Assembly: GCF_017377745.1 (NCBI RefSeq)
Contig: NZ_JAFVMG010000001.1
Location: forward strand, 310,001 to 374,000
Length of the DNA: 64,000 bases
Origin: Acetobacter suratthaniensis
GTDB lineage: Bacteria > Pseudomonadota > Alphaproteobacteria > Acetobacterales > Acetobacteraceae
Reading direction: 5' to 3'
In this document: positions 1 through 64,000 of the stretch, piece after piece
Layout of the letters: each line of letters opens with the position of its first letter
Numbering within the stretch: the stretch's first letter is position 1
The notes under the pieces: generated by a model
The model's input: only the letters and a program-made list of their open reading frames with translations
Database searches by the model: none
Told to the model about the DNA's origin: nothing
Position numbers and translations under genes: made by a program

Positions 1-63
1 CGCGCACTGGCCGCCGCTGCACTGGAAAAGCTGCTGCACCGGGAGGAAGAAGGGGGCGAGTAA
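1..63 (+). CDS. C-terminal tail of an upstream gene (partial; possibly an Hda/DnaA-like protein)
   Basis: The window opens inside a reading frame that runs 20 codons to a TAA at 61-63; the tail is Ala/Leu/Glu rich (RALAAAALEKLLHREEEGGE). Nothing in so short a piece identifies the family. In many alphaproteobacteria the gene directly before ppk is a short DnaA-like regulator (HdaA/Hda), so that is a positional guess only. About 195 bases without a convincing gene separate it from ppk. Confidence 0.5.
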   Translation, partial: RALAAAALEKLLHREEEGGE

Positions 64-258
64 GCCGTAAGTCTGACGCGTGGGCATTAATTGCAGTTTC
101 ATGACATTACAGCTTTATGCCGATCTGGTGAACTTCCCCGCCCCTGCGCGATTGCGTTATGCTTCGCAGGTAGATGTTGAGCATGCTGGCAGGACGGGTC
201 GGGGCGCTATGCGCCACCAAGCCCGCCCATGCGGCAGAAGGAAGGGAGAAGAGCTTAA

Positions 259-2622
259 ATGACGACGCAGGACGAAAAGCCGCAACGGAGCGTCAGGGCC
301 ACGCCTTCCAAGACTTCGACCAAAAGCCGCAGTCCTGCCCGTGCTACGGCGCGTGGGGCTACAACGCGGCGCAGTGCGGCCGCACAGGCGGCGACGGCCG
401 AGGGGGAAAAAACACCCCGCGTGCCCGCCACGCGCAGCCGTAAGACGGCAGAGCGGCATATCGACATGGATTCGCCCGAGCGGTTCATCAACCGCGAACT
501 GTCCTGGCTGGACTTCAACCAGCGCGTGGTGGATGAGGCTGACAATGCCCGCAACCCGCTGCTGGAGCGCCTGCGCTTTCTGTCCATCAGCGCCAGCAAT
601 CTTGATGAGTTTTATTCCGTTCGCGTGGCGGGGCTGGTGGGGCAACTGCGCGAAGGGCTGACAGCGACCTCGCCCGATGGCCGCACACCCGCCCAGCAGC
701 TTGAGGCCGTGCGCGAACGCACAGCGCGCCTGCTGCGCGAACAGCAGAGAATATGGACAGAGCTACGCCAGCTTCTGGCCGGGGCCGGGGTGACCCTGTG
801 CGAGACGGCGGATCTGAGCGAAGCAGATCGCGAATGGCTGGAAAAAACCTTCACCGACCGGGTTTTTCCGGTTCTGACACCGCTGGCGGTTGATCCCGCA
901 CACCCTCTGCCTTTCATCCCCAATATGGGTTTGGCGCTGGGTCTGCGGCTACTGTACGCGGAAACGGGCCTGTTCGCCATGAACGCCCTTATCCTGCTGC
1001 CTGCCCAGATAGAGCGCTTTATCCGCCTGCCGGTCTCTACCGTGCAGCCAGCGGGCGAAGCGCCTGCCATCCGCTTTATCCGGCTGGAAGACCTGATCAC
1101 CCTGTTCATAGACCGGCTGTTTGCCGGGCTGAGCGTGGGCGAGAGCGGTGTGCTGCGCGTTGTGCGGGATACGGATGTGGAGTTCGAGGACGAAGCCGAG
1201 GATCTGGTGCGTTCCTACGAAACCGCGCTCAAGCAGCGGCGTCGGGGGGTTGTGATCCATCTCGACATGGAAAAGCGCATGCCCGCCGAGTTGGCGGCGG
1301 CCATTGCCTCCGACCTTGATCTGCCCGCCGAGGAAATTGCCGTGCATTCGGGCATGATCGGCGTTGTCGATCTGCGGCAGATGATTGTGGATGACAGGCC
1401 CGACCTGTTGTTTGCACCTTATACGCCGCGCTTTCCCGAGCGTATCATTGATTTCAATGGTGACTGTTTTGCCGCCATTCGCGCCAAGGATCTGCTGGTG
1501 CACCATCCGTTCGAGAGTTTCGATGTGGTGGTGCAGTTCCTGCGGCAGGCAGCACTCGATCCCAACGTGATTGCCATCAAGCAGACGCTTTATCGCACCT
1601 CGCGGGATTCCCCCATCGTCAAGGCGCTGATCGAGGCGGCCGAGGCGGGCAAATCCGTTACCGCCATGGTGGAACTGCGGGCGCGTTTTGATGAGGAGGC
1701 GAATATCCGCCTTGCCCGTGCGCTTGAGGCGGCGGGCGTGCAGGTCGTGTTCGGTTTTGCCGAACTCAAGACTCACGCCAAGCTCAGCCTGGTGGTGCGG
1801 CGCGAAGGGGCGCAGGTGCGCTCCTATGCCCATTTTGGCACGGGGAATTATCACCCCATTACCGCGCGTATTTATACCGACCTGTCCTTTTTTACCTGCA
1901 ATCCGGCCTTTGCTCGGGATTCTGCCCGGCTGTTCAATTACGTGACCGGCTACGCCATGCCCGCGCAGATGGAAGAGCTGTCATTCGCCCCCATGACTAT
2001 CCGCAAGACGCTGATGCAGTTGATCGAGGATGAGATCGAGCATGTGCGTGCGGGCCGTCCCGGCACGATCTGGCTGAAAATGAATGCGCTGGTTGACCCC
2101 GAACTGATCGACTGCCTGTACCGTGCCTCCCGCGCGGGGGTGAAGATTGTGGGGGTCATACGCGGCATCTGCTGCCTGCGGCCCGGCGTTCCGGGGCTGT
2201 CAGAGACCATCCGCATCAAATCGGTGGTGGGGCGTTTTCTGGAGCATGCGCGGGTGTTCGTGTTCGGTAACGGCCACCGCCTGCCGTCGCGTCAAGCGCG
2301 GGTATATATTTCCTCTGCTGACTGGATGACCCGCAACATGGACTGGCGGGTGGAAAGCATGGTGCCCATTACCAACGCCACTGTGCATGCACAGGTGCTT
2401 GACCAGATCATGATGGCCAATCTCCGCGATAATCTTCAGTCGTGGATACTGGAGCAGAACGGTGTGTGGCGGCGCCTGACGCCGGGCAACCGGCCGTTTT
2501 CGGCGCATGACTGGTTTATGACGCATCCTTCGCTTTCGGGCCGGGGTTCGGCAGCTCATGAACGGCCGCTGCACCCGCCTGCGGGCCTGCCGCCGGGGCA
2601 GGAACTGCTGATTGATGTCTGA
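259..2622 (+). CDS. ppk: Polyphosphate kinase (Ppk1)
   Basis: Polyphosphate kinase, which reversibly transfers the terminal phosphate of ATP to inorganic polyphosphate. The 787-aa product has about 70 N-terminal residues rich in Ser/Thr/Arg/Ala that are probably disordered and absent from shorter homologues. The Ppk core then starts at [16 protein letters not shown]. The phosphorylated His lies in THAKLSL (His506) and the second conserved His in [12 protein letters not shown] (His663), followed by [11 protein letters not shown]. The ATG is preceded by GGGAGAAG at good spacing. ppx follows after 93 bases in the same direction, so synthesis and degradation of polyphosphate are probably co-expressed. 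The identification is secure; the exact start is slightly less so because of the variable N-terminus. Confidence 0.97.
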
Positions 2623-2715
2623 TCCGATGCGGGGTTGGGGTACATATCCCGTGCGGTTGGGGCTTGCCGCACGGGGTGCTTTTCTGTCATGCCGCTTCGG
2701 GTGAGGGGAGACTTT

Positions 2716-4194
2716 ATGCAGCGTCGCTCAGCGGTTGTGGACCTTGGGTCCAATTCGGTCCGGCTTGTCGTGTTTGAAGGGGCATCGCGTAATCCGATGC
2801 CGATTTTCAACGAAAAAGCCGTGTTGCGCCTTGGTCGTGGCCTGACGGAAACAGGGCGGCTGAATGAAGATGGCGTTGCCATGGCGCAGGGCGTTGTCAG
2901 CCGGTTTTACGCCATTGCCCGCGCCATGCAGGCTGATCCGTTTGAAATTCTGGCCACGGCTGCGGTGCGTGATGCCTCGAATGGCCCGGCTTTTGTCGAA
3001 ATGCTGCGCAACAGCATGCCCGGTGTATCCATCAGGATTCTGTCGGGCGAGGAAGAGGCCGATCACTCCGCTATCGGGGTCATGTGCGGTATTCCGGGTG
3101 CCTCCGGTCTGGTGGCGGATGTGGGCGGTGGCTCTCTTGAGCTGATCAACCTTACGGCTGACGGTCGCCACCATGCCACAACCCTGCCGCTGGGTATGAT
3201 CCGGCTGGCGGACAGAGCCGGAGGTGATCTCGAAAAAGCCCGCCAGCTGGCCGATACCGATATTGATGGTGTCAAATGGCTGTCTGGCCGACAGGGCGGC
3301 ACGCTCTATCTTGTCGGGGGCGCTTTTCGTGCGCTGGCGCGGCTGCATATTGCGCGCACGCAGTATCCGCTCAACATCGTGCATTATTACGCGCTGGATA
3401 CGCAGGAAGCCCGCGAAATGACTGGCTGGCTGCAAAACAGCTCCCGTCGCAGTCTTGAACGTCTGCCCGGTGCGCCCCGTAAGCGGCTGGATGATATTCC
3501 CTTTGCCGCAACAGTTCTGCGGCGGCTCATGCGCAAGGTCATGCCTGAAAAGGTGGTGTTCTGCGTCGATGGGCTGCGCGAGGGCTGGTACATGCTCAAT
3601 GTCGCCTCGGAACTGCTGGCACAGGACCCGATGGAAGTCGTGGCCCGCACGATGTGCGAGCGCTTCGGGCGCAGCAATACCCTGCCTTCTGTGCTGTTGA
3701 ACTGGACACAGGGTGTGCTGCCAGAGGAAAGCGAGACAACCTGCCGCCTGCGCCATATTGCCTGCTACCTGTCGGATATCGGCAGTCACGACCATCCCGA
3801 ATACCGGGCGGAGCAGACATACTGGCGAGTGCTACGCTTACAGGGGGCTGGGTTCGATCATCTGTCGCGTGCATGGCTGGCGTTGGCGTTGGCCATGCGC
3901 TACGCGGCGGACGTAAACATGCCTTTCCTTTCGACCTCGCGCCAACTGCTGAGCGAAGGGCAATGGAACGAGGCCGTGGCGCTTGGGCTGGCCTTGCGTC
4001 TGGCATATTCGCTCTCGGGCGGGGCGGAATCCTTGCTCGAAGGTACAGCACTCGCCTGGCAGGATGGTGAGCTGGTGCTGACGCTCACCTCGGCACGGGT
4101 TGCGGTTAAAGGCGAAAGTGTCCGTCGTGGGCTGGAGCGTCTGGGGCAGGCGCTGGGTGCACCTACCCGCTTCGCACTCGATCTCGCCCACTGA
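2716..4194 (+). CDS. ppx: Exopolyphosphatase / Ppx-GppA phosphatase
   Basis: Exopolyphosphatase of the Ppx/GppA family (ASKHA fold), releasing phosphate from polyphosphate ends or hydrolysing pppGpp. The phosphate-binding loops are visible as VVDLGSNSVRLVVFEG near the N-terminus and VADVGGGSLELINL around residue 140. The C-terminal half is the HD-like helical region usual for long Ppx proteins. An in-frame start at 2635 exists, but the ATG at 2716 is preferred: it has GAGGGGAG just upstream and places the first beta strand (QRRSAVVDLG) at residue 2, as in homologues. This gives 492 aa. It lies directly after ppk. Ppx and GppA activities cannot be told apart from sequence alone. Confidence 0.95.
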   Translation: MQRRSAVVDLGSNSVRLVVFEGASRNPMPIFNEKAVLRLGRGLTETGRLNEDGVAMAQGVVSRFYAIARAMQADPFEILATAAVRDASNGPAFVEMLRNSMPGVSIRILSGEEEADHSAIGVMCGIPGASGLVADVGGGSLELINLTADGRHHATTLPLGMIRLADRAGGDLEKARQLADTDIDGVKWLSGRQGGTLYLVGGAFRALARLHIARTQYPLNIVHYYALDTQEAREMTGWLQNSSRRSLERLPGAPRKRLDDIPFAATVLRRLMRKVMPEKVVFCVDGLREGWYMLNVASELLAQDPMEVVARTMCERFGRSNTLPSVLLNWTQGVLPEESETTCRLRHIACYLSDIGSHDHPEYRAEQTYWRVLRLQGAGFDHLSRAWLALALAMRYAADVNMPFLSTSRQLLSEGQWNEAVALGLALRLAYSLSGGAESLLEGTALAWQDGELVLTLTSARVAVKGESVRRGLERLGQALGAPTRFALDLAH

Positions 4195-4199
4195 AAATC

Positions 4200-4236
4200 C
4201 AGCATGGACCGGGCTGGCAAGGCCCGTGCCATGCTG
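4200..4236 (+). terminator. Hairpin after ppx
   Basis: Six bases after the ppx stop, CAGCATGG and CCATGCTG form a perfect 8-bp outer stem enclosing a second 5-bp stem (CGGGC/GCCCG). No U-run follows, so it may be a weak or Rho-assisted terminator, or an mRNA 3' end stabiliser. The rest of 4237-4355 shows no further gene. Confidence 0.5.
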
Positions 4237-4355
4237 CTCAAGGGGTGGACAACCCACGCCTGGGCAGGCACATTACCCGAACGATACCGCGTTTGGCGCC
4301 CTGAAGGGCGACGTTTGCGGGCTGTGCCACCTGTGACATCCGGCCGGGTTGGTGC

Positions 4356-6704
4356 GTGTCACCGGCAACAGGCAGTGGAAACCGTTGCGTGTCTTCTGAA
4401 GAAATTATTGACCCGACCGCCCAGAACCAAGCCGGCATGCGCAAGGCGCTGCTGCATCTGGCCCTACCTTTTGGCCTGACCATTCTGGCCGTGGGGGCCA
4501 TTGCCTGGGTTGGCCTGAGTTCATACCGCACAACGCGCGAAGGTGTTGCCCGTCTGACGCAGGAACTGGTCGAGGCGGTGCAGAGCTATATCGTGCAGGA
4601 AGTGGCTGATTACATCATGCCCGCCGCAGCCGGGAACCTGATTGCCAGCGGCATGATAGAGCACGCCCCCGTGCAGGTGCAGGACAAGGTGTTCTACTCC
4701 TATGCGAGCACCATGCTGCGCAAAATTCCGCAGCTTCAGTCTTTTTATCTGGGGGGAGAAGACGGCATCCTGCGGCTGGTTACGCGCTCATCCGACCCAG
4801 ATCTGCTGGATCATGAAGTGCTGATTGTCAAAAACGGGCATCAGTATTTCCACCATGCGCTGTACAATCAGAAAGGCCAGAAGGTTTCTGAATATGATGA
4901 AGATGCAGGCGCTTATAACCTGCGTGTTCGGCCATGGTTTACCAGCACCAAGGGCAGCAGCGATATAAAATGGACGCAGCCTTACCTGTTCTCGGATAGC
5001 AAGCAGTTTGTCATGACCAGTTCCCTGCGCTTCAAGGGAGCTGATGGCAACGAACTGGTTTTTGCCACCAATATTTCGCTCAATGAACTGAGCAGCTATC
5101 TGGACCGCATCAAGATCGGCCAGACCGGCAGCGCCATGATTGTGGATTCACAGGGCCGGATCATGGCCGGGCGCAACCTTGACCAGAAAGCCCGCGCGGC
5201 CAACTGGAACCCCGACAACATGCGTATAGACCCCAAGGATGAACCCGTTTTCGCCCTTGGTTATGACCATTACCGCGTGCGGGGCTTTGGCGTGCACAGC
5301 GTTACATGGAACAGCCGGCGCTATATTGTCATGGCTTCGGCTCTGCCTCGGTATTCGCAGGGATGGGTACTGCTGATTGCCGTGCCAGAAAAGGACATGG
5401 CCAGCTTTGCCCACCAGAGCAGCCGCCAGAGCCTTCAGTTTGCCGGGATTATCATTGTATTTTCCACATTGCTGGGGGGGCTGTTCATCCGTCAGGTACG
5501 CCGGACGGACCGCGGTGCCCGGGCTTTGTCGCAGCAGAACCAGCAGGTGGAGCAGGAAAGTGCCGCGGCCCGTCAGGTGGCGGTGTCACCCGGCCTGTTC
5601 GACCCTACGATCGAACCGCTGGTACTGACCGAACAGCTTGCTGTCGTGACGGATAGCCGCCGCGCCAGCCTGTGGCGTTTTCTGCACGATGGCGCGGCCA
5701 TGGTGTGCGAGGATTCCTACGACCACCAGCAGGACACCCATACCGGCGGGTTTGAAATGGGCCGGGCCGAGTTGGGCAGCTTTTTCAGCGCGATTGATGA
5801 AGGGGCGTGCTTTACCGTTATCAATGCTGCGGCCGATGAGCGGACGGGGCGCTTTGAGCGTTTGGTCATGCGCGAAATCGGCACCTCCATGCTGGCGGTG
5901 TTTCCGGTGCATGGGCCGCGCGGTATTGAAGGGATGGTCGCGCTCGAAAACCCGAGACTGCTCGCGCAACAGCAGTATTTTGTGGACATCGTGGCTGCTA
6001 TCGCAGGGATGCGCTTTGCCGCTATGCGTGTTGGCGAAAAAGACCCATCGCAGCAGAAAAACCCGCTGGCGACACAGCCCCATAAAGTGCTGCCGCCCTT
6101 GCTGACCGACAATATGCTCATGCACACGCCGGGCATGGACGGGCTGAGCGGGGCCAATGTTTACAATGCCGTGGCCGTGCTGATTATTTCCTTCTCCGAC
6201 CCCGAGGTGGAAGGTGCGCAGGAAACCGAAGCCCTGATTTCGCTGATCGACCAGCTTGCAACCCATGTGCAGAGCATCGCACTGGAACACCAGCTGTTTG
6301 CCGTGGAAGTGGCAGGGCATCGCATGATCTGCATGGCGGGTTGCGGGGCGGAGGAAGACCCCACAGCACTGACCAGACTGGCCGATGCCGCGCTGAAAAT
6401 GCGTGAGACCTTCATGGGCGCGTTGGCAGCGGTTGATCTGGAGCCTGTTTTCTCTATGGGCATGGATTATGGCCCGGCCTTTGGGGGACTGGTGGGGCAG
6501 GCGCCACAGGTTTTCAACCTGTGGGGGCAGACTGTCTCGCTGGCGGAGCTGATGTCCGAAGGCGCGTCCGATCCCGGTGTCATTCAGGTGACGGAGCGCG
6601 TTTACGCCGCCCTGCGTGATCGCTACCTGTTCCGCAGCCGTGGCACGTTCTTTACCCCGCATCTGGGTCTGGGCCGGGCTTATACGCTGGCGGCCAGCCG
6701 ATGA
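4356..6704 (+). CDS. Membrane sensor: Cache-like, GAF and degenerate class III cyclase domains
   Basis: A 782-aa (longest form) inner-membrane sensor. TM1 is about residues 31-53, a large periplasmic dCache-like region about 55-355, TM2 about 361-378, a GAF domain about 410-560, and a C-terminal region (595-782) resembling class III nucleotidyl cyclases (VFSMGMDYGPAFGGLVGQ, then FNLWGQTVSLAELMSEG). The catalytic residues look lost: the first metal Asp strand reads VAVLIISFSDPE, the second site reads VAGHRM instead of a GD motif, and the GDTVN...SR signature reads GQTVS...EL. It is therefore probably a pseudo-cyclase, perhaps a ligand- or partner-binding module. The start is uncertain: GTG 4356, GTG 4389 and ATG 4437 are all possible. 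Its stop overlaps the next gene (ATGA), coupling it to the MCE transport genes. Function is inferred only. Confidence 0.85.
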   Translation: MSPATGSGNRCVSSEEIIDPTAQNQAGMRKALLHLALPFGLTILAVGAIAWVGLSSYRTTREGVARLTQELVEAVQSYIVQEVADYIMPAAAGNLIASGMIEHAPVQVQDKVFYSYASTMLRKIPQLQSFYLGGEDGILRLVTRSSDPDLLDHEVLIVKNGHQYFHHALYNQKGQKVSEYDEDAGAYNLRVRPWFTSTKGSSDIKWTQPYLFSDSKQFVMTSSLRFKGADGNELVFATNISLNELSSYLDRIKIGQTGSAMIVDSQGRIMAGRNLDQKARAANWNPDNMRIDPKDEPVFALGYDHYRVRGFGVHSVTWNSRRYIVMASALPRYSQGWVLLIAVPEKDMASFAHQSSRQSLQFAGIIIVFSTLLGGLFIRQVRRTDRGARALSQQNQQVEQESAAARQVAVSPGLFDPTIEPLVLTEQLAVVTDSRRASLWRFLHDGAAMVCEDSYDHQQDTHTGGFEMGRAELGSFFSAIDEGACFTVINAAADERTGRFERLVMREIGTSMLAVFPVHGPRGIEGMVALENPRLLAQQQYFVDIVAAIAGMRFAAMRVGEKDPSQQKNPLATQPHKVLPPLLTDNMLMHTPGMDGLSGANVYNAVAVLIISFSDPEVEGAQETEALISLIDQLATHVQSIALEHQLFAVEVAGHRMICMAGCGAEEDPTALTRLADAALKMRETFMGALAAVDLEPVFSMGMDYGPAFGGLVGQAPQVFNLWGQTVSLAELMSEGASDPGVIQVTERVYAALRDRYLFRSRGTFFTPHLGLGRAYTLAASR

Positions 6705-7612
6705 CGGAAAAGCCAGAAACTCCGCAGGCCGAACTGTCCTCCACTGAGGATATGCAAGACCCTAACGACCCCATTCTGGCAGGGCGGCCGGGAGTTTCGC
6801 ATGGGCGGTTCGACTCCCTGCTGGGCTGGAGCTGCAACCGGCTGGGCTGGATTGGCTGGCTGACACGGCGGCAGGCTCGGTTTCTGCTGATCATGCTCGG
6901 CGCATCGTGGGGGGTTATCTACGAAAGCCTGCGTGCACATTCATGGCGGCGTACGGTGCGGTATGAGTTTATCAGCACCATGAACGACATTATCCGGGGC
7001 GGGTTTGTCGCTACCCTGTTTGCCGGGGTGCTGACCGGGGTGGCTGCGGTGTCGCAGGTTATCTACTGGCTGGGTCTGACGGGGCTTGCCACCATGACCG
7101 GCTCCATCCTGATCAATGTGGTGGTGCGCGAAATCGCCCCTATTCTGGTCGGTATGCTGCTGCTGGGGCGTAACGGCATGCTGTCCACCACGGAACTGGG
7201 CCTGCTGACGATCGGGGGCGAGGTGCGCTCCATGCAGGCGGTTGGGGTTGATCCCTTCCTGCTGCTGGTTATGCCGCGTACGCTGGCTTTTACCGTGGCG
7301 GGTTTTACGCTGGGTATCCTGTTCTCGTTCGCCTCTCTGGTGACGGGCTATGTCATGAGCCGCCTGACAGGGGTTATCAGCAGCCCGGTCTGGACGTTTC
7401 TGGATAGCGTTGTCACGGCCATGTCGGGAATGGATTATGCTATTATCCCGCTCAAGTTCATTACGGTGGGCTTTGTTGTGGGCTTGGGCGGTTGTCTGAC
7501 CGGGCTGACCGCCACCCGGCACGACACCCTACGCTCCCTGCTGCCGCGTGGTTTTTCACGCGGGATGCTGATCGTGATGGTGGTCAGCGTGCTGTTCAGT
7601 CTGGATCTGTAG
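6701..7612 (+). CDS. MlaE/YrbE-family ABC permease (MCE transport system)
   Basis: Inner-membrane permease of the MlaE family, which moves phospholipids or other lipids between inner membrane and periplasmic MCE proteins. The 303-aa protein has an extra ~60-residue N-terminus, then five or six hydrophobic helices. The family core is visible as VVREIAPILVGMLLLGRNGM (about 141-160) followed by TTELGLLTIGGEVRSMQAVG. In canonical members the latter stretch reads AELGTM..EQIDAL and forms the helix contacting the ATPase; here EQIDAL is replaced by GGEVRSMQ. The start overlaps the preceding stop by 4 bases and the next gene begins 3 bases after its stop, so the operon is tightly coupled. Family assignment is firm; the substrate is unknown. 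Confidence 0.9.
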   Translation: MTEKPETPQAELSSTEDMQDPNDPILAGRPGVSHGRFDSLLGWSCNRLGWIGWLTRRQARFLLIMLGASWGVIYESLRAHSWRRTVRYEFISTMNDIIRGGFVATLFAGVLTGVAAVSQVIYWLGLTGLATMTGSILINVVVREIAPILVGMLLLGRNGMLSTTELGLLTIGGEVRSMQAVGVDPFLLLVMPRTLAFTVAGFTLGILFSFASLVTGYVMSRLTGVISSPVWTFLDSVVTAMSGMDYAIIPLKFITVGFVVGLGGCLTGLTATRHDTLRSLLPRGFSRGMLIVMVVSVLFSLDL

Positions 7613-7615
7613 AGC

Positions 7616-8317
7616 ATGGATACCTATACCGCAGGCCCGCTGCTGGAACTGAACAAGGCTGTTCCGTCCTTTGAAGAAAGCGGTCTGCCGCCCCGTCCGA
7701 TGAGCCTGCGCCTGATGGCGGGTGACTGCTTTGTGGTGGAAGAACGCGACCCCCAGCGTGCAACCATGTTTGCGGATATGTGCAGCGGGCTGGTGCCGCT
7801 TGATGCCGGGCAGGTCAGTTTTATGGGGCTGGACTGGACGGAAATGAAAGACCGCCAGCTTAACGCCCTGCGCGGGCGGATCGGGCGGATTGCCCGGCGG
7901 CCAAGCTGGCCCGGTTTCGTGCCCATGCACCTTGCGATCATGTTGCAGCAGTTGCATCATACCACCCGCACGCAGGATGATCTGTTGGCCGAGGCCGCGC
8001 GTCTGGCTGCATCTTTTGGCCTGCCGGGCCTGCCCACACAGGCACCGGACAGAATGTCCGATGCCGATCTGTGCCGGGCAGGCTGTGTGCGGGCTTTTCT
8101 GGGCCGACCCCACCTGCTTCTGCTCGAAGACCCTCTGGAAGGGGGGCCGCAGGAACTGGCGAACCCGTTCCTTGAGGCCCTGACAGAAGCCCGTGACCGG
8201 GGGGCCGGTATTATATGGCTCGTGCGGAATGCTGCTGTATGGCAGCGTTACCGCACGGGTGTCACAGCGACCTGGCGGCTTGCCGATGACGGTCTCGTAG
8301 CAGTACGGATGGGATAA
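7616..8317 (+). CDS. MlaF-like ABC ATPase homologue lacking Walker A and signature motifs
   Basis: By position (between permease and MCE protein) and overall layout this 233-aa protein is the ABC ATPase subunit of the Mla-like system. The fold is suggested by MSLRLMAGDCFVV, then SGLVPLDAGQVSFMGLDW, and PHLLLLEDPLEGG. The nucleotide-binding motifs are gone, however. The P-loop position (residues 42-50) reads EERDPQRAT instead of GxxGxGKST. The signature LSGGQ position reads MSDADLCRAG. Walker B ends LLLLED rather than LLLLDE. The H-loop position reads WLVRN. The frame is intact, uninterrupted and translationally coupled on both sides, so it looks like a maintained pseudo-ATPase rather than a decaying gene. 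It may be structural, or use another ATPase in trans. Both are inferences. Confidence 0.8.
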   Translation: MDTYTAGPLLELNKAVPSFEESGLPPRPMSLRLMAGDCFVVEERDPQRATMFADMCSGLVPLDAGQVSFMGLDWTEMKDRQLNALRGRIGRIARRPSWPGFVPMHLAIMLQQLHHTTRTQDDLLAEAARLAASFGLPGLPTQAPDRMSDADLCRAGCVRAFLGRPHLLLLEDPLEGGPQELANPFLEALTEARDRGAGIIWLVRNAAVWQRYRTGVTATWRLADDGLVAVRMG

Positions 8318-9267
8318 TGTTCCAGCTCCGCCTAAGGCAGAAAGTCAAACCTCTTGTTTCCATCCGCTATGCGGATGAATGGGTGGGCTTTCTTGTTCTT
8401 CTCAGTCTTGTCATTTTCGCGGGTTCCGTGATCGAGGCGGGTATCCTGCGCGACTGGCTGACCCCACCGGCCCGCTTGCGTGTGGTGTTGCCTGACTCAG
8501 GGGTGGGTGGGCTGACAGTGGGTGGCGATGTGCAGCTTATGGGCGCACATGCGGGTACTATCCGCTCCATCAAGCTCAACCCGTCTGGCAGTATGTATGC
8601 CAATGTAGACCTTGATCCGCAGGTTAAACCCTTTATCCGGCGGGACAGCACGGCTCTTATCCGCAAGCAGCTTATTGTTACCGGGGCATCCTATCTCGAT
8701 CTCAGCCGTGGTGCGGGCGAGCCGATGGACTGGAGCTACGCGGTTATCAAGGCCACACCGGCCCCCAATCCGGCGGATCAGATTACCGCTACCTTCGAGA
8801 GCATTCAGGGCCAGATCATGCCCGCACTGGCCAGTGCACGACACATGATGGCCGAGCTTGATTCCACCATGACCGATATGCACGCGGGCAAGGGCACGGT
8901 GGGGCGGCTGATGACCAATGATCAGCTTATCCGTCAGGCTGAAGCGACCATTGCCTCGCTCGATGAGGTTATCACACGCCTGCGGCCGATAGAGCAGCAG
9001 ATTTCCGGGGTTATGAAAAAGACCGATGCGACGATGGCCAATGTGCAGTCGGCCTCTGGCGACCTCAAGGCAGCCACGCCGCATGTCAAGAATATCGCGG
9101 GCAATCTGGATGAAAGCATGGCCGATCTGCCCGCTCTGCTCGCACAGGCGCAAACCACCCTGTATGGGCTGGAAAAGCTGACAGACCAGCTCAGGGGGGC
9201 ATGGCTGCTGGGTGGCCACAAGGTTTCGCGGCATAACCGTCTGGACCCGGAGCATGTGCAGCCATGA
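8317..9267 (+). CDS. MlaD-like MCE-domain substrate-binding protein
   Basis: A 316-aa membrane-anchored MCE protein. One N-terminal TM helix spans about residues 23-41, the MCE beta-barrel domain about 50-132 (RLRVVLPDSGVGGLTVGG, later KQLIVTGASYLDL), and a long helical region about 150-310 that should form the periplasmic needle or hexamer-stabilising part, as in MlaD/PqiB-type proteins. Its ATG overlaps the TAA of the ATPase homologue by one base, and its TGA overlaps the lipoprotein ATG (ATGA). It acts in the periplasm with the permease to carry lipids; the direction and substrate are not visible from sequence. Confidence 0.92.
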   Translation: MFQLRLRQKVKPLVSIRYADEWVGFLVLLSLVIFAGSVIEAGILRDWLTPPARLRVVLPDSGVGGLTVGGDVQLMGAHAGTIRSIKLNPSGSMYANVDLDPQVKPFIRRDSTALIRKQLIVTGASYLDLSRGAGEPMDWSYAVIKATPAPNPADQITATFESIQGQIMPALASARHMMAELDSTMTDMHAGKGTVGRLMTNDQLIRQAEATIASLDEVITRLRPIEQQISGVMKKTDATMANVQSASGDLKAATPHVKNIAGNLDESMADLPALLAQAQTTLYGLEKLTDQLRGAWLLGGHKVSRHNRLDPEHVQP

Positions 9268-10322
9268 GAAATACTGGCCCTCAGCCCGTTACCAAGGGCG
9301 GATGCGTAAGACAGCCGAACCTCCTGTTGCGTACGGTTCTGCCTCTGGTCGCCCTGCTGCCGCTGGCCGGGTGTGGCGGTGCTCAGCCAGAGCCTGCGGC
9401 GGAACAGTATGATGTCGCTTTGCAGCAGTTCCTGTCCGCCGGGCGGGATTCGTTCATGCTCGGGCGCTACACGGTAGCGGAAACCCAGTATCGCAAAGCC
9501 GCGTCACTTGCTCTGCTACGCGATAGTGCGCCGGAAATTGCTGAAAGCGGGTACGATCTGGCTGTGGCGCAACTAGCGGCGGAAGAACCGGCGCTGGCGC
9601 GCGCCACGGCGGATAAGACACGGCGTGCCGTGGCCCTGCGTGGTGGCCATGCCATGCCCTATCTCGATCTCGTAGATGCAGCCGCCTGTTACCGGCTGGG
9701 TTTGTACGAGCAGGCGCGTGACCTTGCGCTCAAGGCCGCGCAGGCTGTTAGCGGGGCAACGGCGTCTGATGCCGCGGGTCATGCCTCGGCGGTGTTGCTA
9801 AGCACACGTGCTGCACTGGTTTATGCGCTGGCAGCGGATCAGCAGGATGATACGGCGGCTCTGGCGCAGGTACCCGGCATGATCAGCACCGTGAACCCGC
9901 ATGTGGTCGCGGCGCTGTCGGTCGCACAGGCTACCGCCTTAAAAGCTGACCAGCGCGAGATACAGGCTCTTGTCGCCCGGCGGACAAACCCGGCTCAGGC
10001 CATGAGTGCGGCCGAAGATGCCGCGAGCTTGCGGCGTGAGGGCGGGAATTACCATGATATGGCGCGGGCTTTGGCTCTGGCTGCCCGTAGTGCCGATGCC
10101 GTGGGGCAGAAGGACAAGGCGCAGGCCCTGTGGTCACGCGCCGCCCAGAGTGCCGCGGCACAGGGTGGGGCTGCCAGCCATCTGTCCAGCACGCTGGCGG
10201 CGGGTGTTGCGGGGGCGGCGGATTCCATCCGCACCACCACACCCGATGATGCCAACGCATGGGCGCGTGCGGCTGGTGGGGTAACGCTCCATCCCTTTAC
10301 GGACGAAACTCCCAGCCCCTGA
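9264..10322 (+). CDS. Helical-repeat lipoprotein of the MCE operon
   Basis: A 352-aa predicted lipoprotein: hydrophobic signal LLLRTVLPLVALLP then lipobox LAGC (Cys37). The remainder is almost entirely Ala-rich helix with repeating YxxA/AxxLG spacing (DSFMLGRYTVAETQYRKAAS, later CYRLGLYEQARDLALKAA), typical of TPR-like repeats. It occupies the place where other Mla operons carry mlaC, mlaB or a PqiC-type lipoprotein, but I see no similarity to these. It probably tethers to the outer membrane and contacts the MlaD-like protein or an outer-membrane partner. It is coupled by a 4-base overlap. The repeat assignment is by eye. Confidence 0.8.
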   Translation: MRNTGPQPVTKGGCVRQPNLLLRTVLPLVALLPLAGCGGAQPEPAAEQYDVALQQFLSAGRDSFMLGRYTVAETQYRKAASLALLRDSAPEIAESGYDLAVAQLAAEEPALARATADKTRRAVALRGGHAMPYLDLVDAAACYRLGLYEQARDLALKAAQAVSGATASDAAGHASAVLLSTRAALVYALAADQQDDTAALAQVPGMISTVNPHVVAALSVAQATALKADQREIQALVARRTNPAQAMSAAEDAASLRREGGNYHDMARALALAARSADAVGQKDKAQALWSRAAQSAAAQGGAASHLSSTLAAGVAGAADSIRTTTPDDANAWARAAGGVTLHPFTDETPSP

Positions 10323-10376
10323 ACCCTACGCCCGTATGCGGTTTGATATGCCCCTTTGCTTAAAGCCGAAGGGGGA

Positions 10377-12617
10377 TCAGACTGCCTTGTAGGGTTTGGA
10401 GGCATCCAGAAACACAGCGTTGACCTCCAGCTCGTGCGATACCACGATCAGATAGGCAATCGCGCGCGTGAGTTCGATACGCTTGGCGATGTTCGGCTCG
10501 GTGGTTTCCATCGTCCGCAGGGCAATGGTGGCCTCCCGCGCGGCGCGGGCGGTATGGCCGTAAAGCCCCGTAAAATTGCTCATGCGTTTCATGACAATTT
10601 CAATGGCCCGGCGCGCGGCAGGTGGGATCTGGTTACGCTTGAGCAGCGCACGCAGGCGGATGATATTCAGCCCGATGGTCATGGCCGCCAGCGTGCCTTG
10701 CAGGCACCCTTCGATCGTGGGGGAAGGCGTTGGCCCCGCATGGCGGATGAGGCGGGAGAAACGGTCGATATTACGCCCGATCCATTCGCGCGTTTCGGGC
10801 AGGGGGTCGCTTGAAGCCAGCACGCGCAGATCGCGCAGGATAGCCCGGCGCATGCGCCAGCGTTCCGCCGCATTGTTAAACGGCAGCACGGCACGGAAAA
10901 TCAGCACCGCAAAACATACCCCCAGCAACACGGCCAACGTGGAGTTGAACCATGCTACCTCGTTTTCGCGGCCTTGGTTGAGCGGGTGCACGAAATTGGG
11001 CAGCAGCAGTGTATAAGCTGCCGAGTGCAGAGCTGTGCCGGCGTTGCGGGCGGCAAGCCCCCCTGCGATCATGGGGAGGGCGAGGGTCGCCACCAGCATT
11101 TCATAATTGGCCTGCGTGGGCAGGATGAAAAACACCAGAAAGAACGACACAAAGGCCGCCCACAAACTGCCGACCATGAACTGCGTGGTGGCCACCACCG
11201 GGTTTTCACGCGTGGCGAACAGACCGCAGACAATGGCGACAAAGGTAATGAAGCCCAGCCCCATATCCCAGGCTGTGCATTCCCAGATCAGCCCGGCGGC
11301 GGTAATGGCCACAGCAGCCCGCACGCCGTTGTACAGGGCTTCGCGCTTGTCCATGTGTGTGGGCAGGCGGAAATGAAACTGATCGCCTTTGATAAAGTGC
11401 TGGCTGGCGTCATATTCGCGTAGCCCCTGCTCAAGCTCGCCCAGCAGTTCATCCAGCGCGTTGTGCAGGATGCGGCCATCAAGCAGGGCGGTTAGCTGCG
11501 AGTGATCATCTGACGGATCGAATACGCTACCGATTTCGTGGGTCAGGGCATCCACGATCTGCTGGTGGCATTCAGCGCGTAGCAGTTGCAGGTCACGCAG
11601 GAGCAGGCGGATAGGCTCATCGCCGTTCAGGCGTGCGGGCAGGCTCGCCAGAAATTCGCTTACACGGGTGGACGTGGCGCGGAAAGCTGGCTGGTCGGTC
11701 TGGACATATTGCAGGCGCACCGCCATGCCCAGCCCGCGCGATAGCAGCACGGATACAGCCGAAAGAGCCGCACGCGCATGATCCCCCTCGCGCCCGTGGG
11801 GGCCCATTTCAACCTCGGAAAACTCGATCTGGTCGTTGATGGTGAGGATGGGGCCAAAGAGCGTGCGGGAGCGGATCATGGCTTCCTTGTCGCCCGAAAG
11901 CAGGCTGGAAACCGAAGATGAGACGTTGTTGAGTGCCGTACGCAGCTTGTCGCGCATGTTGCGCCGTGCGGTCTGGGCGAGATTGTGGGCGAATAGCCCC
12001 GCCACCGTGCTTTCACAGACAATCCCCAGCACGATGTAGGTCGCGCGGGACATGGCGGTCATGAACACGTTTTCAGGGTCGGGGATAGCGCCTAGAGCGA
12101 TAATGCAGGTCGTATAACCGGCCAGCACCAGAGCGTAGGACCGAAAGTTGCGGACAAGGGTTGCCAGTGTGCAGCACCCGCCAAGCCAGAGTGCGAGGGC
12201 GGGGAAGAAAAGCCACGCATGCTGGTTGAAGGCGGAAATAAGGGTGATGGACATCACCACCCCCACGCCGGTACCGACAAGACGCCACCGCGCCTTGGAA
12301 AGACTTTCCCCGCGTGAGCCCTGTGCGACGATCCACACCGTCATGGGCGCCCATTGCGGGTCGTCCAGCTCCATCCACAGGGCGATGACGAGCGAGAGCA
12401 GGGCGGCGATCGTACTGCAAACGGCAAACCCGAACGCCGCAGGCGTGGGCGCCAGCAGCCAGGCGAGCGGCAGTTTGCTCTGGCTGCCGGGGCGACCAAG
12501 CGGGCGCAGGGTGCGTAATGAGCCGATCCGGGCAAGCACTAGAGATGAAAGACTGAACACGGCGGCTACTTTGTGTTTTGCGGCGCGGAAAACAATCACA
12601 GGGAACTGTGCCGGCAA
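10377..12617 (-). CDS. FUSC-family inner-membrane protein (AaeB/YccS-like putative exporter)
   Basis: A 746-aa protein with two blocks of hydrophobic helices (about residues 55-195 and 440-575), each followed by a long cytoplasmic helical domain. This is the duplicated architecture of FUSC/AaeB/YccS proteins, linked to efflux of aromatic acids or to membrane stress. The motif DDPQWAPMTVWIVAQGSRG just after the first helix is characteristic of the family. It is convergent with the MCE operon, with 54 bases between stops. The start is uncertain: the longest frame begins with TTG at 12617, with GTG codons a little downstream, and no clear Shine-Dalgarno sequence distinguishes them. The substrate is unknown. 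Confidence 0.88.
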   Translation of the reverse strand: MPAQFPVIVFRAAKHKVAAVFSLSSLVLARIGSLRTLRPLGRPGSQSKLPLAWLLAPTPAAFGFAVCSTIAALLSLVIALWMELDDPQWAPMTVWIVAQGSRGESLSKARWRLVGTGVGVVMSITLISAFNQHAWLFFPALALWLGGCCTLATLVRNFRSYALVLAGYTTCIIALGAIPDPENVFMTAMSRATYIVLGIVCESTVAGLFAHNLAQTARRNMRDKLRTALNNVSSSVSSLLSGDKEAMIRSRTLFGPILTINDQIEFSEVEMGPHGREGDHARAALSAVSVLLSRGLGMAVRLQYVQTDQPAFRATSTRVSEFLASLPARLNGDEPIRLLLRDLQLLRAECHQQIVDALTHEIGSVFDPSDDHSQLTALLDGRILHNALDELLGELEQGLREYDASQHFIKGDQFHFRLPTHMDKREALYNGVRAAVAITAAGLIWECTAWDMGLGFITFVAIVCGLFATRENPVVATTQFMVGSLWAAFVSFFLVFFILPTQANYEMLVATLALPMIAGGLAARNAGTALHSAAYTLLLPNFVHPLNQGRENEVAWFNSTLAVLLGVCFAVLIFRAVLPFNNAAERWRMRRAILRDLRVLASSDPLPETREWIGRNIDRFSRLIRHAGPTPSPTIEGCLQGTLAAMTIGLNIIRLRALLKRNQIPPAARRAIEIVMKRMSNFTGLYGHTARAAREATIALRTMETTEPNIAKRIELTRAIAYLIVVSHELEVNAVFLDASKPYKAV

Positions 12618-12813
12618 GCCTAGCGCGTCTGTCCGGTTTTTCCTTGTAGGTTCAAACGCATATCAGCTATCGGCGGACAGGAGAATGTTGCGGCCGGTCT
12701 AGTAAAAAAAATTTATGCCCGCGTCTCAGTCTGCCATACTGGCGGCAAAGGTGCGCAAGAGAGCCGCCACAGGCAGCCCCGCATGATGTGCCGGGCAGGG
12801 AAGGAAAGCCGAA

Positions 12814-13182
12814 ATGTCTGATTTCTTTCAGAATATTGTGGGTAAGGTCGGCAGTGCTCTGGGGGTGGATGTGCAGACATTCGTCCAGCAGCAGGTGCAG
12901 TCGCTTTTGCAGCCGCAGTCCATTCAGGCGCTGGTTGACCGTGCGGAACAGGCCGGTCTGGGCGATAAGGTGCGCTCGTGGGTGAGCCAGAACAGCAACC
13001 TGCCGGTAACGCCGGATGAAATTCGTACGATTCTGGGGAGCGATGTCGTGCATGACATGGTGCAGAAAACCGGCCTGCCCGCCGATGGTGTGCTGACGGC
13101 GCTGGCGCATTGCCTGCCCGCCGCTGTCGATGGCAAAACGCCAGACGGGGTTCTGCCCCCCGCAGGGGATAAGCCGGCCTGA
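12814..13182 (+). CDS. YidB-family protein (DUF937)
   Basis: A 122-aa soluble protein matching the YidB/DUF937 family: N-terminal MSDFFQNIVGKVGSALG, then QLQ-type helices and the family segment GLGDKVRSWVSQNSNLPVTP, followed by a helical ILGSDVVHDMVQKTGLPADG repeat-like domain. The function of this family is not established; it is common in alphaproteobacteria. AAGGAAAG lies upstream of the ATG at suitable spacing. A run of eight A residues at about 12705 in the upstream 196-base gap (12618-12813) is the only notable feature there. The next gene starts 31 bases downstream in the same direction. Confidence 0.85.
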   Translation: MSDFFQNIVGKVGSALGVDVQTFVQQQVQSLLQPQSIQALVDRAEQAGLGDKVRSWVSQNSNLPVTPDEIRTILGSDVVHDMVQKTGLPADGVLTALAHCLPAAVDGKTPDGVLPPAGDKPA

Positions 13183-13213
13183 ACGGGGCGGCAAGCAGGA
13201 GCATAGACACGCC

Positions 13214-13744
13214 ATGACATTGGGCGAGCGTATTACCAGCATGGATGCCTGGCTGCTGGACAAGGTCTTTCAGCCTCTGGCTGATCGCCTGCCAGACCGG
13301 TTAAGCCCGTTTGATGTGGGCATGAGCCTTCAGCTTGGCTCCATTCTCATGACGGCGGTTGTCATTGCGGGTGTGTTCTTCATGTCTGGCATGACCGCCA
13401 TTTCAGACATGCTGTATAACGTTCTGGGCTGGGTTCTGTATCTGACCTTTTTTATCGGGACGGCGCGCATGCGAGCGCTGGTCAAGGTCGGGCAGGCCAA
13501 TCCTTTACGTTATATGCTGCTCAGCCTGCGGGTGCTGTCCATCGGCTTCATGGCCTACAAGCTTTATGAAGCCGTGAGCGCTCCCATGATTTTCGCCATG
13601 ATTGTCTGGCCGGATGCCTGTGGCAGCGTTGTTTTTGCCATGGGGCTGTATTTTATTTCCTGCCAGCCGCCCTCTCCATGGCGGCAGACACGTAAACAAA
13701 CCCATCTGCGGCCCGTTTTTGTGCGGAGCGGAAACGGCTTTTAA
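13214..13744 (+). CDS. Small integral membrane protein of unknown function
   Basis: A 176-aa protein with three or four hydrophobic stretches (about residues 41-63, 70-85, 100-118 and 124-143). I recognise no family motif. The ATG at 13214 is preferred over a longer in-frame form from 13130, which would overlap the YidB-family gene. The N-terminal segment MTLGERITSMDAWLLDKVFQ suggests an amphipathic helix before the membrane region. The last 25 residues are polar and basic. It follows the YidB-family gene by 31 bases and is probably co-transcribed with it. A strong bidirectional hairpin follows the stop. Confidence 0.75.
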   Translation: MTLGERITSMDAWLLDKVFQPLADRLPDRLSPFDVGMSLQLGSILMTAVVIAGVFFMSGMTAISDMLYNVLGWVLYLTFFIGTARMRALVKVGQANPLRYMLLSLRVLSIGFMAYKLYEAVSAPMIFAMIVWPDACGSVVFAMGLYFISCQPPSPWRQTRKQTHLRPVFVRSGNGF

Positions 13745-13761
13745 AGCAGGCATTCGCCTGT

Positions 13762-13790
13762 ACCCGGTCAGGCTAGGAGCCTGACCGGGT
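13762..13790. terminator. Bidirectional terminator hairpin between convergent genes
   Basis: ACCCGGTCAGGCT and AGCCTGACCGGGT form a perfect 13-bp stem around the loop AGG. It lies between the stop of the small membrane protein (plus) and the stop of ccmI (minus). No long U-run follows on either side, but the stem strength and convergent position make a shared terminator likely. Confidence 0.8.
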
Positions 13791-13805
13791 GCCCTTTACG
13801 GGTGT

Positions 13806-14537
13806 TTACGGATTTTCCTGATCATGTTCGCCCTGCGCTACGCGGGCCTGTGCGGCTTCACGCCATGGCGCACCCTGCGGGGCGGCATCCAGCGCCTTGC
13901 GGAACAGGGCCAGCGCATCGGGGGTTACGTGATGGTGTGCGCGGGTCAGCGCCTCACCTGTGCGGGCGGCCAGTTCGGCATCAAAGCCCATATCCAGCGC
14001 CTGCCCCCATGCCTGAGCGGCTTGCTCGTAATGGTCACGCCCGGCTTCGGCCTGTCCGAGCAGCAGGTAGCCCTGTCTACGGTTGGGGTCGGTTGCGGGG
14101 AGTGCCGTAATGGCAGAGCGTAACTGGGCGATAACGGCATCATCGCGCACATCGTGCTGATGCTGTTCTACCAGCCGGGGGCCAAGTGGCTGGGCTGGCA
14201 GCATGGGTGCACCGTTGGTCAGATACAGGGCGACAGCCAGCACCGGAGCCAGCCCGAGAGCCAGCCAGCCCGGCCATGCCGCACTCCGTTCCCGTGCGGA
14301 GGACGGGGCCATGTCGGCGGCCAGAATGCGGCGCTGGATTTCCAATACTGCAATACTGTGCTCGCCCGAGGCAATCAGGCCAACTGTCAGATCGCGGTCG
14401 AGTTCGGCCAACTGGGCATCGTGCAGGGCGAGTGCGGTGCTGCGCTCATCGCGGATGGAGCGGGTGCGCCGCCATAGGGCCGTGGCCGCAGGGGCCAGCG
14501 CAATGAGGCTGAGCAGCGCAATGGAAAGCCAGATCAT
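13806..14537 (-). CDS. ccmI: Cytochrome c maturation protein CcmI (CycH)
   Basis: CcmI/CycH, the apocytochrome c chaperone subunit of the heme ligation complex. The 243-aa protein starts with a TM helix (MIWLSIALLSLIALAPAATA), has the CcmI N-terminal pattern RDERSTALALHDAQLAELDRD, a second TM at about residues 88-106 and a C-terminal periplasmic TPR region (RQGYLLLGQAEAGRDHYEQA) that binds apocytochrome. It is the last gene of the ccm cluster; its start overlaps the ccmH stop by 4 bases. It acts with CcmF and CcmH at the outer face of the cytoplasmic membrane. Confidence 0.92.
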   Translation of the reverse strand: MIWLSIALLSLIALAPAATALWRRTRSIRDERSTALALHDAQLAELDRDLTVGLIASGEHSIAVLEIQRRILAADMAPSSARERSAAWPGWLALGLAPVLAVALYLTNGAPMLPAQPLGPRLVEQHQHDVRDDAVIAQLRSAITALPATDPNRRQGYLLLGQAEAGRDHYEQAAQAWGQALDMGFDAELAARTGEALTRAHHHVTPDALALFRKALDAAPQGAPWREAAQARVAQGEHDQENP

Positions 14538-15049
14538 GTCCTGTCGTCCTTTCCGGTCAGTTGGGCGAGCCGGTTTTTTTCATCGTCGCTCAGGGGCGGT
14601 GGTGGCGGTGCGGCCGCATGGCGGCGATAAAAGAAAAATGCAGCGCCGCAGCCTAAGAGCAGGGCCAGAACCGGCATGCTCCAGAGCATGATGGTGCCAA
14701 GAGACAGGGCGGGCTTCAGCCGGATAAAATTGCCATACCGGCTAACCATCCATTGCATGATCTGCTGGTTGCTTTCGCCCTGTGCCACATGCTCACGCAC
14801 GACGCGGCGCAGATCGCGGGCCAGTCCGGCGCTGCTGTCTTCAATCGACTCATTTTGGCAGACAAGACAGCGTAATTGCGCACCGATAGCCTCGGCCCGG
14901 GCTTCCGCATGCGGGTCGGGCAGCATTTCGGATGGATCATCTACCGCAAGGCCATAGAGCGGCACCGCCAGCAGCAGGCTTGCGGCTAGCAGGCCAGAGG
15001 CAAGGCGGCTGAACAACCGCCGAATGGGGGTGGGGGAAGGGGCGCTCAT
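14534..15049 (-). CDS. ccmH: Cytochrome c maturation protein CcmH
   Basis: CcmH, the membrane-anchored thiol oxidoreductase that keeps apocytochrome CXXCH cysteines reduced before heme attachment. The 171-aa protein has an N-terminal signal/TM, then the family motif LRCLVCQNESIEDS with the redox pair Cys61/Cys64, the helical domain LARDLRRVVREHVAQG, and the C-terminal TM anchor at about 121-141. The tail is Pro-rich and polar. It overlaps both ccmG and ccmI by 4 bases. Length fits the short, single-domain CcmH type that works with a separate CcmI. Confidence 0.95.
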   Translation of the reverse strand: MSAPSPTPIRRLFSRLASGLLAASLLLAVPLYGLAVDDPSEMLPDPHAEARAEAIGAQLRCLVCQNESIEDSSAGLARDLRRVVREHVAQGESNQQIMQWMVSRYGNFIRLKPALSLGTIMLWSMPVLALLLGCGAAFFFYRRHAAAPPPPPLSDDEKNRLAQLTGKDDRT

Positions 15050-15618
15050 GGGGTTTTAAGCCGTGCGGCCAGCGGCAGAATGGTGCCGCGAATAATGTCT
15101 TCGCTCAGCGGGGTGGCCGTATGCCAGCGAATAACGCCACCCGGCCCGATCAGGAAGGTTTCCGGCACGCCGGACAAACCCCAGTCCATGCCTGCGCGGC
15201 CCTGCGGGTCATTGCCCAGACGGGCGAACGGATTGCCCGAGTGGCGCAGGAAGGCCGCTGCATTGTCCGGCTTGTCCTTGTAGGCCACGCCCCATATTGG
15301 CAACTGATCTTTGAACGCCATGAGTGTGGGCATTTCCGCAACGCAGGGAATGCACCACGAGGCAAAAAAATTGACCAGAACAGGGGCCGTAAGGGCTTTC
15401 AGTTCGGCGGTGCCAAAGCCTTCGGCAGGAGGCAGCCCCGGCAGATTGAAGTCTGGCACAGGGCGGTCAAGCACCGGGGCATTGATGTCATGCGGGTTGA
15501 ATGATCCGTGCTGCATGCCCGAGAGCATCTTCCAGAACGCCACGCCCACGGCTCCGGCTCCGGCCAGAGGCAGGGCCATGAGAAGGCGGCGGCGGGTGGT
15601 GGAACCGGAGGTGTTCAT
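15046..15618 (-). CDS. ccmG: Thiol:disulfide interchange protein CcmG/DsbE
   Basis: Membrane-tethered periplasmic thioredoxin-like protein (190 aa) supplying reductant to CcmH and apocytochrome c. An N-terminal TM lies at about residues 11-29, and the thioredoxin fold carries the redox motif ASWCIPCVAEMP (Cys89/Cys92). The family segment GVAYKDKPDNAAAFLRHSGN and the acidic-pocket strand around GLSGVPETFLIGPGG (cis-Pro region GVPET) are present. The start overlaps the ccmF stop by 4 bases. The gene is in the usual position between ccmF and ccmH. Confidence 0.95.
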   Translation of the reverse strand: MNTSGSTTRRRLLMALPLAGAGAVGVAFWKMLSGMQHGSFNPHDINAPVLDRPVPDFNLPGLPPAEGFGTAELKALTAPVLVNFFASWCIPCVAEMPTLMAFKDQLPIWGVAYKDKPDNAAAFLRHSGNPFARLGNDPQGRAGMDWGLSGVPETFLIGPGGVIRWHTATPLSEDIIRGTILPLAARLKTP

Positions 15619-17612
15619 GCGTTGTTACCCTGTGTGGAGGCAGGCTGTACGGAAGAAGCAGCGCGGCGGGGTGCGCCCACACGCACCCGCCTGTCTGACA
15701 GCGACAGGGCGCCACCAAAGGCCATCACCAATGCACCCAGCCACATCCACGGTGCCAGCGGGTTGTAATGCAGGCGCAGCACATAGGTCATGTGGCCTTC
15801 CGTGCCGTGGCTGTCGCCCAGCACGCCGTACAGATCCGAAAGCAGGTTGGTATGGATGGCGACATCGGTTGTGGTCTGGTTCTGGGTGTTGAAACTACGC
15901 TTTGACGGGCGCAGCACCGTTACCAGTTGCCCGTTGCGGCGGATTTCAATCGTGGCGACCATCGCCGTATAGTTGGGGCCGGGTTCGCTATGTACGTCCG
16001 TCAGCGTCCACTCATACCCCGCGAGGGTCTGGGTGGAGCCTGTTGGTACCTCCACAATCCGGTGCTGCGCCTGCGACATGCCAGCAAGCCCCAGTACGGT
16101 AATGGCCACACCCGTATGGGCAATGGCCGTGCCGATAATGGCGCGTGGCAATCCGCGCAGACGGTGCAGGCTGGTAGCCAGAGAAACCCGGAAAAGCTGA
16201 ATGCGCGTTGCGATGTCGGTGGCGCAACTGACCATGATCCAGATCGCGGCGGCAGCGCACAGCACCGGCAGCACGCCCGAAAGCTGGCGGGTGGCGACAA
16301 GGGCGGCCACAACTGTCAGGCCCGCTGCCAGCCACAGGCGGTTGAGCACGGGCCAGAGCTGTGCGCGCTTCCAGGGTAGCATGGGGCCAAACCCCATGAA
16401 GATGAACAGCGGCAGGGCAAGCGGAATGGTGGTCGCGTCAAAAAATGGCTTGCCGACTGAAATCGTGCGGTCGAACAGCAGCGACATGAAAGGCGGATAC
16501 ATGGTGCCTGTTAGCACCACGGCGCAGAGCGAACACAGCAGGATGTTGTTCAGCACCAGAGCGCCTTCGCGCGAGAGCGGGGCAAATAGTCCCCCCGCCG
16601 TCAGCGAAGGTGCGCGATAGGCAAACAGGGCCAGAGAGCCACCAATAACCAGCCCCAAAAGCCCGAGAATGAAAATGCCGCGCGCAGGATCATTGGCAAA
16701 AGCATGCACGGAATTGAGAATGCCCGAACGCACAAGGAATGTGCCTGAAAGCGAGAAGGAAAACGTGCCGATGGCCAGCAGCACGGTCCAGATTTTCAGT
16801 GCTTCGCGCTTTTCCACCACAATGGCGGAATGAATAAGGGCGGTGCCGGTCAGCCACGGAATAAGCGAGGCGTTTTCAACCGGGTCCCAGAACCAGTAAC
16901 CACCCCAGCCCAGCACGTAGTAAGACCACCATGACCCCATGGCGATCCCGCAGGTCAGAAAGCACCATGCGGCCACGGCCCATGGGCGTACCCAGCGGCC
17001 CCATGCGGCATCAACCCGTCCTTCGATCAGGGCGGCGATGGCAAAGGCAAACGGCACGGCAAAACCAACATAGCCGGTGTAGAGAATGGGCGGATGGAAG
17101 GCCAGACCGGGGTCCTGCAACAGCGGATTCATGCCCTGCCCCTCCATGGGGGCGGGCCATACGCGCGCGAACGGGTCTGATGTGGTGAGGCAGAAGAGTT
17201 CAAACCCGGTGGCGACAAGGCCCAGAATGGCGATAACCCGCGCCCGCAGGGCAGAAGGCAGGTTGCGCCCGAAGGCGGCTACGGCCGCCCCGCACAGCCC
17301 CAGAATAAGCGCCCAGAGCAGGATAGAGCCTTCGTGGTTCCCCCACACGCCGGTAATTTTGTACAGCAGCGGTTTGGAAACAGCACTGTTGGCGGCCACG
17401 TTCTGGACTGAAAAATCATCCGTGACGGCGGCATGGATCAGGCAGGCAAAGGCCGTAACCAGCCCGATAAGCTGACCTATGGCCAGACCGGGGGCAAGCG
17501 CCATCAGGCGCGGGTCGCGCCGGTGTGCGCCAATAAGGGGGAGTATGCCCTGCACGGCGGCCAGAACGCAGGCGAGGGCAAGGGCGTAGTGTCCGAGTTC
17601 GGGGCTCAGCAT
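15615..17612 (-). CDS. ccmF: Heme lyase CcmF
   Basis: CcmF, the integral membrane heme ligase of cytochrome c maturation system I. The 665-aa protein has about 15 hydrophobic helices and the tryptophan-rich heme-handling segment WGGYWFWDPVENASLIPWL followed by conserved HSAIVVEKREALKIWTV. The C-terminal periplasmic domain (residues about 510-620) precedes the last TM. The length is typical. A 92-base gap separates it from the ccmE stop, the only sizeable gap in the cluster; the rest of the operon is overlapping. Confidence 0.97.
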   Translation of the reverse strand: MLSPELGHYALALACVLAAVQGILPLIGAHRRDPRLMALAPGLAIGQLIGLVTAFACLIHAAVTDDFSVQNVAANSAVSKPLLYKITGVWGNHEGSILLWALILGLCGAAVAAFGRNLPSALRARVIAILGLVATGFELFCLTTSDPFARVWPAPMEGQGMNPLLQDPGLAFHPPILYTGYVGFAVPFAFAIAALIEGRVDAAWGRWVRPWAVAAWCFLTCGIAMGSWWSYYVLGWGGYWFWDPVENASLIPWLTGTALIHSAIVVEKREALKIWTVLLAIGTFSFSLSGTFLVRSGILNSVHAFANDPARGIFILGLLGLVIGGSLALFAYRAPSLTAGGLFAPLSREGALVLNNILLCSLCAVVLTGTMYPPFMSLLFDRTISVGKPFFDATTIPLALPLFIFMGFGPMLPWKRAQLWPVLNRLWLAAGLTVVAALVATRQLSGVLPVLCAAAAIWIMVSCATDIATRIQLFRVSLATSLHRLRGLPRAIIGTAIAHTGVAITVLGLAGMSQAQHRIVEVPTGSTQTLAGYEWTLTDVHSEPGPNYTAMVATIEIRRNGQLVTVLRPSKRSFNTQNQTTTDVAIHTNLLSDLYGVLGDSHGTEGHMTYVLRLHYNPLAPWMWLGALVMAFGGALSLSDRRVRVGAPRRAASSVQPASTQGNNA

Positions 17613-17704
17613 GGGAAAGTTCGTCTGTCCTGCGTCAGGTCTGCGGAACCGGCGGCGCGCGCCGGTAGCGGTGAGGAAAAGAGGGGCTTAGGTAAAAAAC
17701 AGCT

Positions 17705-18268
17705 TCAGGGGGCTGGCTGTGTAGTGGTTTGCGCCGGAGCCGGAGCTGCGGCGGGGGCAGTCATATCCTTGCGGGCATCCTGCACGGTCATGCTGTTCCA
17801 GCTTGCCGCACTGGGGGGCGGGCCGAAGCGCGGGTCCCATTTGCCGCTTTTTTTCAGGGCTTCGGCTACTTCCTTGGGCATGTAGGTTTCATCATGCTTG
17901 GCCAGCACTTCCGATGCGGTGAAATCATGCGCGGAATTGGCGGTGCCAATGGCGACAACGCTCTGCCCCTCACGGAACAGGTCGGGCAGGATACCCTCGT
18001 AATGCACGCTGACCGCAGCCTGACCGTCCGTTACATCAAACGTGGCCACGGGGGTTTCGCCGTGGCGTTCGCGGTGGACGGAGCCAGCCACCACCATGCC
18101 GCCGAGCTTGACGGTGCGATCCTTCGGCGGCGGCGAGGCCGCAACCTGTGACGGGGTGACAAAAAATACGATGTCGGATGAAAACGCCCGCAGCACCAGA
18201 GTTGCGGCGGTGCCAAGACAGGCCACGCAGGCAATTACAAGCCACAGGCGGCGGGTCTTGCGGGTCAT
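17705..18268 (-). CDS. ccmE: Periplasmic heme chaperone CcmE
   Basis: CcmE binds heme covalently and passes it to the CcmFH ligase. The 187-aa protein has one N-terminal TM helix (about 7-27), the OB-fold domain with KLGGMVVAGSV and VSVHYEGILPDLFREGQSVV, and the heme-attachment motif HxxxY as LAKHDETYMP (His125, Tyr129). The C-terminal 40 residues are Ala/Thr/Gln rich and probably flexible. The ATG overlaps the ccmD stop (ATGA). Confidence 0.97.
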   Translation of the reverse strand: MTRKTRRLWLVIACVACLGTAATLVLRAFSSDIVFFVTPSQVAASPPPKDRTVKLGGMVVAGSVHRERHGETPVATFDVTDGQAAVSVHYEGILPDLFREGQSVVAIGTANSAHDFTASEVLAKHDETYMPKEVAEALKKSGKWDPRFGPPPSAASWNSMTVQDARKDMTAPAAAPAPAQTTTQPAP

Positions 18269-18444
18269 GATGAGGGGGTATCCATGCTGCTGGCGGCGGG
18301 CTGGACGGCGCGCAGGCTACTGCGCTCCAGTGTCGCCAGACGCGCACGCGCCGTTTTCAGCCGCCATGCGGCGTTGAGGGACAGAGCAAGGGTCAGCACA
18401 AGGCCAAGCCCGTAACTGGCGGCAATATAGGGCAGGTGTGTCAT
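18265..18444 (-). CDS. ccmD: Heme exporter subunit CcmD (59 aa)
   Basis: A short gene fitted exactly between ccmC and ccmE. ATG at 18444-18442, 59 codons, TGA at 18267-18265, overlapping the ccmC stop and the ccmE start by 4 bases each. The product begins MTHLPYIAASYGLGLVLTLA, giving one TM helix, then a basic amphipathic stretch AAWRLKTARARLATLE. Tyr/Gly residues before the TM and the following Arg/Lys-rich helix are the CcmD pattern. CcmD is needed to release holo-CcmE from CcmC. Identification rests on position, size and topology. Confidence 0.93.
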   Translation of the reverse strand: MTHLPYIAASYGLGLVLTLALSLNAAWRLKTARARLATLERSSLRAVQPAASSMDTPSS

Positions 18445-19217
18445 GCGGCAGTCCCCTGATTACGGCGAGGTGAGGAAAGCAGCGCCTGAATACGGCTTTC
18501 CATCACGGCGGCGCGGGTGCGTGCGAGCACCAGTGCGGCAAAGCCAAGGGAAATACCCAGAGTGGACAGCGCCAGCGGCCACAGCATGGAACTGGACATG
18601 GTGGGGGCGCCGGTCAGGGTAATGCTGTCGGGCTGGTGCAGGGTATTCCACCATTGCACGCTAAACTTGATAATGGGCAGATCAACCGCTCCGGCAAGGG
18701 CCAGAATGGCGGCGGCACGGTAGCCGCGCTGCGGGTCGTCAAACGCGCGGATGAGCGTGATATGGCCGAGATAGAGAAAAAACAGCACCAGCACGGAGGT
18801 TAGCCGGGCATCCCATACCCACCATGTTCCCCACATGGGTTTACCCCAGAGCGAACCTGTTGCCAGACACAGCGCGGTAATGCAGGCCCCCACCGGCCCG
18901 ATTTCAACCGCGGCCAGATCAGCCAGCGGGTGCCGCCACACAAGAGACAGTACGGCACAGACCGCCAGCCCGGCATATCCGCCAGACGCCAGCATGGCGG
19001 CGGGTACGTGGATATACATGATCCGTACGGAATCCCCCTGCTGCCAGTCAGCCGGAGAGAAAAACAGCCCCCAGCCCAGTCCGGTCAGGGTCAGGATAAT
19101 GGCGGGCCATGTCAGCCATGGCTGTAGGCGCGCGCCCAGTTTCAGGAACCGGCCGGGGTTGGCGTAACGGTGAAAGAAACTGCCGGTGCGCGCGACAAGG
19201 GTGGGTGAGGCGCTCAA
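18441..19217 (-). CDS. ccmC: Heme export/handling protein CcmC
   Basis: CcmC loads heme onto CcmE at the periplasmic face. The 258-aa protein has six TM helices and the tryptophan-rich WWD signature WGTWWVWDARLTS flanked by the conserved IHVPAAM (heme-ligand His) and LGHITLIRAF (second His) segments. No ATG exists before that first His region, and the frame starts best at TTG 19217, with GGAG ten bases upstream; the encoded start (SASPTLVARTGSFFHRYANP) fits homologues. ccmC is first in the visible operon. ccmA and ccmB, which usually precede it, are absent from this window. Confidence 0.94.
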   Translation of the reverse strand: MSASPTLVARTGSFFHRYANPGRFLKLGARLQPWLTWPAIILTLTGLGWGLFFSPADWQQGDSVRIMYIHVPAAMLASGGYAGLAVCAVLSLVWRHPLADLAAVEIGPVGACITALCLATGSLWGKPMWGTWWVWDARLTSVLVLFFLYLGHITLIRAFDDPQRGYRAAAILALAGAVDLPIIKFSVQWWNTLHQPDSITLTGAPTMSSSMLWPLALSTLGISLGFAALVLARTRAAVMESRIQALLSSPRRNQGTAA

Positions 19218-19399
19218 AAGGGGTCAGCTCCGTGTGTCTGGTTGCGCTTGGGTCGTTCTCCTTTCCATATCCGCGCGCCGGGGGAAAGGGGCGAACAAAG
19301 GAGACCGCTCAGCTTGCCTTTACAGCATTAAACGGCTCTTGACACGATACGGGTGTTCATGGGCGTTCTGCCCCAGCAACACAACGGAAGGATAATGCG

Positions 19400-19693
19400 A
19401 TGCTGTTTGCCATCATCTGTACGGATCGCCCGGGTCTTCAGGAACTGCGGGCCGTTACCCGTGCGCAGCATCTGGCTTTTCTGGAAACATACCGTGCGTC
19501 CCTCCAGTTTGCGGGGCCGCAGCTTGATCCGCAGGGCAATGCCTGCGGCAGTCTGATCCTGCTTGATGTGCCAGACCGCGAAGCCGCGGAAGGCTTTGCC
19601 GCAGCAGACCCGTATATGGGCGTGAACCTGTTTGAAAGCGTGGTTATCCGGCCTTTGCGCACAGTCTTTAAAGATGGCAGGCAGGCGGATTAG
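19400..19693 (+). CDS. YciI-family protein
   Basis: A 97-aa YciI-like protein (ferredoxin-like alpha/beta fold, dimeric). Typical features are MLFAIICTDRPG, the conserved RAQHLAFLETY with its His, LLDVPDREAAEGFAAADPY and the final beta strand VVIRPLRTVF. The family has a presumed active-site His/Asp pair, but a general enzymatic role is not established. GGAAGGA precedes the ATG. It is two bases from the EVE-domain gene; this pairing recurs in alphaproteobacteria, often near gpsA/tsaD, which are not in this window. Confidence 0.9.
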   Translation: MLFAIICTDRPGLQELRAVTRAQHLAFLETYRASLQFAGPQLDPQGNACGSLILLDVPDREAAEGFAAADPYMGVNLFESVVIRPLRTVFKDGRQAD

Positions 19694-19695
19694 GC

Positions 19696-20115
19696 ATGTC
19701 TTTCTGGCTGATAAAAAGTGAGCCGGACGCCTTTAGCTGGGATGAGCAGGTGGCCAATGGCGTAGAACCCTGGACAGGGGTGCGCAACTATCAGGCCCGC
19801 AAAAATCTGGCTGCCATGAAAGCGGGAGACCGGGCGTTTTTCTACCATTCCAACGTGCAGCGCGCGATTGTGGGGGTAGTTGAGATTGTTCGGGAAGCTT
19901 ACCCGGACCCCACAGCGACCGAAGGTGCATGGGTCTGTGTGGATGTGCGGACTGTAGGCCCCATGCCCGAGCCTGTAAGTCTTGCTCAGATCAAGGCGGA
20001 CCCGGCTCTGGCCGAGCTGGCGTTGGTCAGGCAGTCTCGTTTGTCTGTCTGCCCGGTTTCGGCTGAACACTGGGCTTATCTATGCCGTCTGGGTGGCTGG
20101 GTCGAACCAGCTTGA
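19696..20115 (+). CDS. EVE-domain protein
   Basis: A 139-aa single EVE domain (PUA-like fold), a family thought to read modified bases. It shows the typical start FWLIKSEPDAFSWDEQV, then GVRNYQARKNLAAMKAGD, AFFYHSN and AIVGVVEIVREAYPDPTA. The aromatic residues expected to line the base pocket (Trp, Tyr, Phe at these positions) are present. It follows the YciI-family gene immediately and is followed by a strong hairpin. Confidence 0.93.
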   Translation: MSFWLIKSEPDAFSWDEQVANGVEPWTGVRNYQARKNLAAMKAGDRAFFYHSNVQRAIVGVVEIVREAYPDPTATEGAWVCVDVRTVGPMPEPVSLAQIKADPALAELALVRQSRLSVCPVSAEHWAYLCRLGGWVEPA

Positions 20116-20120
20116 GCCAG

Positions 20121-20142
20121 CCCCCGGCACACGGGCCGGGGG
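20121..20142. terminator. Bidirectional terminator hairpin between convergent genes
   Basis: CCCCCGGC and GCCGGGGG form a perfect 8-bp GC stem around ACACGG, six bases after the EVE gene stop and 25 bases beyond the end of the facing minus-strand gene. No strong U-run follows, but position and stem strength support a shared terminator. Confidence 0.75.
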
Positions 20143-20166
20143 TGGTATCACTTTAATGTGACAGGT

Positions 20167-20502
20167 TCAGCCCTGTGTGGCAGCGCCCCATAGCTGGGCT
20201 GAACGGTTGCCGCTGCGGCAATAGGCGAAAATCGGCCCCGGCAGCGTGTTGAGTGCTTCCTGCGTTTCAATAATGGCGTCGGAAGAGGGCGCCTGACCCG
20301 ATGCAACCGGAATGGCGATAAAGGACAGACCGGCTGCGGCCGCAGCTTCGCCAATGCTCTGGGCAGAAGGCTGGCCGGGTTCTTCGGCATCGGGGCGGTT
20401 GCAGATAATGGTCTTGAACCCCGCATCACGGATGGCCGCGATATCTTGCACGGAAATTTGGGGAGAGACGACAAAGTCAGCGGTCAACTGGCGAATGGTC
20501 AT
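20167..20502 (-). CDS. DUF442 / TIGR01244-type phosphatase-like sulfurtransferase
   Basis: A 111-aa protein of the DUF442 (beta-lactamase hydrolase-like, TIGR01244) family with a dual-specificity-phosphatase fold. The N-terminus MTIRQLTADFVVSPQISVQD and the segment KTIICNRPDAEEPGQPS are characteristic, and the catalytic P-loop is present as YCRSGNRSAQLW (CX5R). In other bacteria the domain is fused to or located beside persulfide dioxygenases in sulfide detoxification; no such neighbour is present here. AGGA lies upstream of the ATG. Confidence 0.92.
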   Translation of the reverse strand: MTIRQLTADFVVSPQISVQDIAAIRDAGFKTIICNRPDAEEPGQPSAQSIGEAAAAAGLSFIAIPVASGQAPSSDAIIETQEALNTLPGPIFAYCRSGNRSAQLWGAATQG

Positions 20503-20524
20503 GCCTGAATATCCTAATTAATGG

Positions 20525-20568
20525 AAAACCGGAGCGCTGCTGCCACCCGCAGGACGGGCGGCAGCTCC
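20525..20568 (-). terminator. Terminator of the minus-strand lipoprotein gene
   Basis: On the minus strand, just after the stop of the gene ending at 20574, TGCC-G-CCCG and CGGG-T-GGCA form a nine-pair stem (one G-U), with an outer GGAGC/GCTCC stem interrupted by a bulge, followed by GGTTTTCC. This fits an intrinsic terminator with a short U-run. Confidence 0.7.
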
Positions 20569-20573
20569 ACGTT

Positions 20574-21293
20574 CTAGCGGTGAATGAAATACATGTCCTG
20601 ATAGAGATCCTGCAAAGCGGCGTGATTGGCCATGCAGCGGCGTACCAGCATGGCGCGCAGGCTTACAGCGGCTTCCTGCATGGAAGGATCAAGGGTTTTG
20701 TGGTCGATGGCCGGGTAATGCTTCAGGCAGCTTTTCAGGGTGGGGTTGTTCATATCCACACCGTTGCGCAGCTTTTCCTTGAGCGCATCATAGTATTTCG
20801 AAATGCTGGTGTCTGAATCCCACCGGGCGAGGGATGAACTGACATGGCCGTCATGCGTATAATACACCACGGACAGGAAGCCGCTTTCCGCAGGCTGTCC
20901 CGGCACACTTGCCGTCATGTGGCAGGCGCGCTGTGAATACGGCGGAATGTACACTTCCGGTGCGCTGGACAGGTCGGACACCGTGACGGTGGGGGTTTCT
21001 CTTGCGGGTTGGGAGTTGTTCTGGGCGTTGGCTCCGTCTGTGGAGTGCGCCTTTTGCCATGCCTGAGCGATCAGGGGCTGGTAGATGCCTATGGGCCCAA
21101 AGTTTGCAGTCTGACACAGGCTGGGGTCGTTGCGGGCATCGGCCAGCGCTACCCGGTAGGCCTTGCGCGCAGGGTTGGCGCAACCGCTCAGGGTCAGCAG
21201 CATGGCCAGCAGGGGGGCGCCCCGCAGCATGACGCTGGCAAGGGTGCCTGCCTTGAATGAGAAAGGGGCGGAACGGGGGGGACGGCCAACCAT
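20574..21293 (-). CDS. Putative lipoprotein of unknown function
   Basis: A 239-aa predicted lipoprotein. From the ATG at 21293 (AAGGAG eight bases upstream) there is a basic N-terminus, a hydrophobic stretch and lipobox LSGC, so lipidation would be at Cys38. A longer frame from 21398 lacks that Shine-Dalgarno sequence. The mature part has four further Cys residues (in DPSLCQTA, SQRACHMTA, LKSCLKHYP and VRRCMANH), suggesting two disulfides in the periplasm. I do not recognise a domain. It is divergent from the EcsC-family gene across a 219-base gap in which I see no clear promoter. Confidence 0.75.
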   Translation of the reverse strand: MVGRPPRSAPFSFKAGTLASVMLRGAPLLAMLLTLSGCANPARKAYRVALADARNDPSLCQTANFGPIGIYQPLIAQAWQKAHSTDGANAQNNSQPARETPTVTVSDLSSAPEVYIPPYSQRACHMTASVPGQPAESGFLSVVYYTHDGHVSSSLARWDSDTSISKYYDALKEKLRNGVDMNNPTLKSCLKHYPAIDHKTLDPSMQEAAVSLRAMLVRRCMANHAALQDLYQDMYFIHR

Positions 21294-21512
21294 CACGGCA
21301 ACTCCTTGAAAGCGCGGGACGGGAGACAGGCATGCGCCAGAGTCTCCCTTACTGGTGTGTAAGGGCTTGCGGCGTGGGAGACAACGCTGTTCGCCCATGC
21401 AGGCGGGTGTTGTGTGCCCTGCGCTGTTTTTCGGGCGGCATGACTGATATGCTGGTTTTTACTTGTTTGGCCGGGCACTTGTGGCCGGCGCGGAAGGGTG
21501 GGAAGAGCACAG

Positions 21513-22382
21513 ATGAGCACAAAGGAAAATCAGGGCACCGGGGCAACGGCTAACCCTCTTGGTGGTGCGCTGACCACGCTGGTGCTGAGCGGGCCGGAAC
21601 TGCACGAACTCGAAACCGCTCTGGCTGAGGTGGAGTCGGGTCGAGGCGTGCTTGTTCGTCTGGCGGATATCATGGGGGGCGCGGTCGGGCATGCAGCCCG
21701 GCTTGGGCTACGGGGTATCGGTATGGCCCCGAACTTCGAGGAAAAACTGCACGGCCTTGTCGAAACAGCGGTTACGCGTGCGTTTGATGTTGCCGTGCTG
21801 GGCTTGCGTGGCACCGCCGATGCCCCGATGGAAGAAACACCGCGCTGGCGTGTGCCCGCCATGCAGGCTGCGGTGGCCGTATCCGGGGCTGTCGGCGGGT
21901 TTGCGGGGCTGGCAGGCCTGGGGCCGGATATCGGCTTTACGACCCTGACCATCATGCGCGAGATTGCCCGCATCGCCCGCGAGGAAGGGGAAGACCTGAA
22001 CGACCCGGATGCCCGCCGTGCCTGTCTGGAAGTGTTCGCGCTCAGGGCATTCCCCAACCGGCGGAATGGTGAGGAAAGCGAGCTTGGCTATTTCTCGGCC
22101 CGTGCGGTGCTGCGTGGCCGCCCCGTAGTAATGCTGATTTCCGAGGTGGCCTCGCATTACGGTCTGGCATTGGGGCATAAGCTTTCGCTCCAGCTTATGC
22201 CGGTAGCGGGCGCGCTATGCGGTGCATCGCTGAACACGGCGTTTCTTAACCATTATCGTGCGCTGGCTCATGCTCATTTTACCATTCGCAGGCTTGAGCG
22301 TGAGCACGGCCCCGTTGTGCGGGATACGGCGCTGGCCATGCGCGATACCCTGAGTGGACAGCCCAAGGATGAGCGGCTTTAA
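21513..22382 (+). CDS. EcsC-family protein
   Basis: A 289-aa member of the EcsC family (named after a Bacillus protein next to an ABC transporter; molecular role unknown). Diagnostic features are the glycine-rich hydrophobic segments AVSGAVGGFAGLAGLGPDIGF and, later, HKLSLQLMPVAGALCGASLN, separated by IMREIARIAREEGEDLNDP. These alternate with helices and suggest membrane association. ATG 21513 is preferred over the in-frame GTG at 21498 because GGAAGA precedes it. The stop codon lies in a perfect palindrome. Confidence 0.88.
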   Translation: MSTKENQGTGATANPLGGALTTLVLSGPELHELETALAEVESGRGVLVRLADIMGGAVGHAARLGLRGIGMAPNFEEKLHGLVETAVTRAFDVAVLGLRGTADAPMEETPRWRVPAMQAAVAVSGAVGGFAGLAGLGPDIGFTTLTIMREIARIAREEGEDLNDPDARRACLEVFALRAFPNRRNGEESELGYFSARAVLRGRPVVMLISEVASHYGLALGHKLSLQLMPVAGALCGASLNTAFLNHYRALAHAHFTIRRLEREHGPVVRDTALAMRDTLSGQPKDERL

Positions 22383-22391
22383 GCCGCTCAT
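22369..22391. terminator. Perfect palindrome over the ecsC-like stop codon
   Basis: ATGAGCGGCTT-T-AAGCCGCTCAT is an 11-bp perfect inverted repeat centred on T22380, spanning the last codons and TAA of the EcsC-family gene and ending 11 bases before the end of a convergent small gene. As RNA it would form a stem on either strand, so a shared transcription terminator is the simplest reading. No U-run is present. Confidence 0.6.
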
Positions 22392-22402
22392 TCAGCTTTG
22401 TG

Positions 22403-22549
22403 TCAGGCCTGACCCAGCAGGGTTGTGATGGTTGCCAGTCCTAAAAAGGAAACCCCCAGAATTTCAGCCACCCCTTCATAGGGTGGGGCCAGAAATGTGA
22501 CGGCAGCGCATAGGCCGATACCAATCACGCAGAACAGGCGCATGGTCAT
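22403..22549 (-). CDS. 48-aa membrane peptide downstream of the hydroxyacid dehydrogenase
   Basis: A small gene of 48 codons plus TGA. The ATG at 22549-22547 is preceded by AAGGAG with eight bases of spacing, and that Shine-Dalgarno sequence overlaps the end of the upstream dehydrogenase gene, so translation is probably coupled. The product starts MTMRLFCVIGIGLCAAVTFL and ends FLGLATITTLLGQA: two hydrophobic helices joined by APPYEGVAEILG, with only a few charges. It is probably a small inner-membrane protein. I recognise no family. Confidence 0.7.
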   Translation of the reverse strand: MTMRLFCVIGIGLCAAVTFLAPPYEGVAEILGVSFLGLATITTLLGQA

Positions 22550-22562
22550 GCGGGCTTCTCCT

Positions 22563-23537
22563 TCAGGGCGTTACGCGCGAGGGCAGGGGGCGCCCTGCGG
22601 CAAGGGCCGCCACGTTATCCAGCGCCAGCATGCACATGGCGGTGCGGGTTTCAACCGTAGCACTCCCTGTATGCGGAGTGGTGAAAACATTGGGCATGGC
22701 CACCAGTTCAGGGTTGGGGTTGGGTTCGGTCTGGTAAACATCAAGACCGGCCCCGGCCAGATGGCCTGAACGCAAAGCATTCATCAAAGCGCTTTCGTCC
22801 ACCAGTTTGCCGCGCGCGGCGTTGACCAGCACAGCGCCACGCGGCAGCAGGGACAGGGTGCGTTCATCCATAAGCGGTGCGCCCGAGCTTTGGGCCGGGG
22901 CATGCAGGGTCAGGATGTCGCATTGCGGCAGCATGTCTTCCAGTTGCGCGTAGTAGGTGGCGCCTGCTTCGTGTTCGGGCGGCAGGCGGCTGCGGTTATG
23001 GTAGAGAATCTCCATATCAAAACCACGCGCGCGCCTGGCTACGGCCTGACCGATCCGCCCCATGCCGACAATACCAAGCCGTTTGCCCGTAACCCGGTGG
23101 CCCAGCATGTCACCCAGCCCCAGTGGGCGGGTCCAGCCGGTTTTGACGAGGGTGAAATATTCCGCAGCTCTGCGGCTGGCGGCCAGAATCAGCATCATGC
23201 TCAGGTCTGCATTGCAGTCGGTCAGCACGTCAGGCGTGTTGGACACGGTAATGCCTCGGGCATGCAGGGCCGCAAGGTCAAGATGATCCAGCCCGACGCT
23301 GACGGTCGCCACCAGCTTTACGCATTCCGGCAGGGCCGCAATATCGGTGGCGCGCAGGGGTGTCATATGGGTCACCAGCATTGCTGTGGGCTGGTATTCA
23401 TGCGCCAGTGCCAGCAGGGCGTCGGTGGCCAGAGGGCTTTGTGGCGGGGGTGGTGCGGTAAACTCCGATGCAATGCGTGCTTCCGCCGCGTCAAGCAGGC
23501 GGATGGAGCGGATCAGGCGTGGCGCGGTCGTGGGCAT
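22563..23537 (-). CDS. D-2-hydroxyacid dehydrogenase (glyoxylate/hydroxypyruvate reductase type)
   Basis: A 324-aa NAD(P)H-dependent D-2-hydroxyacid dehydrogenase. The Rossmann motif is GIVGMGRIGQAVARRA, and the catalytic Arg/Glu/His set is visible in VNAARGKLVDE, GLDVYQTEPNP and TPHTGSATVET. The N-terminal substrate loop VATVSVGLDHLDL is typical of the glyoxylate/D-glycerate reductase branch (GyaR-like), which reduces glyoxylate or hydroxypyruvate. CGGAG precedes the ATG. A 48-aa gene follows 13 bases after its stop. The exact substrate cannot be set from sequence. Confidence 0.92.
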   Translation of the reverse strand: MPTTAPRLIRSIRLLDAAEARIASEFTAPPPPQSPLATDALLALAHEYQPTAMLVTHMTPLRATDIAALPECVKLVATVSVGLDHLDLAALHARGITVSNTPDVLTDCNADLSMMLILAASRRAAEYFTLVKTGWTRPLGLGDMLGHRVTGKRLGIVGMGRIGQAVARRARGFDMEILYHNRSRLPPEHEAGATYYAQLEDMLPQCDILTLHAPAQSSGAPLMDERTLSLLPRGAVLVNAARGKLVDESALMNALRSGHLAGAGLDVYQTEPNPNPELVAMPNVFTTPHTGSATVETRTAMCMLALDNVAALAAGRPLPSRVTP

Positions 23538-23706
23538 GGCGGTCTCCGGGGTCAGGTGCAGGGGGAGCGAACCATGAGTGCGCCCGGTTGCAAACGCGAC
23601 CGGGGCAGCGTTTGTCGCGTTCCGATGGCTTTAGCCTAGCAAGGCTTATGCCGCATCGCCATAAGGCGGGCGCTGTCGGGGCCGTGAAAAACGCCGTGTG
23701 GTGGTC

Positions 23707-23745
23707 AAAAAATTGTGGCCGCCCTTTGCCTGAAGGAGCGGCCAC
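23707..23745 (-). terminator. Intrinsic terminator of the APC permease gene
   Basis: Read on the minus strand: GTGGCCGC, an inner TCCTT...AAAGG part-stem, then GCGGCCAC, followed by AATTTTTTG. The 8-bp perfect outer stem and six consecutive T residues make a classic Rho-independent terminator 25 bases after the permease stop. Confidence 0.9.
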
Positions 23746-23770
23746 GTCTCATGCATTGTGTGCGGATGTT

Positions 23771-25273
23771 TTAGTGTTCCGCAGTATCGTATTCGGCCCC
23801 CTTGTCTGCATCCAGAATGGCATCCACCGCGATCATGTCGGGCATGGCCAGACCGTGGCGGCCGCGTGTGGCCAGCAGCCATACGAGGTAGACCGCGCCG
23901 ATAGCCAGCATGATCAGCACATACAGCCACGGTTTGAAGAAGGACTCATCACGGAAGATCGTCAGTTCAAACAGCAGCCACAACAATGCCAGCGTGACCA
24001 CCGGCTTTTCCCACCGGCCGAGCGAAAAACCCTGACTGGGCGGCAGGCTGTTGCGGCGGATGGCGTACATCAGCACCGAAACGGTGTAGATGATGGTCGG
24101 CAGAAGTGTAGCGGCAGAAAACAGGACAAACAGCGCATCCGTATCGCGCGAGAAGATGCTCAGAATAGCTTCCCCCACAATCGACACCAGAATGGTGGCG
24201 TTTACCGGTGTGCGCAGGGTGGGGTGAATGCGGTGCAGCATCTGCCAGCCGGGAAAGCGCTCATCGCGCGACATGGCCCAGACCAGCCGCGTGCCGGACA
24301 GCAGAATGACCAGCCCGCAGGCAAAAATGGAAATAATCACCAGCAGCAGCAACAGACTGCCCACTACAGGGCCAAGCACGCGGGTAATGACATCGGCAAT
24401 CGGGGTGGGGGACGCCGTCATGGCCGTAACATCACCCAGTAGTGCTGTAATGGCGATCAGGAACAGCATGCCAAGTCCGCCCACACTGACAATGGCCTGC
24501 CACATGGCGCGCGGCACCACGCGGGCGGGTTCGTTGGTTTCCTCGGCCAGATTGGCGGCGGATTCAAACCCCACAATGGTAAAGGCCCCCAGCAGCGTAC
24601 CCATGAACCACGGGCCAACATGCGTGAGCGAACCAAGGGAGAAATAACCCGAGCGGCTCAGTGCGCCGGTATTGAACAGCAGTGAAAAATCAAGACTGTG
24701 GCGATACCAGCCGACTACGAACAGCAGCACCACAAGGCAGCTCATACCGATCAGTTCAAGGGTGACAGCCATCGCGTTGAAGGCCTGCGTGGCCTTGGTG
24801 GAAAAGGCAATCAGCAGGGCCTGTGCGATAATGACAAGAGTGGTAATCCACCATGCGTCAAAAGCGCCACCGGTGTAGTGCAGCATGGCGGGCAGCACGG
24901 TTGAGGCAATGGTGTAATCCACGGCGCACAGCACAATCACCAGAAAGGTAAAGCTGACCCACCCCATGATCCAGCCCAGAACCGGGTTGGCCACGCGCGA
25001 TGTCCACTGATAGGCGTAGCCGGTAATGGGAATACGTGCGGAAAGCGAGCCCAGAACAAACGCCACCATCAACTGCCCGATTACCACAATGGGCCATGTC
25101 CAGATTCCCATCGGGCCGGATGTCGCCAGCATGGCCCCATAGGCCGTGAAAATACCCGTGGCGATGGAAACAAAACCAAAGGCGATGGCAAAGGACTGAA
25201 ACGCGGTGACGTCACGCTTGAGCGTGTCCTGCCCGCCCACATGGGGCAGGGCGGAGGGGGGTATGCTGCTCAT
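23771..25273 (-). CDS. APC-superfamily amino acid/amine permease
   Basis: A 500-aa permease with 12 predicted TM helices. The N-terminal family signature is seen in AFGFVSIATGIFTAYGAML, followed by GPMGIWTWPIVVIGQLMVAF and the ARIPITGYAYQWTSRVANP segment of the amino acid/GABA/choline transporter branch. ATG 25273 with AAGGAAAG upstream is chosen over an in-frame start at 25315. It lies 91 bases after the kinase gene in the same direction and ends in a strong terminator. Its place in a glycerol-kinase-type cluster is unusual, since such clusters normally carry a polyol facilitator or ABC importer. The substrate is unknown. Confidence 0.9.
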   Translation of the reverse strand: MSSIPPSALPHVGGQDTLKRDVTAFQSFAIAFGFVSIATGIFTAYGAMLATSGPMGIWTWPIVVIGQLMVAFVLGSLSARIPITGYAYQWTSRVANPVLGWIMGWVSFTFLVIVLCAVDYTIASTVLPAMLHYTGGAFDAWWITTLVIIAQALLIAFSTKATQAFNAMAVTLELIGMSCLVVLLFVVGWYRHSLDFSLLFNTGALSRSGYFSLGSLTHVGPWFMGTLLGAFTIVGFESAANLAEETNEPARVVPRAMWQAIVSVGGLGMLFLIAITALLGDVTAMTASPTPIADVITRVLGPVVGSLLLLLVIISIFACGLVILLSGTRLVWAMSRDERFPGWQMLHRIHPTLRTPVNATILVSIVGEAILSIFSRDTDALFVLFSAATLLPTIIYTVSVLMYAIRRNSLPPSQGFSLGRWEKPVVTLALLWLLFELTIFRDESFFKPWLYVLIMLAIGAVYLVWLLATRGRHGLAMPDMIAVDAILDADKGAEYDTAEH

Positions 25274-25363
25274 GTGTCTTTCCTTATTCGGGTTATTATT
25301 TCGAATACGATACAAAATAAAGACGGATGGCTGTTAGGGATAAAAAGCTTTCAAACGGGGTGT

Positions 25364-26767
25364 TCAGTCGGGGGTATTCCCGGTCGGGCCAAACCAGTGG
25401 CGCGATCGTTCGACCGCCTTGCGGAAAAGCTCATGCTCTGCCGCGCTGACGGTGCCATCGGGGTGGAAAACGCGGGTCTGGTTGCGGATGGGCGCAACAT
25501 CCACTCCGCACAGTTCGGCAAGGCCCAGCGCCGTGACTTCATGCATGGCCGGCACGATAATGGTGCGCTTGCTGGCCGAGGCCAGAAACTGCGCGAAATA
25601 CCAGCTTTGTGACAGGCCGCCATCGCAGGTGATGCTGGCCCCTGTAGGGGCTGCGGCAATCAGTCCGCTTGTCAGCATGGCAATGCCTTCGAGCAGGGCG
25701 CGTACCATGTCCTGCCGGGTGGTGCCGTGCGACATGCCAATGAACAGAGGGGCGGCTGTCCTGTCCCAGAACGGAGCGGCTAGCCCGGAGAGGGCAGGCA
25801 CGCAGACCAGCCCGCGTGAAAGAGCTGATGGCCCCTCGAAATCAGACAGCTCCTCCATGATGTCGAACAGCCTGAGGCTGCGCGCCCATTCCAGTGCGGC
25901 TCCTGCATCATATACCCCGCCTTCCAGTGCGTAGGTGGGGGCGGCATCGTGCAGGCGCCAGGCTACTGTGGGCAGCAGATCCCCTTCTGGTGGGCGGTTT
26001 TCTCCCGCAACAGTCAGCAGGAAAGCGCCCGTGCCGAACGTTATTTTGGTATCGCCCGGCGCGCGGCAGCCATGGCCATAGAGTGCGGCCTGCTGATCGA
26101 CGATGGAGGTTATGACGGGCACCCCGTCTATGCAGCCAAACCCGCCATTGACGCTGCGGATTGCGGGCAGGCAGTCCAGCGGCACGCCATGCAGGGCGCA
26201 AAGTTCAGCACTCCACTGGCCCGTTTGCAGGTCTAGCAGGCCCGTGCGTGAGGCGGTGGCGGCATCGGTTGCAAAAACACCGCAGAGCCGATCGAGAAAA
26301 AACGCATCCGTGGTGCCTAGCCGCAAACGGCCTTCCGCCAGAGCCGTGCGGGCGGCGGGCAGGGTCTGTACAATCCAGCCGAGCTTGCTGGCGGAAAAAT
26401 ACGGGTCGAGCGGTAGGCCGCACAGGGCGCGCGAACGTTCGGCGGCATCGGCGCTCAGGCTGGCCAGACTGTCTGCCGTGCGGGCATCCTGCCAGACGAT
26501 CACGGGGGAGAGTGGCGCGCCTGTAAGGGCATCCCATGCCAGACAGCTTTCTCCCTGATTGGCAATGCCGATGGCATCTATCCGCCCGGCCTGAGCCAGA
26601 AGCGTGCGCAGGTTGGCCAGCAGTTCCTCTGCATCATGTTCCACATGGCCCGGATGCGGGTAGTGCTGGGCATGCTGGATGCTGCCGACAAGTTGCCAGT
26701 CTGCGCCATCCTCAAACACGAGACAGCGGGTTGAGGTGGTGCCTTGGTCAAGGGCCGCGACGCGCAT
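25364..26767 (-). CDS. FGGY-family carbohydrate kinase (glycerol-kinase-like)
   Basis: A 467-aa sugar/polyol kinase of the FGGY family resembling glycerol kinase. The phosphate-1 motif is VAALDQGTTSTRCLVFE. The catalytic Asp region is TSIVDQQAALYGHGC, the phosphate-2 motif is ITFGTGAFLLT and the adenosine motif is ITCDGGLSQSWYFAQFLAS. It is shorter than typical GlpK (~500 aa). The ATG at 26767 has GGAG six bases upstream and lies two bases past the upstream stop; a TTG at 26773 would sit directly on that Shine-Dalgarno sequence. It belongs to an operon with two FAD oxidoreductases, as in clusters that oxidise glycerol-3-phosphate-like products. The substrate could be glycerol or another small polyol. 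Confidence 0.88.
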   Translation of the reverse strand: MRVAALDQGTTSTRCLVFEDGADWQLVGSIQHAQHYPHPGHVEHDAEELLANLRTLLAQAGRIDAIGIANQGESCLAWDALTGAPLSPVIVWQDARTADSLASLSADAAERSRALCGLPLDPYFSASKLGWIVQTLPAARTALAEGRLRLGTTDAFFLDRLCGVFATDAATASRTGLLDLQTGQWSAELCALHGVPLDCLPAIRSVNGGFGCIDGVPVITSIVDQQAALYGHGCRAPGDTKITFGTGAFLLTVAGENRPPEGDLLPTVAWRLHDAAPTYALEGGVYDAGAALEWARSLRLFDIMEELSDFEGPSALSRGLVCVPALSGLAAPFWDRTAAPLFIGMSHGTTRQDMVRALLEGIAMLTSGLIAAAPTGASITCDGGLSQSWYFAQFLASASKRTIIVPAMHEVTALGLAELCGVDVAPIRNQTRVFHPDGTVSAAEHELFRKAVERSRHWFGPTGNTPD

Positions 26768-26769
26768 TG

Positions 26770-27990
26770 TCAACTCCGCTCATCGAAATGAAAATGAACA
26801 TGCTCGGCCTGCGTGGCCTGTGGCGGCAGGGGTACCAGCACCCGGCGTTCCGGCCGCCATGCGCCACGCTTGCGCCAGACTTCCTCACCATCGAGCGTCA
26901 GGCGCAGCACGCCGCGTGCCGCCCGGTCGAAGCGGAGCTGAAAGGAAGGGAATGCCCGTTGCGGGCGTGTACTGCGGCGCAGGAGCGAAGGCACAACAAG
27001 GCGTAGCGGCGCATCAAACGTAACCGGCACAGGGGGAGCCGTTTCGGGTGACTGGCGCAGGTCATCCGCAACGGCAGCGCCTACGGCCCTGCCTTCCCGA
27101 AAGGCCCAGCCGCCGGTTTCGATAGCGCGCAGGATATTGCCCCCCGCGAAAATAAGCGGGTCATGCGTGCGGCCATACTGGTCGATGGCCGGGCCGGACG
27201 TGGCGGGTTCCACCCCTATATCAGACTGGAGGAACAACGCGCTTTCAGGCGTGAAACGGCCAGTCAGCAGCAGCCCGTCGCATGCGAGGGCGCGGGTAGC
27301 CCCTCCCTTACGGACAGTGACCTCATTAACGTTTGGTGTGCCGAGAATATCGCTGACCTCCACCCCGCAGAGCAGGGGGATACCCATCAGGCGCGGGAAC
27401 AGGCGCAGCGGCCAACGGGCCAGCGGTGCGGGGGCGGTTTCTATCATGGCTACAGGGCGGATGCCGTGGGTCAGGCAGGTTAGCAGCGCTGAAAACGACA
27501 CCAGTTCCGTGCCAAGAATAACCGGCCTGCGGAAAGGGCGCAGGCCATGAAAGGCAAGGCTGGCCTGCAATGTGCCGGTGGTTATAACGCCTTGTGGCCT
27601 GTCGCCGGGTAGCAGGCGGGCCGCGCGGGAGCGTTCGCGTGCGCCGGTCATGACCAGAATCCGCCGGGCCTGTAGTGTCTGCAAACCCTGTGCTGAGACA
27701 ACCTGCACCACCCCATGAGGCTGCACGGCGGTAACGGCGTGGCCGGTGCGGATGTCCAGCCCGGCCTTGTGTGCTGCGCGTGCCAGCCTGCGCCCATAGG
27801 CTGCGCCAAAATAAACACGTCCGAACTCGCGCATGCCAAAAGGCGAATGGGCGCAATGGCGGGTGGCTCCGCCCAGTTCGGCTTCGCGCTCAAGCAGCAC
27901 AACGCGCGGCACACCCTGTTTGCGCAGCGTAAGCCCCGCCGCGACACCAGAGGGGCCACCCCCGATAATGATCACATCCGCTGTGGTCAT
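26770..27990 (-). CDS. FAD/NAD(P)-binding oxidoreductase (second subunit of a GlpA-like pair)
   Basis: A 406-aa flavoprotein of the pyridine-nucleotide-disulfide oxidoreductase fold. The N-terminal FAD motif is VIIIGGGPSGVAAGLTL, a second dinucleotide segment lies near RRPVILGTELVSFSALL, and the C-terminal FAD contact is DPLIFAGGNILRAIETGGWA. There is no CxxxxC redox-disulfide motif of thioredoxin or lipoamide reductases. The last ~90 residues form an extra domain. It overlaps the GlpA-like gene by 4 bases and sits two bases before the kinase. Similar pairs beside glycerol kinase (known in Thermotoga and others) are thought to act as a two-flavoprotein glycerol-3-phosphate oxidase or dehydrogenase. 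Confidence 0.87.
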   Translation of the reverse strand: MTTADVIIIGGGPSGVAAGLTLRKQGVPRVVLLEREAELGGATRHCAHSPFGMREFGRVYFGAAYGRRLARAAHKAGLDIRTGHAVTAVQPHGVVQVVSAQGLQTLQARRILVMTGARERSRAARLLPGDRPQGVITTGTLQASLAFHGLRPFRRPVILGTELVSFSALLTCLTHGIRPVAMIETAPAPLARWPLRLFPRLMGIPLLCGVEVSDILGTPNVNEVTVRKGGATRALACDGLLLTGRFTPESALFLQSDIGVEPATSGPAIDQYGRTHDPLIFAGGNILRAIETGGWAFREGRAVGAAVADDLRQSPETAPPVPVTFDAPLRLVVPSLLRRSTRPQRAFPSFQLRFDRAARGVLRLTLDGEEVWRKRGAWRPERRVLVPLPPQATQAEHVHFHFDERS

Positions 27991-29411
27991 GGTGTGTCCC
28001 CCTGCGATCCGGTTGCGGCAGGGGGCGGGTTGCTAAAACAGCCCTGCGTCATTTCGGCTACGCGTGCGCCACAGTAAAAGCCCTGACAGCGGCCCATGCC
28101 CGCACGTGTACGGCGTTTGAAGCCACCGGGGTCTCCGGGGGGGAGGGGGCTGGCCAGTGCGGCTTCAATTTCGCGGCGCGTCACCCGTTCGCAATGGCAG
28201 ATGATTTCGCCATGATCCGCGCGCTGCCAGTCGCGTTCCTCGGTTTCCGTCAGATTAGGCACACGGATGTCTGGAATGCCGGGAGGCGGGGTCAGTGGCG
28301 TGCCAAACCGTTCGTAAAGATGCAGGGCGTGGGCCGCCAGCCCAAGGGCGGCGCTCAATCCCGTGGAGCGGATACCCCCCAGAGTGATGGCGCGCTGGGC
28401 GGGGGCGCTATAGACGCGGTAGGCTTTTTGCTCCGTGGCGGGGCGCAGGCCCGCATAGGTGGCGCTGACCGGCATAGTCCTGAGTATGGGCAGCAGTTCC
28501 GCACCGCGCTGGAGCAGTGCTTCAAGAGTGTCGGTTTCCAGGCTGGCGCGGGTGCGGTCGGGCTGTTCTTCCGCCGTGGGGCCGATCAGCACATTGCCAA
28601 ATGCCGTGGGGCAGATGACAATCCCTTTGGTGATGGCGGTCGGTACCGGCAGGATAATGCGCGGCACATGGCGGAAAGCCGCCTTGTCCAGCACAACAAA
28701 CTGTCCTTTGCGGGGGCGGATTTCAAAGCGTTCGGGCAGTTCAAGGCAACGGTCAACCCTGTCGCCGTACAGTCCGGCGCAGTTGATCACAGCGCCTGCA
28801 CGCAGGGTGCCGGTGCTGGTTTGCAATGTCCATGTGCCGTCAAACGTGCCGTGCAGCAGTTCGGTCGCGCGCAGAACGGTGGCCCCCAGCGCCATGGCCT
28901 GCGTGACATAGGCCAGCGGCGCCGACCATGGGTCGATAACGTGTTCACCCTCAACTTCCAGTGCGGCCACCAGCCGACTGGACAGGGCAGGCACCAGTGC
29001 GCGGGCCTGTGCTGCGGACAGGGGGCGCACGGCCTGCACACCGTTGGCATGGGCCTGTTGCTCTATGCCGTGCAGGCTTTCATGTTCTCCAGCACTCCAT
29101 GCGCAGACAAGGGCTCCGGTTCTGACCAGAGAAAGCCCGAGTTCGCGGTGGATGGAGAGATATTCCTCACGCCCCTTGCGCACCAGTTCCAGTTCAAGGC
29201 TGTCGGGTGGTGCGTCAAAACCGGTGTGCAGAATGGCGCTGTTGGCTTTTGAGGCCCCGCTGAGAATGTCCGTGCCTTTTTCAATCAACACCACCCGCGC
29301 ACCGGCCAGTGCAAAACGCCGTGCTACGGCGCAGCCGACCACACCTGCGCCGATAATGGCGACATCGTAAAAACCATCGGGACTGCTCTCATGGGGGACG
29401 GGATTGGACAC
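27987..29411 (-). CDS. GlpA-like FAD-dependent dehydrogenase with C-terminal [2Fe-2S] Bfd-like domain
   Basis: A 474-aa DAO/GlpA-type flavoprotein. The FAD motif is DVAIIGAGVVGCAVARRFAL, and the conserved GASKANSAILHTGFD matches the GlpA/L2HGDH group. Residues ~400-455 form a Bfd-like [2Fe-2S] domain with ligands in ICHCERVTRREIEAAL and MGRCQGFYCG. The probable role is oxidising a phosphorylated polyol (sn-glycerol 3-phosphate or analogue), feeding electrons through the partner flavoprotein. The start is GTG 29411; no ATG is available before the FAD motif and the Shine-Dalgarno sequence is weak. A candidate operator lies 25 bases upstream. Confidence 0.88.
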   Translation of the reverse strand: MSNPVPHESSPDGFYDVAIIGAGVVGCAVARRFALAGARVVLIEKGTDILSGASKANSAILHTGFDAPPDSLELELVRKGREEYLSIHRELGLSLVRTGALVCAWSAGEHESLHGIEQQAHANGVQAVRPLSAAQARALVPALSSRLVAALEVEGEHVIDPWSAPLAYVTQAMALGATVLRATELLHGTFDGTWTLQTSTGTLRAGAVINCAGLYGDRVDRCLELPERFEIRPRKGQFVVLDKAAFRHVPRIILPVPTAITKGIVICPTAFGNVLIGPTAEEQPDRTRASLETDTLEALLQRGAELLPILRTMPVSATYAGLRPATEQKAYRVYSAPAQRAITLGGIRSTGLSAALGLAAHALHLYERFGTPLTPPPGIPDIRVPNLTETEERDWQRADHGEIICHCERVTRREIEAALASPLPPGDPGGFKRRTRAGMGRCQGFYCGARVAEMTQGCFSNPPPAATGSQGDTP

Positions 29412-29435
29412 GCGCTTTTACCATTCGACCATATC

Positions 29436-29448
29436 AATGACCGAACGG
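29436..29448 (+). promoter_or_regulatory. Candidate DeoR/GlpR operator, left copy
   Basis: AATGACCGAACGG occurs here and its exact reverse complement occurs at 29584-29596; the two flank the divergent promoter region between the oxidoreductase operon and the regulator. The CGAA core resembles GlpR half-sites. The assignment as an operator is inferred. Confidence 0.6.
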
Positions 29449-29535
29449 TAATTGTTGATTTGCATATCCGTCAAGACATTTTGCTATCGAATTGGTTTCT
29501 GCGGCATATGTACGGCATTATCCTTTGGTTTTCCT

Positions 29536-29541
29536 TATAAT
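29536..29541 (+). promoter_or_regulatory. Candidate -10 box for the DeoR regulator gene
   Basis: A perfect TATAAT in an AT-rich stretch (about 29470-29560) that contrasts with the surrounding GC-rich DNA. No convincing -35 hexamer lies at 16-18 bases upstream (CGGCAT at 17). It lies between the two operator copies, 144 bases before the regulator start. Confidence 0.45.
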
Positions 29542-29583
29542 TTTGGATTGCCCTATTATGGGGTGTATGTGGGCAGCTTATGC

Positions 29584-29596
29584 CCGTTCGGTCATT
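29584..29596 (-). promoter_or_regulatory. Candidate DeoR/GlpR operator, right copy
   Basis: CCGTTCGGTCATT, the exact inverted copy of 29436-29448, placed 88 bases before the regulator start and downstream of the TATAAT at 29536. Binding here would fit autorepression, and looping with the left copy is possible. Confidence 0.6.
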
Positions 29597-29684
29597 TTGT
29601 GGACATTGACATGGGCGCGGGTGGGGCGGACAATCCGGGTCTGTCAGGTATCGTGGCCATATACAGCAATGCGCGGGAGATTTT

Positions 29685-30464
29685 GTGAAACCAGCAGACC
29701 GGCATAACCGGATCGTCAAACTCGTGCAGCAGCATCACGATGTCAGTGTAGAGATGCTGGCCACCCAGCTTGATGTCTCACGCGAGACAATCCGGCGAGA
29801 CCTGAGCGCGCTGGACGGGCAGGGGCGTTTACGCAAGGTGCATGGTGGCGCACGCCCCGGCATGGCCCCGACCCAGCTTGTACCCCAGGCAGAAGGCCCC
29901 TTTGCCTTGCGTATGGCGGATAATGCCGAGGCCAAGCGGCGTATCGCGGCCCGTGCGGCAACCCTGTTTGATGCAGGGGATTCTGTCTTTATCGATACGG
30001 GTACCACAACACTGGCTCTTGCCCATGCGCTGGTACAGGCACCTGCGCTGGTTATCATTACCAATTCATGGCGCATTGCTTCCATCGTTTCGAGCCATGC
30101 CGAGCATAGGGTGTTTTTGCTGGGCGGAGCCTGCAACCCGGATGCGGGCGAAACGCTCGGCCCATTAGTGCTTGAGCAGATCAAGCGTTTTCATGCCCGA
30201 CATGTTTTTCTGACTATCGGGGCGATGGATACACGCACGATCATGGATTTTGACGCACAGGAAGCGGAAATCGCTCAGGCCATGATTGAACGGGCAGAGG
30301 AAGTGACCGTGCTGGCCGATTCCTCCAAACTGGCCAGACGCGGCATTTTTGACGTAGCACCCTTGAGCCGCGTGAACCGTCTTGTTACGGATCACGCACC
30401 CCCGCCGGATGTGGCGGCGGCGCTGGACAGGGCCGGGGCCGAGGTCATAACCGATCAGCCCTGA
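29685..30464 (+). CDS. DeoR/GlpR-family transcriptional regulator
   Basis: A 259-aa DeoR-family repressor. The N-terminal helix-turn-helix is VEMLATQLDVSRETIRRDLSALDGQG followed by RLRKVHGGA, the family hallmark. The C-terminal ISOCOT-like effector domain has GDSVFIDTGTTTLALAHAL, IITNSWRIASI, FLTIGAMD and VTVLADSSKLARRGIF. Effectors of this family are phosphorylated sugars or polyols, matching the divergent kinase/oxidoreductase operon that it probably represses. GTG start at 29685 with GGGAGA upstream. Confidence 0.93.
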   Translation: MKPADRHNRIVKLVQQHHDVSVEMLATQLDVSRETIRRDLSALDGQGRLRKVHGGARPGMAPTQLVPQAEGPFALRMADNAEAKRRIAARAATLFDAGDSVFIDTGTTTLALAHALVQAPALVIITNSWRIASIVSSHAEHRVFLLGGACNPDAGETLGPLVLEQIKRFHARHVFLTIGAMDTRTIMDFDAQEAEIAQAMIERAEEVTVLADSSKLARRGIFDVAPLSRVNRLVTDHAPPPDVAAALDRAGAEVITDQP

Positions 30465-30501
30465 ACGGCGCGCAACCAAGGCGGAAAGGAACCGGCAGCC
30501 C

Positions 30502-31143
30502 ATGCCCGCAGAACTGACGCCCGAGATGATGCTGGGGGCCTATGCTGCCGGATATTTTCCGATGGCGGATGAGGCAGATCCCGACAGCCTGAACTGGTAT
30601 GACCCCGACCCACGGGGCATTCTGCCGCTCAATGGTTTTCATCTGCCCCGGCGCCTGCGCCGCACCGTGCTGTCCGGGCGTTTCGCGGTGAGTGTGAATA
30701 CGGATTTTCCCGCAACCATGCGCGGCTGTGCAGCACCCGCGCCGGGGCGCGAAACCACATGGATCAACACGCCCATTACCCGTATCTTCTGCGCCCTGCA
30801 CGAGATGGGCTTTGCCCATAGCGTTGAGTGCAGGCTTGATGGGGTGCTGGTGGGCGGGTTGTATGGTGTGGCTCTGGGCGGCGCGTTTTTTGGCGAGAGC
30901 ATGTTCAGCACCGCCACCGATGCTTCCAAGGTGGCCTTGGTGCATCTGGTTGCCCGGCTGCGTCTTTGCGGGTTTATCCTGCTGGATACCCAGTTTGGCA
31001 CAAGCCATCTGACCCGGTTCGGGGGCGAGGAAATTCCGGCAGCGGACTACAAGGCTACTCTGGCCCGTGCGGTGGACATGCAGCCCCGCTGGCGCGATGA
31101 CCTTGATACGGACATGATTGAGAACGAGATACGCCATCTCTGA
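30502..31143 (+). CDS. aat: Leucyl/phenylalanyl-tRNA--protein transferase
   Basis: Aat attaches Leu or Phe from aminoacyl-tRNA to N-terminal Lys/Arg of proteins, marking them for ClpS/ClpAP (N-degron pathway); cytoplasmic. The 213-aa protein has the family N-terminus MMLGAYAAGYFPMADE with the substrate loop WYDPDPRGILPL, then TWINTPITRIFCALHEMGFA, SVECRLDGVLVGGLYGVALG, FFGESMF and LLDTQFGTSHLTRFGG. The ATG sits 37 bases after the DeoR gene stop and has a GGAAAGGA-type Shine-Dalgarno sequence. Confidence 0.97.
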   Translation: MPAELTPEMMLGAYAAGYFPMADEADPDSLNWYDPDPRGILPLNGFHLPRRLRRTVLSGRFAVSVNTDFPATMRGCAAPAPGRETTWINTPITRIFCALHEMGFAHSVECRLDGVLVGGLYGVALGGAFFGESMFSTATDASKVALVHLVARLRLCGFILLDTQFGTSHLTRFGGEEIPAADYKATLARAVDMQPRWRDDLDTDMIENEIRHL

Positions 31144-31185
31144 GATATGCCGCACGGCAGGGCGGCGCAGGAGCATGGCGCAAGA

Positions 31186-31201
31186 CCGGGCCACGGCCCG
31201 G
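31186..31201. terminator. GC-rich hairpin after aat
   Basis: CCGGGCC-AC-GGCCCGG, a perfect inverted repeat 43 bases after the aat stop and 22 bases before the next start. It has no U-run and could equally be a 5' UTR structure of the following gene. Confidence 0.4.
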
Positions 31202-31223
31202 AGAGGGGAGTAAAGCCACCATC

Positions 31224-32018
31224 ATGAACAGGATTTTTGCACGCTCATCGGGGCTGATGGGGCATGGTACGTGTCGTCTGGGGTTGTTCGGTATGACCAT
31301 GCTTGCGGCCATGATGGCTGTAGCCAACCCCGCATGGGCCGCGCAGGAAACAGCGGATCACCCCCCGCTCACTCCCCAGCGCGATGCCACGATCACCTAC
31401 CGTTTCGAACCCCGCCCAACGGAGCAGGACCTGCGTGAAAACGGCCCGCCCAAACAGCCCGTGCAGGTGCGCTATGTGCAGGTGCTGTATGCGGGTGATG
31501 GCGGGCTGCTGCGCATCAATTACCTGACGGGCGATGCCGGTAGCCCTCCGCGTGGCGCGGTTATTATCAACCGGGCGGCGCAGGAGGTGCTGGTGGTGCT
31601 CGATGCAGGGCGCGTTTACACCCGGCTGACCGAGCGTGAGAGCGTGCGCAACCCGTTCCTGCTTGATCTGTCCATGCAGTTTACCCGTGCGGGAACAGCG
31701 ACTGTGGCCGGGCAGCCCTGCACGCTGTGGCAGGCTTATTCTGCACAGGGTGGTGCGCATGCCTGTGTAACGGATGAAGGGCTTGTCCTCAGTCAGGACG
31801 GTGTGGATGTGGATGGGCTTAATGGTGGCCTGCAGGCTGTAAGTGTTTCCTACGCGCCGGTGCCATCCAGCGCGTTTCAGCCTCCTGCGGGTTTTCAGGA
31901 AGTCAGCCCCCAGCATGAACCCGGTGCGCAAGGTGGGGGCCGTGGGCCACTGAGCGGTGCGCCCGCAAGCCCGGAGCGCACCACTGCGCCTCAGGGCAGC
32001 GAAGGAGATCACCCATGA
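31224..32018 (+). CDS. Exported protein of unknown function, paralogue 1
   Basis: A 264-aa secreted protein: basic N-terminus, hydrophobic stretch, and a likely signal peptidase site after ANPAWA. The mature part has TITYRFEPRP, VRYVQVLYAG, GAVIINRAAQEVLVVLDAG, VAGQPCTLWQA and HACVTDEGLVLSQDG, with two cysteines that could pair. The last 40 residues are Gly/Pro/Ser rich. The same motifs in the same order occur in the next gene, so the two are tandem paralogues. The stop overlaps the next start by 4 bases. I do not recognise a named family; an all-beta periplasmic or envelope protein is a reasonable inference. Confidence 0.8.
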   Translation: MNRIFARSSGLMGHGTCRLGLFGMTMLAAMMAVANPAWAAQETADHPPLTPQRDATITYRFEPRPTEQDLRENGPPKQPVQVRYVQVLYAGDGGLLRINYLTGDAGSPPRGAVIINRAAQEVLVVLDAGRVYTRLTERESVRNPFLLDLSMQFTRAGTATVAGQPCTLWQAYSAQGGAHACVTDEGLVLSQDGVDVDGLNGGLQAVSVSYAPVPSSAFQPPAGFQEVSPQHEPGAQGGGRGPLSGAPASPERTTAPQGSEGDHP

Positions 32019-32683
32019 TGATGGACAGGACACCGCACTTGATGCGGATCGGGTGTGGGCTTTCGTGTCTGCTGGCCATTATGGTGGGTGGAGCCGGGGC
32101 GGCAGGGGCGCAGCCTGTTTCCGTAGGGAGCGCAAAGCCCGATACGGTCGGTGCGCAACCCGCCACACAGCCTGATGCCCCTTACGTAACCCCCGCCGTG
32201 GATGCGGATGTGACCTATGTGCTGACCCCCGCGCAGGAGGATGTCGCTCCTGCCCGACAGCGGATGCGCTGGCAGGCGGCGGGCCTGAAACAGCGCCTCG
32301 ATCCTGAAGGAGGCAGCGTTTACATGGTCACAACATGGAAAAATCGCACCCTGAACGTGGTGGATGAAAGCCGCAGGCGTATCAGCACCATGCCCATGCC
32401 CGGCCAGCAGGATCTGACGCTGCCGGGGCAGCATCCGGCCTCTGGCGTGTATGCGCGGGTCGGGCAGTCTGTGGTGGCGGGGGAGCCCTGTCAGGTATGG
32501 CGCACCGTGGATACGGAGGGGCATGAAGGCGATGCCTGCTATACGGCTGATGGTATTTTGCTTCAGGTGGTGCAGCAGGGGCGGATTATGGTGCGTGCCA
32601 TCAGTGTCAGCCGCACGCCGCAGCCCGATCAGGTCTTTGAGAGTCCGGCAGGGTTTACCGCGCAGGCCCCTGCCCATCCGTGA
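32015..32683 (+). CDS. Exported protein of unknown function, paralogue 2
   Basis: A 222-aa secreted protein with a signal peptide ending near GAAGA-QP. It parallels the preceding gene: DVTYVLTPAQ versus TITYRFEPRP, VVAGEPCQVWRT versus TVAGQPCTLWQA, DACYTADGILLQ versus HACVTDEGLVLS, and AISVSRTPQP...ESPAGF versus AVSVSYAPVP...QPPAGF. Both cysteines are conserved. The start region has three consecutive ATG codons after GGAGATCACCC. It is probably a periplasmic beta-rich protein; function unknown. Confidence 0.8.
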   Translation: MMMDRTPHLMRIGCGLSCLLAIMVGGAGAAGAQPVSVGSAKPDTVGAQPATQPDAPYVTPAVDADVTYVLTPAQEDVAPARQRMRWQAAGLKQRLDPEGGSVYMVTTWKNRTLNVVDESRRRISTMPMPGQQDLTLPGQHPASGVYARVGQSVVAGEPCQVWRTVDTEGHEGDACYTADGILLQVVQQGRIMVRAISVSRTPQPDQVFESPAGFTAQAPAHP

Positions 32684-32726
32684 AAAACGGGTGACAGACG
32701 AACAGGAGCATGAAGGAGGACAGGGT

Positions 32727-33467
32727 ATGAACACAGGCAGGCCATTGCTGCGGTGGAGCGCCCTGTTGCCGCTGTTTTTATCGGTTTTTCTGTTTGGTGG
32801 TGGGGAGCAAGCCAATGCTACCCCGGAGGCTGCGGGTGGGGCCGGGGTGACGGTCTGTCTTGCCGTGGCTGCTCTGTCGGATGTGCGCGCCATTGTGGTT
32901 GTGCCCTCTGGCACGGTGTTTGAGGCTCCGGGCAGAATTGTCAGCAGGGTGTCGGGCAAAAGCCCCGGCAGAAAGGCCCATGCCGCAGTCATGGGGTTGG
33001 CGCAGGCGCTGGTTACGACCGAAACCGTAACCCTGACAGCTACAGAGCCCTGTGCTGGGGCTGATGCCGCCGGGGTGGTGTCCGCAACACGGGGTTGGCG
33101 CGGCCCTGTGGCCTTGCCAGCCGGGCACGCGTTGACCCTAAACCCCGCAGGCCGGATCAGTGGCAATGGTCTGGAAACCGGCTGGCAGGAGGACGATGAA
33201 ACCCTGCGCGCCCTCGTGCAGGCTGGCGGCCTGAGTGCCACGGCGCATGGCCGTTTGCCACAGACCGTGCGCCTGCTGGAAAGTGTGGCAGACCGCGATG
33301 ATGCGGACGCAGAGGCGCAGGCCCGCGCCGCCGCTCAGTCTGCGACACCGTTATCCGCGGACGGACAGCGGCAGGGTGCCGCCGTTTCCGCGCCCGGCAG
33401 CGGGCTTGATATGTCTGAAGGGGCGATGGCGGCGGATGACCTGCCCAGTCAGCGCCACGCTCGCTAA
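32727..33467 (+). CDS. Exported protein of unknown function
   Basis: A 246-aa predicted secreted protein. The ATG at 32727 is preceded by AGGAGG at good spacing; the frame is open further upstream, but that would overlap the preceding gene. The signal peptide is strongly hydrophobic (LLPLFLSVFLFGGG) with cleavage likely after QANA. The mature protein is Ala/Gly/Val rich with two Cys residues (TVCLAV, EPCAGA) and a long polar tail. It shows no clear similarity to the two preceding paralogues beyond being exported and co-directional. No family recognised. Confidence 0.7.
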   Translation: MNTGRPLLRWSALLPLFLSVFLFGGGEQANATPEAAGGAGVTVCLAVAALSDVRAIVVVPSGTVFEAPGRIVSRVSGKSPGRKAHAAVMGLAQALVTTETVTLTATEPCAGADAAGVVSATRGWRGPVALPAGHALTLNPAGRISGNGLETGWQEDDETLRALVQAGGLSATAHGRLPQTVRLLESVADRDDADAEAQARAAAQSATPLSADGQRQGAAVSAPGSGLDMSEGAMAADDLPSQRHAR

Positions 33468-33592
33468 AGGGCGTGGGCATGTTCCACCAATACGCTGCTG
33501 GCCGGGTTTGTTCCGGCGGGTGCGGTGGTCAGGCTTTTCTGTTTCATGCTAGTGTTTTTCTTGGTTTTTTAAAATAATGGTGACGTTCTGCT

Positions 33593-34834
33593 ATGTCCGA
33601 GCCTGATCTCTCTGTCCTTGGCGCCGGTGGCGCTCCCGTGCTGTGCGAGAGTGCAGAACTGGCATCGCCACCGCCGGTTATGGGGTTGGCCCCCCTGTTC
33701 CGGGCGGCTCTGGCCCGTGAGGATATTACCGGTCTGGCCCCTGAACTCATTGCCCGTTACGAGCGTGATGATGATGTCTACGCCCTGCTTGATCTTGCCC
33801 TGATCCAGCAGCTCTGCTTCCAGCGCGAGGGCGGGCTGGAAACGCTGGGTGTGGCGCTGGCCCGCCAGCAGGTGTTCCGCGTGGCGCAGGGGCAGGCGGG
33901 TGCCACCCGTCTGCTGGTGGTCAAGATACCGGGCGATTTTACCGCCAACGTGCCGTTTGAATGTATTCTCGAACATGCGGACATGACGATTGACGTGCTG
34001 TATGTCGGGCCGGGCCTGCCGTGGCCCACGCGCCTGCCCGATCATGATCTGCTGTTTGTAGCGATTGGCGAGGCCGATACCCATTGCGCAACACTGGCGC
34101 AGCTTGGCCGGTATCTTGAAAACTGGCCACGTCCGGTGCTGAACCCGCCCGAGCGTATTCCGGCCCTTTCACGGGCTGAGGCGTTTGAGGTTCTGCGCGG
34201 TGCGCCGGGCCTGTGCATGGCCACCACGTGGCGGGCGGATCGGGCAGCACTTGAGAAGACCCGTCCGGGCGAGATCAGTTTTCCCATTATCCTGCGCCCG
34301 CAGGGGGGGCATGGCGGCATCAATCTGAGCAAGATTGAAAGCCTGAGCGATATTGCCGCCTATCTGCAAAAAGTGGAGGGGAATGATTTCTTCGCTGCCA
34401 ATTTTATCAACTATGCTTCACCAGACGGGCTGTTTCGCAAATACCGCGTGGTGCAGATCGACGGCAAACCCTTCCTTGCCCATATGGGTATCTCGCAGCA
34501 CTGGATGGTGCATTACCCCTACCCGGAAATGAAGGAACACCCCGAGCGCCGGGCAGAGGAGGCCGCCGCTATGGCCGGGTTTGATGAAGGGTTTGCCCGT
34601 AGGCACGCCGCCGCCCTGTCCGCTATTCATGAGCGTTTCGGGCTGGATTATGTGGGCTTTGACTGCGCTGAAACCCAGCAGGGCGAACTGTTGGTGTTTG
34701 AACTCTCCAATGCGCTGGTCATCCATGATGCGGATGATGCGACCCTTTTCCCCTATAAAAGTCCGCAGATGCGCAAGATTTTCAAGGCGTTCGAAGACAT
34801 GCTTCACCGCAGGGCCGGTGCCGCCGCCAAGTAA
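33593..34834 (+). CDS. ATP-grasp-like protein of unknown substrate
   Basis: A 413-aa protein whose C-terminal ~240 residues look like an ATP-grasp ligase: FPIILRPQGGHGGINLSKIE (nucleotide-binding strand and glycine loop), FRKYRVVQIDGKPFLAHMG, and the metal-binding end LDYVGFDCAE...LLVFELSNALVIHD (Glu and Asn in the FELSN strand as metal/phosphate ligands). The N-terminal ~170 residues form a separate domain (VKIPGDFTANVPFECIL). Such enzymes couple an amine or thiol to a carboxylate using ATP; nothing nearby names the substrate. The Shine-Dalgarno sequence is weak. An AT-rich patch (33554-33577) upstream may hold a promoter but gives no clear -35/-10 pair. Confidence 0.8.
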   Translation: MSEPDLSVLGAGGAPVLCESAELASPPPVMGLAPLFRAALAREDITGLAPELIARYERDDDVYALLDLALIQQLCFQREGGLETLGVALARQQVFRVAQGQAGATRLLVVKIPGDFTANVPFECILEHADMTIDVLYVGPGLPWPTRLPDHDLLFVAIGEADTHCATLAQLGRYLENWPRPVLNPPERIPALSRAEAFEVLRGAPGLCMATTWRADRAALEKTRPGEISFPIILRPQGGHGGINLSKIESLSDIAAYLQKVEGNDFFAANFINYASPDGLFRKYRVVQIDGKPFLAHMGISQHWMVHYPYPEMKEHPERRAEEAAAMAGFDEGFARRHAAALSAIHERFGLDYVGFDCAETQQGELLVFELSNALVIHDADDATLFPYKSPQMRKIFKAFEDMLHRRAGAAAK

Positions 34835-34866
34835 GGGCCTATGCCTGCGCCGTGGCGCATGAAGGC

Positions 34867-37800
34867 TTAGAACATGCGGCGGAACAGGCCGGGCAGCAGC
34901 AGGGAATAGGGGTTAAAGTGCAGGTTGGGGTCGTTCAGCTTGCCTGCAATACCGAAGGTTACGGCTAGCAGCCCGCCATTTTTTTCCGGGCTGAACAGCT
35001 TGCCAATACCCGGCAGCTTGCCCGGCATGGTGTTGACCGCGAAAATTGGCACCACGGTGCCATGCAGGTCGATGCTGTTGTGGTCGAGATCGACCGTGCC
35101 TTCGAGGGTTGCGCCAAGAGCTGTGTTGCCAGTGCTGCCATCGTGGATGGTCAGCACGCCATCCTGAAATGTTACGGGCATGGACATGCGGTTGATCTGG
35201 AAATTGGCCGTATCCTGTGCCGCCAGCCAGCCATAGAGCGAGATATTGCGTGCAACCCGCAAGGCCGTGGGAGCCTTGGTCAGGGTAAAGGGTGTCACGT
35301 CAATCTGGCCTGAGAACGGTGCGCTGGGGTGGCTGTCGTCAAACGTGCCATTCAGGATCGCATGCCCCCCCTTGATATCGGGCAGGATACCAAAAGCCGC
35401 CATGAAAGCCCCCATGTCGGGAATACTGACATGGAGGGCGCGTTTGCTGCCCTGTGGGGTCAGGTTCATGGTGATGGGGGTGGGTTCCTGCACGGTAAAA
35501 CGCATGGCCTCGAGCCTGCTGCCGTTATCCTCGAAATAGGCATCAACCCCATGCAGGGCGTCGTGGGTGGTGGAATACCAGAGCGTGCGCGCTTTCAGGT
35601 TGATGGCCCAAGCCCGGCCGGGGCTGCCATGCAGGCGGCCTGTCGCGGCTTCAGGCACGTGGTAGCCAGTGTCTTTTTCGGGGGCGGGCTGTTTTTTGGT
35701 GTCGCTCGGATCGCCGCTGACAAGGGGCGAGAGGTCAAGCGTATCGGCATCGACCCCCACATGAATCATCGGGTCTTTCGGGCCGGGTAGGGAAAGCTGC
35801 GCCCGGCCGCTTGAGCGTGCGATATGGAAGGAGGATACCACCAGTTCGGGAGACTGGCGGGGGCGAATGATAGCCTTGCCTTTGAGGTCAAGGTCAGGCC
35901 CGGTCGCCATGATCTGGTCTACCCCGGTAATCCGGCCTGCCTGAAGGGACAGGCTCGCCTTGACCTGTGCCGGGCTTCCGGCGGCTTTGTGCCAGAGCGG
36001 AATACGCACACGGGCGCGTTCCATATCCAGTGCGACATCAATTATGCCGTGTCGGTCGCCGGTCTGTTTGTAGGCGACATCCAGATCCGCGCTGCCAGCA
36101 AAATGATCCGCCGGGTCGTATCCTGCGGCGGTAAGGGTGGCTGGGGTCAGGCGCGAGGTCAGGTGGGCGCTTTCCATCAGGTCATTGGGGGCTACATGCC
36201 GGAAATCCGTATAAAAGGACAGGGTGGAGGGCAGGCCGCCCACCACGCCATTGCCCGACAGGTTCAGGCCATCCGCCGTGGCGTCCAGCCCGAAGCGCCC
36301 TTGTGTAATGGAGCGCCCGGCCACCGCATTGCCCAGAGAGACAGCGCTCAGATCAGCATGGGTGGTGATGGTCATTTCATCAACCGTGACCTGATCAATC
36401 AGCGGCAGGCTCAGCCCCAGTTCAAGCACGGCCTTGCCGCGCGGGTTGGTAATGTCAATCGGGTGGATCGAGAGCAGGTGCAGGCGTGGTTCGGCCAGCA
36501 GGGCCAGAACATCTTCCAGCCGCCCTTCCAGTTTCGAGCGGATGATACCGGTCTGGATCGCATCGCTCAGCCCGGTAATAACCATGCTGCCCGGCCCGGC
36601 CTTGATCCGGCCGGTGCCATCAAGCCCGACATGCTTGTCTTTCCTGTCCACAAGCTGGTAGCCGCCATCGAAGGTGATGGTCAGGCTGTTCAGATCATGG
36701 ATTTCAAGCCGGGCATTCATGGCGTGCAGGGGGGAGATGGGGCGCAGCCAGTGCACTTCCAGCCCTGTGGCGTCCAGACTGCCGTCCACCCCCGATATAT
36801 CAAGGCTGTTCCAGCCTGCATCCCCTTTCAGGGTCAGGCTGGTTTTCAGGCCCGTTGCGATGCCTGCGGGAATATTGGTGCTGACCCATTTTTTGCCCCC
36901 CGGGGCTGCCTGTGTGGGCCAGTACTGGCCCAGATCGGCAAAGGCTACGCGGGGAATGCTGGTTTCAACCTGCCCGGTGATCTGTTTTGGCTTGGCAATG
37001 TCTGAAACCGCCAGCCAGCCGCTGGCATGGGCTTCGAGCGCGCGGGTGGCATCGTGCGGGGCTTCGGGGTTGTTCAGGAACAGGCTGGCATCGCGCAGGG
37101 TCAGGCGGGCGGGGATGTCATGCGTGAGCGTGGGCGGGCCTGACAGGCCGTGCGTTTTGGGGGGCGCGGTATCGAGTGCCAGCCCGATATCGAGTGAACC
37201 ATGATCCAGTATGAAAGGAGAACCCGCCGCCACCGCATGGCCGGGGCCAAGATTGGCCTGAATATCGAGTGTGTCGGGCATGAGCCACTTCGAGCGGCCG
37301 GGAGCCAGCCGCAGGCGGGCGTTGAGGCTGAGCGGAATATCAATGGCGCTTAACGCAGGGTCTGGCGTGGCGGACAGGGCAGGGGCCAGTGTGGCGGGGT
37401 TCAACCCGTCAAGCCGTATCAGCCAGTTTACGCCCGTGTCTGTCAGCTCGCTGTGGGCATCGACCTGTAGGCGGGTGGGGGCGGTGTTGCTATCGCCCCC
37501 ACCGCTTGTGGCGGCAAGGCTGAAGGCCAGCGTGCCGGTCAGCCCGGTGTAACGCCCCACGCGATGGCTGTTCAGGTTCAGATGCAGGGGCGAGAGTGTC
37601 CATACCGCGCCGGTTTGTGCATCGTTCAGGGTCATGGCGATGTCATCAACCCGCACATGGCCGAGCATGCGCAGGTCGAGCGCCATGCTGTTTGGCGGGC
37701 TATTGGTCTGGGGCAGGTCTATATCCAGCCCCACAGTTCCTTGGCGTGTGCGGCGCAGGGATAGCCTGCCGCCTTTAAGGGTGAGCGTGTGCAGGTCAAG

Positions 37801-38193
37801 CCCGCCATGCACCAGAGCAAAGGGGTCCAGTGTTGTGTCCGCCCGGTTGACATGGGCGACTTCATGACCATCGGCTGCCAGCAGGCGGGTATCGTTCAGG
37901 GTCAGGGTAATGGGGGCGGCAGTACCCTGTGTCAGAACCGGCCATGACAGAATGACGGCCCCCGTATCCAGTCGGGCTGCGGGCTTATGGCTGAGCGGAT
38001 CACGGATGAGTGTAAACGGCAGGAAGTGCCGTGCCAGCGGCGCAATATCAAGCGGCGCAAACGCAACACGGGCCAGAACAGCCGCCACACAAAGCAGGGG
38101 CAGCAGCACGCAGGCACTGGCCACAGCCACAACCCGGCGTAAGGTTTTGGAGCGTTTTGGCGCGGCTGTCTCTTGACCGGGGGTAATCAACAC
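34867..38193 (-). CDS. YhdP/AsmA-like envelope protein (DUF3971 type)
   Basis: An 1108-aa protein with one N-terminal TM helix (about 20-43) and a long periplasmic beta-rich body of repeated strands, the layout of AsmA/YhdP/TamB-like proteins that bridge the envelope and carry phospholipids to the outer membrane. The C-terminal AsmA-like region contains SLYGWLAAQDTANFQINRMS and ends in KLNDPNLHFNPYSLLLPGLF, which closely follows the family pattern (GKLNDP...NP). The start is GTG 38193 with AAAGG upstream. It is divergent from glnE with only 51 bases between the starts, so their promoters must be very close or overlap. The exact branch (YhdP versus other AsmA-like) is not certain. Confidence 0.85.
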   Translation of the reverse strand: MLITPGQETAAPKRSKTLRRVVAVASACVLLPLLCVAAVLARVAFAPLDIAPLARHFLPFTLIRDPLSHKPAARLDTGAVILSWPVLTQGTAAPITLTLNDTRLLAADGHEVAHVNRADTTLDPFALVHGGLDLHTLTLKGGRLSLRRTRQGTVGLDIDLPQTNSPPNSMALDLRMLGHVRVDDIAMTLNDAQTGAVWTLSPLHLNLNSHRVGRYTGLTGTLAFSLAATSGGGDSNTAPTRLQVDAHSELTDTGVNWLIRLDGLNPATLAPALSATPDPALSAIDIPLSLNARLRLAPGRSKWLMPDTLDIQANLGPGHAVAAGSPFILDHGSLDIGLALDTAPPKTHGLSGPPTLTHDIPARLTLRDASLFLNNPEAPHDATRALEAHASGWLAVSDIAKPKQITGQVETSIPRVAFADLGQYWPTQAAPGGKKWVSTNIPAGIATGLKTSLTLKGDAGWNSLDISGVDGSLDATGLEVHWLRPISPLHAMNARLEIHDLNSLTITFDGGYQLVDRKDKHVGLDGTGRIKAGPGSMVITGLSDAIQTGIIRSKLEGRLEDVLALLAEPRLHLLSIHPIDITNPRGKAVLELGLSLPLIDQVTVDEMTITTHADLSAVSLGNAVAGRSITQGRFGLDATADGLNLSGNGVVGGLPSTLSFYTDFRHVAPNDLMESAHLTSRLTPATLTAAGYDPADHFAGSADLDVAYKQTGDRHGIIDVALDMERARVRIPLWHKAAGSPAQVKASLSLQAGRITGVDQIMATGPDLDLKGKAIIRPRQSPELVVSSFHIARSSGRAQLSLPGPKDPMIHVGVDADTLDLSPLVSGDPSDTKKQPAPEKDTGYHVPEAATGRLHGSPGRAWAINLKARTLWYSTTHDALHGVDAYFEDNGSRLEAMRFTVQEPTPITMNLTPQGSKRALHVSIPDMGAFMAAFGILPDIKGGHAILNGTFDDSHPSAPFSGQIDVTPFTLTKAPTALRVARNISLYGWLAAQDTANFQINRMSMPVTFQDGVLTIHDGSTGNTALGATLEGTVDLDHNSIDLHGTVVPIFAVNTMPGKLPGIGKLFSPEKNGGLLAVTFGIAGKLNDPNLHFNPYSLLLPGLFRRMF

Positions 38194-38244
38194 AGCAAGC
38201 CTTTACAGGTTACGGTACGGGTAGGGTTCACAACAGGCCTTTTC

Positions 38245-41200
38245 ATGACACAGGCAGAACAGTTTCTTTTTCGCGATGTCCGCCAGCCACGCGGGCAAAG
38301 CCTGCGAACATGGCCGGGGGCGGACTGGCCGCGTCCGGCCAGCCTTCCGGCGGCGCAGGCTTTCTCCGAGGATATGCACGCGCTGGCCACACAGGCCGGC
38401 CTGCCGCTCAGCAGCCTCGCGCCACCGGGTGCTGTGGCGCTGCTGGCCAGCCTGGGAGGGAACAGCCCGTATCTGTCCGACCTTGCGCGCGAGGATGTGG
38501 CGGGCTTTATCGCCCTGCTCGAACAGGGGCCCGAACGCTGCGCGGAAGAAGCGTTTGCCGCCTGCGAAGCGTTTGACACGACATTGGGGCGGGAAGATGT
38601 CGCGGCTTTCCTGCGAAAAATCAAAAAGCGCGTGGCGTTTTTGTGTGCCGTGGCCGATCTGGGCGGGTTCTGGTCTTTGGAGGAGGTCACCGCGACCCTG
38701 AGCCGCCTTGCCGAAACCACGCTGGATATGGCGGTCAGGCATCTGCTGTGGAGCGCGCATCAGGCCGGACAGATCGTGCTGCCTCATCCCGAACGCCCAA
38801 CGCAGGGCTGCGGGCTGGTGGTGCTGGCCATGGGTAAGTTAGGCGCGCGGGAACTCAATTTCTCATCCGACATCGACCTCGTGGTCCTTTACGATCCCGC
38901 AGTGTACAGTCAGCCCGACACGGCACGGCGTGTCTTTGTGCGTATGACTAGCGATCTTGTCAGCCTGATGGAAGCGCGCGATGCGAATGGCTACGTTTTC
39001 CGTACCGACCTGCGGCTAAGGCCCGACCCGTCTTCCACCCCCCCTGCGGTGACCGTGCAGGCGGCCATTCTGTATTACGAAAGTCTGGGCCAGACATGGG
39101 AGCGCGCAGCCATGATAAAGGCCCGCCCGGTGGCGGGAGATATGACGGCGGGACGGCGGTTTATGGCGGCTATCCGCCCGTTTATCTGGCGGCGGCACCT
39201 TGATTTCACGCTTATAGACGACATCCATGACATGAAGGCCCGTATCGACCGTTACCGCAAGGCGGGGCGCACGGATCTGGCTCTGCTGCCTGATGCTGTT
39301 TTGGCAGACCCGGCGGCCAGCCGCGCATGGCTGCTAGGCCATAATGTCAAGCTTGGGCAGGGTGGTATCCGCGAGATCGAGTTTATTGCGCAGGCCATCC
39401 AGCTTGTCTGGGGGGGGCGTGAGCCAGCTTTGCGTGAGCGCACCACCTTTGGCGCGCTGAAAAAGCTTGTCGGCTCGGGCAGGCTCCCACGCGAGGAGGC
39501 CGAGATTCTCGCGCGCACCTATCGCTTCCTGCGTGATGCGGAGCATCGGTTACAGATGCGTGCCGACCAGCAGACGCACAGCCTGCCCGATACGGAGGAA
39601 GGTTTCGAGGCGTTTGCCGCATTCATGAACTACCCCGATGGCGAGGCGCTGGCGCTGGATATGCTGCCGCGCATGCGCGAGGCACGGCGTATTTTTGAAC
39701 GGCATTTTGTTATTCAGCCACCCGATCAGGGGGGCGAGGCCGGGAGCGTGCTGGTGCCCGTGCCTGAGGAAGGTGCGGCCGAAGGCAACCAGATGGCGGA
39801 GTTGCTGGCGCGCCACGGTTTTCCTGAATCTGAAATTGCCGAAGCCTCGCAGGTGTTGGCGCGCTGGAGCGGTAACCGCCTGCGGGCCTTACGCTCCGAG
39901 CGCGCCCATGCGCTCCTGCGGGCGCAGCTTTCGTCCTTTCTGGCCAGCTTTGGCAAGCGCAGCAGCCCGTTGGCCTGCCTGCGGCGGTTCGATGCTCTGC
40001 TGACGCGCCAGCATGCCGGGGTGCAGTTGCTCAGCCTGTTCGAGCGTAATCCGGAACTGATCGACCGCATCGCCAGCATTTTTGATGCCTCAGCTTTTCT
40101 GGCTGACCATCTGGCCGATACGCCTTCGGCTCTGGAGGGTTTGCTGGATTCAGACCCCGAGGAAAATCGCGGCGTGGTGGACAGGCTTTTGCATCTGGCG
40201 GAAGAGGCCGAGGATGTGGAAGGGCTTCTGTCCGTTCTGCGGCCCCTGTTGCGGGGTGAGGAGTTCCGCCTGTCAGTCGCTCTGCTGGAAGGGCGACTGA
40301 GCGAGGATGCCGCCGAGCACGCCCGAACCCTGCTGGCCGATACCATCATGATCGTGCTGCGCAAGGCTGTGGAGCATGATCATATCCGGCGCTACGGGCG
40401 GGTGCCCGGCGGAGGTATGGCGGTGGTGGCGCTGGGCAAGGCAGGCTCGCGTGAAATGATGCCCGGCTCTGATCTTGATCTGCTGATGGTCTATAGCCAC
40501 CCGCCGGATATTCAGGCCAGTGTGGTGCCTGTCCGTGATCCGGGCCGGGCGCGGTCTTTGGCGGTTGGTGCGTATTACACGCGGCTGGCCCATACCTTTA
40601 TCGCCGCCCTGACAGCGCCCGGCCCGGAAGGCCCGCTTTACGCCGTGGATATGCGTCTGCGTCCCTCGGGAGCAGCCGGGCCGGTGGCTGTCTCGCGTGA
40701 TGCGTTCCTGCGCTACCACACCGAAACCGCCTGGACATGGGAAGGCATGGCTCTGACGCGCGCGCGCATTGTGTCGGCCCCTGTGGCGATAGGGCGACTG
40801 CTCCGTGCCGATCTTGCCCGTATTCTCGATGGCTCCCTCCGGCCAGAGCGGGTTGCACGCACCACCTTGCTGGCTGATGCCAGTGCCATGCGTACCCGCC
40901 TCGCGCGGGAACTGCCGCCGACATCAATATGGGATGTCAAACGCCGGGCTGGCGGGCTGATGGAGGTGGAATTTATCGCCCAGATTCTACAGCTCTGTGC
41001 AGGGCGCGCCGCTGCACGCAGCCCGGAAACCCGTCTCGCTCTCGGGCGTCTGATCCGTGCGGGAGAACTGAGTGCGCAGGATGGTGCGGCGCTGATCGAA
41101 GCTGAAGGTTTCTGGCGCCGTTTACAGGCTTTGCTACGCCTGTTGTGCGGGCCGGTTCCCCCTCAGGATCTGGAAAAAGATCTGGTTCCCACGGCGCTCG

Positions 41201-41331
41201 ATGTCTTGCTCAGGGGGATGGGGATGTCAGACCTTGCCGCCCTGATCGAAAAATCCAGCGCCCTTGCGCGGGGCGTGCAGCAGTGTTTCGGGCGGCTGGT
41301 TGGCCCGCTTGATCCAGAGAAAAAACCATAA
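38245..41331 (+). CDS. glnE: Bifunctional glutamine synthetase adenylyltransferase/adenylyl-removing enzyme
   Basis: GlnE adds AMP to, and removes it from, a Tyr of glutamine synthetase in response to PII state. The 1028-aa protein has the two nucleotidyltransferase domains: the N-terminal deadenylylase with KLGARELNFSSDIDLVVLYD and the C-terminal adenylylase with KAGSREMMPGSDLDLLMVYS, each followed by DLRLRP or DMRLRPSG and by the GlnE regulatory helical domain (VKLGQGGIREIEFIAQAIQ and KRRAGGLMEVEFIAQILQ). It is slightly longer than the E. coli enzyme. ATG 38245 is preferred over an upstream in-frame start at 38173 that would overlap the divergent gene. bcp follows after 17 bases. Confidence 0.97.
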   Translation: MTQAEQFLFRDVRQPRGQSLRTWPGADWPRPASLPAAQAFSEDMHALATQAGLPLSSLAPPGAVALLASLGGNSPYLSDLAREDVAGFIALLEQGPERCAEEAFAACEAFDTTLGREDVAAFLRKIKKRVAFLCAVADLGGFWSLEEVTATLSRLAETTLDMAVRHLLWSAHQAGQIVLPHPERPTQGCGLVVLAMGKLGARELNFSSDIDLVVLYDPAVYSQPDTARRVFVRMTSDLVSLMEARDANGYVFRTDLRLRPDPSSTPPAVTVQAAILYYESLGQTWERAAMIKARPVAGDMTAGRRFMAAIRPFIWRRHLDFTLIDDIHDMKARIDRYRKAGRTDLALLPDAVLADPAASRAWLLGHNVKLGQGGIREIEFIAQAIQLVWGGREPALRERTTFGALKKLVGSGRLPREEAEILARTYRFLRDAEHRLQMRADQQTHSLPDTEEGFEAFAAFMNYPDGEALALDMLPRMREARRIFERHFVIQPPDQGGEAGSVLVPVPEEGAAEGNQMAELLARHGFPESEIAEASQVLARWSGNRLRALRSERAHALLRAQLSSFLASFGKRSSPLACLRRFDALLTRQHAGVQLLSLFERNPELIDRIASIFDASAFLADHLADTPSALEGLLDSDPEENRGVVDRLLHLAEEAEDVEGLLSVLRPLLRGEEFRLSVALLEGRLSEDAAEHARTLLADTIMIVLRKAVEHDHIRRYGRVPGGGMAVVALGKAGSREMMPGSDLDLLMVYSHPPDIQASVVPVRDPGRARSLAVGAYYTRLAHTFIAALTAPGPEGPLYAVDMRLRPSGAAGPVAVSRDAFLRYHTETAWTWEGMALTRARIVSAPVAIGRLLRADLARILDGSLRPERVARTTLLADASAMRTRLARELPPTSIWDVKRRAGGLMEVEFIAQILQLCAGRAAARSPETRLALGRLIRAGELSAQDGAALIEAEGFWRRLQALLRLLCGPVPPQDLEKDLVPTALDVLLRGMGMSDLAALIEKSSALARGVQQCFGRLVGPLDPEKKP

Positions 41332-41348
41332 CAGCGGGAGAGCACGTT

Positions 41349-41834
41349 ATGACTACGACAGCAACAGGAACAGGCCCCGGTGTGGGGGATCAGGCTCCGG
41401 CTTTCAGCATGGAGGCCAGTAAGGGCCGCCGGGTTGCACTGGCGGACATGAAGGGTAAACCCTTTGTGCTGTATTTTTACCCCAAGGCGGATACGCCCGG
41501 ATGCACCAAGGAAGCCTGCGGTTTTAACGAGGCGTTGGCGGCCTTTGAGGCAGAGGGCATCACGGTTATTGGTGTCTCGCGTGATCCGGTTAAAAAGCTT
41601 GATGCGTTTGCCGAAAAATACGGCCTGACATTTCCTCTGGCTTCCGATGCCGATGGCAGCGTGACCGAGGCTTATGGCGTATGGGTGGAAAAAACCCTGT
41701 ATGGCAAAACCCATATGGGGATTGAGCGCAGCACCTATCTGATTGATGCACAGGGCAAGGTTGCCGCCGTGTGGCGCAAGGTGAAGGTGGATGGACACGT
41801 GGATGCGGTGATGGAAACAGCCCGTAGCCTGTGA
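41349..41834 (+). CDS. bcp: Thioredoxin-dependent thiol peroxidase (Bcp/PrxQ)
   Basis: Peroxiredoxin Q/Bcp, reducing hydrogen peroxide and organic hydroperoxides with thioredoxin. In the 161-aa protein the active site reads YPKADTPGCTKEACGF, with the peroxidatic Cys52 and resolving Cys57 five residues later, the classic two-cysteine Bcp arrangement. The following VIGVSRDPVKKLDAFAEKYG and the conserved Arg in HMGIERSTYLID also match. It follows glnE closely and probably shares its transcript; a strong hairpin follows the stop. Confidence 0.96.
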   Translation: MTTTATGTGPGVGDQAPAFSMEASKGRRVALADMKGKPFVLYFYPKADTPGCTKEACGFNEALAAFEAEGITVIGVSRDPVKKLDAFAEKYGLTFPLASDADGSVTEAYGVWVEKTLYGKTHMGIERSTYLIDAQGKVAAVWRKVKVDGHVDAVMETARSL

Positions 41835-41844
41835 ACAAAAAACA

Positions 41845-41882
41845 TCAGCCCCCGGCCTGAACTTTGTCAGGCCGGGGGCTGA
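41845..41882. terminator. Strong bidirectional terminator
   Basis: TCAGCCCCCGGCCTGA and TCAGGCCGGGGGCTGA form a perfect 16-bp stem around ACTTTG. On the minus strand the stem is followed by TGTTTTTTG, a classic intrinsic terminator for the Gly/Pro-rich gene. On the plus strand it ends bcp without a good U-run. Confidence 0.93.
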
Positions 41883-41915
41883 TTGCCATTATGCCATCTG
41901 TATCACCCGCAGGCC

Positions 41916-42293
41916 TTACCACGGCGCGTAATAGCCACCCGGCGGGTAGTAATAGGCTGGTGGAGGCGGCGCTACCGGCACCGCAGGCACCATATACATG
42001 GGCGGCGGCGGAGGGGGCGGAGGAGGCGGTGCGGCATAGACAGGCCCGCCACCAAAGGCCGCCCCGGCAAGAGCGCCGACCGCCAGCCCGCCGATGATCG
42101 CCCCGGCAATAGCGCCACCATTGCCATGATGGCGGTAAGGGCCACCACCGCCCCAGCCCCCGCGGTCATGCCAGCCGGGGCCACCACCCCAACCACCATG
42201 CCAACCCGGATGGGCCTGTGCTGCGGAAAGCGTGACGGCGCCAAGCCCCGCAACAAGGGGCAGCACCCTCAGAATCTGTTTCAAACGGCGCAT
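41916..42293 (-). CDS. Gly/Pro-rich exported protein with glycine-zipper segment
   Basis: A 125-aa secreted protein. The signal peptide is LRVLPLVAGLGAVTLSAAQA, with cleavage likely after AQA. Then comes a His/Gly/Trp-rich region (HPGWHGGWGGGPGWHDRGG), a glycine-zipper-like membrane segment GAIAGAIIGGLAVGALAGAA, a run of ten prolines, and a Pro/Tyr/Val tail. Proteins of this composition are usually small envelope proteins; no function is known. The His-rich region could bind metal, which is only a guess. GGGGAGA precedes the ATG and a hairpin lies directly upstream of it. Confidence 0.8.
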   Translation of the reverse strand: MRRLKQILRVLPLVAGLGAVTLSAAQAHPGWHGGWGGGPGWHDRGGWGGGGPYRHHGNGGAIAGAIIGGLAVGALAGAAFGGGPVYAAPPPPPPPPPPMYMVPAVPVAPPPPAYYYPPGGYYAPW

Positions 42294-42309
42294 CTGATTT
42301 TATCTCCCC

Positions 42310-42330
42310 GGAGCAGTAAGGGACTGCTCC
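42310..42330 (-). promoter_or_regulatory. Hairpin next to the Shine-Dalgarno sequence of the Gly/Pro-rich gene
   Basis: On the minus strand GGAGCAGT-CCCTT-ACTGCTCC forms a perfect 8-bp stem that abuts the GGGGAGA ribosome-binding site of the gene starting at 42293. It could modulate translation or end the upstream MFS transcript. No U-run is present. Confidence 0.5.
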
Positions 42331-42406
42331 ATCGTTCCTGTCATGGACATCAGTATGAGCGCGCATGTGGCAAATTCAGGGCTTATCAAAGGTCTTTTAT
42401 GGCCTG

Positions 42407-43693
42407 TCAGTCCGGCTGCGATTGGGTGGCCATTTCTGCGGTAATGCGGTCGGTCATGTTCAGGCGCAGGACAGTCAGCAGCGTTACGGCCGCGGCAGCA
42501 GAGACATAATAGGCAAACCAGTGTTCATGCCCGGCCTGCTTGCACCACAGGGCGATGTATTCCGTGGTGCCGCCAAAAATCGAGACTGTCAGGGCATAAG
42601 GGAGAGCAACACCCAGTGCGCGGATACGCGTAGGAAACAGCTCGGCTTTGACAATGGCGTTGATAGACGTATAGCCCGATGCCACAAACAGCCCGGCCAC
42701 AATCAGCCCAAACGCCATCCAGCCGGAGGTGGCGTGCGAGAGCGCACCCAACAGTGGCACCGTGCCGAATGTGGCCCCAAACCCAAAGAACAGCAAAAGC
42801 GGCTTGCGGCCAAACCTGTCTGACAGTGCGCCGAATACGGGCTGCATGGCGGCAAAGACCACAAGGCTCAGCGCTGAAATGAGTGTGGCGCTTTCCTTTG
42901 GAAAACCCAGTGTGTTGGCAAGGTATTTCTGCATGTAGATGGTGTAGGTGTAAAACGCCACCGTGCCGCCCAGCGTCAGCCCGCACACGGTTGCAACCGC
43001 GCGCCAGTATTGCAGCAGCACACGCACACCACCCTTGTTGTCCTTGGTGCGGTTTTTCTTGAAGCTTTCGCTTTCGTCCATATGCCGGCGCAGCCAGAAA
43101 ACCAGCAGCGCGCCCGCCGCCCCGACAAGAAAAGGAATGCGCCAGCCCCAGCTTTCGATCTGGGCCGGTGTCAGCAGCACATATTGCATGAACAGCAGCA
43201 GCACCAGCGCAAGCAGCTGCCCCATAACCAGCGTGACATACAGTATGCCCGACCAGAACCCACGGTGTTCCGGGGTGGCGACTTCAGCCAGATAGGTGGC
43301 CGAGGCACCATATTCGCCCCCAAGGCTCAGCCCCTGCGCCAGCCGGGCACAGACCAGAATGGTGGGGGAGAGCAGGCCGATCTGTGCGTAAGTCGGGCAT
43401 AGGGCAATGGCGAGAGAGCCAAGGCACATGGCCAGCACGGAGATGGTCAACGCACTGCGGCGGCCGTAACGGTCTGCCGCCACGCCCAAAATCCAGCCCC
43501 CAACAGGCCGCATGAAAAAACCGACCGCAAAAACCGCAGCCGCGTTGAGCAGTTCAGCCGTGGCATTGCCATGTGGGAAAAAGGCATGGGCGAAATAGAT
43601 GGTGAAAGAGGAATAAACATACCAGTCGAAATATTCGAGCAGATTCCCCGCCGATCCCGCCAGTATGCCACGAAGACGCTGTGCCGTGTTCAA
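42407..43693 (-). CDS. MFS transporter, metabolite:H+ symporter (MHS) type
   Basis: A 428-aa, 12-TM major facilitator of the MHS group that includes alpha-ketoglutarate, citrate, proline/betaine and shikimate permeases. Features are the N-terminal AGSAGNLLEYFDWYVYSSF, MRPVGGWILGVAADRYGRR (loop 2-3 motif), CARLAQGLSLGGEYGASATY and FGALSDRFGRKPLLL. The frame is open far upstream, but a TTG at 43693 has GGAGG eight bases before it and gives the length and N-terminus expected, so TTG is taken as the start. It probably imports a dicarboxylate or similar organic acid, which is not decidable here. Confidence 0.9.
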   Translation of the reverse strand: MNTAQRLRGILAGSAGNLLEYFDWYVYSSFTIYFAHAFFPHGNATAELLNAAAVFAVGFFMRPVGGWILGVAADRYGRRSALTISVLAMCLGSLAIALCPTYAQIGLLSPTILVCARLAQGLSLGGEYGASATYLAEVATPEHRGFWSGILYVTLVMGQLLALVLLLFMQYVLLTPAQIESWGWRIPFLVGAAGALLVFWLRRHMDESESFKKNRTKDNKGGVRVLLQYWRAVATVCGLTLGGTVAFYTYTIYMQKYLANTLGFPKESATLISALSLVVFAAMQPVFGALSDRFGRKPLLLFFGFGATFGTVPLLGALSHATSGWMAFGLIVAGLFVASGYTSINAIVKAELFPTRIRALGVALPYALTVSIFGGTTEYIALWCKQAGHEHWFAYYVSAAAAVTLLTVLRLNMTDRITAEMATQSQPD

Positions 43694-43754
43694 GGGATGT
43701 TCCTCCGGTGTCTGGCGTGCCGCCGCTTGTGGTGCGCGGTTCTGTTGTTGGTAA

Positions 43755-43774
43755 CGAATGGGCCATATCATTCG
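43755..43774. promoter_or_regulatory. Operator-like palindrome between the MFS and rmuC genes
   Basis: CGAATG-GGCCATAT-CATTCG is an inverted repeat with 6-bp arms and an 8-base spacer in the divergent intergenic region, 62 bases upstream of the TTG start of the transporter. It could bind a dimeric regulator of the transporter. There is no regulator gene beside it. Confidence 0.35.
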
Positions 43775-43870
43775 CGGTACAATCATGCCATCACGAAACG
43801 GTGTGCCTTCCGTGATGTGTCGGTGCGGCTGGCCCTTGCTCCCAAGCCGAACATACGACAAAACAGCGGC

Positions 43871-45154
43871 ATGAGTTCCATAATTGTTCTTGTGTGTGTG
43901 GCGTGTGGCGCGCTGGGTCTGGGGGGCGTGCTGGGCTGGCTGGTAGGGCGTGGCCGTTCGGGCGGCGCGGATGCCGATCTGCTGGCCCGCCTGTATGTAA
44001 TGGTCGAGCGCGAGGTAGCTATGGTGCGTTCGGAAACGGCGGGCCTGCGTAGCGCTTTGGCTGAGACCGAACGCGGCATGGGAGAGCGAACGGAGCGCAT
44101 GCGCGCGGCACTGGCCGAGCAGCTTGGCACCCTGTCAGGTTCCATGGGGCGCGAGCAGGCGGAGGCCCGCGCGGCTCAGGCTGAGGCTTTGCAGGCCCTG
44201 GCGGAAACCTCCGCCCAGCAACTTGCCTCGATCCGGCAGGCCGTGACGGAGCAACTCCACAGTGCGGTGGAAAAGCAGATGCAGACATCCTTCCAGCGCG
44301 TGCTGGAACAGTTTGCCGCCATGCAGAAAGCCATGGGCGAAGTACGCGCCATGACAGCCCAGATCAGCGATCTCAAGCGCCTGTTCAGTAATGTCAAAAC
44401 CCGCGGTGGCTGGGGCGAGGCGCAGTTACGCGCCATTCTGGATGATGTGCTGCCGCCCGGTTCGTATGAGAGCAATGTCAGGCTCGGTAGCGGGGCGGAT
44501 GTGGTGGAGTTCGCGCTTAAGATGCCCGTGCGCTCGGCCAGCCCGCCTCTGCTGCCGCTGGACAGCAAGTTTCCCACCGAGGCGTATGAAAGACTGCTGA
44601 ACGCGGCAGAGGCTGGTGATGCCTCGGCGGAAAAGGCCGCGCGCAAGTCGTTGGAAACCACGGTGAAGCTCGAAGCACGTAAAATTGCTACAAAATATAT
44701 TATGCCGCCGCGAACCGTCGAGTTCGCTGTGCTTTATCTGCCTACAGACGGACTGTACACGGAGGTGGCCCGTATTCCGGGGCTGATGGATGAAGTGGGG
44801 CGGCAGTATCGTGTTCTGATCATGGGGCCTGCCCTCATGCCTGCGATGTTGCGGACAATTCATCTGGGCTATGTCACTCTGGCGCTGGAAGAACGAACCG
44901 AGAGCATTGCCCGGCTTTTGGGGGCCACGCGTCAGGAGATGCTGCGGATGGATGGCGTGCTGGAAAAACTGGCCAGAAACGCTCAGGCCATGTCCTTCTC
45001 GATTGAGGAGGCCCGCAGGCGGACACGGGCCGTGGGTAAACGGCTGAAAGACCTCGAAGTCTCCCCGGAAGACGCTCAGGCGGGGGCGGAGGAAGAGTCT
45101 GAAACCGATTTTACTGGAACGGCGCAGGACGGGGCTGCATCACGGTTGGGATGA
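43871..45154 (+). CDS. rmuC: DNA recombination protein RmuC homologue
   Basis: A 427-aa RmuC-family protein: N-terminal TM helix (SSIIVLVCVACGALGLGGVL), a long coiled coil (about residues 35-165) and the C-terminal PD-(D/E)XK-nuclease-like RmuC domain beginning KTRGGWGEAQLRAILDDVLP, with LPLDSKFPTEAYERLL and FAVLYLPTDGLYTEV. The family limits DNA rearrangements at inverted repeats. The ATG at 43871 puts the TM at the start as in homologues; the frame is open upstream and there is no clear Shine-Dalgarno sequence, so the start is tentative. Its stop overlaps the response-regulator start by 4 bases. Confidence 0.93.
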   Translation: MSSIIVLVCVACGALGLGGVLGWLVGRGRSGGADADLLARLYVMVEREVAMVRSETAGLRSALAETERGMGERTERMRAALAEQLGTLSGSMGREQAEARAAQAEALQALAETSAQQLASIRQAVTEQLHSAVEKQMQTSFQRVLEQFAAMQKAMGEVRAMTAQISDLKRLFSNVKTRGGWGEAQLRAILDDVLPPGSYESNVRLGSGADVVEFALKMPVRSASPPLLPLDSKFPTEAYERLLNAAEAGDASAEKAARKSLETTVKLEARKIATKYIMPPRTVEFAVLYLPTDGLYTEVARIPGLMDEVGRQYRVLIMGPALMPAMLRTIHLGYVTLALEERTESIARLLGATRQEMLRMDGVLEKLARNAQAMSFSIEEARRRTRAVGKRLKDLEVSPEDAQAGAEEESETDFTGTAQDGAASRLG

Positions 45155-45942
45155 GCAGGGATATGGACATGACGAAAGAGGACGCCACATTTCTCCCGCA
45201 TGAGGGTGATGTCCGTGACGAAGGACTGCCTGAAAACGGGTTTTCTGCCGAAAGCCCGCATGAAGACAGGATGGTGCTTCTGATCGAGGATGACACCACC
45301 ATTGCCGAGGAAATAACAGCGGAACTGCGCGCGCGCGGTTTTCGGGTGCGGCGCGAGGCCACGGGTGATGCCGGGCTGGAGGCCGCCCTGCTGGGCGAGG
45401 CCGATGTCATGGTGGTGGACAGGCTGCTGCCTGGCACGGACGGTCTGTCCGTTATCGAGACCATGCGCCAGCAGGATGTACGCACGCCGGTTCTGGTGCT
45501 GTCGGCGTTGTCGGCGGTGGATGACAGGGTATCCGGGCTGAAAGCGGGTGGGGATGATTACCTGACCAAGCCTTTTGCTATGGAGGAACTCGTCGCCCGG
45601 CTGGAAGCGCTCCTGCGCAGGCCGGATGATGTACGGGCTACCCGCCTGCGCACCGGCCCGCTGGAAATGGATCTGATCGAACGCCGCGTTTGGCGTGACG
45701 GGCGCGAGATCGAACTGCTCCCGCGTGAGTTCCGCCTGCTTGAATATCTGATGCGCAGGCCCGGTCAGGTGCTTACGCGCTCGATGCTGCTGGAAGATGT
45801 CTGGCAGTACCGCTTCATTCCCCGCACCAATCTGGTGGATGTGCATATCGGCAAGCTACGGCGCAAGATCGACGCTTCCGGCGAGGAACCGCTGATCCAG
45901 AGCATTCGCGGCACGGGGTTCCAGTTGCGTGTTCCTGACTGA
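45151..45942 (+). CDS. OmpR-family response regulator
   Basis: A 263-aa two-component response regulator with a ~40-residue N-terminal extension. The receiver domain (about 41-155) has VLLIEDD, the phosphorylation site in ADVMVVDRLLPGTDG (Asp90), and the switch Lys in GGDDYLTKPF. The winged-helix output domain (about 165-262) has ELLPREFRLLEYLMRRPGQ and the recognition region TNLVDVHIGKLRRKID. It overlaps rmuC by 4 bases upstream and the histidine kinase by 14 bases downstream, so the pair is co-translated. The target genes are unknown. Confidence 0.95.
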   Translation: MSRDMDMTKEDATFLPHEGDVRDEGLPENGFSAESPHEDRMVLLIEDDTTIAEEITAELRARGFRVRREATGDAGLEAALLGEADVMVVDRLLPGTDGLSVIETMRQQDVRTPVLVLSALSAVDDRVSGLKAGGDDYLTKPFAMEELVARLEALLRRPDDVRATRLRTGPLEMDLIERRVWRDGREIELLPREFRLLEYLMRRPGQVLTRSMLLEDVWQYRFIPRTNLVDVHIGKLRRKIDASGEEPLIQSIRGTGFQLRVPD

Positions 45943-47320
45943 ACTCTTTCGTACCGCCACCTTTCGCATCACGCTTATGGCGCTTGCCGCTATGGCGGGG
46001 GTCATGGTTATGCAGTTCGGGCTTGTCTATGCCCAGATGGAGGCAGTGGAATCCCGCCGCTCCACCGAACTGCTTGAGGGCGAGGCCGAGCTTTTGTCCC
46101 AGATGTCGTCTGAACATCTGGAATATGTCATCCGGCGCAGGGCCACGGGAGACCTGCGGCTGATCATCAGCAGTGCGGGGCTGTTCGATGCAGGTCATGC
46201 CCTGATTGCGGGTGATCTGCATAGCTGGCCGCACGGGCTGAAAGCCGATGGCAAGCCGCATAATATCGAAATCTATCCTGAAGAGGGCGCACCCTATCCG
46301 CTGCGCCTGCTGGCGGTATCGCTGACCAATGGCACCATTTTGGTGCTCGGGCGCAGTTTTCACCTGCTGGCCGAGCAAAAACTCATGCTCCGCCACGCCA
46401 TGCTGGTGGCGGCGGTGCCAACCTTCCTGTTCGCGCTGTTTCTGGGCATTGTCCTCAGCCACCGCGCCCTTTCCCGCGTAAAGGAAATGCATGAGGCCAT
46501 AGACCGGATCATGGGGGGCGATATTCATGAACGCCTGCCCGCCGCGCGTGAGCGCGATGATCTGGAGCGGCTGGCGGGTAGCGTAAATCGCATGCTCGAC
46601 CGGCTTGAGCGACTGATGGACGGCATGCGCGAAGTGGGGAACGACATCGCCCACGATTTGCGCACCCCGCTTTCACGGGTGCGCGCCCGGCTGGAGCGGG
46701 CTGTTTCTGCCGGCTTGGGGCCAGATGAGCTTGAGGCCGCCATGAGCCGCGCTGTGGATGATCTGGATCAGTGTCTGGGCACCATTACGGCGTTGCTGCG
46801 GATTGCAGAACTTGAAAACAGTCGGCGCAAGGCGGGGTTCGGGCAGGTGGCGCTCCGAGACCTCGTGGCGGATGTATCTGACCTGTACGAACCCATTGCC
46901 GAGATGGAGAGCAAGCGCCTGCTTATCTTCAAGCCGCTGCCGCCCGTGCAGGTGTTTGGTGACAGGCATCTGCTGATCGAACTGCTGGCCAATCTGGTGG
47001 ATAATGCGATCAAGTTCACGCCTGAAGGTGGCAGCATCATGCTGGGGGTGAGCGGGCAGGGTGGTAAGGCGGAACTGACTGTGACCGACACAGGGGCCGG
47101 GATCGCCCCTGAAGAACGGCAGGCCGTGCTATCGCGCTTTTATCGTTCCGACAAAAGCCGCCATGTGCCGGGTAGCGGACTGGGGCTGAGTCTTGTCTGC
47201 GCCATTGCGCATCTGCACGAGGCAGAGGTGCATGTGGAAAGCGGGCCTGATGGACGCGGCACGTGCTTTCGTATCTGTTTTCCCCCCTTGCGGGAGCGGC
47301 CGGAGGGCGTAGCCACTTGA
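45929..47320 (+). CDS. Membrane sensor histidine kinase
   Basis: A 463-aa histidine kinase that partners the preceding regulator. TM1 is about residues 12-34, a ~115-residue periplasmic sensor region follows, TM2 is about 155-177, then a HAMP domain (about 178-232), the phosphorylated His in NDIAHDLRTPLSRVRARLE (His242), and the HATPase domain with LLANLVDNAIKFTPEGG (N box), TVTDTGAGIAPEE (G1) and PGSGLGLSLV (G2). GTG start at 45929 inside the regulator's last codons. The stop overlaps a TTGACA hexamer that may serve rplK. Confidence 0.95.
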   Translation: MFLTELFRTATFRITLMALAAMAGVMVMQFGLVYAQMEAVESRRSTELLEGEAELLSQMSSEHLEYVIRRRATGDLRLIISSAGLFDAGHALIAGDLHSWPHGLKADGKPHNIEIYPEEGAPYPLRLLAVSLTNGTILVLGRSFHLLAEQKLMLRHAMLVAAVPTFLFALFLGIVLSHRALSRVKEMHEAIDRIMGGDIHERLPAARERDDLERLAGSVNRMLDRLERLMDGMREVGNDIAHDLRTPLSRVRARLERAVSAGLGPDELEAAMSRAVDDLDQCLGTITALLRIAELENSRRKAGFGQVALRDLVADVSDLYEPIAEMESKRLLIFKPLPPVQVFGDRHLLIELLANLVDNAIKFTPEGGSIMLGVSGQGGKAELTVTDTGAGIAPEERQAVLSRFYRSDKSRHVPGSGLGLSLVCAIAHLHEAEVHVESGPDGRGTCFRICFPPLRERPEGVAT

Positions 47321-47322
47321 CA
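47317..47322 (+). promoter_or_regulatory. Candidate -35 box for rplK-rplA
   Basis: A perfect TTGACA overlapping the histidine kinase stop, 125 bases before rplK. At 17 bases spacing the -10 position reads TAAGCG, a poor match, so the promoter is only a candidate. A separate promoter is expected here because the upstream genes are not ribosomal. Confidence 0.35.
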
Positions 47323-47446
47323 GCGGGCGTATCCACCGGTAAGCGCCCCTTTCCTGATCGGAACGCGGGAGGTTCTACCGGGCGTTGCAACGCTAGGTGG
47401 AATCGTATGAACCGCGGTCCGGGTTCAATAGAGAGGAGTCCCGGAT

Positions 47447-47881
47447 ATGGCCAAAAAAGTTGTTGGCTACATCAAGCTTCAGATTCCCGCTGGTAAAGCC
47501 AACCCGTCTCCGCCGGTTGGTCCGGCGCTGGGTCAGCGCGGTCTGAATATTATGGAATTCTGCAAGGCGTTCAACGCCAAGACCCAGGGCCTCGAGCCGG
47601 GTATGCCGATTCCTGTCGTGATCACCGCTTATGCGGACCGCACGTTCAGCTTCATCACCAAAACCCCGCCGAACACGTACTTCCTGCTGAAGGCTGCCAA
47701 GATTTCCAAGGGCAGCTCCACGGTTGGCAAGAGCGCGTCCGTTGGTAAGGTGACCATGGCTCAGCTGCGTGAAATCGCTGAGCAGAAGCAGCAGGACATG
47801 AACGCGAACGATATCGATGGCGCCGTGCGCATGCTCATCGGTTCGGCACGTGCCATGGGCCTCGATGTGGTGGAGGGCTGA
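47447..47881 (+). CDS. rplK: 50S ribosomal protein L11
   Basis: L11 (144 aa), the stalk-base protein that binds 23S rRNA near the GTPase centre and is needed for RelA activation. The N-terminal domain has [20 protein letters not shown] and [14 protein letters not shown]; the C-terminal rRNA-binding domain has [20 protein letters not shown] and AMGLDVVEG at the end. GAGAGGAG precedes the ATG. Unlike the common order secE-nusG-rplK, a two-component system lies upstream. Confidence 0.99.
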
Positions 47882-47885
47882 GAAT

Positions 47886-48578
47886 ATGGCAAAGAACAAG
47901 CGTCTGACCGCTGCGGTGGCCAAGGTTGTCGCCGGCAAGGCCTACGGTCTGGATGAAGCTGTCGCCCTCGTGAAGGAAAACGCGACCGCGAAGTTCGACG
48001 AGACGGTGGAAATCGCCCTCAACCTCGGCATCGACCCCCGTCATGCTGACCAGATGGTTCGTGGTTTCGTGTCCCTGCCCAACGGCACGGGCAAGACCCT
48101 GCGCGTTGGCGTGTTCGCTCGTGGTGCCAAGGCTGAAGAAGCCACGGCTGCCGGTGCTGACGTTGTCGGCGCAGAAGACTTGATGGAAAAGGTGCAGGCT
48201 GGCGAAATCGCTTTCGACCGCTGCATTGCCACGCCTGACATGATGGCCCTCGTTGGTCGTCTGGGTAAGATCCTCGGCCCGCGTGGTCTGATGCCGAACC
48301 CCAAGCTCGGCACCGTTACCATGGACGTCAAGGGCGCTGTTGAAGCGGCTAAGTCCGGTCAGGTTGAATACCGCGCTGAAAAGACCGGTATCATCCATGC
48401 TGGCGTTGGCAAGGCTTCCTTCGGCACCGACAAGCTGGTTGAAAACGTACGTGCGTTCGTTGATGCCGTGCAGAAGGCGCGTCCCACTGGCGCAAAGGGC
48501 ACCTACATGAAGAAGGCCGCCCTTTCCTCCACCATGGGGCCCGGTGTGCAGGTTGACGTCTCGGCCTTCACGGTCTGA
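47886..48578 (+). CDS. rplA: 50S ribosomal protein L1
   Basis: L1 (230 aa), which binds 23S rRNA at the E-site stalk and in many bacteria represses its own operon by binding the L11 leader mRNA. Typical segments are [54 protein letters not shown] and [11 protein letters not shown] at the end. It starts four bases after the rplK stop. Confidence 0.99.
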
Positions 48579-48856
48579 GATAAGAATGTCGTGCTGCTGG
48601 CCTGAGGCTGGCGGCACGCATGGAAGATGCTCCGGTGTCTTCCGTTACCTGTCCGAGACTACACGCGGTCGCTAGGCGGCCTTAAACAGCGCAAGCTGGC
48701 GGGTGGTATGACGGGGATGCTGGTTGCAGGCTGATTTTTTCAGTGGCCCCAGATTCCGTTTCAAGGACAGGCGAGCGGGTGTTGCGCATGCGTAGCACCC
48801 AAAGGGCAACCCGTTCCATTCGGCGCAAGCTGGACGGAACAAGTAGGAGACGGGAT
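48579..48856 (+). promoter_or_regulatory. rplJ leader region (probable L10 autoregulatory leader)
   Basis: A 278-base gap without a gene between rplA and rplJ. It can form several stems: GGAAGA/TCTTCC (48622-48627 with 48638-48643), CAGC-GCAA-GCTG (48687-48698), GGGTG/CACCC (48777-48800) and GTTCC/GGAAC near 48813-48840. An 11-base sequence GCGCAAGCTGG occurs twice (48689 and 48823), and a T6 run lies at 48735. L10-L12 leader regulation is well known in bacteria, and its presence here is inferred from position and structure. No clear promoter is seen. Confidence 0.55.
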
Positions 48857-49375
48857 TTGGACCGTACGGAAAAGAAGGCTTTAGTCGCCTCTCTGGCCAC
48901 CGTTTTCGCCCAGACGTCCATGGTTGTGGTGACCCAGAATGCTGGGTTGACCGTAGCCAGCGTGACCGATCTGCGGCGCAAGGTGCGTGCAGCGGGTGCG
49001 AACTATAAAGTCGTTAAAAACCGGCTGGCAACTCTCGCCCTGGATGGGACCCAGTTCAGCGGCATCGCGCCGCTGCTGAAGGGCCCGACCGCGCTCGCGT
49101 GGTCGGATGACCCGGTGGCAGTGGCGAAGGTGATCGTTGAGTTCGCCAAAACCGATGACAAGCTTGTGGTGCTTGGTGGTTCTCTTGGTTCTCAGGTGCT
49201 CGACACCAACGGGATCAAGGCTCTGGCCGAGCTGCCGTCGCTTGACACGCTGCGCGCGCAGCTCGTGGGGCTTATCTCCACGCCTGCAACGCGTATTGCG
49301 GCCGTCACGCAGGCACCCGCCGCGCAGCTTGCTCGCGTTTTTGGGGCCTATGCCAAGACGGGCGAAGCCGCCTGA
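48857..49375 (+). CDS. rplJ: 50S ribosomal protein L10
   Basis: L10 (172 aa), which anchors the L7/L12 dimers to the ribosome. The expected L10 N-terminus (DRTEKKALVASLATVF) follows a TTG at 48857 that has AGGAGA six bases upstream. An ATG-started frame from 48743 would add 38 basic residues not seen in L10, so TTG is preferred. Further family segments are KVRAAGANYKVVKNRLATLA, GIAPLLKGPTALAWSDDPVA and the C-terminal L12-binding helix ending in AQLARVFGAYAKTGEAA. Confidence 0.96.
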   Translation: MDRTEKKALVASLATVFAQTSMVVVTQNAGLTVASVTDLRRKVRAAGANYKVVKNRLATLALDGTQFSGIAPLLKGPTALAWSDDPVAVAKVIVEFAKTDDKLVVLGGSLGSQVLDTNGIKALAELPSLDTLRAQLVGLISTPATRIAAVTQAPAAQLARVFGAYAKTGEAA

Positions 49376-49474
49376 AAACAGCCGCCCCTCGGGGTGGGTG
49401 TTCACGATATACACGCAGCCTTCGTTCAGGGGGTTGCGTTCCGCTAACCAGTATTTATATTAGGAAGACTAACC

Positions 49475-49852
<378 letters not shown>

Positions 49853-49899
49853 GATTGTCGTGTTCCCGGCATATGTCGGGATCGCGTGATCGGGGTTAC

Positions 49900-49925
49900 C
49901 GGGTGGAGGTGTCAGCCTCCGCCCG
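49900..49925 (+). terminator. Hairpin between rplL and rpoB (attenuator or processing site)
   Basis: CGGGTGGAGG and CCTCCGCCCG form a 10-bp stem (one G-U) around TGTCAG, followed by TTT. It lies in the 189-base rplL-rpoB gap. In E. coli the same gap holds a partial terminator and an RNase III site that lower rpoBC relative to rplJL; the same role here is inferred. Confidence 0.7.
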
Positions 49926-50041
49926 TTTGCCTGTTTCTGGATGATCCGGGGCAGGGCGGTAGTTACGGCGTTCAGACTTTCAGGCTTGCGGTTTGCCGCA
50001 GGCCTGATGGTCTGGAAGACTAAGGCGGGGCAGGAGCGACG

Positions 50042-53000
50042 ATGAACGCAATCACCAAATCGTTCACAGGACGGAAGCGGATTCGCAAGAGTTTTGGGCG
50101 TATTCCTGAAATCGCTCCGATGCCGAATCTGATTGATGTGCAGCGTGCGTCCTATGAGACGTTCCTGCAGGCCAATGTATCGGCTGACGCGCGTACGGCC
50201 ACTGGCCTTCAGGAAGTTTTCCGCTCTGTTTTTCCCATTAACGATTTCGCCGGGCGCGGTCGTCTCGAATTCGTCAGCTACGAATTCGAAGAGCCGAAAT
50301 ACGACGTCGAGGAATGCATTCAGCGTGGCCTGACATTCTCGGCGCCGCTCAAGGTTATCCTGCGCCTGATCGTGTGGGACGTGGATGAAGATACGGGCTC
50401 ACGCTCCATCCGCGACATCAAGGAGCAACCGGTCTATATGGGCGACATGCCCCTGATGACCGATAATGGCACGTTTATCGTCAATGGTACGGAACGTGTT
50501 ATCGTCAGCCAGATGCACCGTTCGCCGGGTGTGTTCTTTGATCATGACAAGGGCAAGACGCACTCCTCGGGCAAGTATCTGTTTGCTGCGCGCGTCATTC
50601 CCTATCGTGGCTCATGGCTCGACTTCGAATTCGATGCCAAGGATCTGCTGTACGTCCGTATCGATCGCAAGCGTAAGCTGCCGATTACGACCCTGCTTTA
50701 CGCGCTGGAAGGGGCTTCCTCGGTAGCCGCTCGCGCTGCCAAGCGGGCTGAAGGCGGCGATGTCGATGCCATGGAAATCCGTGGTATGGATGCCAACGAA
50801 ATCCTTGGCTACTTCTACGACACGGTGAATTTCGCCAAGACCGCCAAAGGCTGGGCGCGTCCGTTCGATGCGGATTCCTTCCGTGGCGTCAAGCTGCTGT
50901 CTCCGCTGGTCGATGCCGAAACGGGTGAGGTTGTGGCGGATGCCGAAACCAAGCTCACGGCCCGTCTGGTGCGCAAGATCGCGGAAACCACCCGCGAGGT
51001 TCTGGTGGGTGAAGTCGATCTGATCGGTCGCTTCATCGCTCATGATATCGTCAACCTGAACACTGGCGAAATCTACGGCGAAGCCGGTGAGGAAATCACC
51101 GAAGCCCGTCTGGCTGCTCTGGAAGAAGCTGGCGTGACGGAACTGCCGGTTCTGGCCATTGATGGTGCCAAGGGGCCGTGGATCCGTAACACGCTGACGG
51201 TAGACAAGAACGCCAGCCGTGACGAAGCGCTGATCGACATCTATCGCGTCATGCGCCCCGGTGAGCCGCCGACCGCCGAAACGGCGGAAACGATGCTGCA
51301 GGGCCTGTTCTTCGATCCCGACCGTTACGACCTGTCTGCGGTCGGTCGTGTGAAGATGAACATGCGCCTCGATATCGATGTGCCGGACACCGTACGCGTT
51401 CTGCGTAAGGAAGACATCCTGCGCACGGTCAAGGTTCTGTGCGACCTCAAGGACGGCCGCGGTCAGATCGACGATATTGATAACCTCGGTAACCGTCGTG
51501 TGCGCTCCGTGGGCGAACTGATGGAAAATCAGTATCGCATCGGCCTGCTGCGCATGGAACGTGCTATCCGTGAGCGTATGGGTTCGGTGGATATTGATAC
51601 GGTCATGCCGCATGACCTGATCAACGCCAAGCCTGCTGCTGCTGCTGTGCGCGAGTTCTTCGGCTCCTCTCAGCTCAGCCAGTTCATGGATCAGACCAAT
51701 CCGCTTTCGGAAGTGACGCATAAGCGTCGTCTGTCTGCGCTTGGCCCGGGTGGTCTGACGCGTGAGCGCGCAGGCTTCGAAGTCCGTGACGTTCATCCGA
51801 CGCATTATGGCCGTATCTGCCCGATTGAAACGCCGGAAGGCCCGAACATCGGTCTGATCAACTCACTGGCCACCTATGCCAAGGTGAACAAGTACGGCTT
51901 TATTGAAACCCCGTATCGTCTGGTGAAGGACGGCGTGCTTCAGGATGGCTGGAAATATCTTTCCGCCATGGAAGAAGAAAAGCTCGTCGTTGCACAGGCT
52001 GACGCCAAGGTTGACGACAAGAACGCGCTGACGGGCGATCTGATCTCCGTCCGCCGGAATGGTGACTTCCGTCTGGTTCCCCCGACTGAAGTGACCGCTA
52101 GCGATGTGTCGCCCAAGCAGCTTGTTTCGGTTGCTGCGGCACTCATTCCGTTCCTTGAAAACGATGACGCGAACCGCGCGCTCATGGGTTCGAACATGCA
52201 GCGTCAGGCTGTGCCGCTGGTGCGCTCCGATGCGCCGCTGGTCGGCACCGGTATGGAAGCTGCTGTGGCCCGCGATTCCGGTGCAACCATCGTTGCTCGC
52301 CGCGATGGCGTGGTGGATCAGATTGATGGTGCGCGTATCGTGGTGCGGGCAACCGACACCAATGGTGCGACGCAGGGCGTTGATATCTACCGTCTGCGCA
52401 AATACTCCCGCTCCAACCAGTCCACCTGTATCAACCAGCGTCCGCTGGTGTTCGTGGGTGATCAGGTGCGTGCGGGCGACATCATTGCCGATGGCCCGTC
52501 AACCGAACTGGGTGAACTGGCTCTGGGTCGTAACGTGCTTGTCGCGTTCATGCCCTGGAATGGTTACAACTTCGAAGACTCGATCCTGATTTCCGAGCGG
52601 ATTGCCAAGGACGATGTGTTTACCTCGATCCATATCGAGGAATTCGAAGTCATGGCCCGCGATACCAAGCTGGGTCAGGAAGAAATCACCCGCGACATTC
52701 CCAATGTCGGTGAAGAAGCGCTCCGCAACCTCGACGAAGCGGGTATCGTGTACGTCGGTGCGGAAGTTAATCCGGGTGACATCCTGATCGGTAAGGTGAC
52801 GCCGAAGGGCGAAAGCCCGATGACGCCGGAAGAAAAGCTCCTGCGCGCCATTTTCGGTGAAAAAGCCTCCGATGTGCGTGACACATCCCTGCGTCTGCCG
52901 CCCGGCACCACAGGCACGATTGTTGACGTGCGCGTCTTCTCCCGCCGTGGCGTGGATAAAGACGAACGCGCGATGGCGATTGAGCGTGCGGAAATCGAAC

Positions 53001-54214
53001 GTCTGGCTAAGGATCGCGACGACGAACGTGGTATTCAGGAACGCTCGTTCTTCGGTCGTCTGCGCGAAAAACTGCTGGGCCAGACGGCTGGCGCCGGGTT
53101 CAAGGGTGTGAAGTCGGGCACGGTTCTGACGGATGATGTGCTTGATGAGCACCCCCGTGCTGTGTGGCGTCATATTGTCGTGGCATCCGATACGGTCATG
53201 GCGGAACTTGAAACCCTGCGTCGTGAGTTTGATGCGGCTATCGCCCGCATTCAGGCCCGCTTCGAAAGCAAGGTTGAAAAGCTCCAGCGTGGTGATGAAC
53301 TGCCGCCGGGTGTGATGAAGATGGTCAAGGTCTTCGTCGCCGTGAAGCGTAAGCTTCAGCCGGGTGACAAGATGGCCGGTCGTCACGGCAACAAGGGTGT
53401 TGTCTCCCGCGTTGTTCCTGTTGAAGACATGCCGTTCCTTGAAGATGGCACACCGGTTGATCTGGTGCTGAACCCGCTGGGCGTGCCGTCGCGCATGAAC
53501 GTGGGGCAGATTCTCGAAACCCATCTGGGCTGGGCCTGTGCCAATATCGGTCGTGGCATCGGCGATCTGGTGGACGAGTACCAGAGAACGGGTGAAAAGC
53601 GTCAGGAACTGCTGGATCGCCTCAAGGAAGTCTATGGCGAGAAAGTCTATGATGACTCCATCGCGTCCATGACCAACGAGGCGCTGGTAGAACTGGCGGG
53701 CAACCTGCGTAAGGGCGTGCCGATCGCAACCCCTGTGTTCGATGGTGCCTCCATTCCCGATATTGAAGCCATGCTGGAAAAGGCTGGCGTCAACAAGAGC
53801 GGGCAGTCGCAGCTGATTGACGGGCGTACGGGCGAGCCGTTTGAACGCCGCACGACGGTTGGCTACATTTATATGCTCAAGCTGCATCACCTTGTTGATG
53901 ACAAGATCCATGCACGCTCGATCGGGCCGTATTCGCTTGTTACGCAGCAGCCGCTGGGTGGTAAGGCGCAGTTCGGTGGCCAGCGTTTCGGGGAAATGGA
54001 AGTGTGGGCGCTGGAAGCCTACGGTGCTGCCTATACCCTGCAGGAAATGCTGACAGTCAAATCTGATGACGTTTCGGGCCGTACCAAGGTGTACGAAGCC
54101 ATCGTGCGGGAGCAGGACGACTTCGAGGCAGGTATCCCCGAAAGCTTCAACGTGCTGATCAAGGAACTCAAATCCCTTGGCCTGAACGTGGAGCTGGAGC
54201 AGGGAGCCGACTGA
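50042..54214 (+). CDS. rpoB: RNA polymerase beta subunit
   Basis: The 1390-aa beta subunit. The rifampicin-binding region reads [20 protein letters not shown], then [12 protein letters not shown], with the key Gln, Asp, His and Ser residues of the sensitive form in place. The downstream block [17 protein letters not shown] is typical. The active-site region has [17 protein letters not shown] and [18 protein letters not shown], and the C-terminal region has [21 protein letters not shown] 93-base gap with a hairpin precedes rpoC. Confidence 0.99.
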
Positions 54215-54252
54215 GGGTGCCTTTCTCAGACATGATCCATTGTTATTTCAAA

Positions 54253-54283
54253 GGGAAGACCGGAGTGTGCGCTCCGGCTTCCC
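54253..54283 (+). terminator. Hairpin between rpoB and rpoC
   Basis: GGGAAG-a-CCGGAG and CTCCGG-CTTCCC form a 12-bp stem with one bulged A around TGTGCG, followed by GTTTCCC. It could be an intercistronic processing or pausing site, since rpoC must still be transcribed. Confidence 0.6.
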
Positions 54284-54307
54284 GTTTCCCGCTGGGGGCT
54301 TCGACAC

Positions 54308-58483
<4,176 letters not shown>

Positions 58484-58515
58484 ACGCGTACTCTCTTGAT
58501 ATGCAGTATAAAAAC

Positions 58516-58544
58516 AGGATCGGCCTCGTGCCGGTCCTTTTTTT
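58516..58544 (+). terminator. Intrinsic terminator of the rpoBC operon
   Basis: AGGATCGGC and GCCGGTCCT form a 9-bp stem (one U-G) around CTCGT, followed by seven T residues. It lies 32 bases after the rpoC stop and should separate rpoBC from rpsL. Confidence 0.95.
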
Positions 58545-58587
58545 ATGGGGTAGAGGGAATGCCTGACAGAGAATCGCTAGGGAATGC

Positions 58588-58616
58588 TTGACTTAGTTGG
58601 GGGGGAAGGTTAGTTA
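58588..58616 (+). promoter_or_regulatory. Candidate promoter of the rpsL operon
   Basis: TTGACT, a 17-base spacer and TAGTTA. The -35 is near consensus and the spacing ideal; the -10 is weak. It lies after the rpoC terminator and about 210 bases before the rpsL start, which predicts a long leader. Confidence 0.55.
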
Positions 58617-58825
58617 GCACCCCTCAGCTTTGAGCATCATCCGTGGTGTTCGGGCAATCAGGTTCTCTGTACGAGTTTCCAGCATGCGGCAGGCTTCCGG
58701 TGGAAGCACAGCCGGATGCCAATATAGCCTCATTCCGGCATCTGCCGGTTGGGATATTTTTAATGGAAGTCGGCAGCCCGGAAAAAGGCTGGCCGACCGA
58801 ACTGTGTAAGGATCGGGAAAGGCGC
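58617..58825 (+). promoter_or_regulatory. Structured leader of rpsL
   Basis: A ~209-base region without a gene that can form three consecutive hairpins: GCTTCC-GGT-GGAAGC (58693-58707), CCGG-ATGCC with GGCAT-CTG-CCGG (58712-58748), and GTCGG-CAGCC with GGCTG-G-CCGAC (58769-58797). The last ends 28 bases before the rpsL ATG, beside the GGGAAAGG ribosome-binding site. It may be an autoregulatory r-protein leader. Together with 58484-58616 it makes up the 342-base stretch between rpoC and rpsL; I see no gene in it. Confidence 0.6.
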
Positions 58826-59688
<863 letters not shown>

Positions 59689-59771
59689 CTCGTGAAAGTT
59701 TGCCTCTTCCCGTGTGGTGGGGCTGGCTTGTAACAACTGCATCCCGATTGTTCTGGGGTATGGAGTAGACA

Positions 59772-60962
59772 ATGGCTAAGGCTAAATTTGAGCGGAATAA
59801 ACCGCACTGCAACATCGGCACCATTGGTCACGTTGACCATGGTAAGACTTCTCTGACGGCGGCTATCACCAAGACGCTGGCTAAGAAGGGTGGCGCGGAA
59901 TTCAAGGCGTATGACCAGATCGATGCGGCTCCTGAAGAGCGCGCTCGTGGCATCACCATTTCCACCGCTCACGTGGAATACGAAACCGAAAACCGTCACT
60001 ACGCACACGTTGACTGCCCCGGACACGCCGACTACGTGAAGAACATGATCACGGGTGCGGCGCAGATGGACGGCGCGATCCTGGTTGTGTCTGCAGCTGA
60101 CGGCCCGATGCCCCAGACCCGTGAGCACATCCTGCTTGCTCGTCAGGTTGGCGTTCCGGCTCTGGTCGTGTTCCTGAACAAGGTTGATCAGGTTGACGAT
60201 CCCGAGCTGCTCGAGCTGGTTGAAATGGAAGTGCGCGAACTGCTGTCTTCCTACCAGTTCCCCGGCGACGATATTCCGGTGATCAAGGGCTCTGCTCTGG
60301 TGACTCTGGAAGATGGCGATGCCGAGCTCGGTGAGAACCGCGTTCTGGACCTGATGGCCGCTGTTGACAGCTACATCCCGCAGCCGGAGCGTCCGGTTGA
60401 TCGTCCGTTCCTGATGCCGATCGAAGACGTGTTCTCCATCTCTGGTCGTGGCACGGTTGTGACCGGCCGTGTGGAGCGTGGCGTTGTCAACGTGGGTGAC
60501 GAAGTTGAAATCGTCGGCCTGAAAGACACCGTCAAGACCACCGTTACCGGCGTTGAAATGTTCCGCAAGCTGCTTGATCGCGGTGAAGCTGGTGACAATA
60601 TCGGCGCTCTGGTGCGTGGCACGAAGCGTGAAGACGTTGAGCGCGGTCAGGTTCTGGCTAAGCCCGGCTCCATCACGCCGCACAAGAAGTTCAAGGCTGA
60701 AGCCTACATCCTGACGAAGGAAGAAGGTGGCCGTCACACGCCGTTCTTCACCAACTATCGTCCCCAGTTCTACTTCCGTACGACGGACGTGACGGGTGTT
60801 GTGCATCTGCCGGAAGGCACCGAAATGGTGATGCCGGGCGATAACTGCGCCATGGAAGTCGAGCTGATCGCTCCGATCGCCATGGACGAAGGTCTCCGCT
60901 TCGCTATCCGCGAAGGTGGCCGTACGGTTGGCGCGGGCGTTGTTGCTTCCATTATCGAGTAA
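59772..60962 (+). CDS. tuf: Elongation factor Tu
   Basis: EF-Tu (396 aa), the GTPase that delivers aminoacyl-tRNA to the ribosome. GTPase motifs are [12 protein letters not shown] (P-loop), [15 protein letters not shown] (switch I), [15 protein letters not shown] (G3), [10 protein letters not shown] (G4) and GSALVTLE (G5). Domains 2 and 3 include [15 protein letters not shown] and [17 protein letters not shown] lies six bases before the ATG. The next gene is rpsJ after a terminator-like hairpin. Confidence 0.99.
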
Positions 60963-60989
60963 TCGATAAAGGGGTTTGAGACTGAGTGG

Positions 60990-61019
60990 CCCCCGGCCGA
61001 GTTGTTCGGTCGGGGGTTT
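60990..61019 (+). terminator. Terminator or attenuator between tuf and rpsJ
   Basis: CCCCCGGCCGA and TCGGTCGGGGG form an 11-bp stem (one G-U) around GTTGT, followed by TTTACTT. It begins 27 bases after the tuf stop and 82 bases before rpsJ. It could end most tuf transcripts or attenuate entry into the S10 operon. Confidence 0.8.
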
Positions 61020-61071
61020 ACTTGGCGGCCGGGTTTGCCCCGGACAAGTTAGGTGTTGGACTAAGAAACAA

Positions 61072-61380
61072 ATGGACAACCAGAACATCCGCATTCGCCT
61101 GAAAGCGTACGATCACCGCGTGCTCGACAACAGCACGAAGGAAATCGTTAACACGGCGAAGCGTACGGGTGCGCGGGTTCGGGGTCCTATCCCGCTGCCG
61201 ACGCATATCGAACGGTTTACGGTTAACCGTTCACCTCACGTAGACAAGAAGAGCCGCGAACAGTTCGAAATTCGGACGCATCGCCGCCTGCTTGATATTG
61301 TTGAGCCCACTCCGCAGACCGTGGACGCTCTCATGAAGCTCGACCTCGCCGCTGGCGTTGATGTCGAGATCAAACTCTAA
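61072..61380 (+). CDS. rpsJ: 30S ribosomal protein S10
   Basis: S10 (102 aa), a 30S head protein that also acts with NusB in antitermination. It has the typical [60 protein letters not shown] and the end [19 protein letters not shown]. It is the first gene of the S10 cluster. The Shine-Dalgarno sequence is weak (CTAAGAAAC upstream of the ATG). Confidence 0.99.
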
Positions 61381-61390
61381 GGTCCAGACG

Positions 61391-62074
61391 ATGCGCACCG
61401 GATTGATCGCAAAAAAGCTGGGCATGTCCCGGCTGTTCAAGGAAGACGGCACACATGTGCCTGTCACAGTTCTGCATATTGATGATGTGCAGGTGGTTGA
61501 TGTCCGCACCCAGGAGCGGGATGGCTATGTTGCCGTTCAGCTGGGTATGGGCAACGCCAAGGTCAAAAACGTTTCCAAGCCCAATCGTGGCCATTTTGCC
61601 CGCGTGAAGGTTGAGCCCAAAAAAGTGGTTCGGGAATTCCGCGTGGCGGACGACGCTACGGTGGAAATCGGAGCCTCCCTGTCTGCTGCTCATTTTGTCG
61701 TTGGCCAGAAGGTTGACGTCACGGGCACCAGTAAGGGTAAGGGATTTGCTGGTGCAATGAAGCGCTGGAATTTTGCCGGTCTGGAAGCTACGCATGGTGT
61801 GTCTATCTCGCACCGTTCGCATGGTTCGACCGGTAACCGCCAGGATCCCGGCAAGACCTTCAAAAACAAGAAAATGGCTGGTCATCTGGGCGATGAGCGC
61901 GTGACCACTCTGAACCTCGAAATTGCTGCGGTCGATCCGGAAAAGAATCTGGTCATGGTTCGGGGCTCCATTCCTGGGGCGAAGAACAGTGTCGTTCTCA
62001 TCCGTGATGCGATCAAGAAAGCCCGCCATGGCGACGCGCCCTATCCGGCCGGCCTTGTGACGGCGGAAGGCTGA
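61391..62074 (+). CDS. rplC: 50S ribosomal protein L3
   Basis: L3 (227 aa), which binds 23S rRNA near the peptidyl transferase centre. It starts [20 protein letters not shown] and has [40 protein letters not shown] and [20 protein letters not shown]. The ATG at 61391 gives the family N-terminus; an in-frame start at 61358 would overlap rpsJ. It is ten bases after the rpsJ stop. Confidence 0.99.
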
Positions 62075-62078
62075 GATC

Positions 62079-62693
62079 ATGGAAATCGAAATCAAGACAC
62101 TTGATAACGGCACGGCTGGCTCTGCTACGCTGCCGGATGAACTTTTTGCGGTTGCTCCGCGTGCGGATATCATGGCGCGGGTTGTGCACTGGCAGCTGGC
62201 AAAGCGTCGCGCTGGCACGCATAAGGTCAAGGGCATGGGCGAAGTGTCCGGCACGACCAAAAAGCCGTACCGCCAGAAAGGTACCGGTAGCGCCCGTCAG
62301 GGCTCGCTGCGTGCTCCGCAGTATCGTACCGGTGGTGCGGTGCATGGCCCGGTCGTTCGTGACCACGGCTATGACCTGCCCAAGAAGGTGCGTCGCCTCG
62401 GCCTGATTTCCGCTCTGTCGCAGAAGGCGAAGGACGGCAAGCTGATCGTTCTGCAGTCTGCTTCCGGCGTGAACAAGACCAGCGAGCTGGCCAAGAAGCT
62501 TAAGGGCCTTGGTCTGGTATCTGCGCTGATCGTTGACGGTGCCGTGGACGAAGGTTTCGTTCGTGCAGCCCGCAACCTGCCGCGGATCGACATTCTGCCG
62601 ACAATCGGTGCGAATGTGTATGACATTCTCAACCATGAGGTGCTTGCGATCACCCAGGCTGGCCTCGAAGGACTGAAGGAGCGCCTGGCATGA
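62079..62693 (+). CDS. rplD: 50S ribosomal protein L4
   Basis: L4 (204 aa), whose extended loop lines the exit tunnel and which in E. coli represses the S10 operon. Loop residues are seen in GTKVK-type sequence [20 protein letters not shown] and [18 protein letters not shown]. The C-terminal part has [20 protein letters not shown]. It starts four bases after the rplC stop, and its stop overlaps the rplW start (ATGA). Confidence 0.99.
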
Positions 62694-63025
62694 CCAACAT
62701 TCTTGCGCTGCGCAGGAAGGCCGAGCGTCTGTCTCGCGAGGCTCTGTGCGACATCGTTCGCGCCCCGGTTATCACCGAAAAGGCTTCTGGCCTTTCGGAA
62801 AAGAACCAGGTGGTTTTCAAGGTTGCGATCTCAGCCAGCAAGCCTGAAATCAAGGTTGCGGTTGAAACGCTGTTCGGGGTCAAGGTTGTTGGTGTCAACA
62901 CCCTTGTCCAGAAGGGCAAGACCAAGCGCTTCAAGGGGCGTCTGGGCCAGCGTTCCGACGTGAAGAAAGCGTTCATTCAGCTCGCTGAAGGTCAGTCCAT
63001 TGACCTTACGGCCAAGCTGGCGTGA
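62690..63025 (+). CDS. rplW: 50S ribosomal protein L23
   Basis: L23 (111 aa), at the tunnel exit where trigger factor and SRP dock. The core [20 protein letters not shown] and [20 protein letters not shown] is typical, as is [20 protein letters not shown]. About 20 extra N-terminal residues precede the core ([20 protein letters not shown]), an extension seen in some alphaproteobacterial L23 proteins. The 4-base overlap with rplD supports this start. Confidence 0.98.
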
Positions 63026-63041
63026 GCAGGGGTAGAAACAA

Positions 63042-63872
63042 ATGGCACTGAAGCACTTTAATCCTGTCACGCCGAGCATGCGTGGTACGGTTCTGATTGA
63101 CAGGGCTGACCTTTGGAAGGGCAAGCCGGTCAAGCAGTTGACCGAAGGTAAGAATAAGTCGGGCGGCCGTAATAATAACGGTCGTATCACTTCCCGTTTC
63201 CGTGGGGGTGGTCACAAGCAGTCCTATCGTTACGTTGACTTCAAGCGTCGCAAGTTTGATGTTGTCGGCACGGTTGAGCGTCTGGAATACGACCCCAACC
63301 GTACGGCCTTCATCGCTCTGGTGAAGTACGAAGACGGCGAACTGGCGTACATTCTGGCTCCGCAGCGTCTGAAGGTTGGCGATTCGGTCATCTCCGGTGC
63401 GCGCGTGGACATCAAGCCGGGCAACGCCATGCCCCTGTCTGCTATTCCGGTTGGCACGATTGTGCACAACATCGAACTGAAGCAGGGCGCCGGTGGCAAG
63501 CTGGCCCGTTCCGCTGGCACGTATGCTCAGCTGGTCGGTAAAGATTCGGGCTACGCCCAGATCAAGCTGCAGTCCGGTGAACTGCGTGTCGTGCGCGGTG
63601 AGTGCATGGCCACTGTTGGCGCGGTTTCCAACCCCGACAACATGAACCAGCACATGGGTAAGGCTGGCCGTACGCGCTGGCTGGGTCGTCGTCCGCATAA
63701 CCGCGGCGTCGTCATGAACCCGGTCGATCACCCGCATGGTGGTGGTGAAGGGCGTACTTCGGGCGGCCGTCATCCGGTTACGCCATGGGGTAAGCCGACC
63801 AAAGGATATAAAACTCGGGTCAACAAGCGGACGGACAGCCTGATTATCCGTCGCCGGAAGACCGGCAAGTAA
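63042..63872 (+). CDS. rplB: 50S ribosomal protein L2
   Basis: L2 (276 aa), needed for subunit joining and peptidyl transfer. It starts [20 protein letters not shown] and has [20 protein letters not shown], the conserved [20 protein letters not shown] near the peptidyl-transferase centre and the basic C-terminus [16 protein letters not shown]. It follows rplW by 16 bases. Confidence 0.99.
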
Positions 63873-63885
63873 GGGGCAATAGAAG

Positions 63886-64000
63886 ATGGCACGTTCCGTC
63901 TGGAAAGGTCCGTTCGTCGACGGGTATCTGCTGAACAAGGCTGAAGCATCCCGCGCATCGGGCCGTAACGAAGTGATCAAGATCTGGTCGCGTCGTTCGA
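63886..64000 (+). CDS. rpsS: 30S ribosomal protein S19 (5' part)
   Basis: The first 38 codons of S19, cut off by the window end. The start [20 protein letters not shown] and [11 protein letters not shown] are typical of S19, which binds 16S rRNA in the 30S head. It begins 13 bases after the rplB stop and continues the standard S10 operon order. Confidence 0.98.

Follow-up and report, generated by a model that had tools for sequence, protein, structure and literature searches.

We describe a conserved five-gene unit in which a membrane sensor whose cyclase-homology domain lacks the catalytic residues is joined to an MlaE/MCE-type system whose ABC-ATPase homologue lacks the ATPase motifs. The unit occupies positions 4356–10322 of the window, the whole 64,000-nucleotide stretch of Acetobacter suratthaniensis DNA analysed here. 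A preliminary description of the locus had proposed such a unit, and the proposal is borne out by gene order, retained in 73 of 75 related loci, and by purifying selection. In our reading, which we consider to stand at about even chances, the genes encode a dedicated sensor-coupled MCE lipid system in which the ATPase homologue would be an ancient non-catalytic ABC adaptor on the permease, with lipid flowing without ATP hydrolysis by that subunit. More tentatively, and at somewhat below even chances, the system may be a ligand-gated, ATP-independent MlaE lipid conduit, with the pseudo-ATPase as adaptor between pseudo-cyclase receptor and permease and the ABC engine now a passive gate.

MlaE-type MCE systems are thought to need ATP hydrolysis, and the direction and mode of lipid movement between the two membranes are debated. 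If our reading holds, this would be an ABC-type transporter that no longer hydrolyses ATP at either of its sites, yet a conserved transport system. A long-lived system with a permease, an MCE protein and an ATPase fold minus its catalytic residues would part the structural role of the ATPase from its power stroke, and lipid traffic would be tied to an external signal. Acetic acid bacteria can be handled genetically, and one of them, A. pasteurianus LMG 1262, carries the module (locus L045).

Gene order, selection and distribution

The five genes, here called A to E, lie on the forward strand in the order A-B-C-D-E, with open reading frame coordinates as given by the preliminary description. 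A and B overlap by 4 bases (6701–6704), B and C are separated by a 3-base gap (7613–7615), C and D overlap by 1 base (8317), and D and E overlap by 4 bases (9264–9267). The junctions claimed earlier (−4, +3, −1 and −4) thus match the coordinates, and tight spacing is the rule in 75 relative loci, where the median distances are −4, 2, −1 and −4 (74, 75, 75 and 74 scored loci, respectively). The conserved order rules out chance adjacency of the five genes. Promoter-like patterns occurred at chance level (2 found, 2.0 expected), and terminator-like patterns were near chance (8 found, 4.7 expected, sd 2.3).

Selection was assessed as dN/dS on 10 chosen pairs. Values for C ranged from 0.025 to 0.324 (10 pairs) compared with 0.018–0.117 for ppx (the 7 pairs where ppx was found), and in every one of the 10 pairs C was under weaker constraint than either B or D; the MlaE permease, MCE protein and lipoprotein encoded by B, D and E are all retained and constrained. 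These values, far below 1, confirm purifying selection and rule out neutral decay. Of 249 genomes of the family, 75 had both A and B, 1 had B without A, 3 had A without B (matches cut by contig ends) and 170 had neither. Because the order is kept, dN/dS is far below 1 and A and B co-occur, the loss of motifs in this module is not strain decay. Two genomes of one genus (G289 and G361) keep B-C-D-E with A absent; sensor A is therefore not indispensable, and its linkage to B-C-D-E is strong, not absolute.

That the locus is a decaying remnant or an assembly artefact is hardly credible, and for the family at large the data already refute it. Individual genomes do show damage, namely stops in A with a shortened B match (G195), A in pieces (G185), an internal stop within the matched part of the permease (G201, G229 and G269) and split frames in one draft genome (that of L044), but frames are intact in nearly all fetched loci, dN/dS is low, and the same motif losses recur across all 111 distinct C sequences. 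This recurrence also rules out a strain-specific loss or sequencing error in C.

C was present in 86 of 86 B-bearing loci examined (75 + 5 + 6), which are not all distinct genomes because two contigs are shared between collections (L046/L125 and L047/L128). We counted 153 of 299 genomes as bearing a C orthologue, after subtracting from 174 matches 21 that lay near 1e-21 and were taken as generic ABC ATPases. In the class and phylum searches, each genome was scored on its 7 best first-look candidates, so that weak members could be missed. Degenerate C is also found, patchily, in two other families (f37 and f60). In a tree of C only, members of both fall inside the Acetobacteraceae tree, with f60 entering at three points (supports 0.997, 0.654 and 0.265), a nesting that suggests horizontal spread of C; several deep nodes of this tree are weak, and it gives no date for the motif loss. 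A plasmid-borne module was ruled out, with no match to C in PLSDB.

Loss of catalytic residues in genes A and C

Gene A (4356–6704) encodes a membrane sensor with a dCache domain, a weak GAF-like region and a C-terminal class III cyclase-homology domain. Since family homology begins at codon 4440, the ATG at 4437 is a likelier start than the GTG at 4356. The dCache_1 sensing domain (4866–5189) scored 48.6 bits in Pfam (cut-off 45), with PDB profile matches to PctA-type chemoreceptors, and the cyclase-homology domain (6216–6650) scored 54.1 bits as Guanylate_cyc (cut-off 21.9). The earlier assignment of a Cache–GAF–cyclase-homology architecture therefore stands for its first and last elements, whereas the GAF region, at 13.3 bits, is below the Pfam cut-off of 22.4. 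The best PDB profile matches of the cyclase domain were adenylate cyclases (8buz and 7yz9); A shares with these class III enzymes domain homology over its C-terminal part but differs in that the metal-binding and transition-state residues are replaced. We scored four columns that we take to be the two metal-binding Asp and the transition-state Asn and Arg, their motif positions being placed through the PDB profile alignment. After merging of identical sequences (78 to 76), none of the four residues was kept in 68 of the 76 and one in the other 8, with one row gapped, in agreement with the claim that the catalytic residues had been lost.

Gene C (7616–8317) occupies the position of MlaF. Its Pfam ABC_tran score, 16.4 bits, lies under the cut-off of 25, and its predicted structure is a complete ABC nucleotide-binding domain (pLDDT 95.2). 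With this model, a fold search of the PDB gave 1161 matches at E ≤ 0.001, and ABC ATPases made up most of the best 50; E. coli MlaF (6xgz) ranked fourth, with a query TM of 0.81 and 17% identity. In a separate search, DppD, MacB, BceA and FtsE scored better than MlaF. C thus resembles ABC ATPases in general and not MlaF in particular, so that the case for descent from MlaF is its position in the operon.

The motif columns of C were read against the MlaF of the same genome in 111 distinct sequences, merged from 184 hits, rather than in all orthologue-bearing genomes. Residues 43–50 (ERDPQRAT, 7742–7765), which align with the Walker A sequence GGSGSGKS of that MlaF, are poorly conserved. The Walker A Lys was found in 0 of 111 sequences, its column holding Ala in 83; the first Gly was kept in none and the sixth in 1, whereas the Ser/Thr was kept in 70, and Arg stands just before the Lys position in 68. 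A Glu-Asp pair (residues 171–172, 8126–8131) takes the place of the Asp of Walker B and the catalytic Glu; across the set, the Walker B Asp column held Asp once and Glu 108 times, and the catalytic Glu was kept in 10 sequences. The H-switch His was kept in 2, the Q-loop Gln in 20, the two signature Gly in 4 and 8, and the signature Ser in 80. Counting the Walker A Lys and Ser/Thr, Walker B Asp, catalytic Glu and H-switch His together, 33 sequences kept none, 73 kept one and 5 kept two. Patterns of the G4xGK[ST] and LSGG-type signature were absent from all 111, and both canonical ATPases of the same genome pass. The description of an ATPase that lost its motifs in an intact frame is thereby upheld, and the search for homologues with intact motifs found Walker A in none of the distinct sequences.

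Conservation along C was ranked in windows of equal length after merging of identical sequences (80 to 78). As many as 87% of windows equalled or exceeded the conservation of the stretch aligned with Walker A, and 83% that of the H-switch stretch, compared with 1% for LRGRIGR and 0% for FGLPGLP (residues 134–140, 8015–8035), the most conserved stretches. The signature stretch was about average (35%), and the strand before Walker B was well conserved (2%). This ranking suggests that selection on C follows something other than the Walker A and H-switch parts of the nucleotide pocket. C may still bind some nucleotide or metal, because a carboxylate at the Walker B position, the Walker A Ser/Thr and the Walker B strand are largely kept. 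These features, together with the frequent Arg before the Lys position, are also what would be expected if C were still an enzyme that binds or hydrolyses nucleotide by a non-standard route with altered residues. We judge this very unlikely, given the missing Walker A Lys, the rarity of the catalytic Glu and H-switch His, and the poor conservation of the stretches around Walker A and the H-switch.

The predicted lipid conduit

The earlier view that B to E resemble an MCE lipid transporter agrees with the domain matches. Gene B (6701–7612) encodes an MlaE-family permease, its MlaE domain spanning 6971–7600 (Pfam MlaE 111.6 bits, cut-off 22.5; alignment with canonical permeases); Pfam gave no STAS domain in B at E ≤ 1, and none was found in the five genes. 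Gene D (8317–9267) encodes an MCE protein (MCE domain 8503–8712; Pfam MlaD 41.7 bits, cut-off 25.1) with a long C-terminal part that matches coiled-coil-like families. Gene E (9264–10322) encodes a lipoprotein whose lipobox Cys37 (9372–9374) is invariant in a 48-row alignment. Its model is an all-helical, TPR-type alpha-solenoid (pLDDT 82.4, ends poorly modelled); five PDB fold matches at E ≤ 0.001 were all TPR proteins, weak at query TM ≤ 0.41, and E had no Pfam match above cut-off and no PqiC-like match in Pfam or NCBIfam.

We propose that the products form a complex in which B, D with its helical extension and lipoprotein E would make a conduit leading from the inner membrane towards the outer, with lipid as the putative cargo. 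C would dock on B through a putative docking surface and serve as an adaptor, both structural and regulatory. The Cache domain of A would sense a periplasmic ligand, and its cyclase-like domain would relay that state to the B–C part, so that the lipid path opens or closes. Net flow would then follow a lipid gradient or another energy source, not ATP hydrolysis by C. Alternatively, the module could be a sensor with no net lipid transport, D and B monitoring the lipids of the envelope, with A and C as the relay. Two enzyme-like parts that are now non-catalytic and the nearly constant linkage of A would suit such a role, but B, D and E, retained and constrained, make up the parts list of a conduit, and two genomes dispense with A; we consider it unlikely.

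Canonical ATPases and known MCE systems

A check for a second Mla operon found two further MlaE loci in the same genome, mlaEF and an Mpc-like operon, both with ATPases whose motifs are intact; the Mpc-like permease has a weak STAS match under the curated cut-off. Mycobacterial MceG is an active, shared ATPase subunit encoded apart from the Mce operons, whereas the present module keeps a pseudo-ATPase inside its operon. C could accordingly pair with an active ATPase from elsewhere (MlaF or Mpc-like), in an asymmetric nucleotide-binding pair or by MceG-like use. Such borrowing has parallels in the accessible parts of two reports, one on heterodimeric ABC transporters in which a single site is degenerate (PMC12038006) and one in which MceG is described as serving Mce1 as well as Mce4 (PMC9947336). 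In B, however, the acidic residue of the presumed coupling helix is replaced in 20 of 21 aligned rows (by Arg in 16), with Asp in the remaining row, a change that fits co-adaptation to C; C is constrained and accompanies B in every B-bearing locus examined; and a canonical partner would need to serve two different permeases. We therefore hold a borrowed engine to be rather unlikely and favour the non-catalytic adaptor.

Viewed against known systems, the module is a variant of the Mla/Mpc kind. To our knowledge, PqiA and LetA are not MlaE permeases, and PqiABC and LetAB keep no ATPase homologue, unlike the module with C. ATPase-free MCE transport nonetheless has precedent in these two MCE systems, because their inner-membrane proteins are without an ATPase domain, as stated in the introduction of PMC12436622. 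The portion of that article available to us describes the Mla-Pqi chimeric (Mpc) system of Brucella abortus as having a permease with an N-terminal STAS domain, a PqiC-like lipoprotein and an ABC ATPase with homology to MlaF in a region that its authors call well-conserved. Mpc and the module share an MlaE-type permease, an ABC subunit, a lipoprotein gene placed last in the operon and an MCE protein of similar length (331 residues compared with 316 for D); the module differs in having no detected STAS domain, an ATPase homologue without the motifs, a lipoprotein of TPR-like type and, as its first gene, that of the Cache/pseudo-cyclase sensor. E. coli MlaFEDB, according to the accessible part of PMC7790496, is alike in its MlaE permease and MCE protein, and the C model resembles its MlaF (TM 0.81); the module again differs, without a detected STAS domain or motif-bearing ATPase and with the sensor and TPR-like lipoprotein. 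No description of the module appeared in the literature searched, among the best matches listed for broader queries. The literature that pairs Acetobacter with MlaE concerns, in its accessible parts, fly gut bacteria and fly egg-laying.

Gene order and selection at the five-gene locus

The interval 4356-10322 is filled by five genes on the same strand, encoding a sensor (A), an MlaE permease (B), an ABC-ATPase homologue (C), an MCE protein whose C-terminal part is long (D) and a TPR-like lipoprotein (E). Re-reading of the junctions returned the values of the preliminary description (-4, +3, -1 and -4 bases). A carries dCache_1 and class III cyclase-homology domains, together with a GAF-like region that scores under the Pfam cut-off. 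Comparison with relatives showed that its homology begins at codon 4440, which makes ATG 4437 more probable as the start than GTG 4356. C matches ABC_tran weakly (16.4 bits vs the Pfam cut-off of 25). The Pfam search of E yielded no family above cut-off, and a BamD-like NCBIfam match was weak and below cut-off; the lipobox Cys of E is invariant in the aligned sequences. Directly upstream on the same strand lie polyphosphate kinase and Ppx/GppA genes (259-4194), ppx being present in 19 of 75 fetched stretches, and a convergent gene (10377-12617, minus strand) encodes a large membrane protein resembling by eye a FUSC-type exporter.

The window belongs to a 3.09-Mb genome (C1:310001-374000, C1 being contig NZ_JAFVMG010000001.1), which is close to those of Acetobacter peroxydans and A. 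papayae (permease identity 94 and 95%). Two checks proposed earlier, conserved gene order and purifying selection, both bore out the module. Of 75 loci (the window, 14 from Acetobacter and 60 retrieved by genomic position), 73 have all five genes on one strand in the order A-B-C-D-E; L080 is without A, and L095, which ends shortly after D, gave no E. In L044, from a draft assembly, frames are split, and in L116 A and B lie 990 bases apart. Five more loci, three from the family (Acetobacteraceae) and two from other families, retain B-C-D-E, with A present in four; in six short loci from families f37 and f60, whatever portion of A, B, D and E is covered adjoins C in the order A-B-C-D-E. In 10 chosen pairs (Nei-Gojobori), dN/dS stayed below 1 throughout: 0.034-0.196 for A, 0.013-0.111 for B, 0.025-0.324 for C (the top value coming from a pair with a dS of only 0.08), 0.008-0.152 for D and 0.040-0.275 for E, compared with 0.018-0.117 for neighbouring ppx in the seven pairs where it was found. 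C is more loosely constrained than B and D in 10/10 pairs, more tightly than A in 7/10, and exceeds ppx in 4/7.

Catalytic motifs of the ATPase and cyclase homologues

C is an ABC nucleotide-binding domain deprived of its chemistry. Its predicted structure (mean pLDDT 95.2, from a 54-row alignment) matches many PDB ABC ATPases, including E. coli MlaF (6xgz; rank 4, query TM 0.81); by sequence profile, several ABC ATPases outscore MlaF. Among 111 distinct C sequences, with columns defined by the MlaF of the same genome, Walker A retains Lys in none, the first Gly in none, the sixth Gly in one and Ser/Thr in 70. The Walker B Asp is present in 1/111 (Glu occupies that column in 108), the catalytic Glu in 10, the H-switch His in two and the Q-loop Gln in 20, while the signature keeps Ser in 80 and its two Gly in four and eight. 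Counting Lys, Ser/Thr, Asp, Glu and His together, 33 sequences keep none, 73 one, five two and none more than two. Neither G4xGK[ST] nor an LSGG-type pattern was found in any of the 111; both occur in the MlaF and Mpc-like ATPases of the window genome.

Conservation was scored over 78 sequences as the percentage of equal-length windows at least as conserved. The Walker A-aligned stretch (87%) and H-switch (83%) are poorly conserved and the signature is about average (35%); the best-conserved stretches are FGLPGLP (0%), LRGRIGR (1%) and the run into Walker B (2%). Given the general layout of ABC domains, LRGRIGR would immediately precede the Q-loop and FGLPGLP would fall within the helical subdomain, presumably near the docking site of the permease coupling helix.

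Judged from its sequence, A is likewise a pseudo-cyclase. Four positions were scored, taken to be the pair of metal Asp plus the Asn and Arg of cyclases. Of 76 A sequences, one of which is gapped there, 68 have lost all four and eight keep one; the window's A has Ser, His, Ser and Leu, respectively. The C-terminal domain of A can be aligned with adenylate cyclase structures in the PDB (8buz, 7yz9).

Relation to other MCE systems

A second Mla operon had been suggested as something to look for, and two loci with intact ATPases were found: mlaEF (L145, C1:162106) and an operon (L144, on C45) like Mpc, the Mla-Pqi chimeric MCE system of Brucella abortus. The latter encodes a permease with a weak STAS match, an ATPase and an MCE protein, and is followed by a lipoprotein-like gene whose PqiC likeness was judged by eye. 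Hence the window module is extra to the canonical systems, in a genome with three MlaE permeases and four MCE genes. None of the four MCE genes adjoins mlaEF (G000:C1:157000-168000), and single-MCE genes lie at C34:121892 and C1:602409 (L142, L143).

We propose that C was retained as a non-catalytic adaptor sitting on B, and that A would gate B-C upon a periplasmic ligand. Less probably, an ATPase borrowed from elsewhere may drive the module. In the presumed coupling helix of B (21 of 78 rows aligned), one position is Arg in 16/21 and Asp in 1/21, and it is Asp in both canonical permeases of the window genome; this exchange is as expected if B had co-adapted to C rather than to a canonical ATPase. 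ATP-independence has precedent, in that PqiA and LetA are described in PMC12436622 as MCE systems without an ATPase domain; the window module, in contrast, keeps the ATPase fold. In its components (a permease, an MCE protein extended at its C terminus, and a lipoprotein), the window module resembles the Brucella Mpc conduit of the same paper. On sequence grounds, the module appears to belong with MCE/Mla-type transport but to be neither Mla nor Mpc, since the motifs of the defining active ATPase were tested for and are absent. Among the matches listed from the open-access literature, none described an MlaE/MCE module with a pseudo-ATPase or reported the present module from acetic acid bacteria.

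Distribution and spread

C (E <= 2.1e-66) occurs in 37/37 same-genus genomes, the window's own included. Among 249 family genomes, B has an orthologue in 76 (E <= 2.8e-20; next best 6e-14), A is found in 78 (E <= 1e-60) and the two occur together in 75, the A and B draws being taken as an identical set (listed handles agree). B without A is confined to one family genome, G289; A was sought there and in its relative G361, with none at E <= 1e-10, and both loci (L080 and L182, same genus) hold B-C-D-E without the sensor. Unrelated genes lie upstream in each, one in L182 resembling mfd by eye. A without B was seen in three genomes (G151, G168, G222), its match in each cut by a contig end.

C was present in 153/299 genomes of an order-wide sample and is rare outside the family: a class sample of 385 genomes gave two carriers from other families, and a phylum sample of 398 gave one. 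Degenerate C is patchy in two other alphaproteobacterial families (f37 and f60, class by kinship label; L179, L180, L187-L192), with 5/17 and 3/39 genomes positive and the same Walker A loss. In the C tree, f37 and f60 members nest inside the family, f60 in three places, with several deep nodes weakly supported; this nesting suggests horizontal transfer of an already degenerate module. Two family genomes of ~2.0 Mb, G185 and G195, hold broken copies of the module, with A in pieces or bearing internal stops and shortened permease matches, which suggests that small genomes can lose it.
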